This document shows positions 1 to 40,681 of a DNA stretch of 40,681 bases, piece by piece (position 1 is the stretch's first letter; the number at the start of each line of letters is the position of its first letter). A program made the translations under genes and the position numbers. Source of the stretch: Streptomycetaceae bacterium (GTDB lineage Bacteria > Actinomycetota > Actinomycetes > Nanopelagicales > Nanopelagicaceae); the NCBI GenBank assembly GCA_007280125.1, contig QYPT01000073.1, positions 1 to 40,681 of the forward strand, given 5' to 3'. The notes below the pieces were generated by a model. It was not told the DNA's origin, searched no databases, and saw only the letters and a program-made list of their open reading frames with translations.

Positions 1-1180
1 TATTCCAGGTACGAAAGTAGGGAAGTGACATAACGATGGCGCCGATAAGACAGGCCAGTGGAACCCAAAACCCTCGTTCTGCCCCGTAATTATCAATGAC
101 CCAACCCCCAATTGCACTTGAAAGCGCCCCACCCAATGGCATTCCTGCAACAACCCATGAAAGAGTTTCGGTTATTTGCGATGGCGGGACGGCAGCCTCT
201 GCAACGGCATAGGCAGAAACAATCAAAGGAGCGATTACTAATCCATTGCAAAAGAGTGCGATTGTCAAGAAAGTCAGAGAGTGTACAAATAAGAATGGGA
301 TTGATAACACCACTAGACCGAATAAGAACATCCAGTATCTCTTAGCGTGATTGATTTTCCACTGTATTGCCCCATTGACTGTTGCTGCAATGGCGCTTCC
401 GACTGACCATATTGCAAGTAACCATCCAGTTTTTGACATTGCATGGTGTTCTTGAGCAAATGCAACAACAACAAGCACTACAACGTTAAAGAATCCGCCA
501 ATGAAAAAAGTTGTAAGTACAACGGCTTGGACAGAAGTGTTGCGCATAACAGGTTGATGAGGCTCGGTGTCATCGCGAGGGTGTGGCGGAGGCTCTGTTT
601 TTGTTTGCAGCGCAAAGAGTGTGGAGCCAACTGCCATAAAGACTAATCCAACAATAAGTCCCGCAGCTGGTGCGATAGATGCAGCGCAAGCTGTTGCGAT
701 TACTGGCCCAAAAAGAAATACAAACTCATCCATCAAGCCTTCGTAGGAATACGCGGTATTTATTAGTTCTCGGTCATCTCCAAGGGCATAGAGCCAACGA
801 CGTCTGACAAATCCACCCAAATTCATGAGAGTAGATTCTGCAACAATGATGGAAAGAAACCATGTCCATGTGGGCGCATGTAAGGTCACCAGTGCGATGA
901 AAATAGAAATGAAAATTACTCGCAACGGAATTGCGACCATGAGAGTTTTTTGTTGACCGATTCGATCAGATACGCGGCCCCACAATGGAAGTGCAATGGC
1001 CATGACTATCGAGGCAACTGCTGCGAGAGCGCCAGCCAATGTGTAGGAATGTGTGGCATGCACAACGATGAAAACCAGTGCCAACGAATCCATGGATATC
1101 GACATACGTCCAATGAAGCCGGCCAATGAAAAACGTAAACCGCCAGGGGTGCTAAAGAGGCGACGGTATGGTGTGAACAT
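1..1180 (-). CDS. MFS transporter (3' end cut by window edge)
   Basis: I translated this reading frame from the minus strand. It opens with ATG at 1180 (MFTPYRRLFSTPGGLRF) and stays open for about 393 codons to the window edge, so nearly the whole of a typical 400-residue MFS protein is visible. Alternating hydrophobic segments are separated by the MFS loop-2/3 signature 'LWGRVSDRIGQQ', a variant of GxxxDRxGRR. The second half begins after a charged central loop (TKTEPPPHPRDDTEPH). The protein should be a 12-TM inner-membrane permease; the substrate cannot be read from the sequence, and efflux is as likely as uptake. It is divergent from the IMPase-family gene with only 33 bp between start codons. 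A TAGGCT hexamer lies 7 nt before ATG and there is no Shine-Dalgarno, which suggests a leaderless mRNA. Confidence 0.85.
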   Translation of the reverse strand, partial: MFTPYRRLFSTPGGLRFSLAGFIGRMSISMDSLALVFIVVHATHSYTLAGALAAVASIVMAIALPLWGRVSDRIGQQKTLMVAIPLRVIFISIFIALVTLHAPTWTWFLSIIVAESTLMNLGGFVRRRWLYALGDDRELINTAYSYEGLMDEFVFLFGPVIATACAASIAPAAGLIVGLVFMAVGSTLFALQTKTEPPPHPRDDTEPHQPVMRNTSVQAVVLTTFFIGGFFNVVVLVVVAFAQEHHAMSKTGWLLAIWSVGSAIAATVNGAIQWKINHAKRYWMFLFGLVVLSIPFLFVHSLTFLTIALFCNGLVIAPLIVSAYAVAEAAVPPSQITETLSWVVAGMPLGGALSSAIGGWVIDNYGAERGFWVPLACLIGAIVMSLPYFRTWN

Positions 1181-1213
1181 ATAGGTGAGCCTATTGCCGA
1201 CTAGAGTTGCCTC
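1181..1213. promoter_or_regulatory. Compact divergent promoter with small palindrome
   Basis: Only 33 bp separate two divergent start codons. On the minus strand TAGGCT (1193-1188) sits 7 nt before the MFS ATG. On the plus strand TAGAGT (1202-1207) sits 6 nt before the IMPase ATG. Both fit TAnnnT -10 elements with transcription starting at or next to the start codon. ATAGG (1181-1185), TGAG, CCTAT (1190-1194) forms a perfect short inverted repeat covering the MFS -10 and could be an operator. The -35 elements are not recognisable, so the assignment rests on the -10 pattern alone. Confidence 0.4.
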
Positions 1214-1987
1214 ATGCCTTCAGACGTCGTAGATACAGAGTTATTAGCCCTAGCCCTTCGAGTAGCTCGTGAAGCCGGCGTTTTATTGATGGATCGCCCG
1301 GCGACTTTTGATATTTCCTCTAAATCCACTGCAATTGATATTGCTACCCAAATGGATCACGCCAGCGAGAAACTCATTGTTTCAGCGTTGCTTGCAGCTC
1401 GACCTGATGATGGAATTATCGGCGAAGAAGGTGCCTCGCGCCCATCACGCTCCGGAATCACGTGGGTTATTGACCCAGTTGATGGAACAGTGAACTATCT
1501 CTACGGCCTTCCAGGATGGAATATCAGTATTGGAGCCAAGGATGAGCAAGGACGACTTGTAGGAGTTGTTCATGCGCCAACGGTGAATTCCACGTGGACG
1601 GCAATGCGCGGCAAAGGCGCCTGGTTTAACGAATCGCCAATATCCTGCAATGACCCCATTTCATTGGATAGGGCTCTCATCGGTACGGGATTTGCCTACG
1701 ATGTTCGCGCTCGCGTAGAGCAGGGGCGAATCGCTGCTGCTTTGCTTCCCCAGATTCGTGACGTGCGAAGAATGGGATCGGCGGCGGTCGACCTGTGTTA
1801 CGTGGCAATGGGGGCATTTGATGGCTACTTTGAAATAGGCCTCAAAGAGTGGGATAGCGCGGCTGGCGCCTTGATTGCCCAAGAAGCTGGGGCGATTGTG
1901 AGCGTAACCGAGGGCGACCTCACCATCTGTGCCGGACCTACCCTTCATCCTCAATTAGCGCACGCGGTAGCCCCTATGGCAAGATAA
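1214..1987 (+). CDS. Inositol monophosphatase-family phosphatase (possible histidinol-phosphatase)
   Basis: This 257-residue protein has the complete Mg2+-dependent IMPase fold signature: G-E-E at 70-72, the metal-binding D87-P-V-D90-G-T92, and the C-terminal W213-D214-S-A-A-G block. The length is typical of the family (about 260). Members hydrolyse myo-inositol-1-phosphate, histidinol phosphate, fructose-1,6-bisphosphate or PAP. The substrate cannot be settled from motifs. In actinobacteria the histidinol-phosphatase HisN belongs to this family, but no his genes are nearby. ATG at 1214 is chosen because it begins the family's N-terminal helix and has TAGAGT 6 nt upstream, a leaderless-type start. 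The next gene, rplS, lies 102 bp downstream with its own ribosome binding site. Confidence 0.85.
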   Translation: MPSDVVDTELLALALRVAREAGVLLMDRPATFDISSKSTAIDIATQMDHASEKLIVSALLAARPDDGIIGEEGASRPSRSGITWVIDPVDGTVNYLYGLPGWNISIGAKDEQGRLVGVVHAPTVNSTWTAMRGKGAWFNESPISCNDPISLDRALIGTGFAYDVRARVEQGRIAAALLPQIRDVRRMGSAAVDLCYVAMGAFDGYFEIGLKEWDSAAGALIAQEAGAIVSVTEGDLTICAGPTLHPQLAHAVAPMAR

Positions 1988-2044
1988 GCGCCTGTAGTAG
2001 AGGGTCCTGGTTATTCCTAGCGCAGGGCAGACAATAAATATTTG

Positions 2045-2064
2045 GACATATCACCATGTATGTC
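2045..2064 (+). promoter_or_regulatory. Small hairpin in the rplS leader
   Basis: GACATA (2045-2050) and TATGTC (2059-2064) can pair around an 8-nt loop, 25 nt before the rplS start codon. Autoregulatory leaders are known for several ribosomal-protein mRNAs, but this short AU-rich stem does not match any leader I can name. It is recorded as a structure only. The 1988-2089 gap contains no other clear element apart from the rplS ribosome binding site, GAGGA. Confidence 0.2.
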
Positions 2065-2089
2065 TAAGCGATCAGAATGAGGACTCACA

Positions 2090-2542
2090 ATGAACGTGCT
2101 TGACGCCGTAGATGCTGCATCACTTCGCTCGGATATTCCAACTTTCCGTGCAGGCGATGAACTCAAGGTTCACGTTCGAGTTATCGAAGGTAGCAAGAGC
2201 CGCCTTCAGGTTTTCCAGGGAATTGTTATTCGTCGCCAAGGCGATGGAGTTCGCGAGACCTTCACGATCCGTAAAGTTTCTTACGGCGTTGGAGTAGAGC
2301 GCACATTCCCAGTACACACACCAGTCATTGAAAAATATGAAGTTGTCCGCAAGGGCGATGTTCGTCGTGCCAAGCTGTATTACCTTCGCGATCTTCGCGG
2401 TAAGGCAGCAAAGATTCGCGAAAAGCGCGGAGCACAAGAAGAAGCACAGGCCGCATCCACTCAGCCCAAGCCTGTTGTAGTCGAAGCTGTCGTAGCCGAG
2501 GCTGTTGCAGTAGAAGTTGAAGCGCCCGCCGAGCAGGCGTAA
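2090..2542 (+). CDS. rplS: 50S ribosomal protein L19
   Basis: Residues 1 to about 118 match L19 throughout, including [20 protein letters not shown], '[10 protein letters not shown]' and '[20 protein letters not shown]', ending in the basic '[20 protein letters not shown]'. L19 sits at the 30S-50S interface. The start at 2090 has GAGGA about 6 nt upstream. The protein is 150 residues against about 115 in most bacteria. The extra C-terminal 32 residues are a low-complexity tail of Val, Ala and Glu, probably disordered or a weak acidic extension. In most bacteria trmD directly precedes rplS; here it does not. lepB follows after 10 nt, so the two are probably co-transcribed. Confidence 0.97.
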
Positions 2543-2552
2543 CTCCACCTCT

Positions 2553-3212
2553 ATGCCGCGCAAAGGATCCGTCCTTCGCGAGTTTCCATTACTCGTCGTT
2601 GTTGCATTATTAGTCTCGCTCGTTATCAAGACTTTCTTGGTGCAGTTTTTCTATATTCCTTCTGGTTCTATGGAAACAACGTTGCAAATCAAAGATCGAG
2701 TAGCGGTTAATAAGGTTCCATTTATTTCCGGAAAAATTCAACGCGGGGATATCGTCGTCTTCCATGATCCTGCCAGTTGGTTATCCGAGCCATCACCAAG
2801 TAATTCTCCTTTCGTGCTTGAGAAAATCCGAGAGGGTTTAATCGCAGTAGGAGTAATACCAGATCCTGCCAAACAACACTTAGTTAAGCGCGTCATTGGT
2901 GTTGCTGGAGATCACGTTGTGTGTTGTAACAATAATAAGTTGATCACCGTCAATGGCATTGCCATTCATGAGAAATATATTTATAAAGGCGATGTAGCTA
3001 GCGACATGAATTTTGATATCAAAGTACCTGCAGGCAAATTATGGGTGATGGGTGATCATCGTGCAGCAAGTGCGGATTCGCGTTATCACACTGAAGATAT
3101 AAATAAGGGAATGGTCCCGACCAAACTTGTAGTCGGACGAGTAGTAGCTGTTATTTGGCCATGGAGAGACGCCAAAATTGTGCCGCGGGTAGATGTAGTT
3201 AAAAAGCAGTAA
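2553..3212 (+). CDS. lepB: Signal peptidase I
   Basis: This type I leader peptidase cleaves signal peptides from exported preproteins at the outer face of the cytoplasmic membrane. One N-terminal TM segment (about residues 13-34, LLVVVALLVSLVIKTFLV) is followed by the catalytic 'YIPSGSMETTL' with Ser39, box C 'RGDIVVF', box D 'LVKRVIGVAGD' with the general-base Lys112, and box E 'MGDHRAASADSRYH' (GDNR-SxDSR). The frame extends upstream to a TTG at 2517 inside rplS. ATG at 2553 is preferred because it lies just after the rplS stop and gives a normal short cytoplasmic tail (219 residues). There is no strong Shine-Dalgarno, so translation is probably coupled to rplS. The rplS-lepB-rnhB order is standard in actinobacteria. 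Confidence 0.95.
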   Translation: MPRKGSVLREFPLLVVVALLVSLVIKTFLVQFFYIPSGSMETTLQIKDRVAVNKVPFISGKIQRGDIVVFHDPASWLSEPSPSNSPFVLEKIREGLIAVGVIPDPAKQHLVKRVIGVAGDHVVCCNNNKLITVNGIAIHEKYIYKGDVASDMNFDIKVPAGKLWVMGDHRAASADSRYHTEDINKGMVPTKLVVGRVVAVIWPWRDAKIVPRVDVVKKQ

Positions 3213-3223
3213 CCGATTTTTGC

Positions 3224-3838
3224 ATGAACAATATCGAACGGATACTTAGCGAGTCAGGCATTTATCCAGTCGCGGGAGTGGATGAAGCAGGACGCGGGGC
3301 ATGTGCTGGGCCACTTGTAGTTGCAGCGGTAATTCTCAAAGATCCCTTCGCCGAGGAACTAACGCCAGTGAGAGACTCAAAAGAGTTAAGTGAAAATCAA
3401 CGAGAAAAACTCTTTGACCTCATAGTTGATCACGCTCTTGCAATTTCAATCATAGAAATTTCACCAACTGAAATTGACCACAGGGGTGTGCATGCCGCGA
3501 ATCTAGACGGAATGCGACGAGCTGTTCAAGGGCTAGAGATAGTACCTAGCTATGTTTTAACCGATGGCTACGCAATCGCGGGAATCGGAATTCCCGCGTT
3601 GGGCGTATGGAAAGGGGACCAAGTGGTGCACGCTATTAGCGCCGCATCGATTATCGCAAAGGTGACCCGAGATCGCATAATGCGAGGACTGCATGTAATA
3701 CATCCCAATTTTGGTTTTGATCGACACAAGGGATATATAACGGCAGCGCATACCCAAGCTTTGGAAGATTTTGGAATTCTCGATATTCATAGAAAGTCCT
3801 ACGCCAATATTGATGCCATTATCAACAGGAGCACATAA
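3224..3838 (+). CDS. rnhB: Ribonuclease HII
   Basis: RNase HII cuts the RNA strand of RNA-DNA hybrids and starts removal of misincorporated ribonucleotides. The active site is complete: D20-E21 within 'AGVDEAGRG', D114 in 'VLTDG' and D132 in 'WKGDQ'. The family block 'ISAASIIAKVTRDR' follows at 138-151. The length of 204 residues is normal. ATG at 3224 comes 11 nt after the lepB stop and lacks a clear ribosome binding site. In many actinobacteria a DUF2469 gene separates rnhB from yraN; here only 60 bp lie between them. Confidence 0.96.
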   Translation: MNNIERILSESGIYPVAGVDEAGRGACAGPLVVAAVILKDPFAEELTPVRDSKELSENQREKLFDLIVDHALAISIIEISPTEIDHRGVHAANLDGMRRAVQGLEIVPSYVLTDGYAIAGIGIPALGVWKGDQVVHAISAASIIAKVTRDRIMRGLHVIHPNFGFDRHKGYITAAHTQALEDFGILDIHRKSYANIDAIINRST

Positions 3839-3898
3839 CCCACATTCGATAAAAGAGATCGGGAATTAGTCAGTAGGCGCATTTATCGTGCAGAAACT

Positions 3899-4291
3899 AT
3901 GACCACACAAATACCCGTTTCACAAGCTAAGAAATCACAGAATCAATTGACCGGCGAATTCGGCGAGAGCGTTGTGGCCGATTTCCTCCTTGCTCGGGAT
4001 ACACGCATTCTCGATAGAAATTGGCGAATCAAAGAGGGCGAGATAGACCTTGTCGCGCTCCTACCTAATGGCTCAATTGCATTCGTCGAAGTTAAAACTC
4101 GCCGTTCGTATGCTTATGGACATCCACTTGAGGCAATTTCCTACGACAAAGCTCTGAGATTGCAAAGGTTGGCATTGGCTTGGCTTGCCACCCATAACTG
4201 TTTAGGACGTCACTATCAGATTGATTGCGTAGCCGTACTCATCGAAAATGATGGAAAGCACACCATTGAATATCGGGCTAACGTCCTGTGA
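3899..4291 (+). CDS. yraN: YraN family (UPF0102) nuclease-like protein
   Basis: This 130-residue protein has the YraN layout: 'GEFGESVVADFLLARDTRILDRNWR', then the restriction-endonuclease-like core E48-I-D50 and 'FVEVKTRRS' with E64 and K66. This is the E/D-ExK pattern of PD-(D/E)xK nucleases. The biological role of the family is not settled; its persistent linkage to comM and dprA suggests DNA processing. ATG at 3899 has no Shine-Dalgarno but carries TATCGT 9 nt upstream, so it may have its own leaderless promoter in the 60-bp gap. The stop overlaps the comM start by 4 bp (GTGA), giving translational coupling. Confidence 0.9.
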   Translation: MTTQIPVSQAKKSQNQLTGEFGESVVADFLLARDTRILDRNWRIKEGEIDLVALLPNGSIAFVEVKTRRSYAYGHPLEAISYDKALRLQRLALAWLATHNCLGRHYQIDCVAVLIENDGKHTIEYRANVL

Positions 4292-5808
4292 CGCTGGGTC
4301 AATCGTTAGGTGTTGCATTAGTTGGATTGGAAGGTCACTTAGTACAGATCGAGGCAGATATTGCAGATGGACTTCCTGGCTATACGTTACTGGGACTTCC
4401 CGATGCAGCGCTGAGTGAATCCCGCGATCGAGTTCGGTCTGCATTGGTTAATTCGCAAGAGAATTGGCCGAATAGAAAAGTAACTGTAAGTCTTTCACCT
4501 GCTTGGCTACCAAAGAGCGGCTCAGGCTTTGATCTCCCGATTGCTGTCGCATTGTTGGCGGCAAGTGCAACTATCGCGGCAGAGAAGATTGAAGGAGTTC
4601 TCTTCTTGGGTGAGCTTGGACTTGATGGTCGAATTCGTTCTGTACGAGGAGTTCTACCCTCACTTATCGCAGCATACAAATTGGGAGTTACAACGGCGGT
4701 AATTCCTTGGGCGAATAGATTAGAAGCGCAATTGATGAGCGAGATGGTAATTATTCCGATGCGCACCATGAAAGAGATGCTTCGATGGCTGCGTCTTGGC
4801 GAGAGAGAAATTGACGATGAGTTACCTCTGACTCTTAATGAAAAAGAGGATAGTTACGATTTTTCGGATGTGGCCGGTCAAGAGCACGCACGAAAAGCGG
4901 CTGAGATTTCTGCAGTCGGAGGCCATCATCTGCTTTTGATTGGGCCACCCGGGGCAGGAAAAACGATGATCGCTCAAAGAATTCCAGGAATATTGCCCCC
5001 ATTGACGCGAGATGAGGCCCTTGAAGTTACGGCAATACATTCTGTCGCCGGGGGACTCACATCTCGATCACCTTTATCGGCACAAGCTCCATTTATTTCA
5101 CCACATCACACTGCCACGCGTGTGGCAATGGTTGGAGGTGGCTCACATGCCATACATCCAGGTGCGTGCTCCCTAGCCCATCGTGGAGTTCTTTTTATTG
5201 ACGAGGCTCCGGAATGCGCGGCAGGAGTTCTAGATTCGCTACGTCAGAGTCTTGAATCAGGGACAATAACTATTACGCGAAGTATTGGCAGCGTCACTTA
5301 TCCGGCTAGTTTCATTCTTGTTCTTGCAGCTAATCCTTGCCCGTGCGGGAAATTTACTGGTCGCGGACGCAATTGCATATGTAGCTCTCAGCAGGTGCGT
5401 CGATATCTCAGTCGCTTATCTGGACCTCTTCTGGATCGTATTGATTTACGTGTACATGTCGAATCGTTAAGTCGAGTCGAACTTACACAATCTCAATTGG
5501 GTGAAACGACTCAGGAAATTCAACAACGAGTGATCCAAGCGAGGGAGATTGCGCGAATAAGATTTAGAGATTGTCCATGGGCACTTAATGCCGAGATTCC
5601 TAGTCGAGCGTTGCGTACAAATTTTCAACCTGAGAGAGCAGGTATGAATTTTCTTCACGCCGCGTTAGATCGAGAACAGATAACAGCTCGCGGGCTCCAC
5701 AAAGTTATGAGGACTTCATGGAGTGTTGCAGATTTGGAAAATCACAGCACTCCAACCCTTGGAGATGTAGAAGTGGCATATGCATTGCGTGAGGGAGTGC
5801 GACCATGA
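4288..5808 (+). CDS. comM: YifB/ComM family Mg-chelatase-like AAA+ ATPase
   Basis: ComM is a hexameric AAA+ helicase that promotes branch migration during natural transformation in proteobacteria; its role in actinobacteria is less clear. The 506-residue protein has the N-terminal ChlI-like domain (1 to about 165, 'GLPDAALSESRDRVRSAL'), Walker A 'GPPGAGKT' at 219-226, Walker B 'LFIDEA' at 302-307, 'NPCPCG' at 349-354 with a Cys-rich loop, and the C-terminal 'SARGLHKVMR'-like helical domain ('TARGLHKVMRTSWSVADLE'). The GTG start overlaps yraN by 4 bp and the stop overlaps dprA by 4 bp (ATGA). The yraN-comM-dprA block is a tight operon. Confidence 0.95.
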   Translation: MTLGQSLGVALVGLEGHLVQIEADIADGLPGYTLLGLPDAALSESRDRVRSALVNSQENWPNRKVTVSLSPAWLPKSGSGFDLPIAVALLAASATIAAEKIEGVLFLGELGLDGRIRSVRGVLPSLIAAYKLGVTTAVIPWANRLEAQLMSEMVIIPMRTMKEMLRWLRLGEREIDDELPLTLNEKEDSYDFSDVAGQEHARKAAEISAVGGHHLLLIGPPGAGKTMIAQRIPGILPPLTRDEALEVTAIHSVAGGLTSRSPLSAQAPFISPHHTATRVAMVGGGSHAIHPGACSLAHRGVLFIDEAPECAAGVLDSLRQSLESGTITITRSIGSVTYPASFILVLAANPCPCGKFTGRGRNCICSSQQVRRYLSRLSGPLLDRIDLRVHVESLSRVELTQSQLGETTQEIQQRVIQAREIARIRFRDCPWALNAEIPSRALRTNFQPERAGMNFLHAALDREQITARGLHKVMRTSWSVADLENHSTPTLGDVEVAYALREGVRP

Positions 5809-6665
5809 ATTGTCTAGAGGCGCGAGCAATACTTTTTTCCAGTATCGAAGGCGGCAACTCTTTTTGGACTCGCGAAATTGCTTTTCTGGGACCTTGCGAA
5901 GTGGTTGATAAAGCACGTTCAGATGGCTATGACCCAATTAAATATGCGAAAACGATTACAAAGATTAAAGGCTCTAGCCCTTCTCGCGTTTTTGAGGAGA
6001 TTGAGGCGATACATTCGCACTTTCTTACACCTGAAGATGGATCGTGGCCAGAAGGGCTCAACGATCTGGCTTCGCCACCGATTGCCTTGATTATTAAGGG
6101 AGTAGTAACTTCTCTAAATATCAAGTCATTAGCAATTGTTGGCACAAGAAATCCCACAAATTACGGTGTTCGAGTAGCAGGTGATTTTGCTGCCGGATTC
6201 GTTGACCGTGAATGGGCAATTATCAGTGGCGGCGCATATGGCATCGATGCGGCAGCCCATCGTGGTGCACTCATAGCCGAAGGAGTAACGATTGCTGTTG
6301 TCGCTGCCGGAATAGATGTTCTTTATCCCGCTGGCCACTCTCGACTCTTTGAAGAGATTGCTGAAACTGGTGCCATGATTTCCGAAGTCATGCCAGGAAC
6401 TCATGCGATACCTGCTCGATTCTTGACTCGGAATCGATTAATTGCCGCTCTATCGCAAGCAACGTTGGTAGTGGAAGCTGCCTTTAGAAGCGGATCACTT
6501 CGCACCGCACGCGATGCGGCAGAACTTATGAGGCCCGTCATGGCAATTCCTGGGCCGATTACCTCGCCAACAAGCGAAGGATGCCACCGTCTCATTGGCG
6601 AACGTGCCGCCGAAGTAGTCACATCCGTCGTTGATGCAGTGGAGTTTGTCAGCTCCTTTAAGTGA
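5805..6665 (+). CDS. dprA: DNA-processing protein DprA
   Basis: DprA binds single-stranded DNA and loads RecA during uptake or processing of foreign DNA. The Rossmann-like core is present: 'IVGTRNPTNYG' at 111-121, 'SGGAYGIDAAAH' at 141-152, and 'FLTRNRLIAALSQATLVVEA' with 'PGPITSPTSEGCHRLI' near the end. At 286 residues it has the core plus a short N-terminal segment, without an obvious C-terminal winged-helix (DML1-like) domain. ATG at 5805 overlaps the comM stop. era follows after 12 nt; in many actinobacteria a xerC/rpsB region follows instead, so the local order is rearranged. Confidence 0.95.
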   Translation: MNCLEARAILFSSIEGGNSFWTREIAFLGPCEVVDKARSDGYDPIKYAKTITKIKGSSPSRVFEEIEAIHSHFLTPEDGSWPEGLNDLASPPIALIIKGVVTSLNIKSLAIVGTRNPTNYGVRVAGDFAAGFVDREWAIISGGAYGIDAAAHRGALIAEGVTIAVVAAGIDVLYPAGHSRLFEEIAETGAMISEVMPGTHAIPARFLTRNRLIAALSQATLVVEAAFRSGSLRTARDAAELMRPVMAIPGPITSPTSEGCHRLIGERAAEVVTSVVDAVEFVSSFK

Positions 6666-6677
6666 GAGACTTACCCC

Positions 6678-7595
6678 GTGAGTGAATTTCGTTCGGGCTT
6701 CGTTGCGATAGTTGGTAGACCCAATACTGGTAAATCTACATTGGTTAACGCATTAGTTGGCAGCAAGATTGCTATTACCTCTCCGCACCCAAATACCACT
6801 CGACATGCAATACGGGGGATTGTCCATAAGGATGATTTCCAAGCTATCTTGGTTGACACTCCAGGAATACATAAACCTAAAACGCTACTTGGTCACCGCC
6901 TAAATGCTGTTGTGGGTGAGAGCTTAGATTCTGTTGATGTGATCATGATGTGCATTCCAGCAGATGAAACATCGGGTGCGGGAGATGATTTCATCATTGC
7001 AGAAATCGCCAAACACCCACGGAGCAAGAAGATAGCTGTCATTACCAAAACTGATTTAGTAAGTAAGACTCATTTAGCAGAGCGTCTGATGGGCATAGTG
7101 GGTATGGCCAAAGACTTTACATGGGATGAAATTGTCCCAGTCTCGGCGGCAATACATGATCACATTGATCTGCTTTCCTCACTTATTGGAGGATTGCTCA
7201 AACCCGGACCTGAGTTCTATCCCAAAGGAATGATTAGCGATCAACCGCAAGAGAAATGGATATGTGAACTTATCCGGGAAGCAGCGCTGCGTGATGCTCG
7301 GGAAGAATTGCCGCATTCAATTACTGTAACAATTGATGAGATGTCCCAACGTGAAGATAAAGGGACTCGGCCTTTCTATGACATTCACGCGACGATACAT
7401 ATTGAGCGCGACTCCCAAAGGGGAATCCTTCTTGGCCATCAAGGGGAGCGCCTTAAAGATATTGGAACACGAGCGCGAGCAGATATAGAAAGAATTTTGG
7501 ATGCCAGAGTCTTCCTTGGATTACACATTAAAGTTTCAAAAGAGTGGCAGCGAAATCCTAAGTTGCTCGAGCGTTTGGGTTTTGGCGATAGTTAA
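6678..7595 (+). CDS. era: GTPase Era (ribosome assembly)
   Basis: Era binds the 3' end of 16S rRNA and helps 30S maturation. The 305-residue protein has G1 'GRPNTGKST' at 13-21, G2 region 'TTRHAIRGI', G3 'DTPGIHKPKTLLGH' starting at 62, G4 'TKTD' at 125-128 (NKxD variant common in Era of actinobacteria) and G5 'VSAA'. A type II KH domain follows at about 220-300, with 'GHQGERLKDIGTRARADIE'. GTG at 6678 gives the usual N-terminus; a longer ATG alternative is not available. The gene converges on the DMT permease and the two stops overlap by 4 bp with no room for a terminator. Confidence 0.96.
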   Translation: MSEFRSGFVAIVGRPNTGKSTLVNALVGSKIAITSPHPNTTRHAIRGIVHKDDFQAILVDTPGIHKPKTLLGHRLNAVVGESLDSVDVIMMCIPADETSGAGDDFIIAEIAKHPRSKKIAVITKTDLVSKTHLAERLMGIVGMAKDFTWDEIVPVSAAIHDHIDLLSSLIGGLLKPGPEFYPKGMISDQPQEKWICELIREAALRDAREELPHSITVTIDEMSQREDKGTRPFYDIHATIHIERDSQRGILLGHQGERLKDIGTRARADIERILDARVFLGLHIKVSKEWQRNPKLLERLGFGDS

Positions 7596-8458
7596 ATTTC
7601 TTGAGGCTTGTGGCTAGCGAAGTAAGACCCGATTAAAACCATTGGCAATCCGATTCCGATTCCCAAAGTAAATGGTTCTGAGAGGAAGAAAACTCCAAGC
7701 ATCACAGCAAAGGCAGTGTTCAGATAAGTAATAAGGGAGCCACGGGCAGCACCAATGCCATTGAGTAGTGCAAAGAAAACAATAAATGCTAGGGCGGTGC
7801 AAATCACTCCCAGAACTACCACGGCGAATATCGCGCTGAAAGATACTGAGTCGCGTGGCCATTGGATTGCAGCAAAAGGTGCGTAAACCAATGCGGTTAT
7901 CGACATTGCGACGGCATTGATGGCAATTCCTGACACATCCGGTAGCGCCCTTGTAATCATGATGACGGCATAGGCATATCCGACCGAGGAAAGAAGTACA
8001 AAGAAGATCGCCCAGAGGGGACTTGATCCGCTAAAACTCTCAATTCCAACCAAAGCAACGATTCCGATAAAGCCAATAAGGATTCCAAAAAGCCGTTTTG
8101 CGTGCCACACTGATTTATCGCCATGCATCGCCGTGAAGACAGTAGACCAAATTGGAACGGTTGCTACAAGTAATCCAGTAAGGCCCGATGGAATTCTAGT
8201 TTCGGCTTTAGTGATGAGAAACCATGGGCCAATCATCTCGAAGAGTGCGTAAAGCGCAATCCATTTAATTCCTTTAAAGGCGCTCTTGAAAGTTCCTTGT
8301 TTCATCGAAATTGGCACAAGGATGGCAGCTCCGATTATTACTCGTGCAAAAACAACTGAGGCAGGAGAGAATTCACGGACAGCTATGCGGATAAAGAGGT
8401 ACGGAATACCCCACATTAAACCAACTGTTACGAAGAGCAGCCAATTGCGACGAGACAT
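7592..8458 (-). CDS. EamA/DMT-superfamily permease
   Basis: This is a 288-residue protein with ten hydrophobic segments in two EamA repeats. The first begins 'WLLFVTVGLMWGIPYLFIRIAV' and the second lies at about residues 145-280 ('PLWAIFFVLLSSVGYAYAVIMI'). This is the layout of drug/metabolite transporters (RhaT/YdcZ-like) that export amino acids, metabolites or drugs; the substrate cannot be predicted. ATG at 8458 has GGAAA about 8 nt upstream. It lies 17 nt downstream of the glgM stop on the same strand and may be co-transcribed with it. A second EamA protein in this window (15055-15904) is frameshifted. Confidence 0.88.
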   Translation of the reverse strand: MSRRNWLLFVTVGLMWGIPYLFIRIAVREFSPASVVFARVIIGAAILVPISMKQGTFKSAFKGIKWIALYALFEMIGPWFLITKAETRIPSGLTGLLVATVPIWSTVFTAMHGDKSVWHAKRLFGILIGFIGIVALVGIESFSGSSPLWAIFFVLLSSVGYAYAVIMITRALPDVSGIAINAVAMSITALVYAPFAAIQWPRDSVSFSAIFAVVVLGVICTALAFIVFFALLNGIGAARGSLITYLNTAFAVMLGVFFLSEPFTLGIGIGLPMVLIGSYFASHKPQEI

Positions 8459-8475
8459 GTAGTTATTTTCCTTAA

Positions 8476-9636
8476 TTACTTCAAGAGTTTGCTATATAGA
8501 TTGATGGTATCGGTTGCCACACTATCCCACCCGAACTCTTTTTCTGCTCTTAATCTCCCGGCCGCCCCATATTTCACTAAGAGGTCAGGGTCGCTCATCA
8601 AGCGCGAAATTGATTGGCTCAATCGATTTTCGAATTGTTGTGAATCGGTCGAATATTCAACGAGTTCGCCTGTAACGCCGTTATTGACGACTTCTGGAAT
8701 TCCGCCCACCGCCGAGGCAAGTACAGCCGTTGAACAAGCCATTGCTTCCAGATTGACGATTCCTAGTGGCTCATAGATTGAAGGGCAAATGAATAGATCA
8801 GCAGCAGTCAATACTGCTGTGAGTTCTTCATGTGGCATCATCTTTTCAACCCACCAAATATTCTTTCTTGTTTTTTGCAAATCGCGAATCAGTGATGCAA
8901 TCTCGTCGCCAATGGCAGGTTCATCCGGGCTGCCAGCTGCAATTACGAGGCCATAATCTGCAGGCACTTTGTCCCAGGCTCGCAATAAATGTGCAAGGCC
9001 TTTTTGGCGCGTGATACGTCCAACAAAAAGGGCATATCTTCCCGTAATTGCGTATCTCTCGAGTGCATCTCGATTGTTATTTGGCGCAAATGAATGTGTA
9101 TCGACACCGTTGCGAATTGTGACAACTTTTGCAGGGTCAACACTGGGGTATGCAGCAAGAAGATCTGCCTTCATACCATCGCTCACCGCGATAACTGCGG
9201 CAGCGCTTTCAATGGCAGATTTTTCAATCCATGAGGAGAGTTGGTAACCGCCTCCAAGTTGTTCCGCTTTCCAGGGACGCAGGGGTTCAAGGGAATGAGC
9301 ACTCATTACATGAGGGATACCGTGCAGAATTGAAGCCAGATGTCCAGCCATGTTGGCGTACCACGTATGCGAATGAACCAGGCTGACATTTGATAAAGAT
9401 TGTGCAATGAGCAGATCTATTGCCATCGCCTGTGTTGCTGGGTTGGCCGATATAAGTTCTGCGGGAACATCGAAACTCTGTGCATCTGCGCGCTCTTCAC
9501 CAAAACAAAAAACATCGACTTCTACATCATTAATGCGTCGAAGTGCTTGTGCGAGCTGTACGACATGAACGCCTGCTCCGCCATAAACATGAGGTGGCCA
9601 CTCTTTTGTAACGAGTCCCACTTTAATCTGCGTCAT
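8476..9636 (-). CDS. glgM: GT4 glycogen synthase / maltose-1-phosphate synthase
   Basis: The 386-residue protein is a GT-B glycosyltransferase of family GT4. The N-terminal nucleotide-sugar fold has 'KEWPPHVYGGAGVHVVQLA' (11-29). The C-terminal donor site has 'PSIYEPLGIVNLEAMA', the E-x7-E catalytic motif, after 'LFVGRITRQKGL'. In mycobacteria the orthologue (GlgM) makes alpha-maltose-1-phosphate from ADP-glucose and glucose-1-phosphate, feeding GlgE. Older annotation calls it GlgA. Its divergent pairing with glgC, which supplies ADP-glucose, matches the mycobacterial arrangement. ATG at 9636 has GAGGAGAG close upstream. No glgE or glgB is in this window, so the exact product remains inferred. 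Confidence 0.9.
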   Translation of the reverse strand: MTQIKVGLVTKEWPPHVYGGAGVHVVQLAQALRRINDVEVDVFCFGEERADAQSFDVPAELISANPATQAMAIDLLIAQSLSNVSLVHSHTWYANMAGHLASILHGIPHVMSAHSLEPLRPWKAEQLGGGYQLSSWIEKSAIESAAAVIAVSDGMKADLLAAYPSVDPAKVVTIRNGVDTHSFAPNNNRDALERYAITGRYALFVGRITRQKGLAHLLRAWDKVPADYGLVIAAGSPDEPAIGDEIASLIRDLQKTRKNIWWVEKMMPHEELTAVLTAADLFICPSIYEPLGIVNLEAMACSTAVLASAVGGIPEVVNNGVTGELVEYSTDSQQFENRLSQSISRLMSDPDLLVKYGAAGRLRAEKEFGWDSVATDTINLYSKLLK

Positions 9637-9654
9637 GGCTCTCCTCGTCTTTAT

Positions 9655-9735
9655 CTAGAGGTTACCTAGCAATTAACCTAGCAATTAACCTAGCAAACTA
9701 CCTAGATTACCTGAATAACCTGGTGCACCAACTAG
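9655..9735. repeat. ACCTAG tandem repeat between glgM and glgC
   Basis: The divergent gap holds direct repeats: ACCTAGCAATTA at 9664-9675 and again at 9676-9687, ACCTAGCAAACT at 9688-9699, then shorter degenerate copies ACCTAGATT (9700-9708), ACCTGAATA (9709-9717) and ACCTGG (9718-9723). The period is 12, 12, 12, 9 and 9 bp. The tetranucleotide CTAG, usually rare in bacteria, occurs six times between 9655 and 9735. The array ends just upstream of the likely glgC -35 region, a position typical of activator or repressor arrays, so I read it as a regulatory site for the glg genes. The binding protein is unknown. Confidence 0.75.
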
Positions 9736-9743
9736 GAGAAGGC

Positions 9744-9749
9744 TATCGT
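9744..9749 (+). promoter_or_regulatory. glgC -10 element, leaderless-type
   Basis: TATCGT lies 6 nt before the glgC ATG with no Shine-Dalgarno between. This fits a TAnnnT -10 element with transcription starting at the start codon. The -35 would fall at about 9721-9727, immediately after the ACCTAG repeats. Confidence 0.45.
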
Positions 9750-9755
9750 TAGACC

Positions 9756-10979
9756 ATGGCTAGCCGTGAACTTCCTTTGGGAATCGTATTAGCAGGCGGC
9801 GAAGGCAAACGGCTCATGCCACTTACTGCAGATCGCGCCAAACCGGCCGTTCCATTTGGCGGTTCCTATCGCCTCGTTGATTTCGTACTATCCAATCTCG
9901 TAAATGCTCAGATGCTCAAAATTGCAGTTCTGACTCAATACAAATCGCATTCATTAGATAAACACATCACCACAACCTGGCGCATGTCCACGCTTCTTGG
10001 AAACTACATAACCCCAGTTCCTGCTCAGCAGCGATTGGGACCGCGTTGGTATACAGGTAGCGCAGATGCAATATTGCAAAACTTCAATTTGATACATGAT
10101 GAAGACCCACGTCATATTTTAGTTTTCGGTGCAGATCACGTGTACCGCATGGACCCAGGTCAAATGTTTGATCATCACTTGAGCACAGGTGCTGGAGTTA
10201 CGGTTGCCGCTATTAGGGTCCCGAAAGCAGAGGCTAGTGAATTTGGTGTCATAGAATTAGCCGATGATGGCGTGACTATTAAAGCTTTCCACGAGAAACC
10301 TGCGCATCCACCGTCGATGCCAGGTTTTCCGGATATGTGTTTGGTGTCGATGGGAAATTACATTTTTAAGCGCGATGTCATGGAAGAAGCGCTTATATTG
10401 GATTCAGAGGATTTAGAGAGTCGCCATGATTTAGGCGCAAACATCATTCCGATGTTAACTGCGAATGGATCTGCCAAGGTGTATGACTTTGCACATAATG
10501 TAGTGCCAGGGGAGACGGCACGCGATAAAGGATATTGGCGCGATGTTGGTTCTATTGATGCCTACTATGAAGCGCATATGGATTTAGTTTCTATTCATCC
10601 GATATTCAATCTTTATAATCGTGAATGGCCCCTCCTTACGAATCCTCCATCATTGCCTCCAGCGAAATTCAGCGAAGCGGGGATCGCTCATGACTCAATT
10701 GTTGCAGCTGGTTCCATTATTTCTGGAGGACATCTCAATAGAACCGTTGCCTCCTATGACGTTCATGTTGGCGCTGGGGCATCTATTGAAGGATCAGTAT
10801 TAATGCCTTCAGTGAAGATTGGCGAGCGAGCAATAATTCATCGAGCAATTCTTGATAAAAATGTAATTGTCGAGCCAGGTGCTCAAATAGGAGTGGATTT
10901 AGAACGAGATCGTGAGCGTTTCACCATTTCACCAAGTGGCATCGTCGTAGTAGGTAAGGGCATGCGCGTAACGCTTTGA
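9756..10979 (+). CDS. glgC: Glucose-1-phosphate adenylyltransferase
   Basis: GlgC makes ADP-glucose from ATP and glucose-1-phosphate, the committed step of glycogen and maltose-1-phosphate synthesis. The 407-residue protein has the nucleotidyltransferase signature '[20 protein letters not shown]' at 14-33, '[11 protein letters not shown]', 'GADHVYRMD' (metal site), 'VIELADDG' and 'EKP', followed by a C-terminal left-handed beta-helix with hexapeptide-like repeats. The length is normal for a homotetrameric bacterial enzyme. It is divergent from glgM and separated from it by the ACCTAG repeat, so both genes are likely controlled together. Confidence 0.97.
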
Positions 10980-11092
10980 TGAGCGGCTTTGGCGAATTCG
11001 TGCGCGCTTAGGTAGACTCGTAGGCAGTCAAAGGTGACCCAAATTTCGGGACTATTGAGCCCATTTTCCATAGAATGTTGGAGTAAATATCA

Positions 11093-12118
11093 ATGCGTAT
11101 AGGTGTACTTACAGGTGGCGGAGATTGTCCAGGTCTTAATGCTGTTATTCGCGCTGTCGTCCGAAAGGGCGTCAAGGAGTATGGCCATGAATTTGTAGGC
11201 TTTAAAGATGGATGGCGAGGACCTCTTGAAGGTTTAACGATGCCATTGGATATCGCTGCAACGCGTGGAATTTTGCCTCGTGGCGGAACAATTCTAGGGT
11301 CTTCACGTACGAACCCATTTAAGATCGAAAATGGTGTTGAGCGAATTAAAGAGAACCTTGCAAACGCAGGGATAGATGCTCTGATTGCTATCGGTGGCGA
11401 AGACACTTTGGGCGTTGCAACAAAGTTGGATGCGCTCGGAGTTAAGGTTATTGGTGTTCCAAAAACAATCGATAACGATTTAAATAACACCGATTACACA
11501 TTTGGATTTGATACTGCTGTAAATATTGCTGTTGAAGCAATTGACCGTTTGCACACTACGGCTGAATCTCATCACCGTGCATTGATTGTGGAAGTTATGG
11601 GTCGTCACGCTGGTTGGATTGCATTGCATTCTGGTCTAGCTGGCGGAGCGGCGTGCATCTTGATTCCCGAGCAGACATTTTCTATTGAAAAGGTCTGCGA
11701 ATGGGTTGAGTCTCGCTTTAAGACCAACTATGCGCCCATTATTGTTATAGCCGAAGGTGCAATTCCTCAAGAAGGTGACATGGTTGTTAAGGATGCAACT
11801 CTTGATTCCTTTGGACACGTGAAACTATCTGGTATCGGCGAATGGCTTGCGCAAGAGATTGAGTCCCGCACGGGCAAAGAAGCTCGCACTTCAGTTTTGG
11901 GCCATATTCAACGTGGCGGAACACCAAGTGCATTTGACCGAGTTCTCGCTACGCGATTTGGCCTTCATGCCATCACCGCCGCGCACGAGGGAGATTGGGG
12001 CAAAATGGTTGCCTTGCATGGGACAGATATTGTTCGAGTACCGTTGATTTCAGCGACAGAGCGTCTAAAGACTGTTGACCCGGCTCTATACAAGGAAGCA
12101 GAAATCTTCTTCGGATAA
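11093..12118 (+). CDS. pfkA: 6-phosphofructokinase, predicted pyrophosphate-dependent
   Basis: The 341-residue group-III-type phosphofructokinase begins 'MRIGVLTGGGDCPGLNAVIR' and has the catalytic 'PKTIDND' at 123-129, 'EVMGRHAGWIA' and 'GHIQRGGTPSAFDR'. It phosphorylates fructose-6-phosphate in glycolysis. Two phosphoryl-donor positions point to pyrophosphate rather than ATP. The loop is G101-G-E-D104-T, with Asp where ATP enzymes have Gly ('GGDGS' in E. coli), and residue 124 is Lys rather than Gly. This Asp104/Lys124 pair is the known determinant in PPi-PFKs such as the Amycolatopsis methanolica enzyme. A PPi enzyme would be reversible. Start ATG 11093 has GGAG upstream. It lies next to the glycogen genes, consistent with a carbon-storage and glycolysis block. 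Confidence 0.93.
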   Translation: MRIGVLTGGGDCPGLNAVIRAVVRKGVKEYGHEFVGFKDGWRGPLEGLTMPLDIAATRGILPRGGTILGSSRTNPFKIENGVERIKENLANAGIDALIAIGGEDTLGVATKLDALGVKVIGVPKTIDNDLNNTDYTFGFDTAVNIAVEAIDRLHTTAESHHRALIVEVMGRHAGWIALHSGLAGGAACILIPEQTFSIEKVCEWVESRFKTNYAPIIVIAEGAIPQEGDMVVKDATLDSFGHVKLSGIGEWLAQEIESRTGKEARTSVLGHIQRGGTPSAFDRVLATRFGLHAITAAHEGDWGKMVALHGTDIVRVPLISATERLKTVDPALYKEAEIFFG

Positions 12119-12162
12119 ATCCCTCGACCTCACGGACCCTTTACGACCTACGCTAGGACACT

Positions 12163-13515
12163 ATGACTACCTCACAGATGCTCGATAACCTCTTCACGCC
12201 AGGCCTCGTTGCTGCCCAGCAACCATCGTGGCCAGGTGGCTCAGAGGGATCGGCAATCAAGGGCGCTGTGGCAGAACTCAAAGCGTTGCCACCACTGGTT
12301 TTTGCTGGCGAGTGCGACAACCTCAAAGCGCGAATCGCAGATGCCGCTGCAGGCAAGGCATTCTGGCTACAAGGTGGAGACTGTGCAGAGACTTTCGCTG
12401 CGGCAAGTGCGGATTCAATTCGCAATCGCATTAAGACAATTTTACAGATGGCCGCAGTGTTGCAGTATTACTCCAGTTTGCCTGTTGTAAAAGTTGGACG
12501 CATGGCTGGTCAATTTGCAAAGCCGCGCTCGAATGACAATGAAACACGCGGAGATGTCACGCTACCTGCGTATCGCGGAGACGCTGTTAATGGTTTAGAT
12601 TTTACAGAAGAGTCTCGGACGCCCGATCCACAGCGCCTGGTTAAGGTCTACAACACTTCGGCAGCAACGTTAAATCTCGTGCGAGCGTTTACTCAAGGCG
12701 GATTTGCAGACTTACGCCAGGTGCATGAATGGAATAAGGGATTTATTCGCGATTCATCGGTCGGGGATCGTTATGAAGAGATGGCGAATGAAATTGGACG
12801 TGCTCTAGAATTCATGCGCTCTGCTGGCGTTGACCCCGCGGCATTCAAGACAGTTGATTTCTTCGCAAGCCATGAAGCGCTCATCCTTGAATATGAGAAG
12901 GCGTTAACAAGAATCGATTCACGCACCCAGTTACCATATGACGTATCTGCGCATTTTGTCTGGATTGGTGAACGTACTCGCCAGCTTGATGGAGCCCACG
13001 TTGATTTTGCTTCCAAAGTTCGAAATCCCATTGGCGTCAAGCTCGGACCGAAAACGACTGTTGAGGAAGCTCTAGCCCTTATCGAAAAACTAGATCCAAA
13101 CCGCGAGCCGGGTCGCTTAACTTTTATTACTCGTATGGGTGCAGGCAAGATTCGCGAAGTTCTGCCCGCGCTTGTTGACGGAGTCACCAAATCCGGCGCA
13201 CAGGTCCTGTGGGTCTGCGACCCCATGCACGGAAATACATATGAAGCACCAAGTGGTTACAAAACAAGGCGCTTCGATGATGTCATTGATGAAGTGACCG
13301 GTTTCTTTGAAGTTCACAAGGCGCTAGGTACGCACCCTGGGGGGATACACATTGAACTCACGGGCGATGACGTCACTGAGTGCGTTGGAGGCGGCGAGCA
13401 AATTTCGCATGAAGATTTAGCGACAAGATATGAAAGCGCTTGTGATCCTCGTCTTAATCATTCTCAGTCTTTAGAGCTCGCCTTCCTTGTAGCGGAAATG
13501 TTGCGCGATCGTTAA
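12163..13515 (+). CDS. aroG: Class II 3-deoxy-7-phosphoheptulonate (DAHP) synthase
   Basis: This enzyme condenses phosphoenolpyruvate and erythrose-4-phosphate, the first step of the shikimate pathway. The 450-residue sequence is the plant/actinobacterial class II type, not AroFGH type I. Features include 'QGGDCAETF' at about 66-74, 'VVKVGRMAGQFAKPRS', 'DFFASHEALILEYE', 'HFVWIGERTRQLDGAHV' and 'WVCDPMHGNTYEAPSGYKTR'. The N-terminal extension seen in class II enzymes is present. ATG at 12163 has TACGCT 8 nt upstream and no ribosome binding site. In mycobacteria the orthologue also lies near a PASTA kinase (PknL), as here at 16763-18685. ogt follows after 9 nt. Confidence 0.96.
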   Translation: MTTSQMLDNLFTPGLVAAQQPSWPGGSEGSAIKGAVAELKALPPLVFAGECDNLKARIADAAAGKAFWLQGGDCAETFAAASADSIRNRIKTILQMAAVLQYYSSLPVVKVGRMAGQFAKPRSNDNETRGDVTLPAYRGDAVNGLDFTEESRTPDPQRLVKVYNTSAATLNLVRAFTQGGFADLRQVHEWNKGFIRDSSVGDRYEEMANEIGRALEFMRSAGVDPAAFKTVDFFASHEALILEYEKALTRIDSRTQLPYDVSAHFVWIGERTRQLDGAHVDFASKVRNPIGVKLGPKTTVEEALALIEKLDPNREPGRLTFITRMGAGKIREVLPALVDGVTKSGAQVLWVCDPMHGNTYEAPSGYKTRRFDDVIDEVTGFFEVHKALGTHPGGIHIELTGDDVTECVGGGEQISHEDLATRYESACDPRLNHSQSLELAFLVAEMLRDR

Positions 13516-13524
13516 TCTTGGATA

Positions 13525-14019
13525 GTGACTCTATTTTCCACTTCAACCAAAACCCCAATTGGCGTTATTCATTTAGTTTCTGATGAACATGTGTTGCTGA
13601 GTGCAACTTTCGGTACTTTTGAAGCATCCTTAACCGCACTCGACCCGGTAGATGCTCAAAAGAAGATTGTGAAAGTGAAGGAAATTCCAATCATTTCCGA
13701 ACTTCTTCAAAATTATTTTGATGGCGACATTGCGGCCATTAATTCAATAGCCACAAGGCAACCAGGTCCAACTTTTTCTCAGGCGGCTTGGAAGGCAATG
13801 CGCAAGATCACGCCAGGAAAAGTTCTTTCCTATTCGGAATTGGCACTGCGGGCAGGTTCGGCAACAGCAGTACGTGCCGCTGGAAGTGCATGTGCGAAAA
13901 ATGCAATTGTGATCGTCGTTCCTTGTCACCGAATAGTAAAGACTGGTGGAGCACTAGGAAATTATGCCTATGGCCTTGATGCTAAAGAGTGGTTACTTCG
14001 CCACGAGGGCGCGCTCTAG
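13525..14019 (+). CDS. ogt: Methylated-DNA--[protein]-cysteine S-methyltransferase
   Basis: This is a suicide repair protein that moves the alkyl group from O6-alkylguanine to its own cysteine. The 164-residue protein carries the alkyl-acceptor motif 'VVPCHRIV' with Cys134. Upstream is the DNA-binding helix-turn-helix region 'GKVLSYSELALRAGSATAVRAAGSACAKN', including the arginine finger. Downstream is '[18 protein letters not shown]'. The start is GTG at 13525, 9 nt after the aroG stop and probably in the same operon. The last 27 bp overlap the 3' end of the convergent threonine aldolase gene. Confidence 0.94.
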   Translation: MTLFSTSTKTPIGVIHLVSDEHVLLSATFGTFEASLTALDPVDAQKKIVKVKEIPIISELLQNYFDGDIAAINSIATRQPGPTFSQAAWKAMRKITPGKVLSYSELALRAGSATAVRAAGSACAKNAIVIVVPCHRIVKTGGALGNYAYGLDAKEWLLRHEGAL

Positions 14020-15042
14020 CGCTTGCGTTAAAACATCTGCGGCATATTCCATTCCAGCATCGTCAATATCTAAGTGAGTGACAAGGCGTGCAAAGTTAGG
14101 ACCCAGTGCGCTAATGAGCACGCCTTCAGGTTTCGCCATCTCTGCAAATTCTGCCGCCGTGAGATTAAGTCCTGCTAGATCCAAGCCAACAATATTTGTT
14201 TGAACGTTCTTAGGGTCAACCAGTGAGGGTGCTATCGCATGAATGCGGGTGGCAAGGTATTGCGCACGGCGATGGTCATGATGCAGGAGTGCGATATTTG
14301 TATCTAACGCATAATGTCCTGCTCCCGCAATAATCCCAATTTGGCGCATTCCTGATCCGTAACGCTTGCGCCAAATTCTCGCTTTAATGATGTTCTCTTT
14401 TGAAGCCAACATCAAGGAACCAAACGGAGCGCCAAGTCCCTTTGATAGGCAAACGCTGATAGTGTCAAAATACTTTCCGTACTCTTTGAATTCCACACCG
14501 TTGGCAACGTAAGCATTCCAAATTCGCGCCCCATCTAAGTGAAGCGCAAGCCCCATTTTCTGAGCCTCGCCATGTAGCGTCTTGATCTCATCAAGTGACT
14601 GCACGGTTCCGCCACCGAAGTTGTGTGTGTTCTCAACTGCAATCGCTTTTGTCGAAACCAAGAATGGTCCTGAATCGGGACGTGCAAGTGTCAATGCGTC
14701 AGCTGCTAGGAATTGTCCGCGTGTTGCTGTCCATGTACGAGTTGTAATTCCTGAAAAAGTTGCAGCTGCTCCAAGTTCAGCCCTCACAATGTGAGAGTTA
14801 GCTTCAGCAAGGATTTCTTCTCCAGGTGCTACGAGCATCCGAATAGCTAGCTGATTCGCTAGAGAACCACTGGGAGTGAAAAGAGCGGCTTCCTTGCCAA
14901 ACATTTCAGCCACACGCTCTTCAAGTGAGTTAACAGTTGGGTCCTCACCGTACACATCATCACCGACAGGAGCTTGCGACATAACCTCTCGCATTGCAAG
15001 AGATGGTTGGGTCACGGTGTCTGAACGAAGGTCTACGCGCAT
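13993..15042 (-). CDS. ltaE: Low-specificity L-threonine aldolase
   Basis: This PLP enzyme cleaves L-threonine (or allo-threonine) to glycine and acetaldehyde. The 349-residue fold-type I protein begins '[13 protein letters not shown]', with '[16 protein letters not shown]' and '[10 protein letters not shown]'. It continues through '[10 protein letters not shown]' and the Schiff-base block '[12 protein letters not shown]' with Lys201. All are diagnostic of the family. It follows the frameshifted DMT permease by 12 nt in a long minus-strand run, and its 3' end overlaps ogt by 27 bp. Confidence 0.95.
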
Positions 15043-15054
15043 CTTTATAGTATG

Positions 15055-15904
15055 TCATGCCTCTTGTAAAACAATGAGGTACATAGATGCTAAAACCAAG
15101 GTGCCACCAGCGCCAACTTGCCATGTGAGCGTCTCGCCACCGAAGACCACCGCAAAGATCGCTGCAAAGACAACTTCCATTGTCAAAATTACGGCAACTT
15201 TAGTAGAGGCAATGTGCGCTTGCGCCCACGTTTGAATAATAAAGGCGAATGCCGTCGCAAAAAGAGCAGTAAATACTATTACTGCCCAAACACCACGGTC
15301 GGGTGGCAGGTGGTATCCGTTCTTGAGTGAGGCAATTCCAGATATGAAGGCACATGTGGTTAGTTGGATAATCGTTAGCGCATAGGTGTCTCTACCGCTG
15401 CTCCATTTTTCTAAGGAGAGGATGTGTCCCGTGAAGGCAAGTGCGCTACCCAAGACAAGAATTTCTCCGGTGCCTACCGACCATCCATGCAATGAAAGTA
15501 GAGCGAGACCGATTGTTGCCATAAAGATGTAGACCCAAGTTTTTTTTGAAATCTTTTTTTGGAAAAAAAAATGCGCCCACTAAAGGCGTCAATACCACGT
15601 ATAAGCCAGTCACGAATCCAGTGATTGCAGCCCCCGTGCGAACCAATCCGAGCGTTTGCAAGATATAGCCGATTCCTAGAAAACAGCCGGCAAAGAAACC
15701 TTTTGATAGCAAGTCACGACTAAATAGCGTGAGAACCTTTGGTCGCAGAATCACCAATGCGATGGCTGCAAATGCGAAGCGAGTAGAAAGGAAACTATTT
15801 ACGTCTTGGCGATCGATGGCGGGTTTCATGAGTACGAACGTCGAACCCCAAACAGCCGCTACAAAAAGTAGAGCACCCGGCGCGAATCGGATGTGTTTGG
15901 TCAT
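15055..15904 (-). pseudogene. EamA/DMT permease interrupted by a frameshift
   Basis: Two overlapping minus-strand frames encode halves of one EamA permease. The 5' half runs from ATG 15904 (MTKHIRFAPGALLFVAAVWG), reads well to 'LYVVLTPLVGAFFF' and then turns into non-homologous sequence. The 3' half (ending at 15055) resumes with 'KTWVYIFMATIGLALLSLHGW' and completes the second repeat. The break lies in a cluster of homopolymers: A9 (15563-15571), T7 (15554-15560) and T8 (15540-15547) on the plus strand. Removing one A from the A9 run gives a continuous frame of 282 residues through 'AFFQKKISKKTWVY'. This could be a sequencing or assembly indel, a recent inactivation, or slippage. The start overlaps the nfo stop by 4 bp (ATGA). 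Confidence 0.85.
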
Positions 15905-16758
15905 CCTCGCAATTTTTTCAAGAGTGCAACTTCTCGGCCATGTTCTGGTTCTTGCCCCGGGGTTTCCAAAATTAAGGGAGCGTTAGCAACTGCAGGGTGG
16001 GCGAGCAATTCCTTAAATGGGTCAACTCCGATTTTGCCTTCACCAATGTTTTGATGGCGATCCTTGAGCGCGCCACACACATCCATCGAATCGTTGGCAT
16101 GAATGAGTTGAATGCGCTCGGCACCAGCGATTGAAACGAGAAGGTCAAGTGTTTGTGTCATCCCACCCTTCTTGCTGATGTCGTGCCCTGCTGCAAAAAC
16201 ATGGCAGGTATCTAGACAGATTCCAACTTTTGGGTGGTATTCGAGAGCTTCCAAATAATGAACTAGGTCATCAAGTTTCTTAACAAGTGATTGACCCTGA
16301 CCTGCTGTTGGCTCAAGTAAAAGTGTTGGAGAATCCTCGGGGAGTGCTTCCAGGATGGGCATCATTCCGTCATGTATTTGCTTCCATGCGTTAGCAACAT
16401 GATTTACATCAACGGCCGACCCAGTATGAATCACGACTCCGAGCGCCCCGATATCTTTGCCTCTGCGCAGCGAGTAAGCGGTGCTGGCTAACGAGTTTTC
16501 ATACGTGGCGACTGTCGGAGAGCCCAGATTGATAAGGAAAGGCGCATGTACATAGGTAGCTATGTCCAACTCCGCAGCTCGTGATTGAAACGCTTCATCG
16601 GCTTGGGTATTTGGATCAGGCATTGCCCAGCCTCGAGGGTTTGATGCGAAAACCTGAATTGCTTCGGCCTTAACCTCTAACGCGTAAGCGATAGAACGTT
16701 TTGCCATTCCCCCTGTAGTGGGAACGTGAGCACCGATGCGAGGACGTGTTACAGACAT
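15901..16758 (-). CDS. nfo: Deoxyribonuclease IV (AP endonuclease)
   Basis: Endonuclease IV cuts 5' of abasic sites in base excision repair. The 285-residue TIM-barrel protein has all three zinc-site blocks: 'VIHTGSAVDVNH', 'LLEPTAGQG' and 'GICLDTCHVFAAGHDI', followed by 'LIHANDSMDVCGALKDRHQNIGEG'. ATG at 16758 lies 4 nt after the PASTA kinase stop, so the genes are in one operon. A DNA repair gene under the same transcript as a cell-wall-sensing kinase is probably a result of genome compaction rather than function. Confidence 0.96.
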   Translation of the reverse strand: MSVTRPRIGAHVPTTGGMAKRSIAYALEVKAEAIQVFASNPRGWAMPDPNTQADEAFQSRAAELDIATYVHAPFLINLGSPTVATYENSLASTAYSLRRGKDIGALGVVIHTGSAVDVNHVANAWKQIHDGMMPILEALPEDSPTLLLEPTAGQGQSLVKKLDDLVHYLEALEYHPKVGICLDTCHVFAAGHDISKKGGMTQTLDLLVSIAGAERIQLIHANDSMDVCGALKDRHQNIGEGKIGVDPFKELLAHPAVANAPLILETPGQEPEHGREVALLKKLRG

Positions 16759-16762
16759 TTAC

Positions 16763-18685
16763 TTAGCCTACTGTTATCACGACCGTGCTGCCACGTTTAA
16801 CCTTTGTTCCAACTGTTGGAGAGACATTTGTTACGGTTTTAATCGACTTTTTGCCGATCTTCTTCACGGTGACTTTAAGGTCGAAATCTTGAAGAACTCC
16901 TGTTGCTTTAGCTTGAGTAAGCGAATACACGTTGGGAACAAAAACCGACTCGGACCCTTGCGAAACAACAAGATCAATCTTCGAACCCTTTGGAGCTGAA
17001 GCTCCACCGTCGGGAGTCTGACTTATAACTGCTCCGATTGGAACAGTGTCACTAAATGCATAGACGGAAGAAACGTCGAATCCTTCTGTGGTGAGTTCGT
17101 TGAGCGCCTGTTCTCCGCTGAGTCCCACATATGAAGTAAGAGCAACTTGCTCTTGGCCCTTACTTATCGTGATATCAATACTGGTATCTCTCTTGACTGA
17201 TGTTCCCGCCACTGGATTAGATGCAACTACAAGACCTTGTTCGATTTTCTTACTAAATACTTCAGTGATGGCCCCAATACTTACAGGATTTGTTGTCAGA
17301 AGAGTAGTTGCCGCCTCAAGTGTGAGCCCTTTGATGTCAGCAATTTTGTAACGCTCTGGTCCTTGCGAAACTTGGAAAAGAACCATTCCACCTGCGCTTA
17401 CGCGACCTCCACCACCGGGTTTAGATGAAATTATTTTCCCTGATGGAATTTCTTCACTAAAGACTTTCTCCGAAATCTCTGAAGTAAGACCGAGTGGCTT
17501 TAGAGTTGCATTTGCTTCCTTCACGCTCATTCCCGCGACCGATGGCACAACGATGCGAGTTCCAGGACCCACCAGTGCATACCAAGCGCCGGTAACTAAT
17601 GCGATTACGATAAAGAGAGCAATCCATCTGTTTCGTTTCACTCTCGCACTCGCGCGGCGACGGCGTATTTCACTGGTCTTCTCTCCTGCAGGTTTCAATT
17701 CTTTCTCCAATGCCATGGTCTCCACTGTGCCAGAGGAAGGTGAAATTTTTACTGGCAAAACCCTGGGAGCTTTGCGAGATTTATCTCGTATGGGCGCAGG
17801 AGGTAGATCCAATTCCAGGCTCATTTGAGTTTTTTTCGGGTCAAGTTCAGTTTGTATCAGTCGTAGGCTTTCAAGAAATTCGCCGGCATGTGCAGGCCGT
17901 TCATCGGGATTACTGCTGGTGGCTTTGTAAATCAACGCATCTAAGGAAGCGGGGATACCAGATTTCTTGGATGAAGCAAGTGGGACTCGTTCGTTGACAT
18001 GCATGTAGGCAATTTGAATAGGGGAGTCGCCCTCAAAAGGCTTAGAGCCAGTGAGCATTTCAAAAGCAACAATTCCCACGGAATACAGATCGCTACGTGC
18101 GTCAGCAATACCTCGCTGAACTTGTTCAGGCGAGAGGTATGACACGCTTCCCATAATTACGCTTGACTCGACAGTCATTGTTGAGCCAAGTAGTTCTCCG
18201 CGCGCCAAACCAAAATCTGCAATTTTGATTCTGCCAGTTGATGAAATGAGAACATTCTCGGGCTTGATATCTCGATGAACGATTCCGATCTTATGTGCAG
18301 CAGCCAAGGCGCTCAATATTGGGATCAGAAATTGAATGGATTCAGCGGGAGAAAGTGCACCACGTTCGAAAAGATAATCTCTCAGTGTATGTCCATCTAT
18401 GAGTTCCATAACAAGAAAAACTGCGGGGACTCCACTTTGATTCCATCCTTGATCTTGCACCGCAACAATGTTTGGGTGGGAAAGCGCAGCAGCAGCTTTC
18501 GCCTCTTTTATAAATCGACCAACAAATTCCTCATCATTAGCCAAATGTGCGTGCATGATTTTTACGGCAACTTTTCTATCTAAACGCGTGTCTAGAGCTT
18601 CGTAGATGGTTGCCATTCCGCCACTAGCAACTTGGCGAAGCAGTTCATACCTGCCATCTATGAGCTCGCCCGATAAATCATTCAC
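16763..18685 (-). CDS. PASTA-domain Ser/Thr protein kinase (PknB/PknL type)
   Basis: This is a membrane kinase of 640 residues. The kinase domain (about 12-275) has the glycine loop 'VASGGMATIYEA', ATP Lys42, catalytic 'VHRDIKPENV' with Asp139, and 'DFGLA' at 157-161. It also has an activation segment with several Ser/Thr before 'SYLSPEQ'. A basic juxtamembrane stretch precedes one TM helix at about 354-371. Four extracellular PASTA repeats follow (377-640), each ending near a 'GSxVxLxVSxG'-like strand. Such kinases sense muropeptides or lipid II and control growth and division. Linkage to class II DAHP synthase recalls mycobacterial pknL, but the PASTA ectodomain resembles PknB. GTG at 18685 is preceded by TAAGAT at 6 nt. 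Confidence 0.95.
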   Translation of the reverse strand: MNDLSGELIDGRYELLRQVASGGMATIYEALDTRLDRKVAVKIMHAHLANDEEFVGRFIKEAKAAAALSHPNIVAVQDQGWNQSGVPAVFLVMELIDGHTLRDYLFERGALSPAESIQFLIPILSALAAAHKIGIVHRDIKPENVLISSTGRIKIADFGLARGELLGSTMTVESSVIMGSVSYLSPEQVQRGIADARSDLYSVGIVAFEMLTGSKPFEGDSPIQIAYMHVNERVPLASSKKSGIPASLDALIYKATSSNPDERPAHAGEFLESLRLIQTELDPKKTQMSLELDLPPAPIRDKSRKAPRVLPVKISPSSGTVETMALEKELKPAGEKTSEIRRRRASARVKRNRWIALFIVIALVTGAWYALVGPGTRIVVPSVAGMSVKEANATLKPLGLTSEISEKVFSEEIPSGKIISSKPGGGGRVSAGGMVLFQVSQGPERYKIADIKGLTLEAATTLLTTNPVSIGAITEVFSKKIEQGLVVASNPVAGTSVKRDTSIDITISKGQEQVALTSYVGLSGEQALNELTTEGFDVSSVYAFSDTVPIGAVISQTPDGGASAPKGSKIDLVVSQGSESVFVPNVYSLTQAKATGVLQDFDLKVTVKKIGKKSIKTVTNVSPTVGTKVKRGSTVVITVG

Positions 18686-18691
18686 AATAAA

Positions 18692-18697
18692 ATCTTA
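18692..18697 (-). promoter_or_regulatory. Candidate -10 of the PASTA kinase gene
   Basis: On the minus strand TAAGAT lies 6 nt before the GTG start, in the 53-bp gap after the P-loop kinase gene, with no Shine-Dalgarno. It fits a leaderless TAnnnT promoter internal to the minus-strand run, so the PASTA kinase need not depend on the TPP riboswitch upstream. No convincing -35 was found. Confidence 0.35.
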
Positions 18698-18738
18698 GGC
18701 AGGTTGTCAGCTTTTACTTGTCTCGGCGCGCGGATTGG

Positions 18739-19290
18739 TTAGATGGTTGAGAGAACGAAGTCAGCATTCTCGCGGGTTTTGTCGGATTCGAAGAGATGAT
18801 CCTCATCAATTTGCCATTGATGCATCCTTTGGCTAATACCGGCACCGTCTCGCTGGAGGACTCGTTGCAAGCCAATGGCAGGGTCAATATCTAGCCAGAT
18901 AGTGGCAGATGCGTATTCTCGAACTATTTTTTGGCCACTTCCAACGCCTTCAATTATCAACAAAGTGCAAGGGGGTATTTCTTGAGAAATATCGAAGGAT
19001 TCTTTGGCCCAATTAAATTGACGGACCCATGTTGATTTCTTTTGAGAGAAATCATCAAGGATTTGGTGAAGGGCCTGGGTAAGAGATGAGTCCAAAGCCT
19101 TATCCCAACCAGCGTAGATTTCGTCAAGATTGATTACATGCACAGTTCGCTCACTAGTTAATGCCAAGAAAAGCTCGTGAGCCAGTGTTGTCTTACCAGA
19201 ACCTGCCCGACCATCGATAGCAATGACATGTGTGCCTCCACACCGCGGCGGTGTTGCGAGAATATCTTCGATGGCTCCGACGAGATGCAT
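18739..19290 (-). CDS. P-loop kinase, uridine-kinase-like, in the TPP-riboswitch operon
   Basis: This small P-loop NTPase has 183 residues. Walker A is 'DGRAGSGKTTL' (G27-T34), the acceptor-site acid follows in 'VINLDEIYAGWD', a Walker-B-like strand ends 'LLIIEGVGSG', and the C-terminal lid has 'RVLQRDG'. This is the layout of uridine kinase/nucleoside-kinase-like proteins, but it is shorter than Udk and the acceptor pocket is not diagnostic. It starts 4 nt after the pnuT stop and should share its transcript, and therefore the TPP riboswitch. By context it may phosphorylate the vitamin or precursor that PnuT brings in, such as thiamine or a thiamine moiety. That role is inference; nucleoside phosphorylation is the alternative. 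Confidence 0.82.
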   Translation of the reverse strand: MHLVGAIEDILATPPRCGGTHVIAIDGRAGSGKTTLAHELFLALTSERTVHVINLDEIYAGWDKALDSSLTQALHQILDDFSQKKSTWVRQFNWAKESFDISQEIPPCTLLIIEGVGSGQKIVREYASATIWLDIDPAIGLQRVLQRDGAGISQRMHQWQIDEDHLFESDKTRENADFVLSTI

Positions 19291-19294
19291 GTAC

Positions 19295-19903
19295 TTATTG
19301 TGCTCCTATTACTGGTGAAGCGTCTGCCTTTTTCAGCCAGGTACGCCATCCCGCAACAGCAAGTCCAACAAACAAAAGGTAGAGGAGCGCCGTGAGGTAC
19401 TGAACGCCATGGAAGAATTGATAGGCGTAAACAGCATCGACAACAAACCACAATGGCCACGCTTCATATTTCTCTAAGACCATCCACAGCTGGGCAATAG
19501 CGCTACCGACAAACCCAAAAGCGTCAGTGAGTGAGGCTGCCGCTCCGATTCTTTTCAGCACCGGATACAAAACCGCCCATGAAAGAAGGAAGATCGCACA
19601 CCATTGCATGCGCTCTTTAGGCGAAAGTTTTGCGGGCGTTGCGCCTTTAGCGCCCCACCCAAACCAGCCCCAAATGCCTCCAACTATGAAAATAATTTGA
19701 AGTGCGGCGCTAGCAAAGTATTTCTCCTGAAGAAAGAGAATTCCATACAGTGCGCTGCTGATATTCCACCAATGCCAGGTCTTGCGCGGGCCTATGACGG
19801 CAAGGCCGACTCCAATGAGCGAAGTGAGAAAGGCAAAGAGTTCCAGAAAAGATAAATCATAATTCCATGCCGTGAATACCGTCGCCATGAGATCTATTTT
19901 CAT
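19295..19903 (-). CDS. pnuT: PnuC-family vitamin transporter, predicted thiamine transporter PnuT
   Basis: This is a small integral membrane protein (202 residues from ATG 19903) of the PnuC family. It has about seven TM segments, including 'WHWWNISSALYGILFLQEKY', 'IIFIVGGIWGWFGWG' and 'WPLWFVVDAVYAYQFF', the aromatic-rich blocks of PnuC proteins. PnuC-type proteins are facilitators for nicotinamide riboside, riboflavin or thiamine. The TPP riboswitch directly upstream points to thiamine (PnuT). GTG at 19912 is an alternative start, but ATG 19903 lies just after the riboswitch and has GGGTGG about 6 nt upstream. Trapping of the substrate needs a kinase, which fits the P-loop kinase 4 nt downstream. 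Confidence 0.88.
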   Translation of the reverse strand: MKIDLMATVFTAWNYDLSFLELFAFLTSLIGVGLAVIGPRKTWHWWNISSALYGILFLQEKYFASAALQIIFIVGGIWGWFGWGAKGATPAKLSPKERMQWCAIFLLSWAVLYPVLKRIGAAASLTDAFGFVGSAIAQLWMVLEKYEAWPLWFVVDAVYAYQFFHGVQYLTALLYLLFVGLAVAGWRTWLKKADASPVIGAQ

Positions 19904-19996
19904 ACAAACCACCCATTCCAGGTCCGCATTATCGGACCGGTCAAACGGTCGACCTGACGATCAGGTCCTCTCAGCCACATGGGCTCCCGTGTTTGT
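19904..19996 (-). promoter_or_regulatory. TPP riboswitch (THI element) controlling pnuT
   Basis: Read on the minus strand the leader has the thiamin pyrophosphate aptamer core. It runs 5' ACACGGGAGCC, then GGCTGAGAGG with the invariant CTGAGA (19974-19969). A P3 hairpin follows (ACCTGA-TCG-TCAGGT). The second arm is GGTCC-GATAATGC-GGACC with the conserved GATAATGC (19933-19926), ending CTGGAATGGG. Possible P1 arms are ACAAAC (19996-19991) and GTTTGT (19909-19904), which would end directly at the pnuT ATG. The GGGTGG ribosome binding site lies inside the 3' part. This geometry suggests translational control: TPP binding hides the ribosome binding site. No terminator hairpin with a T-run is seen between the aptamer and the gene. 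Confidence 0.92.
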
Positions 19997-20028
19997 CACT
20001 CTATCAAAGAATTAGGCAGAATGTACGC

Positions 20029-20361
20029 ATGGGAAAGTTTGGATACCTAGCGATGTTGGCATTTACTATCGTTGGATCATTTTGGTTAGAGATTGCACTT
20101 AAAGTCGGAGTCCTCGCTAGATTCAAACGCGCATTTATTAGTATTTTACCAGCCGCAATATTTTTTCTTCTCTGGGATGCATATGCAATTCATGCAAAGC
20201 ATTGGAGTTTTGATCCTCATCAAATTCTAGGTATCTATGGTCCCCTTAATATCCCCATCGAAGAGTATCTCTTCTTCATCATCGTGCCATTGGCCGCGAT
20301 CATGACTTTAGAGGCAGTTCGAGCTGTCAAGAAACATTGGCTGATGGGTGACGAGAAATGA
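20029..20361 (+). CDS. crtYc: Lycopene cyclase domain subunit CrtYc
   Basis: This is a 110-residue, three-TM protein of the lycopene cyclase domain family. The diagnostic acidic motif is 'NIPIEEYLFFIIVPL' (PxEE). With the next gene it forms the heterodimeric actinobacterial lycopene beta-cyclase (CrtYc/CrtYd), which closes beta rings on lycopene ends. The open frame extends to a TTG at 19993. ATG at 20029 is preferred because it leaves the divergent riboswitch outside the coding region and gives the usual length. The stop overlaps the crtYd start by 4 bp (ATGA). C50 epsilon-cyclase subunits (CrtYe/CrtYf) are related, so the ring type is inferred. Confidence 0.88.
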   Translation: MGKFGYLAMLAFTIVGSFWLEIALKVGVLARFKRAFISILPAAIFFLLWDAYAIHAKHWSFDPHQILGIYGPLNIPIEEYLFFIIVPLAAIMTLEAVRAVKKHWLMGDEK

Positions 20362-20648
20362 CATATTTAATAATTGCGTTCATTGCGATAGGCGTATCTG
20401 CGTTGGTCGATCTATTTATTTTAAAGACTTCATTACTTGGAAGAAAAGGGTTTTGGTGCTCCTACGCGATTATCTTGCCTTTCCAGCTTGTAACCAATTG
20501 GTGGCTAACATCTAGAAACATCGTGATGTATAACGATTCGGCCATAGTGGGCTGGCGTATTGTATCGGCCCCAGTTGAGGATTTGTTCTTTGGTTTTGCT
20601 CTAATACTCAGTGTACTTTCGGGATGGGTTTATCAAGGTCGACGTTGA
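20358..20648 (+). CDS. crtYd: Lycopene cyclase domain subunit CrtYd
   Basis: This 96-residue partner subunit has three hydrophobic segments and the second copy of the motif, 'SAPVEDLFFGFALIL' (PxED). It begins inside the crtYc stop codon, so stoichiometric translation is expected. Its last 16 bp overlap the 3' end of crtB on the other strand. The two small membrane subunits together make the active cyclase. Whether one or both ends of lycopene are cyclised cannot be read from sequence. The acyclic-end enzymes at 25627-29710 argue that at least part of the product keeps one open end. Confidence 0.88.
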   Translation: MTYLIIAFIAIGVSALVDLFILKTSLLGRKGFWCSYAIILPFQLVTNWWLTSRNIVMYNDSAIVGWRIVSAPVEDLFFGFALILSVLSGWVYQGRR

Positions 20649-21544
20649 CGTGCCATCAAAGCTTGTGCATAAGCGATTGACGCAACTCGCAGTCGTCTAG
20701 AAATTGAAGTCGTTGCTCTGCGGTTGAAAACATCGTAATCAATTGCTTCGACTTCATCGACTATTCCACAATATAGTTTGCTTGCCGCGCGAATACATGG
20801 GCGGCTAGTCGGATCAAGAAAGGCGATACCTGGCTCTGCCTCTGCTTGGAGGTCTCGTACTCGAGATATTTGCGCTTTAAGCGCCAAAATAATCTCAGGT
20901 GTGAGTGTGCGCGCCATAAGCATCTCTTCATCAACACCGCATTCAGCCAACTCATCAAGTGGCAAATAGATTCTGCCGCGATCGAGATCTTCTCCGACAT
21001 CTCTAATAAAATTAGCGAGTTGGAATGCAATCCCAAGAGTCTTCGCTGGTTCGTAGGCATCATTTGAGAGCGCACCCAAAACAGGGACCATCTCTAGCCC
21101 GATAACAGCAGCTGAGCCATAGACATATTCCATAAGATTTTCATACGTTTTGTATGTTGAGGTATGAAGATCCATTTTCATTGAATGTAAGAATGCAACA
21201 AAGTACTCGTGGGGGATATCAAAGCGTTGGACCGTATCAACCAACGCTCTTCCAACTGGATCATTGCTGACTCCAGAATCTAAACTAGACAAGACACCCT
21301 GACCCCAAGAAGTGAGCGCCTCTTCTTTTTCTTGGAGCGAAAGTTCAGAGGCCAGGTCATCAACAATTTCGTCGGCATATCGTGCAAATCCATATAGAGC
21401 GTGCACGAAAGGCCTTTTTTCCTTAGGAAGCAAAAGGGTAGCCAAAAAGTAGGTCTTGCCATGTAATGAGTTAAGTCGCTTGCACTCAGCATAAGAGGCA
21501 CGCAATTGCGGCTCCATGATTCCTGCCGCTGTTAGCTCATCCAT
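20633..21544 (-). CDS. crtB: Phytoene synthase
   Basis: CrtB joins two GGPP molecules head to head to give phytoene. The 303-residue all-alpha prenyl synthase has both Asp-rich metal motifs, 'YADEIVDDLA' and 'DVGEDLDRGRIYLP', plus 'KTYFLATLLLPKEKR' near the N-terminus. The start is ATG 21544, directly after the crtI stop. It is the last gene of the crtE-crtI-crtB operon and converges on crtYd with a 16-bp overlap. Confidence 0.95.
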   Translation of the reverse strand: MDELTAAGIMEPQLRASYAECKRLNSLHGKTYFLATLLLPKEKRPFVHALYGFARYADEIVDDLASELSLQEKEEALTSWGQGVLSSLDSGVSNDPVGRALVDTVQRFDIPHEYFVAFLHSMKMDLHTSTYKTYENLMEYVYGSAAVIGLEMVPVLGALSNDAYEPAKTLGIAFQLANFIRDVGEDLDRGRIYLPLDELAECGVDEEMLMARTLTPEIILALKAQISRVRDLQAEAEPGIAFLDPTSRPCIRAASKLYCGIVDEVEAIDYDVFNRRATTSISRRLRVASIAYAQALMARQRRP

Positions 21545-23029
21545 TTATTTCACCGGACCTACGATGCGTTCTGCTGCAAGGCGACCCGAAATCAGAACCA
21601 TGGGGACACCAACTCCTGGCTGAGTACCCGATCCGGCAAAGACAACATTTTCAAATCCCTGTGCAAGGTTACGTGGACGAAATGGGCCCGTTTGGAAAAA
21701 TGTATGTGCACTAGCAAATGGTGCGCCACGTTCCATGCCCTGTGCCTGCCAATCAAGTGGAGTAGTCATCGTTTCAACTTCTATTGAATCTCCAAAGTCG
21801 GTGTATCCACGCTGTTCTAAGGTGGCAATCATTTGATCACGGTATGGACCAGCAGTTTTCTTCCAGTCAATGTCTGCATCCAAATTTGGAGTGGGAAAAA
21901 GAACGTAATAAGAATGCTTGCCTTTTGGCGCCAAAGTCGGATCATCTTTTGATGGGACAGTGACGAGAACGCTTGGGTCGCTCATTAGCATCTTCTTCTT
22001 AATGAGTTCATCAAAAACGCCATCCCATGAGTGGCCAAAGTGAATATTGTGGTGTGCTAGATGGGAATATTCCTTCTTTGATCCCACCAAGAGAGTGACG
22101 CATGATGGTGAATAAATAAGACGTTTAATTTTGGCAGGTGCACCACCAAGTAAGTCTCGCCAAACAACTGGCAAATCTGGATTAAGTACTAGCACGTCAC
22201 ATTCGATGCGCTCTCCTGTATGAGTAATGACCGCGTTGGCTCGTCCGTTTTGGTAGTCAATTTTCGTTACAGTGCTATTGTACTTGAAAGTTACGCCATG
22301 CTTTTCTGCAGCAGCAGCAAGGGCCTTAGGAAGTGCATGCATTCCGCCTTTTGGAAAAAAGACTCCGTTGACAGAGTCCATGTAGGCGATGACTGCGTAA
22401 ATTGCGAGAGCTTGTTGAGGGCTTACGCCTGCGTACATCGCTTGAAATGAATAGACCTTTTGAAGTCGGGGATCTTTCATAAATTGGTTGACCTTAGGCG
22501 CTAGGCGTCGAAATCCTCCAAGGGCAATGAGGCGGGCAAGGTTTGGAGTGAGAAGATTCAGCGGCGAATCAATATTACGGTCTATGAAATCATTCATTTC
22601 GTATTTGTATAGCTTGGTAACAAAATCTACATACCGCCGATAACCTTCTGCCTCAGACGAGCTGATGTTTCGTGAGATCTCTTCTTCCATTTGCTCCGTG
22701 TTGGCATGTACATCCAATTGCGATCCATCAGCATAAAAAGCTCGATACAGCGGAGATAGGGGAGTGAGCTCAAGCCAGTCTTTTAATTCTTCTCCGACAC
22801 TATTAAAAGCATCATTTATTAAGCTGGGCATTGTGAGAACTGATGGCCCGGTGTCAAAAGAATAGCCGTCTTTCACAAGTAATCCATTGCGCCCACCAGG
22901 AACGCTCTCGCGTTCGACCACTGTTACTTTCCGTCCGGCTCCAGCAAGTCGGAGTGCAGCACTCAATCCAGCCAAACCAGCTCCGACGATTACAACATGA
23001 TCAGTGGGACCTTTAACTCGTGCAACCAT
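21545..23029 (-). CDS. crtI: Phytoene desaturase (lycopene-forming)
   Basis: This FAD-dependent desaturase converts phytoene to lycopene in four steps at the membrane. The 494-residue protein has the N-terminal dinucleotide motif 'VVIVGAGLAGLSAALRLAGAGRKV' with Glu closing the fold ('VVERE'). It continues with 'SFDTGPSVLTMP' and the C-terminal CrtI signature 'VFAGSGTQPGVGVPMVLISGRLAAERI'. ATG 23029 comes right after the crtE stop TAG. It is paired with crtE and crtB, so it is the pathway desaturase. The second CrtI-like protein at 25627-27132 probably acts later. Confidence 0.95.
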   Translation of the reverse strand: MVARVKGPTDHVVIVGAGLAGLSAALRLAGAGRKVTVVERESVPGGRNGLLVKDGYSFDTGPSVLTMPSLINDAFNSVGEELKDWLELTPLSPLYRAFYADGSQLDVHANTEQMEEEISRNISSSEAEGYRRYVDFVTKLYKYEMNDFIDRNIDSPLNLLTPNLARLIALGGFRRLAPKVNQFMKDPRLQKVYSFQAMYAGVSPQQALAIYAVIAYMDSVNGVFFPKGGMHALPKALAAAAEKHGVTFKYNSTVTKIDYQNGRANAVITHTGERIECDVLVLNPDLPVVWRDLLGGAPAKIKRLIYSPSCVTLLVGSKKEYSHLAHHNIHFGHSWDGVFDELIKKKMLMSDPSVLVTVPSKDDPTLAPKGKHSYYVLFPTPNLDADIDWKKTAGPYRDQMIATLEQRGYTDFGDSIEVETMTTPLDWQAQGMERGAPFASAHTFFQTGPFRPRNLAQGFENVVFAGSGTQPGVGVPMVLISGRLAAERIVGPVK

Positions 23030-24115
23030 CTATATGCTCCTGCGAACTGCGCTAGAGGCAAGCTCAGTCAAGAGATTGCGGGAATTGGAATCAATCTCAT
23101 CACGATTGAGTGATTCGAGAGCGGTCATTGTGAGTTTTTCAATAAGTTCTTCAACATGAGATTGAGCCCCTGTCTCGGCGATGACAGTTCGCAACTTCTC
23201 TACACCTTCGACGGTTAAGTCTGGGTCTCCAAAGTATGTTGCAATCACTGCTTCTTGATGTAAATCTGCTCTGTCATGCGTCATCGCCATCAATACAGTG
23301 CGTTTGCCTTCGCGTAAGTCAACCCCAGCGGGTTTTCCGGTTGCAGATGGGTCACCAAAGACTCCGAGGATGTCATCGCGCAGTTGAAAAGCTTCGCCAA
23401 GTGGAAGCCCAAAGTCTGAAAATATTTCACACATGGTTTGCAAGTGGTGTGGGTCCGCACTCGCTAGCGCTGCCCCGAAGTGAAGAGGGCGCTCGATTGT
23501 GTACTTACCAGATTTGTATCGGGCGATCTTGAGGGAACGCGCAACACTTTGAGTGGCGAGAGCTTGTTCGTGAATGTCTAAGAATTGCCCTGCCATTAAT
23601 TCAACGCGCATTTCATCATGAACGGCAAGGGCTCGCAGAAGTGCTGCGTCGGAAATTCCGGAGCTATGAAACATTTGATCCGACCAGACTAGTGCAAGAT
23701 CTCCAAGCAATATTGCGGCTGATGCACCGTATCCAATTGCCGATCCAGAAAGTTCTTTACTGCGATGAATCTCTTCAAAGTGACGATGCATCGCGGGTTT
23801 GCCTCGGCGCGTATCTGATCCATCCATTAGATCATCATGAATGAGGGCGCATGCTTGCAAAAGTTCGAGACTGGCTACTGCAGTGATTATTGATTCATCA
23901 TCAGATCCCCCTGATGCGAGATATCCGGCATAGGCAAAGAGGGGGCGAAGCCTCTTGCCACTATCCAAGAGGAAAGAATTCATGGCCTCTGCTGCAGGTA
24001 CAAGTTCGGTACCAATCTCGCTGAGATAGGTAGTTTGCTTGCCTAGAAACTGGGTTAAATCACTCTGTACGCGAATACGAATATCGGCAAGGGCTCGTTG
24101 AGGGTCAATGATCAC
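23030..24115 (-). CDS. crtE: Geranylgeranyl diphosphate synthase (polyprenyl synthetase)
   Basis: This trans-isoprenyl diphosphate synthase has 361 residues. The first Asp-rich motif is 'LIHDDLMDGSDTRRGKPAMH' (FARM, DDxxxxD with the usual two-residue spacing) and the second is 'FQLRDDILGVFGD' (SARM). Product length is inferred from its place ahead of crtI and crtB: GGPP for phytoene. It heads the operon. The start is GTG 24115 (MIIDPQRAL), preceded at 6 nt by TACCGT on the minus strand and no ribosome binding site, so this operon may produce a leaderless mRNA. It is divergent from metF with 62 bp between them. Confidence 0.92.
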   Translation of the reverse strand: MIIDPQRALADIRIRVQSDLTQFLGKQTTYLSEIGTELVPAAEAMNSFLLDSGKRLRPLFAYAGYLASGGSDDESIITAVASLELLQACALIHDDLMDGSDTRRGKPAMHRHFEEIHRSKELSGSAIGYGASAAILLGDLALVWSDQMFHSSGISDAALLRALAVHDEMRVELMAGQFLDIHEQALATQSVARSLKIARYKSGKYTIERPLHFGAALASADPHHLQTMCEIFSDFGLPLGEAFQLRDDILGVFGDPSATGKPAGVDLREGKRTVLMAMTHDRADLHQEAVIATYFGDPDLTVEGVEKLRTVIAETGAQSHVEELIEKLTMTALESLNRDEIDSNSRNLLTELASSAVRRSI

Positions 24116-24177
24116 GAGTTAACGGTACCCTCACTCTGCTCGGTAAGCCCGTTCAACCTTGAGGGGAGACTTTCACC

Positions 24178-25029
24178 ATGACAATTCCATCAGTCTCCTT
24201 TGAGTTCTTTCCGCCCAAGGACCCCGAAGGCGAGACCCGATTGTGGGCAGCCATGGTGAATCTTGGCTCAATTGCGCCTGATTTTGTTTCGGTCACCTAC
24301 GGCGCGGGCGGATCTACGCGAGATCGAACAATCGAAATTACCACCCACATCACCGAACGCACCAACATCCCAACTGTTGCCCATCTCACTTGTGTTGGTT
24401 CAACACAAGAAGAAATTGGCGAAATCCTCATGCGCTACAGAGATGCTGGAATTAAAAGCATCCTCGCATTGCGAGGTGATCCACCAGGTGGCCCAAGCAC
24501 TCCATGGACGCATACACCTGGCGGATTAGATCACGCCGATGAACTCGTAGCACTCGCTGCCGAATTCGGCGATTTCACAATTGGAGTTGCTGCTTTCCCT
24601 GATGGTCATCCAGCCTCTCATGGGAATTTTGATCAAGATGTCAACGTGTTACTTCGCAAGGAAGAACTCGGAGCAAGTTTTGCAACAACTCAATTCTTTT
24701 TTGATGTAAACAAATGGATTTACCTTGTGAATCGTCTTAAGGAACGTGGTTCTCAAATGCCAATTATCCCTGGCATTTTGCCAATTTCAAGTGTCAAGCA
24801 ATTGGTTCGAATGGCTGAGCTCGGTGGCACACCGATTCCAGATGACATTCGCGCAAAATTCCTTTCCATTGAATCCGATGATGCTGCTGTTAAGGCTTTG
24901 GGAATTGAGATTGCAACTAAGTTATGTGTCGAACTTTTAGATGCCGGTGCACCAGGGTTACATTTTTATACGATGAATACCTCTGCTGCTACACGTGAGA
25001 TTTGGGAGAATTTAGGCTTGAAGCGCTAA
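24178..25029 (+). CDS. metF: Methylenetetrahydrofolate reductase
   Basis: This FAD enzyme reduces 5,10-methylene-THF to 5-methyl-THF for methionine synthesis. The 283-residue TIM-barrel protein begins 'VSFEFFPPKDPEGE', with catalytic Glu in 'EFFPPK'. It continues with 'VTYGAGGSTRDRT', 'AHLTCVG', 'ALRGDPPGG', 'GVAAFPDGHP', 'TTQFFFDV' and 'PGILPISS', all diagnostic of MetF. The start has GAGGGGAGA upstream, a strong Shine-Dalgarno. It sits between the two carotenoid operons without an obvious link. The next gene starts within its stop codon (TAATG). Confidence 0.96.
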   Translation: MTIPSVSFEFFPPKDPEGETRLWAAMVNLGSIAPDFVSVTYGAGGSTRDRTIEITTHITERTNIPTVAHLTCVGSTQEEIGEILMRYRDAGIKSILALRGDPPGGPSTPWTHTPGGLDHADELVALAAEFGDFTIGVAAFPDGHPASHGNFDQDVNVLLRKEELGASFATTQFFFDVNKWIYLVNRLKERGSQMPIIPGILPISSVKQLVRMAELGGTPIPDDIRAKFLSIESDDAAVKALGIEIATKLCVELLDAGAPGLHFYTMNTSAATREIWENLGLKR

Positions 25030-25655
25030 TGCTCTCCTATAATGAATTTGCGGCAAAGTGGAGTTCTCTGCACGGAGATACAGCTACAACTGGGATAGTC
25101 GGCGGATGGCTACGAATTTCCTATCGGATGGCTCGCGTTGCGTGCACACTTCGAATTTCTTCGAACATGCTGACTTATTTAGGAGTCGTGTTTGCACTCT
25201 TCACTGCAATCGCTAGTACGCATTGGAGTGCACCGCTTTTCCTCGTTCTCTCACTCACATGCGATGGGATAGATGGAAGCGTTGCGATTCTGAGCAAGAG
25301 TTCGAGCTCCTGGGGCGCGACCCTTGATGCTGTAGCAGATCGAATTTCTGAAGCGCTCTGGGCTGTTGCTTTCTATCGTCTAGGTGTTCCGCTTTCTTGG
25401 GTCCTTGCTTTGGCAAGCCTTGCTGCTTTTCAGGAGTACGCAAGGGCCAAATTAATCTCAAGCGGAGTCCAAGACATTGGATTGATTACTCCAGCTGAAA
25501 GGCCGGTTCGCGCAAGTTACCTTTTTCTGGCAATGATTGCCTGGCATCTAGAAAAGACACACGAAGCGGCAAGTATTTTTGCACTCGTTCTTGCAGTGCA
25601 ACAAGCAATAAGTTTTGTAATGGTTATTAGGTTCGCTTTCTCCCGATTGCGTTAG
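25029..25655 (+). CDS. CDP-alcohol phosphatidyltransferase family membrane protein
   Basis: This 208-residue multi-TM protein has the CDP-alcohol phosphotransferase motif at 'CDGIDGSVA....GATLDAVADR'. All four metal Asp residues of DxxDG..A..G...D...D are present, but the usual Arg of 'DGxxAR' is Ile. Family members make phosphatidylglycerophosphate, phosphatidylinositol phosphate or related lipids; the acceptor is unknown here. The frame extends to 25002 inside metF. ATG 25029 (TAATG with the metF stop) is preferred. Its 3' end overlaps the convergent crtI-like gene by 29 bp. Confidence 0.78.
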   Translation: MLSYNEFAAKWSSLHGDTATTGIVGGWLRISYRMARVACTLRISSNMLTYLGVVFALFTAIASTHWSAPLFLVLSLTCDGIDGSVAILSKSSSSWGATLDAVADRISEALWAVAFYRLGVPLSWVLALASLAAFQEYARAKLISSGVQDIGLITPAERPVRASYLFLAMIAWHLEKTHEAASIFALVLAVQQAISFVMVIRFAFSRLR

Positions 25656-27132
25656 CAACGATTTCTGCGCTTATTCCAACGAGAGGCAAACCTCCACCTG
25701 GATGAGCGGATCCACCAACACAGTAAAGCCCCTTGAGAGGGGAGCGATTGCGTGCACGCAAGAACGCTGATTGCGCTCCATTGCTAGAGGTTCCATAGAT
25801 AGAACCACCAGGTGCGCTCACTGTCCGTTCGAGATCTGCGGGAGTGCGTATCTCTAAAACTTCAAGACGCTCGCGAATGGGAATGCCACGAGATTCGATG
25901 CGTGAAATTATTTTATTCGCGTAGTCGGATGCAAATTCGATATTTGACCAGTCCCAGCCATTGCCACTTTGACTATGTGGTGGGGCGTTGACCAAAACAA
26001 ACCAACTTTCATATCCTGGCGTTCGAACCATTGCCGGATCATTGGGAGCGCAAATATAAATTGTAGGTTCCTGCACTGGTTTCTTCTGAGTAAAAATCTC
26101 ATCAAATTCGTCGTCGTAATTGGCCGGAAAGAGAACTGTGTGATGGGAAAGCAATGGTGTAGCTGGTGCCGGTTTTAATCCGAGCAAGAGAGAGAATCCA
26201 GCCAATGACGGATCTGCTTTAGAGAGGGCCTTGCGCGGACGCTTAAGTATTCGAAGGTCGCCCTTAATCAGAGATGAATAGATGATGGACGCATCAGCGT
26301 TTGCAACAACTACTTCTGCGTCAATTGACTGGCCGCTTGCAAGTACAACTCCGGTCACTGATTGAGAGTTATGTGAAATTTCCGTGACGGGGGAATTCAC
26401 ATGAAATATCACACCAAGGTCGAGCGCACGTTGATGTACGGCCTGCGCAAGTTTTCCAATGCCACCGGTTATATGCCAAGCGCCAAATGCTTCCTCGACA
26501 AATGCAATGGAGGAAAGCACTGCTGGCGCTTTACGAGGATCAGATCCGCTATACGTCGCGTAACGATCCATAATGTATTGCAATCGGTAATCAGAAGTGT
26601 ATTCGCCGACTAACGACCTGAGAGATTTCCACGGAGCAATAGTTCTAATGTCTTGAATGAGTGATCGACGCTTGAGAAGCGAAAGAGGTGACGTTAGTTC
26701 TGATTCAATAAATGGCTCACGCGATACATCCCACATTTTCTCTGCCCGGCGCATGAGTTCTTGCCACTCATGTTTGGCGGATACTCCGAATGATTGCTCA
26801 ATGGATTGCAAGGTGTCATACCGTGACAAATTTGTGAATTGAACAGATGATCCGTCAGTGAATCTGTAATCAAAAGATGGATTAACTGGCGTCAGTTCAA
26901 GTACTGATTCGATTGGTTTCCCCGTTTTGAGAAAGAAGTCTTTGTAGACCGCGGGGAGTGTTAGAAGCGATGGGCCCGTATCGAATACATATTGGCCGAT
27001 CCATTCAGTGCGGCATTTTCCACCAACCTGATCGGATGCCTCATAGACATGAACTTGGTGACCAGCATTGGCCAACCGAGCATCAGCGAACATCCCACTC
27101 ATCCCGGCTCCAACAACAATTACAGGGTTCAT
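25627..27132 (-). CDS. Second CrtI-family carotenoid desaturase (CrtD-like)
   Basis: This 501-residue FAD oxidoreductase of the CrtI family has the N-terminal 'VIVVGAGMSGMFADARLANAG', 'VFDTGPSLLTLP' and the C-terminal 'GLYCVGGSAHPGGGLPLVGISAEIV'. The C-terminal block differs from that of CrtI. Because crtI is already present and this gene is the last in an operon with cruF and a glycosyltransferase, its most likely job is the 3',4'-desaturation of a 1'-hydroxylated end (CrtD function). Ketolase activity (CrtO) is the alternative. ATG 27132 is used because it overlaps the stop of the upstream glycosyltransferase gene by 4 bp (ATGA); an in-frame start at 27174 would lie inside that gene. Confidence 0.85.
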   Translation of the reverse strand: MNPVIVVGAGMSGMFADARLANAGHQVHVYEASDQVGGKCRTEWIGQYVFDTGPSLLTLPAVYKDFFLKTGKPIESVLELTPVNPSFDYRFTDGSSVQFTNLSRYDTLQSIEQSFGVSAKHEWQELMRRAEKMWDVSREPFIESELTSPLSLLKRRSLIQDIRTIAPWKSLRSLVGEYTSDYRLQYIMDRYATYSGSDPRKAPAVLSSIAFVEEAFGAWHITGGIGKLAQAVHQRALDLGVIFHVNSPVTEISHNSQSVTGVVLASGQSIDAEVVVANADASIIYSSLIKGDLRILKRPRKALSKADPSLAGFSLLLGLKPAPATPLLSHHTVLFPANYDDEFDEIFTQKKPVQEPTIYICAPNDPAMVRTPGYESWFVLVNAPPHSQSGNGWDWSNIEFASDYANKIISRIESRGIPIRERLEVLEIRTPADLERTVSAPGGSIYGTSSNGAQSAFLRARNRSPLKGLYCVGGSAHPGGGLPLVGISAEIVANAIGRKRT

Positions 27133-28196
27133 ACAAGACGACCCTTCCACTGTGTACGACCGCGCATCTTCCACGATCTAATTACCAGATAGATCAAAAG
27201 TAGGATTGACAATGGATGCAATAACGCATCGATAATGCGACCACCTGTAGCTCGCGCACAAATGGCACGGTTAGTGACAATGATTGCATAGCCACCTACT
27301 CCGAGGAGGAGAGGCGCGATTCCAGAGAGCAACAATAGAGTGATGGCACAGACGGAACCGACCCAACTCCCAAAAGCAACGCGTAATGATTTGCTGTAAC
27401 CCTCCCGCAGCTCTGGCCACGATTGATACATTCGACACATTGCAATGCGAGACCCATCTATGACCGTTCCGAGAAATCCATTTTTCAAGAGCGCTCTTGC
27501 CAATGCAATGTCATCGACAATCTCCATCTTCACGCATTCAAAGGCACCGACCGTTTGGAGGGCGGCTCTATCTGCAATGAAGAATTGCCCGTTAGCAATG
27601 GCAAAGGCTGGGTTATGTGATCTCTCCGCAATTCTGAGAGGAACGCTGGACAACCATGACCATTGTAAGAGAGGTTGAATTAGGCGTTCTGCCCAAGTAA
27701 TTGCTATTTGTTTTGGATAGGCGCTGATGAAGGAAAACTTTCGTGAACGCATCAGCGTAATAGCGCTGACTAGTGCGTCGGACTTTAATCGAACATCTGC
27801 ATCAATCACCACGACCACTCGTGAATCCGATGCGTTAAAGGCCTGTTGAAGCGCGAATGGCTTGCCTAGCCAGTTTTCTGGAAGTTGCGCACCGTGAGTC
27901 AAGGTAAATCGTGAATCGCCGGCGATGTGTTGCTCAATAAGATTCACTGATTGATCGCTGGAATTGTCATCGAGAAAGTTAAAAGTGAGATTCCTAATTC
28001 CCATCTGGGTTTTCAAAGATTGGATGAGCTCAGGAATATTTTCTTCTTCGTTTCGAACGGGTAACAAGACCGCGACACTTTCTGTAAAGACTTCGGAATC
28101 TAGTGAAGGCCTTCGAAGGAAAACAAGATTGGTGAGTGAAATAACCAGCATCAGCGAGGGTAAAAACAGAAGCCACAACCACTGAATGGAATTCAC
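27129..28196 (-). CDS. GT2 glycosyltransferase, probable carotenoid glycosyltransferase
   Basis: This 355-residue membrane-anchored GT2 enzyme has an N-terminal TM helix. It is followed by 'VLLPVRNEEENIPELIQSL', 'FLDDNSSDQS', 'VVVIDADVRLKSDA' (donor-metal Asp), 'EIVDDIALARALLKNG' (catalytic base) and 'YQSWPELREGYSKS', with two or three C-terminal TM segments. This layout resembles CruG/CrtQ-type carotenoid glycosyltransferases and HpnB-like proteins. The frame extends to 28316 inside cruF. GTG 28196 is preferred because GAGGA lies 7 nt upstream, across the cruF stop. It sits between cruF and the CrtD-like gene, so the 1'- or 2'-hydroxyl of a carotenoid is the likely acceptor. Confidence 0.82.
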   Translation of the reverse strand: MNSIQWLWLLFLPSLMLVISLTNLVFLRRPSLDSEVFTESVAVLLPVRNEEENIPELIQSLKTQMGIRNLTFNFLDDNSSDQSVNLIEQHIAGDSRFTLTHGAQLPENWLGKPFALQQAFNASDSRVVVVIDADVRLKSDALVSAITLMRSRKFSFISAYPKQIAITWAERLIQPLLQWSWLSSVPLRIAERSHNPAFAIANGQFFIADRAALQTVGAFECVKMEIVDDIALARALLKNGFLGTVIDGSRIAMCRMYQSWPELREGYSKSLRVAFGSWVGSVCAITLLLLSGIAPLLLGVGGYAIIVTNRAICARATGGRIIDALLHPLSILLLIYLVIRSWKMRGRTQWKGRLV

Positions 28197-28206
28197 GATG
28201 GAATCC

Positions 28207-29010
28207 TCAGGGTCTGCCGAGCCAGCGAGTAAACGCATACGGCCCGTAGGTACAAGCAAAAATAATTCCAGCCCATAGTCCAACTGCGGGCCGATCAAAG
28301 AAGAAGAAATTGCCAATTACGCCCGCGAAGAACGTCCATCCGATGAAGATTTCTACGGCACTAAAACCTGCGCCACCTTTTCTGCGCTCCCTTGGCAAAG
28401 TTGCATGTAAGAGAGCAATCAAACCCATCCCTGCAAAGAGCCATCCTGCGGCGTTGGAGATCGGAATTTCTGGTTCAAAAGGAATTCCAGATTCCACAAG
28501 AGTCCATGTCCATCGATGTGCAGCAACCATTTGAGGATCCAAGAAAAGATCCCACGCCATCATCGCAAAGCCTCCAACAAGAAATACCCAGTTCTTTGTT
28601 ATGCGTCGAGCTACTACCAAAACTGGGTGTGCCATCATCATCCAAGCGAATGGAACCACGAGTGGTACACCAAATATTTGATATGCCAAACTTGGATCGT
28701 ATGAGTAGCTACCGAATGGCCATCCAGTACGAACTCCCATTTGTTCAATAGCTAACGCAAAGGTAAAAGTGATAGCAAAATATGTTGTGACATAGCGCCA
28801 GCCAAATGCAAGGTATGCATGTAACAACATCGCGCCTGCAGCAAAGTAGACAGTTGCCAGTGTGAGTAATCGAAGAGTTTCACCGTCAACGAGTGGGTAT
28901 GCAACCTGTAGAAGAATTGCAATTGCCAGCGTGAGATTGAGAAATAGTTGCGAGCCTTGTGAGATTCCGCGACGCTTGTATCTGCGTGGAGAGTATTGGT
29001 TCATTGACAC
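28207..29010 (-). CDS. cruF: CruF-type carotenoid 1',2'-hydratase
   Basis: This 267-residue, seven- to eight-TM protein belongs to the CruF/DUF422 family. Recognisable blocks are 'WPFGSYSYDPSLAYQIFGVPLVVPFAWMM', 'MAWDLFLDPQMVAAHRWTW' and 'NAAGWLFAG'. CruF adds water to the 1',2' double bond of an acyclic psi end of gamma-carotene or lycopene, giving a 1'-hydroxyl. In cyanobacteria and Deinococcus this leads to myxoxanthophyll- or deinoxanthin-type pigments. The start is GTG 29010 or ATG 29004. It comes 34 nt after the CrtA-like gene in the same operon and is followed at 10 nt by the glycosyltransferase. Confidence 0.88.
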   Translation of the reverse strand: MSMNQYSPRRYKRRGISQGSQLFLNLTLAIAILLQVAYPLVDGETLRLLTLATVYFAAGAMLLHAYLAFGWRYVTTYFAITFTFALAIEQMGVRTGWPFGSYSYDPSLAYQIFGVPLVVPFAWMMMAHPVLVVARRITKNWVFLVGGFAMMAWDLFLDPQMVAAHRWTWTLVESGIPFEPEIPISNAAGWLFAGMGLIALLHATLPRERRKGGAGFSAVEIFIGWTFFAGVIGNFFFFDRPAVGLWAGIIFACTYGPYAFTRWLGRP

Positions 29011-29044
29011 GGCGCTTAGTCTGCCCTATCTGTGCGGGTGAAGC

Positions 29045-29710
29045 CTACAAACGTCCGCGTATTTCTTTGACACTAAAGCGCGCAAAGAGTTCTTCGGAGA
29101 ACCATTTTTGCCTAGTCGTGGACTGGATTGCTGCTTTATGCGCGGGAGATCTAAAGGCGAAAGTCTTGAGAGACTCTTCGCTCTCCCAGAGTGAGAAAGT
29201 TCCCTGAAGTCCGACTGGGGCCTCACCTACTCCAATTGCACCGATCAAGCCTTGTGATGCGAGCAAGCTTTCAGTGACAGCTGGAACTGCTTGCCAGAAG
29301 GAAAGATTTTTGCGCCAAGCAATCCTTGCCCGTGTAATCGCGACAACCATTCCATCGGTTGGGCCAGTTATTTGCGCGGGGAGAAAAGGTTGATTTTTCG
29401 ACCACAAGCCATGGCTGGAAATTGGATCGAGAAGAACGCGAAATTCTTCGTGTGATTGTTTACGCCAACGTTTTATCAGTGCCGAGTTGTCGAGGGATTC
29501 AATCTGAGATTCATTGATGCAAAGCAGGAACCCCCACCTGTGCATATCAGCATCCGATGGAGTGAAAGTTTCGCCTTTACCGCATCCCAGCATCTTTGCG
29601 AATGTCACTCCAGGAATCCGGCGCAATTTCCTTCTATCCAAAGCCATAGAAAGGAATGCATACGGTATTGAGCGAGTTGGGATTTTCCAGAAATAAACTA
29701 CCGTAATCAA
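29045..29710 (-). CDS. CrtA-like (spheroidene monooxygenase family) oxygenase
   Basis: This 221-residue protein matches the CrtA family in order: an N-terminal 'VVYFWKIPTRSIPYAFLSMALDRR', then 'GVTFAKMLGCGKGETFTPSDADMHRWG', a central 'ARIAWRKNLSFWQAVPAV', and the C-terminal block 'GTFSLWESEESLKTFAFRSPAH' with 'WFSEELFARFSV'. CrtA oxidises C-2 of acyclic carotenoid ends; a CrtA relative in a Flavobacterium strain is a 2-hydroxylase in myxol synthesis. The frame runs back to 29803 inside the hydrolase gene. TTG 29710 is chosen because it overlaps the upstream TGA (TTGA), has GGAAGA 5 nt before it, and starts just before the first conserved block. Confidence 0.75.
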   Translation of the reverse strand: MITVVYFWKIPTRSIPYAFLSMALDRRKLRRIPGVTFAKMLGCGKGETFTPSDADMHRWGFLLCINESQIESLDNSALIKRWRKQSHEEFRVLLDPISSHGLWSKNQPFLPAQITGPTDGMVVAITRARIAWRKNLSFWQAVPAVTESLLASQGLIGAIGVGEAPVGLQGTFSLWESEESLKTFAFRSPAHKAAIQSTTRQKWFSEELFARFSVKEIRGRL

Positions 29711-30504
29711 CGTGATCTTCCGGCTGTAAGAAGAATCTCCGCTATAACTTCCTGCCGATGGTCCCACATTGGTGCGTGACCACATTGTGTGAGAGTAACC
29801 CATCGAGTTTGCTTTGGAACAAGAGATCGCTCTTGACAGGTTTCGGCTGGCAACGTTCTATCGCTATCACCAAAAATAACTGTCACGGGAATTGAGGCAT
29901 CGATATGTTCATGAAATCTCTTTCGTAACATCGCATCCCAAGCTGGGTAATACCCTGCAGATGTTGCCATTGCATCAGATGCGTCTTTGCAGAGTTCGTA
30001 CGAAAAACCCTTCCATAATGGACTAACATTTTCAAAACCGATTTTGCGCGCCCACTCGTATCGCATCAAGAGTGGCGATACAACTTTGAGCGAACTCGCC
30101 AACATTCGTGCAATTGCCGCTCCTGGATAACGAGCGTTGAATGGTTGTAGCCAGAGCCCGGCTGGTGCAATTCCTGTCACCGACGCTACTGCAGAAGGTT
30201 TCATTGCTGCGATTTCAAGGGCAATCCATCCACCGAGAGAATTTCCAACAATGTCGAAACGCTCGTGTCCGCGATGCCCCATTGTTTCTATGACTGCTCG
30301 AGCTAGTGATTTCGGGTCCATTGCTTGGGTGCTATCCATGGGTGTTTCGCCGTGACCTGGTAAGTCAATTGTTATTACCGTGAAGAATTCATTGAGTGCC
30401 GGAATAATTGGTTTCCACGCAGTTGACGCTGAGCCCATCCCGTGAAGCAAAAGGATTGGCTCGGGGTGAACGCTTGAGCGGTAAATCTTAGATTTCAGTC
30501 GCAC
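29707..30504 (-). CDS. Alpha/beta hydrolase, first gene of the carotenoid-tailoring operon
   Basis: This 265-residue alpha/beta-hydrolase has oxyanion loop 'LLHGMGSASTAWKP', nucleophile elbow 'VGNSLGG' (Ser), acid 'VIFGDSDRTLP' (Asp) and 'TQCGHAPMW' (His). The catalytic triad is therefore complete. The start is GTG 30504. The substrate is unknown. Its stop overlaps the CrtA-like gene, so it is translationally coupled to carotenoid tailoring enzymes and may hydrolyse or transfer an acyl group on a carotenoid glycoside. It could also be an unrelated esterase caught in the operon. No acyltransferase is seen nearby. Confidence 0.85.
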   Translation of the reverse strand: MRLKSKIYRSSVHPEPILLLHGMGSASTAWKPIIPALNEFFTVITIDLPGHGETPMDSTQAMDPKSLARAVIETMGHRGHERFDIVGNSLGGWIALEIAAMKPSAVASVTGIAPAGLWLQPFNARYPGAAIARMLASSLKVVSPLLMRYEWARKIGFENVSPLWKGFSYELCKDASDAMATSAGYYPAWDAMLRKRFHEHIDASIPVTVIFGDSDRTLPAETCQERSLVPKQTRWVTLTQCGHAPMWDHRQEVIAEILLTAGRSR

Positions 30505-30606
30505 TTACAGCCCACCCCTGCTCTCATTTAACCGATTGTACATTGAGAGTTAATCTTCAATGGTTACTATCATCGCTATCTTGCTGATCTATTGTGAAAG
30601 GTGCCC

Positions 30607-31281
30607 ATGAGGAGAATTCTCGCAGAGGTTATCGGGACGATGCTTTTGGTCACCGCAGTTATTGGATCTGGCGCCATGGCTGAAAATCTCACACGAGATA
30701 CAGGCGTTGCGCTTCTTCTCAATGCAGTGTCAACGGTGAGCGCCCTCTGGTTGCTCATACTTCTTTTCTCGCCAATCAGTGGAGCACATTTTAATCCCTT
30801 GGTGACATTGGCCGAGTACTTTCTCAAGCGAATGACATTGACTGACGCTCTCACGTACATCGTGGCTCAGTTTCTAGGTGGAATCCTCGGGGCGATTCTT
30901 GCGAATCTCATGTTCGGGCATCCAGCGATTTTCCCATCGCACCACATTCGTAACGGCGCTGGGTTATTCCTAGGTGAAGTAATTGCCACAGCCGGTTTGC
31001 TCCTTATTATCCATATGCTTTCACTTCAAGGTCGCTGGCAATTCACTCCCATTGCCGTTGCTATGTGGATAGGTTCGGCCTATTTCTTCACTTCATCTAC
31101 CTCGTTTGCCAATCCTGCCGTCACTCTCGCACGAACTATGAGCGATACATTTTCAGGTATCGCACTTTCAAGTGTCACCTTGTTTCTCCTGGCCCAATGT
31201 TTAGGCGCACTCGTCGGCACAATGAGTGGACGCTATGTAGGGAAATTAACGAAATTAGGAAATGAGGAAATCCATGGATAG
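30607..31281 (+). CDS. MIP-family channel (aquaporin), AqpS-like
   Basis: This is a six-TM channel of 224 residues. The first NPA box is changed to N63-P-L65 ('GAHFNPLVTLAEYF'), while the second is intact, N169-P-A171 ('SFANPAVTLART'). The residue after the second NPA, normally the selectivity-filter Arg, is Val172. This widens the pore and is expected in solute rather than water channels. The gene overlaps an arsenate reductase by 8 bp, the arrangement known for AqpS-ArsC in Sinorhizobium, where the channel lets arsenite leave the cell. ATG 30607 has GAAAG about 6 nt upstream; the GTG at 30601 lacks spacing. No arsR or arsB is nearby. Confidence 0.88.
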   Translation: MRRILAEVIGTMLLVTAVIGSGAMAENLTRDTGVALLLNAVSTVSALWLLILLFSPISGAHFNPLVTLAEYFLKRMTLTDALTYIVAQFLGGILGAILANLMFGHPAIFPSHHIRNGAGLFLGEVIATAGLLLIIHMLSLQGRWQFTPIAVAMWIGSAYFFTSSTSFANPAVTLARTMSDTFSGIALSSVTLFLLAQCLGALVGTMSGRYVGKLTKLGNEEIHG

Positions 31282-31675
31282 AAAACCAAGTGTCCTGTTT
31301 GTCTGTGTTCATAATGCCGGTCGCTCACAAATGGCAGCGGGTTTTATGCGTGAGCTCTCGCGGGGGAGAGTGGATGTTCTCTCTGCAGGTTCGGCGCCGA
31401 AGGACTCAATTAACCCTGTCGCGGTAGAGGCAATGATGGAAATCGGCATCGACATCACCAACCAAGTTCCAAAGATCCTTACGCCTGAGGCAGTACAAGA
31501 ATCCGATGCAGTAGTAACGATGGGATGTGGAGACGCATGTCCGTTTTACCCGGGTAAGCGTTATGAAGATTGGGTTCTTGAAGATCCCGCAGGACAAGGA
31601 ATTGAATCTGTGCGCTTGATTCGCGACGATATTAAAGCTCGAGTAGAGAAGCTCTTATCCGAGTTGCTTCTCTAA
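31274..31675 (+). CDS. arsC: Arsenate reductase (LMW-phosphatase fold, ArsC)
   Basis: This 133-residue protein has the phosphatase-like anion loop C11-VHNAG-R17-S ('VCVHNAGRSQMAAGF') and the family block 'VVTMGCGDACPFYPGKRYEDWVLEDPAGQ', with the general-acid Asp in 'DPAG' and a Cys pair. It reduces arsenate to arsenite, with mycothiol or thioredoxin as reductant in actinobacteria. ATG 31274 is preferred over 31262 because GAGGA lies 5 nt before it. It overlaps the aquaporin gene by 8 bp, so the two are translated together. The stop touches the convergent YbaK gene. Confidence 0.93.
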   Translation: MDRKPSVLFVCVHNAGRSQMAAGFMRELSRGRVDVLSAGSAPKDSINPVAVEAMMEIGIDITNQVPKILTPEAVQESDAVVTMGCGDACPFYPGKRYEDWVLEDPAGQGIESVRLIRDDIKARVEKLLSELLL

Positions 31676-32164
31676 TTAATCTCCTACAACCATAGGAGTG
31701 GCGCCAGTGCACGTAATCAATTCTGAGTACGTTGTAGGGAACACTGCATGTGGGTGGCCAGCAGCAGCCCACACAACGTCGTAATAGTTTAGCGCTTCAT
31801 CAATAAGGATTATTTCTGGCTTTGAAATCCACCCCAATGGGCTCACGCCGCCAATTGAAAAACCAGATGCATCTTTGACGAAGTCAGCATCTGCACGGTG
31901 CAGTTTTTCTACGCCAAGATTTTGTGCAACCAAGTGCGTATCGACTCGGTGCCTTCCGCTAGTGATTACTAATAAGGCGGAACCGTTGGGTAATTTGAAG
32001 ACGATTGATGAAGCAACTTGGCCTACTTCAATACCAAGTCCTTCAGCTGCCTCGGCTGCTGTTCGCGCACTGTCAGAGAGTGCAACTATTTCACCAGTAA
32101 TTCCTGCGCTGTCTAAGACTCCACGAACTCGAATTACAGAGGGATTGTGAAATACGGTTTCCAT
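31676..32164 (-). CDS. ybaK: YbaK/EbsC-type aminoacyl-tRNA deacylase
   Basis: This 162-residue protein of the prolyl-tRNA editing-like family includes 'VASSIVFKLPNGSALLVITSGRHRVD', with the conserved Lys in 'IVFK', and 'ASGFSIGGVSPLGW', the 'GGVxPxG' loop. Such proteins remove misacylated amino acids (Cys or Ala from tRNA-Pro and related) in trans. It lies downstream of ctaA on the same strand by 11 bp. On the minus strand TAAACT lies 8 nt before ATG and there is no Shine-Dalgarno, so it may also have its own leaderless promoter overlapping the ctaA stop. Confidence 0.92.
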   Translation of the reverse strand: METVFHNPSVIRVRGVLDSAGITGEIVALSDSARTAAEAAEGLGIEVGQVASSIVFKLPNGSALLVITSGRHRVDTHLVAQNLGVEKLHRADADFVKDASGFSIGGVSPLGWISKPEIILIDEALNYYDVVWAAAGHPHAVFPTTYSELITCTGATPMVVGD

Positions 32165-32175
32165 AAAGCGAGAGT

Positions 32176-33060
32176 TTAGGGGTGGTCGGCTCCAGTTAGC
32201 CAGCCTTGCGCTGCAAGGGCAACCGATAGTGCAAGGACAGCCGCAGCCCCAGCTAAGTGAAGATCTTGCAGATCTGCTGGCGCTTTCTTAAGTGCACTAA
32301 GAATGCCTAACGTTGCCGTTGCGCAGATCAAGGCAACGAGTGTCGATGCGAGTGCACGTGCTCCGCGTAAGTGTGACCAAAATTGCCAAGCATGAATGGC
32401 GAAAGAAATTAGCGCAATGCTGGCCAATGCGACCGTGCCGCGGTGAATTAGATGCAGAACAACTAAGTGAAGAGGTTGATCACTTGGGCAAAGAGGAAAA
32501 CTTGCACAAGCTTTCTCGGCTTCGGCATTAACAACAAGAGAGCCAGTCAGATAGAGAAGGGCGGCACCAGCGAGAGCTATCCAAACAATTTTCGAAAGTC
32601 GTGAACCATGTACTTCAACGCGTGGAATAACGGTCGCTACTACGGTAGTAGTTGCACCAGCAAGTAGAGCCAGTCCGGCAAGCAAGTGCCCCGCGACAGT
32701 AGGTGCGTTGTTGCTCGCGAAGACTGTCACAGCTCCGAGAATGACCTGTACGACGATAGTGACACCAGTGAACACTGCTGGGCGGATTGCAGCTGGTCGA
32801 TTTTTCCAACGCAGCGCTAAGAGCGCTGTGAGTGCAACAAGAGCGCTAACGAGTGCTGCAATGTAGCGATGTGTTTGTTCCATGAATGCGTGAAAGCCGT
32901 GAATTGGCCCAATCGTTCCTTTGCACAAAGGCCAATCAGGGCAGCCCATTCCAGAGTCTGTTACTCGCACATGAGAGCCGAAAATGATCAAGAAATAAAC
33001 TACAACCGCGCATGTGATGGCAGTAATCGCTAATACTCTGTTTTTCTGAATGGCAGACAT
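32176..33060 (-). CDS. ctaA: Heme A synthase (COX15/CtaA)
   Basis: CtaA oxidises heme O to heme A for aa3-type cytochrome oxidase. The 294-residue protein has eight hydrophobic segments and two pseudo-symmetric four-helix halves. It has the extracellular Cys pair 'GMGCPDWPLC' and a second pair 'CASFPLC', and the four heme-ligand His blocks: 'EQTHRY', 'AGHLLAG', 'LHLIHRG' and 'DLHLAGA'. ATG 33060 carries TACGTT 7 nt upstream and no ribosome binding site. It is divergent from the MFS gene with 90 bp between them. The presence of heme A predicts an aerobic terminal oxidase elsewhere in the genome. Confidence 0.95.
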   Translation of the reverse strand: MSAIQKNRVLAITAITCAVVVYFLIIFGSHVRVTDSGMGCPDWPLCKGTIGPIHGFHAFMEQTHRYIAALVSALVALTALLALRWKNRPAAIRPAVFTGVTIVVQVILGAVTVFASNNAPTVAGHLLAGLALLAGATTTVVATVIPRVEVHGSRLSKIVWIALAGAALLYLTGSLVVNAEAEKACASFPLCPSDQPLHLVVLHLIHRGTVALASIALISFAIHAWQFWSHLRGARALASTLVALICATATLGILSALKKAPADLQDLHLAGAAAVLALSVALAAQGWLTGADHP

Positions 33061-33150
33061 GTTCTGGAACGTACACCTGGGAAGAAGAATGGTGTTCTAA
33101 TGTGAGCCCCTATCGTAATAATTGAGTGACACCACTACGCTTACCGTCTT

Positions 33151-34368
33151 ATGACTCAAACTTCAGTGCAACGTTCTGCGCTCCGTGCGCGCAATTCATT
33201 GTGGGCCACTTTTTTCATTATGGGAGTTGTCTCGATGGGGTGGGTCCCGAGGATTCCTGAAATTAAAGAGCTCCTGCACTTTTCGGATGGGCAGTTTGGT
33301 CTCTTGTTGATGTCAAGCACTGTTGGATCGCTGACTGGGGCGCAATTAGCAGGACGCCTCATTCATACATTTGGATCCCGTAAGGTTTCCTCTTTTGCCG
33401 CCGTTGTAATGCCTATGGGATTAATTGGCATGGGTTTCTCGAGGTCACCGCTGCAACTCTTACTAACTCTTTTTCTTATGGGTGCTGGGTATTCAAGTTT
33501 AGATATCTCACTGAACACGCAAGCGGTTGCCATTGAGAAGTTGCTTAAGCGCCGATGGATGTCCAGTTTTCACGCGATGTGGAGTATGGGAGCGCTAGCA
33601 ACGACTGTATTTGGTGGCATCTTGACTCACCACACGACTCCGAAATTCAATCTTGTTTTCGTTGGGTTATTGAGCATGGTTCTTTACGTTCCTGCGGTTT
33701 CTTTTTTGCTTAACGGCGAACTCGATGAACACAATGGCGGCGACGAAGAGACAATGGCGAAAATTCCCTTTATCTCGAAATCAGTTTTACCTTTGTGGGC
33801 TTTGGGTATTGGTCTATTTGGCGCACTCGTGGCTGAAGGCGCAGCAAGTGATTGGGGAGCCGTACTTCTACATGACCACATGGGAATCGATAAAGGCGTG
33901 AATGCCTCGGCATATGCATGTTTTGCTCTGACAATGATTGCCAGTCGATTCCTTGGTGATCGAATTTTAGAAAAGCTAGGTCCAGCTATGACCGTAAAGC
34001 TAGGTGGGTATATAGGTGGCTCAGCCCTTGGAATTTCTATTGCAATTGCCGTACCGCTCTCATCGCATTCCCAAATTCTTTCATTAATCATCGTGGATAT
34101 CGGTTTTGCAATTGCTGGATTTGGAATGGGTCCAGTCTTTCCTGCCTACATCTTGGCTGCTAGTGCTGAACCAGGCGTCGCCTCTTCAGTTGCGATCGCC
34201 CGTGTGGGATTCATCGGCTTCACGGCGTTCTTTGTAGGGCCGGCGTTAACCGGGGGATTAGCTCAATTGACTTCGCTACCAGTGGCGATGGGTTTACCAG
34301 CGTTGATGTTTATTTTCTCCGGTTATCAATCGCATGTGATGAAAGTTGCAAAGGTCTCTCACAACTAA
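33151..34368 (+). CDS. MFS transporter (YbjJ/FucP-like)
   Basis: This 405-residue permease has twelve hydrophobic segments and a charged central loop (about 188-200, 'ELDEHNGGDEETMAK'). The N-terminal half has 'GWVPRIPEIKELLHFSDGQFGLLLMSSTVGSLTGAQLAGRL', the pattern of YbjJ-like sugar/drug MFS proteins. The substrate is unknown. ATG 33151 is preceded by TACGCT at 9 nt and has no Shine-Dalgarno. A strong inverted repeat begins at the stop codon and serves as terminator against the convergent doxX gene. Membrane segments near 215-235 ('LPLWALGIGLFGALVAEGAA') include an intramembrane Glu typical of proton-coupled carriers. Confidence 0.87.
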   Translation: MTQTSVQRSALRARNSLWATFFIMGVVSMGWVPRIPEIKELLHFSDGQFGLLLMSSTVGSLTGAQLAGRLIHTFGSRKVSSFAAVVMPMGLIGMGFSRSPLQLLLTLFLMGAGYSSLDISLNTQAVAIEKLLKRRWMSSFHAMWSMGALATTVFGGILTHHTTPKFNLVFVGLLSMVLYVPAVSFLLNGELDEHNGGDEETMAKIPFISKSVLPLWALGIGLFGALVAEGAASDWGAVLLHDHMGIDKGVNASAYACFALTMIASRFLGDRILEKLGPAMTVKLGGYIGGSALGISIAIAVPLSSHSQILSLIIVDIGFAIAGFGMGPVFPAYILAASAEPGVASSVAIARVGFIGFTAFFVGPALTGGLAQLTSLPVAMGLPALMFIFSGYQSHVMKVAKVSHN

Positions 34369-34400
34369 AACCCGCCACACGTAGGTGCGACGGGTTTTAG
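34365..34400. terminator. Bidirectional terminator between MFS and doxX
   Basis: CTAAAACCCG (34365-34374) and CGGGTTTTAG (34391-34400) are exact reverse complements, separated by 16 nt that can extend the stem through CCAC/GTG. A-rich and T-rich flanks within the stem give a T-run on either strand, so the hairpin can end both the plus-strand MFS transcript and the minus-strand doxX transcript. It begins at the MFS stop codon and ends 23 bp from the doxX stop. Confidence 0.85.
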
Positions 34401-34423
34401 TGTGCAATTGGAACTGAGGAGAA

Positions 34424-34840
34424 TTACTTCAAGCTAAAGAATGATGAAGTAATGTGCCATCCAATATCTGCGCCGCGACCAATGAACACGAAGATCATCA
34501 GCGCCGCACCAGCCATGGAGATGTCTTTAAGGAAACCTGTTTGAGCTGTCATCTTTGCTGTGGCATCAGTTTCTTTCCAGAATGCATGCATGATTAATGC
34601 AGTAGGGATTAGGAAAATCGCGATAAGAAGTGCGCCCAAATCTGCGTAGATGCCAAGGGCTATATAGATTCCGCCGACAAGGATCATGAGGCCAGAGAGA
34701 ATGACTGCAAGTTTGGCCGCGGGGACTTTCTTGTATGTGGCATAACCTGTCAGTGCTTCTGCTTTGGTCAAATGGCTAATACCCGAGGTGATGAAGATCA
34801 GGGCGAAGAGAATTCGACCGATGGCTAAGACTGCGTTCAT
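34424..34840 (-). CDS. DoxX-family membrane protein
   Basis: This 138-residue protein has four TM segments in the DoxX pattern: 'GRILFALIFITSGISHLTK', 'LAVILSGLMILVGGIYIALG', 'LGALLIAIFLIPTALIMHAFW' and 'DISMAGAALMIFVFIG'. DoxX-like proteins accompany quinone or thiosulfate oxidation in some organisms and oxidant defence in mycobacteria; the function here is unknown. ATG 34840 has AGGAG 6 nt upstream. It is divergent from the LexA-controlled dnaE2 operon, with 146 bp between them that include an imperfect 12-bp inverted repeat. Confidence 0.85.
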   Translation of the reverse strand: MNAVLAIGRILFALIFITSGISHLTKAEALTGYATYKKVPAAKLAVILSGLMILVGGIYIALGIYADLGALLIAIFLIPTALIMHAFWKETDATAKMTAQTGFLKDISMAGAALMIFVFIGRGADIGWHITSSFFSLK

Positions 34841-34908
34841 GAGACTCCTTTAGTAATGAGCTGGACTTTGGAAGGCTATGGGCTTCTGCGTGAAGCGTTA
34901 AGGACATT

Positions 34909-34948
34909 GTGGGTGTTTCCCCCAGATTCCCCTCCTGGAAGCGCCCAC
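34909..34948. repeat. Imperfect inverted repeat between doxX and the dnaE2 operon
   Basis: GTGGGTGTTTCC (34909-34920) and GGAAGCGCCCAC (34937-34948) can pair over 12 positions, with two G-U wobbles, around a 16-nt C-rich loop. It lies directly upstream of the proposed -35 of the dnaE2 operon and in the 5' leader of doxX on the other strand, where pairing would include two A-C mismatches. It has no T-run and neither gene ends here, so it is not a terminator. An operator or leader structure is possible. Confidence 0.45.
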
Positions 34949-34978
34949 TTGCTCTTTGTCAGAGGTAGGGGGTATTTT
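34949..34978 (+). promoter_or_regulatory. Promoter of the DUF6504-dnaE2-dinB operon
   Basis: TTGCTC (34949-34954) and TATTTT (34973-34978) are separated by 18 bp and match four of six bases at each sigma70-like box. Transcription would start close to 34985-34987, at the ATG of the first gene, so the mRNA is probably leaderless. The LexA palindrome covers the end of the -10 and the start site, the classical position for repression. Confidence 0.5.
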
Positions 34979-34997
34979 TCGAACATATGTTCGAAAA
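34976..34997. promoter_or_regulatory. LexA (SOS) box, perfect 22-bp palindrome
   Basis: The arm TTTTCGAACAT is followed by its exact reverse complement ATGTTCGAAAA. The core TCGAAC-ATAT-GTTCGA is the actinobacterial LexA operator (TCGAAC-N4-GTTCGA) without mismatch. The start codon of the first gene (34987) is inside the right arm. The downstream genes dnaE2 and dinB are standard SOS targets, so LexA control of the operon is well supported. Confidence 0.93.
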
Positions 34998-35271
34998 CCA
35001 GATTCCAGAACACCTCAGGGCGGATGTCCTAGCCGATGGCTCCACCCCTGTGGAGTTCACCTTTGCAGGCAAGCGCTTTCGTATCCATGCCGTTTTATCT
35101 CGATGGTGCGAATCTGGTGGATGGTGGAATCGAATCAACGATGGAATCTATCGACCCGATGATCAACCTCGTGGATTATGGCGCGTAGAAGCAGCGCCTA
35201 TCGGGACTCTTAAAACTTTCGATATGGAACGCGATGAAGTCACTGGTATCTGGCGCATCACAGCTATCTGA
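34987..35271 (+). CDS. DUF6504-type small protein, first gene of the mutagenesis operon
   Basis: This 94-residue soluble protein has no named domain motif that I can place with certainty. The pattern 'FTFAGKRFRIHAVLSRWCESGGWW' followed by 'WRVEAAP', with a basic-acidic C-terminal strand ('FDMERDEVTGIWRI'), matches the small proteins that commonly precede dnaE2 in actinobacteria (DUF6504). The ATG lies inside the LexA palindrome and the only purine-rich stretch (AGAGGTAGGGGG) ends 14 nt upstream, too far for a usual Shine-Dalgarno. The stop overlaps the dnaE2 ATG by one base (TGATG). A role with DnaE2 is inferred from coupling only. Confidence 0.8.
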   Translation: MFENQIPEHLRADVLADGSTPVEFTFAGKRFRIHAVLSRWCESGGWWNRINDGIYRPDDQPRGLWRVEAAPIGTLKTFDMERDEVTGIWRITAI

Positions 35272-38200
35272 TGAACTTCACACACCTTCGCGCATGTAGC
35301 GCGTACTCATTGAAATATGGCACGACCCAACCACGCGACCTTGTTGCACGGGCAGCCGAATATGAAATGCCAGCCATCGCACTCACCGACCGCGATGGCT
35401 TGGCTGGTGCAATTCGTTTTACTCAAAGTTGCATGGAGCATGGCGTAGCTCCAATTATTGGAATTGATTTAGCTATCGACCTTGATGCTCATCTTCATCG
35501 AGGTGAATCACGAGAGAAGAAATTGCCACGCATTACTCTCTTGGCCCATAGCGATGGAGGATGGCGCTCGCTAGTTCGTTTATTAACTAGCGTGCACACA
35601 TATAAAAATTCTTCAGAGAAACTTACTCGTAGTGGTGCTCCTGTCTTGACGCTAGATTTCTTGCAACGCTTCAGCGAGTATTCTCAAAATCTTCACGTTT
35701 TACATGGTCCAGAGTCACCTGTTGGTGCAGCGATTGCAGCAAAGCGCCCAGATGTTGCACTTGAGCGTTTCTTGCAGACCCGTGAGCTTTTTGCCGATCA
35801 CGCAATTGAATGTGTATCGCATTTAGTACCAGGTGATGGACCTCGTTCTACCGCCCATGCTGGACGCTCACTTATCTTTGCGCGAGATCATAAAATTCCA
35901 GCAGTAATCACCAATGCTGTACGAATGCGTGATCGCGATGACGGGCCTATCGCAGACATTCTCGATTCCGCCAGACAACTAGTCCCGCTGGATGCGCGTC
36001 ATGTCGAGCGTAAAAATGCTGAAGGCTTTTTTAAATCTGGCGCCGAAATGATTTCCCTAGCTGAGGAGATTGCGCGTGCAGCAGGAGAGCGCACGGCTCG
36101 TGAACTTTTGGCGACAACGCATGAGTGGGCAATGCGTGCAATTCTCTCTCCGACACGCGATATCGGCTTGGGAGGAATTCATTTACCCGAACCGCATGTG
36201 GTGGGAGCTGATTCACAAGGTGCGATGACAGCTTTGCTTCGTGCGCGTTCACAGGCTGGCCTTAATTGGCGCTACAACAACAGTGCAACAATTATTAGCG
36301 CCCAGCAACGCTTAGATGATGAACTAGCAACTGTTGAAACGCTGGGTTACGAGTCTTATTTTCTTACCGTTGCCGATATTACGGATATGGCACGAGATAG
36401 TGGAATTCGCGTTGCAGCCAGAGGTAGCGGTGCAGGCTCCTTAATTTGTCATCTCCTTGGAATTTCAGGAGTGGATCCGCTGCAACACGGATTGCTTATG
36501 GAGCGCTTTTGCTCACCTCTTCGTCGCGCTCTTCCAGATATCGATATTGATGTAGAAGCAGCAAGGCGCCTTGAAATTTACGACATGGTCTTTGCTCGTT
36601 ATGGCGATTCACAATGGAGCGCCCCGGGTAACACATCTCGATGTGCCACCGTTGCCATGGTTGATACCTATCGGGCACGCCATGCAATTCGCGATACTGG
36701 CGCAGCTCTTGGATTGCCTGCAATGGAGATTGACCTCATTGCAAAGTCGTTGCCACATGTACGCGCACGCAATATTTCACAAGCCCTTGAGAGTCTTCCA
36801 GAATTGCGCGCCCTTAATCTTAAGAGCCCACTCGTTGCGATGACTATCGCCCTTGCTGAACGCCTTGATGGCCTGCCAAGACATTTAGCGATGCACCCGT
36901 GCGCTGTTGTTTTATCTGATGGTGGATTTTTAGATCGCGCACCCGTACAAATCAATGCTGGCGGCTATCCAATGGTGGAGTTTGATAAAGACGATGTAGA
37001 AGCAGTCGGACTTTTAAAGTTAGACATACTTGGAGTGCGCATGCAATCCAGCATTGCTTATGCAATTAGGGAGATCGAGCGTATCGAAGCTGCGCCAGTA
37101 GATATTGATGCGATCGCCCTTGATGATCAAGCAACCTTTGATCTCATCGCATCAACGCGCACTCTTGGCATCTTTCAAGTAGAAAGCCCAGGCCAGCGAG
37201 AACTTGTTGGCAAACTCGCGCCAGAAACATTTACCGATCTGATTGTAGATATTTCTCTCTTTAGACCAGGCCCAGTTAAGAGCGACATGATTACGCCATT
37301 CTTATCGGCACGAGGCGGGTGGAGTTCGGCGCAAATAATTCACCCTGACTTATATGAAACCTTGCGCGAAACTGAGGGCGTGGTTGTATTTCACGAACAA
37401 GTCATTTGGATTATCTCCATCATGACCGGTGTATCTCTGGCACAAGCCGATGAGAAGCGCCGTGCATTGGGGGATAAGCAAGGCCAGCAAGAAGTATGCG
37501 ATTGGTTTATCCCTGCTGCATTAACTCGAGGGTATACCCAAGAAATTGTTGCTGAAATCTGGGATGTTTTGCGCGCTTTCGCATCCTTTGGATTTTGCAA
37601 AGCACACGCTGCGGCTTTTGCGCTGCCCACATATCAGTCGGCATGGCTCAAGGCACATCATCCTGCCGCTTTTATCGCTGGCGTTCTTACGCATGATCCA
37701 GGGATGTACCCCAAACGACTTATTCTCGATGATGCTCGCCAGATGGGAGTAACGGTTTTACCAGTTGATATTAATTTATCTGGTGCGGCATATACCGTCG
37801 AACGTGTTGATCCATCTACTGCGCGAGTGCCGATGGCAGCTTTTGACGGAGCAAGTACGGGCAAATTACTCAAACTTCCTGATGCACGTGGTTATGCAAT
37901 CCGAATGTCTCTGAGTGATTTATCGGGGATAAGTGCACGGGAAGTTGAAACAATTATTGAAGGTCAGCCCTATCTTGATGTATCTGATTTCTACGCACGT
38001 GCTGGCGCCTCATATCCAACAATCGAACGGCTGATTTTAATTGGTGCATTTGACGGCGTGCACAATATCGATGCTACGGAAATTAACCGACGTGACTTAC
38101 TTTTACACCTGGGTGACTTACATAGATCTCCTACTCGCTCATTAGGGGGAGCCCAACTCAACTTTGGATTCGCTCCTCCGGCACTTATTTCTAGCGGGCT

Positions 38201-38642
38201 ACCTGACTTAACCTCAGGGGAGAAGGTGGGCCACGAAGTAACTCATTTGGGGATGGAGGTCTCGCATCACATGCTTGAGTTTTATGCAGATTTTCTTAAT
38301 GCAATCGGAGCGGTGCGATCATCGGATTTGTTGGCTCAACGCTCTGGTTCATCCGTCCTTGTCGCAGGAGTCAAAGTGGCCTTGCAGTCTCCACCAGTGC
38401 GCTCGGGCAAGCGAGTCATATTCCTGAGCCTTGATGATGGGTACGGTTGCAACGACGCGACATTCTTTAGCGATGCTCAACGCGATTATGCCGACGTGCT
38501 CTTTCACTCGCGCCTTTTTCTTGTTCGTGGGCACATTCGCCGTACTGGCCCGCGTGGAGTTTCTCTTCGAGCAACTGGGGCATGGGAATTGCGCTCTGCT
38601 TACGAAAAATGGTCCCTTAATCAAAGTACCCTCGTAAGGTGA
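35271..38642 (+). CDS. dnaE2: Error-prone DNA polymerase III alpha DnaE2
   Basis: This 1123-residue C-family polymerase performs damage-induced mutagenic synthesis. The N-terminal PHP domain begins 'FTHLRACSAYSLKYGTTQPRDLVARA', typical of DnaE2. The palm has 'AARGSGAGSLICHLLG' and the catalytic 'PDIDIDVE' with Asp423 and Asp425; the third Asp is in 'LLKLDILG' (Asp585). The fingers, 'FGFCKAHAAAFALPTYQSAWLK', are complete. A C-terminal OB-fold region ends the protein. DnaE2 lacks the C-terminal tau-binding region of the replicative DnaE. The start overlaps the preceding stop, and the stop overlaps the dinB GTG by 4 bp (GTGA). The operon is under a LexA box. Confidence 0.96.
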   Translation: MNFTHLRACSAYSLKYGTTQPRDLVARAAEYEMPAIALTDRDGLAGAIRFTQSCMEHGVAPIIGIDLAIDLDAHLHRGESREKKLPRITLLAHSDGGWRSLVRLLTSVHTYKNSSEKLTRSGAPVLTLDFLQRFSEYSQNLHVLHGPESPVGAAIAAKRPDVALERFLQTRELFADHAIECVSHLVPGDGPRSTAHAGRSLIFARDHKIPAVITNAVRMRDRDDGPIADILDSARQLVPLDARHVERKNAEGFFKSGAEMISLAEEIARAAGERTARELLATTHEWAMRAILSPTRDIGLGGIHLPEPHVVGADSQGAMTALLRARSQAGLNWRYNNSATIISAQQRLDDELATVETLGYESYFLTVADITDMARDSGIRVAARGSGAGSLICHLLGISGVDPLQHGLLMERFCSPLRRALPDIDIDVEAARRLEIYDMVFARYGDSQWSAPGNTSRCATVAMVDTYRARHAIRDTGAALGLPAMEIDLIAKSLPHVRARNISQALESLPELRALNLKSPLVAMTIALAERLDGLPRHLAMHPCAVVLSDGGFLDRAPVQINAGGYPMVEFDKDDVEAVGLLKLDILGVRMQSSIAYAIREIERIEAAPVDIDAIALDDQATFDLIASTRTLGIFQVESPGQRELVGKLAPETFTDLIVDISLFRPGPVKSDMITPFLSARGGWSSAQIIHPDLYETLRETEGVVVFHEQVIWIISIMTGVSLAQADEKRRALGDKQGQQEVCDWFIPAALTRGYTQEIVAEIWDVLRAFASFGFCKAHAAAFALPTYQSAWLKAHHPAAFIAGVLTHDPGMYPKRLILDDARQMGVTVLPVDINLSGAAYTVERVDPSTARVPMAAFDGASTGKLLKLPDARGYAIRMSLSDLSGISAREVETIIEGQPYLDVSDFYARAGASYPTIERLILIGAFDGVHNIDATEINRRDLLLHLGDLHRSPTRSLGGAQLNFGFAPPALISSGLPDLTSGEKVGHEVTHLGMEVSHHMLEFYADFLNAIGAVRSSDLLAQRSGSSVLVAGVKVALQSPPVRSGKRVIFLSLDDGYGCNDATFFSDAQRDYADVLFHSRLFLVRGHIRRTGPRGVSLRATGAWELRSAYEKWSLNQSTLVR

Positions 38643-39820
38643 CTACAGCGACCATTCTCCATGTAGATATGGATGCCTTCTATGCCTCTGTAGCCGAGCG
38701 CGATGATCCATCGCTTAAGGGCAAGGCGGTAGTAGTTGGAGCAGGGACTCGAAGCGTGGTGCTTTCAGCAAATTATTTAGCACGTACATATGGAATTCAT
38801 GCAGCGATGCCAGTGAGCAAAGCGCAGCGACTAGCACCACAAGCGTTATTCATTCCTCCGGATCATGCTCGCTATAGCGAAGTATCAGAGCACATCATGG
38901 AAATCTTTCATTCCTTCACTCCGCACGTTGAACCGATTTCTTTAGATGAAGCGTTCTTGGATGTCACTGGCTCGCTACGACTCATTGGTAATGGTCGTGA
39001 AATCGCAACAATGATTCGTGCGAAAGTTGAAGCACAAGAAGGTATTACATGTTCGGTTGGCATCGCCTCATCAAAATTCATTGCCAAACTTGCATCGGGC
39101 CATTGCAAACCCAATGGAATCCTTGAGATACCTGTTGACCGCGTTCTTAACTTTCTTCATCCACTTCCTGTTTCTGCAATTTGGGGTGTTGGCCCAAAGA
39201 CTGCTGAAGCACTAGAGCGATTAGGTTTGCGCACTGTTGCAGAAGTTGCACATACTCCGCGGACAACTCTCATTCGTGCTCTTGGCGAGGCAACGGGAGC
39301 ATCACTCTATGAATTAGCGTGGGGCCGCGACTATCGCGACGTTGTTACTGATGAACCAGATAAAAGTATTAGTGCAGCCGAAACCTTTGCTCGAGATATA
39401 GATGACCCCGAAATTCTTTTGCAGGAATTATTGCGACTTACCGAAAAGGCAACAGCGCGATTACGAGGACGTTCACTTTTTGCAAAAACTATTTCAATCA
39501 AAGTTAGGTATGCAGATTTCACAACAATTAGTCGCTCCAAAACTCTTCCACTTGCAATTGACAGCACTCACGAGACATACGATGTTGTAAAAACGCTTTT
39601 CCATTCCATCGCTCTCAATGGTGCGCGGCTTCGCTTAGTTGGAGTGAGTTTAGATAACCTACAAAGTGATGCCCCTGAGCAATTAATCTTGGGGGCCAGA
39701 GAGCGCGGATGGCGAGAGGCCGAGGGGGCAATTGATCGTGCCCAGGCGCGATTTGGGCGCCACAGCGTGCGTCCGGGCAGACTGGTGGATAAAGATCGCG
39801 AAACTGAGGGGCCAGAGTGA
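38639..39820 (+). CDS. dinB: DNA polymerase IV (Y family)
   Basis: The 393-residue protein is a catalytic Y-family polymerase. It has 'ILHVDMDAFYASVAERDDP' with Asp10, 'SANYLARTYGIHAAMP', the active-site 'SLDEAFLDVT' with Asp103-Glu104, 'CSVGIASSKFIAKLAS' and the helix-hairpin-helix 'WGVGPKTAEALERLGLRTV', plus the little finger. In mycobacteria the third gene of the dnaE2 cassette is the inactive ImuB; here an active-site-complete DinB takes that place. The usual clamp-binding pentapeptide near the C-terminus (QLSLF-like) reads 'QLILG', so clamp affinity may be altered. The GTG start overlaps dnaE2. Confidence 0.95.
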   Translation: MTTATILHVDMDAFYASVAERDDPSLKGKAVVVGAGTRSVVLSANYLARTYGIHAAMPVSKAQRLAPQALFIPPDHARYSEVSEHIMEIFHSFTPHVEPISLDEAFLDVTGSLRLIGNGREIATMIRAKVEAQEGITCSVGIASSKFIAKLASGHCKPNGILEIPVDRVLNFLHPLPVSAIWGVGPKTAEALERLGLRTVAEVAHTPRTTLIRALGEATGASLYELAWGRDYRDVVTDEPDKSISAAETFARDIDDPEILLQELLRLTEKATARLRGRSLFAKTISIKVRYADFTTISRSKTLPLAIDSTHETYDVVKTLFHSIALNGARLRLVGVSLDNLQSDAPEQLILGARERGWREAEGAIDRAQARFGRHSVRPGRLVDKDRETEGPE

Positions 39821-39919
39821 GAATTCACAGGTAATCAGGGTGCATTTGAGCGCAAGATGTTCTATTGTTGAATCCACTGAGTTACTGTTAGTTACCCCGA
39901 GGGTGAAAAGGAGCGCGAA

Positions 39920-40288
39920 ATGCCACTTTCAGAGCATGAACGCGCTCTCCTTGCCCAAATGGAGGAAGCTTTTATCGCAGATGATCCACGTTTAGTCTCA
40001 ACGCTCACCGGAACCCGCCTTTACCCAGGACGCAATCGACTCCTCGTAGGTATCGGGGCCCTATTTCTCGGCATTGCCACTCTTTTCGCAGGGCTGATAG
40101 CCAAAACAATCCCAGTAGGCATTTTGGGCTTTCTCATCTCATTGGCTGGCGTAACCCTGGCCATTTCCGCCCTGACCGGAGTGAGCGCTCTACGCGCCCC
40201 TAAATCTGGTTCACGCGGTAAATCTGGCAAACGTTCCATGAATTCACGCTTGGAAGATCGCTGGGAGCGTCGCAACTTCGATAAGTAG
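39920..40288 (+). CDS. DUF3040 membrane protein
   Basis: This 122-residue protein has the DUF3040 pattern. An N-terminal amphipathic 'PLSEHERALLAQMEEAFIADDPRLVSTL' is followed by two TM helices ('LLVGIGALFLGIATLFAGLIA' and 'VGILGFLISLAGVTLAISAL') and a basic C-terminal tail rich in Ser, Arg and Lys. The function is unknown; in actinobacteria it often precedes mraZ, as here. ATG 39920 has AAGGAG about 7 nt upstream. It is followed by an intrinsic terminator, so it is transcribed apart from mraZ. Confidence 0.88.
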   Translation: MPLSEHERALLAQMEEAFIADDPRLVSTLTGTRLYPGRNRLLVGIGALFLGIATLFAGLIAKTIPVGILGFLISLAGVTLAISALTGVSALRAPKSGSRGKSGKRSMNSRLEDRWERRNFDK

Positions 40289-40309
40289 CTCCTTAGTTTT
40301 ACCTTTGCC

Positions 40310-40334
40310 AGGGCCCTTGTGGGGCCCTTTTTTT
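40310..40334 (+). terminator. Intrinsic terminator after the DUF3040 gene
   Basis: AGGGCCC (40310-40316) pairs with GGGCCCT (40322-40328) around a TTGTG loop, followed by a run of seven T (40328-40334). The GC-only stem and T-tract make a textbook rho-independent terminator, 22 bp after the DUF3040 stop codon. It isolates the mraZ/dcw promoter from upstream transcription. Confidence 0.93.
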
Positions 40335-40409
40335 ATGCCCTTTCCTCCAATCTCCTCGTATCGGTGCGCGGCAGCGCGGGGGGAGAGAGTGGAGTCGTGG
40401 GGATTTATT

Positions 40410-40455
40410 TGGAGCAAGGTGGTTGAAAATGGAGGAAAATGGGGTAAAGTGGGGG
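40410..40455 (+). promoter_or_regulatory. MraZ operator: TGG repeats with 10-bp period
   Basis: TGG occurs at 40410, 40420, 40430, 40440 and 40450, exactly one helical turn apart, with a further TGG on the same phase at 40390. The later copies read AAAATGGAGG, AAAATGGGGT and AAAGTGGGGG, close to the known MraZ-binding motifs (TGGGN repeats at 10-bp spacing in E. coli, AAAGTGG in others). MraZ represses its own operon from such sites, so this is most likely the autoregulatory operator of the dcw cluster. It lies 40 bp before the mraZ ATG. Confidence 0.85.
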
Positions 40456-40494
40456 ATTAAGCAATAGTTACCCAGGGGAAGGGGAGGAAAAGGG

Positions 40495-40681
40495 ATGTTT
40501 CTTGGTACCCACGAACCTCGCCTGGATGAGAAAGGTCGCTTGATTTTGCCGGCGAAATTTCGCGAAGAACTCTCACCTGGATTAGTTATTACAAAAGGAC
40601 AAGAGCGTTGTCTCTATGTTTTCCCTTCTGCTGAATTCACAACAATTACTGAAACGCTAAGACAAGCGCCAGTCACTGCGA
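40495..40681 (+). CDS. mraZ: Transcriptional regulator MraZ (3' end outside the window)
   Basis: The first 62 codons are visible. They begin '[19 protein letters not shown]' and continue '[25 protein letters not shown]', the first SpoVT/AbrB-like domain of MraZ with its 'DEKGRLxLPAKFR' motif. MraZ forms a ring and represses the division and cell-wall gene cluster through the phased TGG repeats upstream. ATG 40495 has AGGGGAAGGGGAGGAAAAGG before it, a strong ribosome binding region. The dcw cluster (rsmH, ftsL, ftsI, mur genes) should follow outside the window. Confidence 0.96.

Follow-up and report, generated by a model that had tools for sequence, protein, structure and literature searches.

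We propose that a small operon on the minus strand of the window (the whole stretch of DNA that was analysed, 40,681 nucleotides) very probably serves thiamine salvage in a thiamine-auxotrophic actinobacterium, by way of a kinase that would convert thiamine to TMP and so feed ThiL. The operon comprises a leader, a PnuC-family gene and a gene for a 183-residue P-loop kinase, in that order, and the best reading of the kinase is that it represents an unrecognised, non-orthologous thiamine kinase of the uridine-kinase/PRK superfamily, distinct from ThiK, ThiN and ThiM. When TPP is low, a TPP aptamer in the leader would leave the ribosome-binding site accessible for translation of the operon; binding of TPP would mask the site. 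Thiamine would diffuse into the cell through PnuT and be trapped there by the P-loop kinase, which with ATP would convert it to TMP, and ThiL, encoded elsewhere in the genome, would make TPP. What the sequences show is the aptamer, a conserved gene pair, a gap in the pathway and co-variation across genomes; the compound that the kinase acts on, what it forms and how the operon is controlled are predicted. The genome to which the window belongs, as contig C5, has a size of 1.86 Mb and a completeness of 86%, and the order sampled for comparison consists of one family only, in which complete genomes measure 1.2-1.5 Mb. Genome size, carotenoid genes and the THI element-PnuT pair published for acI genomes (PMC5301498) make it probable that the organism is of the freshwater acI lineage (Nanopelagicaceae).

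The PnuC-family gene (pnuT, 19295..19903, minus strand) would encode a thiamine transporter of 202 residues if translation begins at the ATG at 19903. A GTG at 19912, the listed start, is also in frame, but the ribosome-binding site is located between the two, and the ATG is for that reason most likely the true start. The TAA stop codon of pnuT occupies positions 19297-19295, and the gene for the proposed thiamine kinase (18739..19290, minus strand) begins with an ATG at 19290, so that the 4-nt spacing given in the earlier note is right. A pknB-like gene for a PASTA-domain Ser/Thr protein kinase (16763-18685, minus strand) lies 53 nt downstream in the same orientation and possibly is co-transcribed with the P-loop kinase gene, which it still adjoins in loci that lack PnuT. 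Further along the same strand, at 15055-15904, an EamA/DMT-type transporter appears in two overlapping ORFs, the split probably reflecting a frameshift or an assembly error.

Analysis of the leader points to a real element, a predicted TPP riboswitch with its aptamer at 19912..19990 on the minus strand, as supported by RF00059, a lineage covariance model and covariation. CTGAGA followed by GATAATGC occurs on the minus strand in the expected order, as the earlier note had stated, and the corresponding CUGAGA and AAUGC cores are in place and are invariant or nearly so across the aligned leaders. Helices P2, P3, P3a and P4/P5 are conserved, and two-sided covariation was found in 11 of 20 predicted pairs in an alignment of 40 leaders. 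A search of the 501-base leader alone with RF00059 gave an end-to-end match at 19898-20000 on the minus strand (38.9 bits, E 3.4e-6); a covariance match therefore exists where the earlier note had placed the aptamer, but its score is under the Rfam gathering cut-off of 54.3 bits, which is why a scan of the whole window at gathering scores did not report a TPP element. The low score is due in part to the fact that the aptamers of this lineage have no P1 helix. When the genome was searched with RF00059, the true element was missed, and the sole match (16.8 bits, in contig C33) lay inside a long opposite-strand ORF and was judged to be noise. The lineage model (R1), which was built from the lineage's own aptamers with that of the window included, scored the window aptamer at 90.1 bits (E 2.7e-21) and found no second match within the window.

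A P1 helix shared by the lineage was considered and rejected, as complementarity between the aptamer flanks was no better than in shuffled sequences (9.31 against 9.36 in 59 leaders). The leader of the window alone can pair ACAAAC with GUUUGU at the P1 position, a pairing that its relatives lack, and free folding of the leader gave a z of -1.4. A -10-like hexamer, TAGAGT, with a TG upstream, is present at 19998..20003 on the minus strand, 8 nt before CGGGAGC. Among 59 family leaders, 45 have the pattern TANNNT at a distance of 5-11 nt upstream of CGGGAGC, compared to 8.5 expected, and the spacing is exactly 8 nt in 36, suggesting that transcription probably starts at or near the aptamer's first base, with P2 at the beginning of the RNA. 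At its 3' end the aptamer is purine-rich, and this segment, GGAATGGGTGG (19909..19920, minus strand), was assigned as the ribosome-binding site from sequence and alignment; the corresponding stretch is GGAAAGG in most relatives. Direct masking of the ribosome-binding site by TPP aptamers has been described for Actinobacteria (Barrick and Breaker 2007, PMC2258182), and by analogy we infer the same mechanism here, even though the element in the window differs from those riboswitches in showing no P1 helix and in having a promoter that directly adjoins P2. We found no published description of a P1-less TPP riboswitch, and the segment 19912-20003 on the minus strand may, with its 59 relatives, be one that the Rfam cut-off misses.

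The product of the first gene matched the PnuC/PnuT family domain PF04973 at 118.7 bits (cut-off 27.3), confirming its earlier assignment as a PnuC-family transporter, and matched TIGR01528 at 69.7 bits. The TPP aptamer, along with the auxotrophy described below, suggests thiamine as its cargo, and the role of PnuT is given to the corresponding protein of acI genomes in the thiamine passages of Kang et al. 2017 (PMC5301498). Most of the family genomes tested encode a second, higher-scoring PnuC elsewhere. The one in the genome of the window (G000:C26:31243-31818) is unlinked, scores above the window's own PnuC against PF04973, and is perhaps a true nicotinamide-riboside or riboflavin carrier.

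The 183-residue protein scored 33.7 bits against PF00485 (PRK/uridine kinase; cut-off 22), in agreement with its description in the earlier note as a uridine-kinase-like P-loop protein, and 32.1 bits against TIGR00235 (udk), for which the equivalog cut-off is 220.3 bits. The nearest named model was NCBIfam PRK06547 ('hypothetical protein'), which it matched at 101 bits, under the cut-off of 173 bits, and members from the outgroups (125-151 bits) were also under it. All matches in Pfam and among the best 25 in NCBIfam were to P-loop families, with none to the APH fold of ThiK (TIGR02721), and the TPK catalytic domain PF04263 was detected neither in the kinase nor anywhere in the genome of the window. 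The AlphaFold2 model of the kinase (pLDDT 93.8) was closest among solved folds to pantothenate kinase and uridine-cytidine kinase (Z 17-18, rmsd 2.2-2.6; for UCK2, Z 17.6 and rmsd 2.3 over 163 aligned residues); the fold comparison was also done with Foldseek.

Comparison of 35 kinase sequences allowed us to define a set of conserved motifs, all encoded on the minus strand. The Walker A motif, GRAGSGKT (residues 27-34, 19189..19212), contains invariant G27, G30, G32 and K33, and the DExYxGW motif (residues 56-62, 19105..19125) contains invariant D56, Y59 and W62. D56 aligns with the D..Y motif of uridine kinase and is the probable catalytic base. In the [FY][DN]W motif (residues 92-94, 19009..19017), which is probably an element of the acceptor site, W94 is invariant, and one may guess that W62 and W94 stack on the rings of thiamine. 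The EGVG motif (residues 114-117, 18940..18951) is invariant, as are R143, R147 and D148 in the RVLxRDG motif of the lid region (residues 143-149, 18844..18864). The fold, the Walker A and the catalytic D...Y motif are thus common to the superfamily of uridine-cytidine, pantothenate, PRK and NR kinases (PF00485), but the DExYxGW and [FY][DN]W motifs are the kinase's own. Both fold and motifs are those of a small-molecule kinase, which counts in favour of a thiamine kinase. The RVLxRDG motif has been lost from the most diverged kinase, that of genome G130, whose gene is adjoined, along with crtB, by a cytosine-deaminase-like gene and an NCS1 permease (L061, 699-4343).

The kinase was found in 145 of the 151 genomes of the order, and at 132 of the 144 family kinase loci examined the gene immediately upstream, in the same orientation, is of the PnuC type. 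Of these 132 linked pairs, 131 have a TPP aptamer before them (111 detected by sequence pattern and 20 more by the lineage covariance model), the exception, L024, being cut by a contig end. This arrangement is far beyond chance, and bears out the earlier proposal of a TPP riboswitch over pnuT and the kinase gene, although linkage inside the family may largely have been inherited from a single event. The 12 unlinked loci include 2 at contig ends and 10 that are real.

We then asked which enzymes of thiamine metabolism the family retains. Clear ThiE matches were confined to 6 of the 51 family genomes tested, and weak ThiE-like matches (∼19-21 bits, in G017, G066, G032, G013 and G203) were taken to be other TIM barrels. 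TPK was absent from all 65 family genomes searched; TPK_catalytic matches in other Actinomycetes covered only ∼35 positions of the model and probably represent SteA (PMC12977500). No protein in the genomes searched exceeded the 299-bit cut-off of the ThiK model. ThiL, on the other hand, was above its cut-off in 34 of 37 family genomes, and in 33 of 35 in a second set that included outgroups. Retention of ThiL with loss of ThiE, TPK and bona fide ThiK means that TPP can be made from TMP but that no known enzyme forms TMP, and imported thiamine would be usable only if some enzyme converts it to TMP. Two observations count against assigning this step to the P-loop kinase. G130 and G203, both incomplete, have the kinase and no detected ThiL, and sub-threshold ThiK/APH-like proteins occur in 25 of 35 genomes (65.9 bits in that of the window).

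The strongest evidence for a thiamine kinase comes from genomes that have exchanged the importer or lost the kinase. The lineage TPP model was run on 35 genomes, among them 9 of the 10 that have the kinase without PnuT (G076 was not in the set), and in all 9 a TPP riboswitch was found before another thiamine importer. In eight (G059, G081, G089, G109, G114, G124, G130 and G007) this was ThiB-ThiP, and in G044 a YkoE-like protein that matches PF09819. Of the ThiB proteins tested, five pass the TIGR01254 cut-off; for L189, L196 and L203 the importer was identified from sequence similarity, with ThiP of L203 tested. In G044 and G007, ThiE is present as well, and thiC is preceded by a riboswitch. 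It counts against a thiamine kinase that importers of the ThiB type are able to bring in TMP and TPP too.

The kinase was absent from six genomes of the order. The absence from G133, where a contig ends at the riboswitch, is due to an assembly gap, and G142 has a completeness of 79%. ThiE is present in all of the remaining four (G035, G060, G111 and G135), and the first three carry a TPP riboswitch before a CytX-like HMP permease (198-205 bits against TIGR02358, below its cut-off). The association of ThiE with absence of the kinase gave a Fisher p of 0.0013, uncorrected for relatedness, three of the four genomes being of one genus. The kinase accompanies import of thiamine and is dispensable with import of HMP and ThiE, a distribution that is predicted for a thiamine kinase and not for an HMP kinase. 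Comparative genomics therefore supports the earlier suggestion of a kinase for thiamine or a precursor outside ThiK, ThiN and ThiM, and narrows it: retention of ThiL, and the tendency of the kinase to accompany thiamine importers and to be lacking in genomes with ThiE plus an HMP importer, make thiamine to TMP the likely reaction, and HMP or thiazole kinase activity is probably not its function.

Other assignments have to be weighed against these data. The kinase could be a pyrophosphokinase that forms TPP from thiamine in one step, as might be supposed from genomes without TPK/ThiN and from the two with the kinase but no detectable ThiL. This is very unlikely, since nearly all ThiE-less auxotrophs keep ThiL, which would then have no source of substrate, and since the fold belongs to kinases that transfer a single phosphate group. 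ThiY-type binding proteins classically bind HMP or formylaminopyrimidine, and the four kinase loci outside the family that are linked to ThiY would fit a kinase acting on a precursor or breakdown product of thiamine (HMP, aminoHMP or hydroxyethylthiazole) imported by PnuT or ThiY. HMP and HET are, however, useless without ThiE, which is missing from 45 of the 51 family genomes and from all ThiY-linked genomes, and the kinase is missing where ThiE and the CytX-like HMP permease occur; we consider such a role very unlikely.

The gap might also be filled by the sub-threshold ThiK/APH-like proteins, with the P-loop kinase doing another job in the same regulon. Although APH-family matches of ∼60-90 bits to the ThiK model are found in many genomes, none reaches the cut-off, and a search of four auxotrophs that retain the P-loop kinase and whose genomes are single contigs (G001, G008, G011 and G013) detected none, so these proteins fail as a general solution and this reading is highly improbable. 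Least probable is that the carrier transports nicotinamide riboside or nucleosides and that its partner is an NR or nucleoside kinase. The family-level likeness of the kinase to uridine kinase and NR kinase, and the PnuC label given to the carrier by TIGR01528, would suit such a pair, but the aptamer before nearly every linked pair, the second PnuC in most tested genomes and the persistence of the kinase alongside ThiB-ThiP importers all argue against it.

A kinase forming TMP from thiamine would share its predicted reaction, and the supply of ThiL, with ThiK (E. coli YcfN, APH/choline-kinase fold, TIGR02721), but it belongs to a different superfamily, being P-loop and uridine-kinase-like. Co-transcription of a kinase with PnuT under a TPP riboswitch is likewise known for ThiN/TPK (PF04263) in the PnuT-Tnr3 operons of Bacteroides (PMC5613172); that protein is unrelated to the one described here, which probably makes TMP and relies on ThiL. 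Published reconstructions include only ThiK, ThiM and ThiN as salvage enzymes (PMC6593275), and as none of these fits here, the route from imported thiamine to TPP had been open. In their thiamine passages, Kang et al. 2017 (PMC5301498) had already reported a THI element with PnuT in four complete acI genomes and nearly all de novo and salvage thiamine enzymes as missing; riboswitch and transporter are as in the window, and the adjacent kinase goes unmentioned in those passages. We found no report of a P-loop thiamine kinase in the open-access literature searched. What would be new, then, is the protein family proposed for the step from thiamine to TMP, the reaction and the acI riboswitch-PnuT pair being known already. 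The lineage, which would depend on its neighbours for vitamin B1, is probably among the most numerous freshwater bacteria, and a 183-residue candidate in a known operon makes the TMP-forming gap directly testable.

Homologues of the kinase were found in 195 of 297 Actinomycetes sampled. The expectation, raised by the earlier note, that they would co-occur with thiamine genes holds overwhelmingly within the family and mostly fails outside it: most homologues in other Actinomycetes, those of prototrophs and of Streptomyces included, have unrelated neighbours, so a thiamine neighbourhood conserved across the class was rejected, and this counts against a thiamine kinase. At two loci, L126 and L117, the kinase follows a PnuC-like gene in a neighbourhood that differs from that of the family, and RF00059 detected TPP aptamers at both (37.8 and 26.5 bits) and at L161 (49.6 bits); the aptamer of L117, weak in Rfam, scored 62.9 bits with the lineage model, and it is among the sequences from which that model was made. 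The operon at L158 encodes a binding protein, the kinase, a permease and an ATPase, with an identical order at L145 as far as readable, and at L161 and L146 the kinase follows a binding protein. The binding proteins of L145, L158 and L161 matched PF09084 (NMT1/THI5-like) at 172-192 bits. No TPP aptamer was seen at the ThiY operons of L145 and L158, and L146 is cut before its upstream region. Neither ThiE nor TPK is present in the genomes with these ThiY-linked loci (L145, L146, L158 and L161), and ThiL is found in three of the four. A well-supported branch of a tree of 73 kinases separates the family from the ThiY-linked group, indicating that the association with thiamine is not one local accident.

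In one actinomycete family (L151, L154 and L155, with ORFs of ∼2.1 kb) a PRK06547-like kinase is fused N-terminally to a PabB (aminodeoxychorismate synthase) domain, which also counts against a thiamine kinase. A thiamine role across the kinase family is nevertheless plausible from the sequences. We advance only tentatively the wider possibility that the whole actinomycete PRK06547-like family is a general thiamine kinase of Actinomycetota, providing the TMP-forming salvage step in a class without ThiN or ThiK, and that in the freshwater lineage it is under a TPP riboswitch from which P1 has been lost and which starts at the promoter. A thiamine kinase of the kind proposed here would correct predictions of auxotrophy for many Actinomycetota and give a name to a family now called hypothetical.
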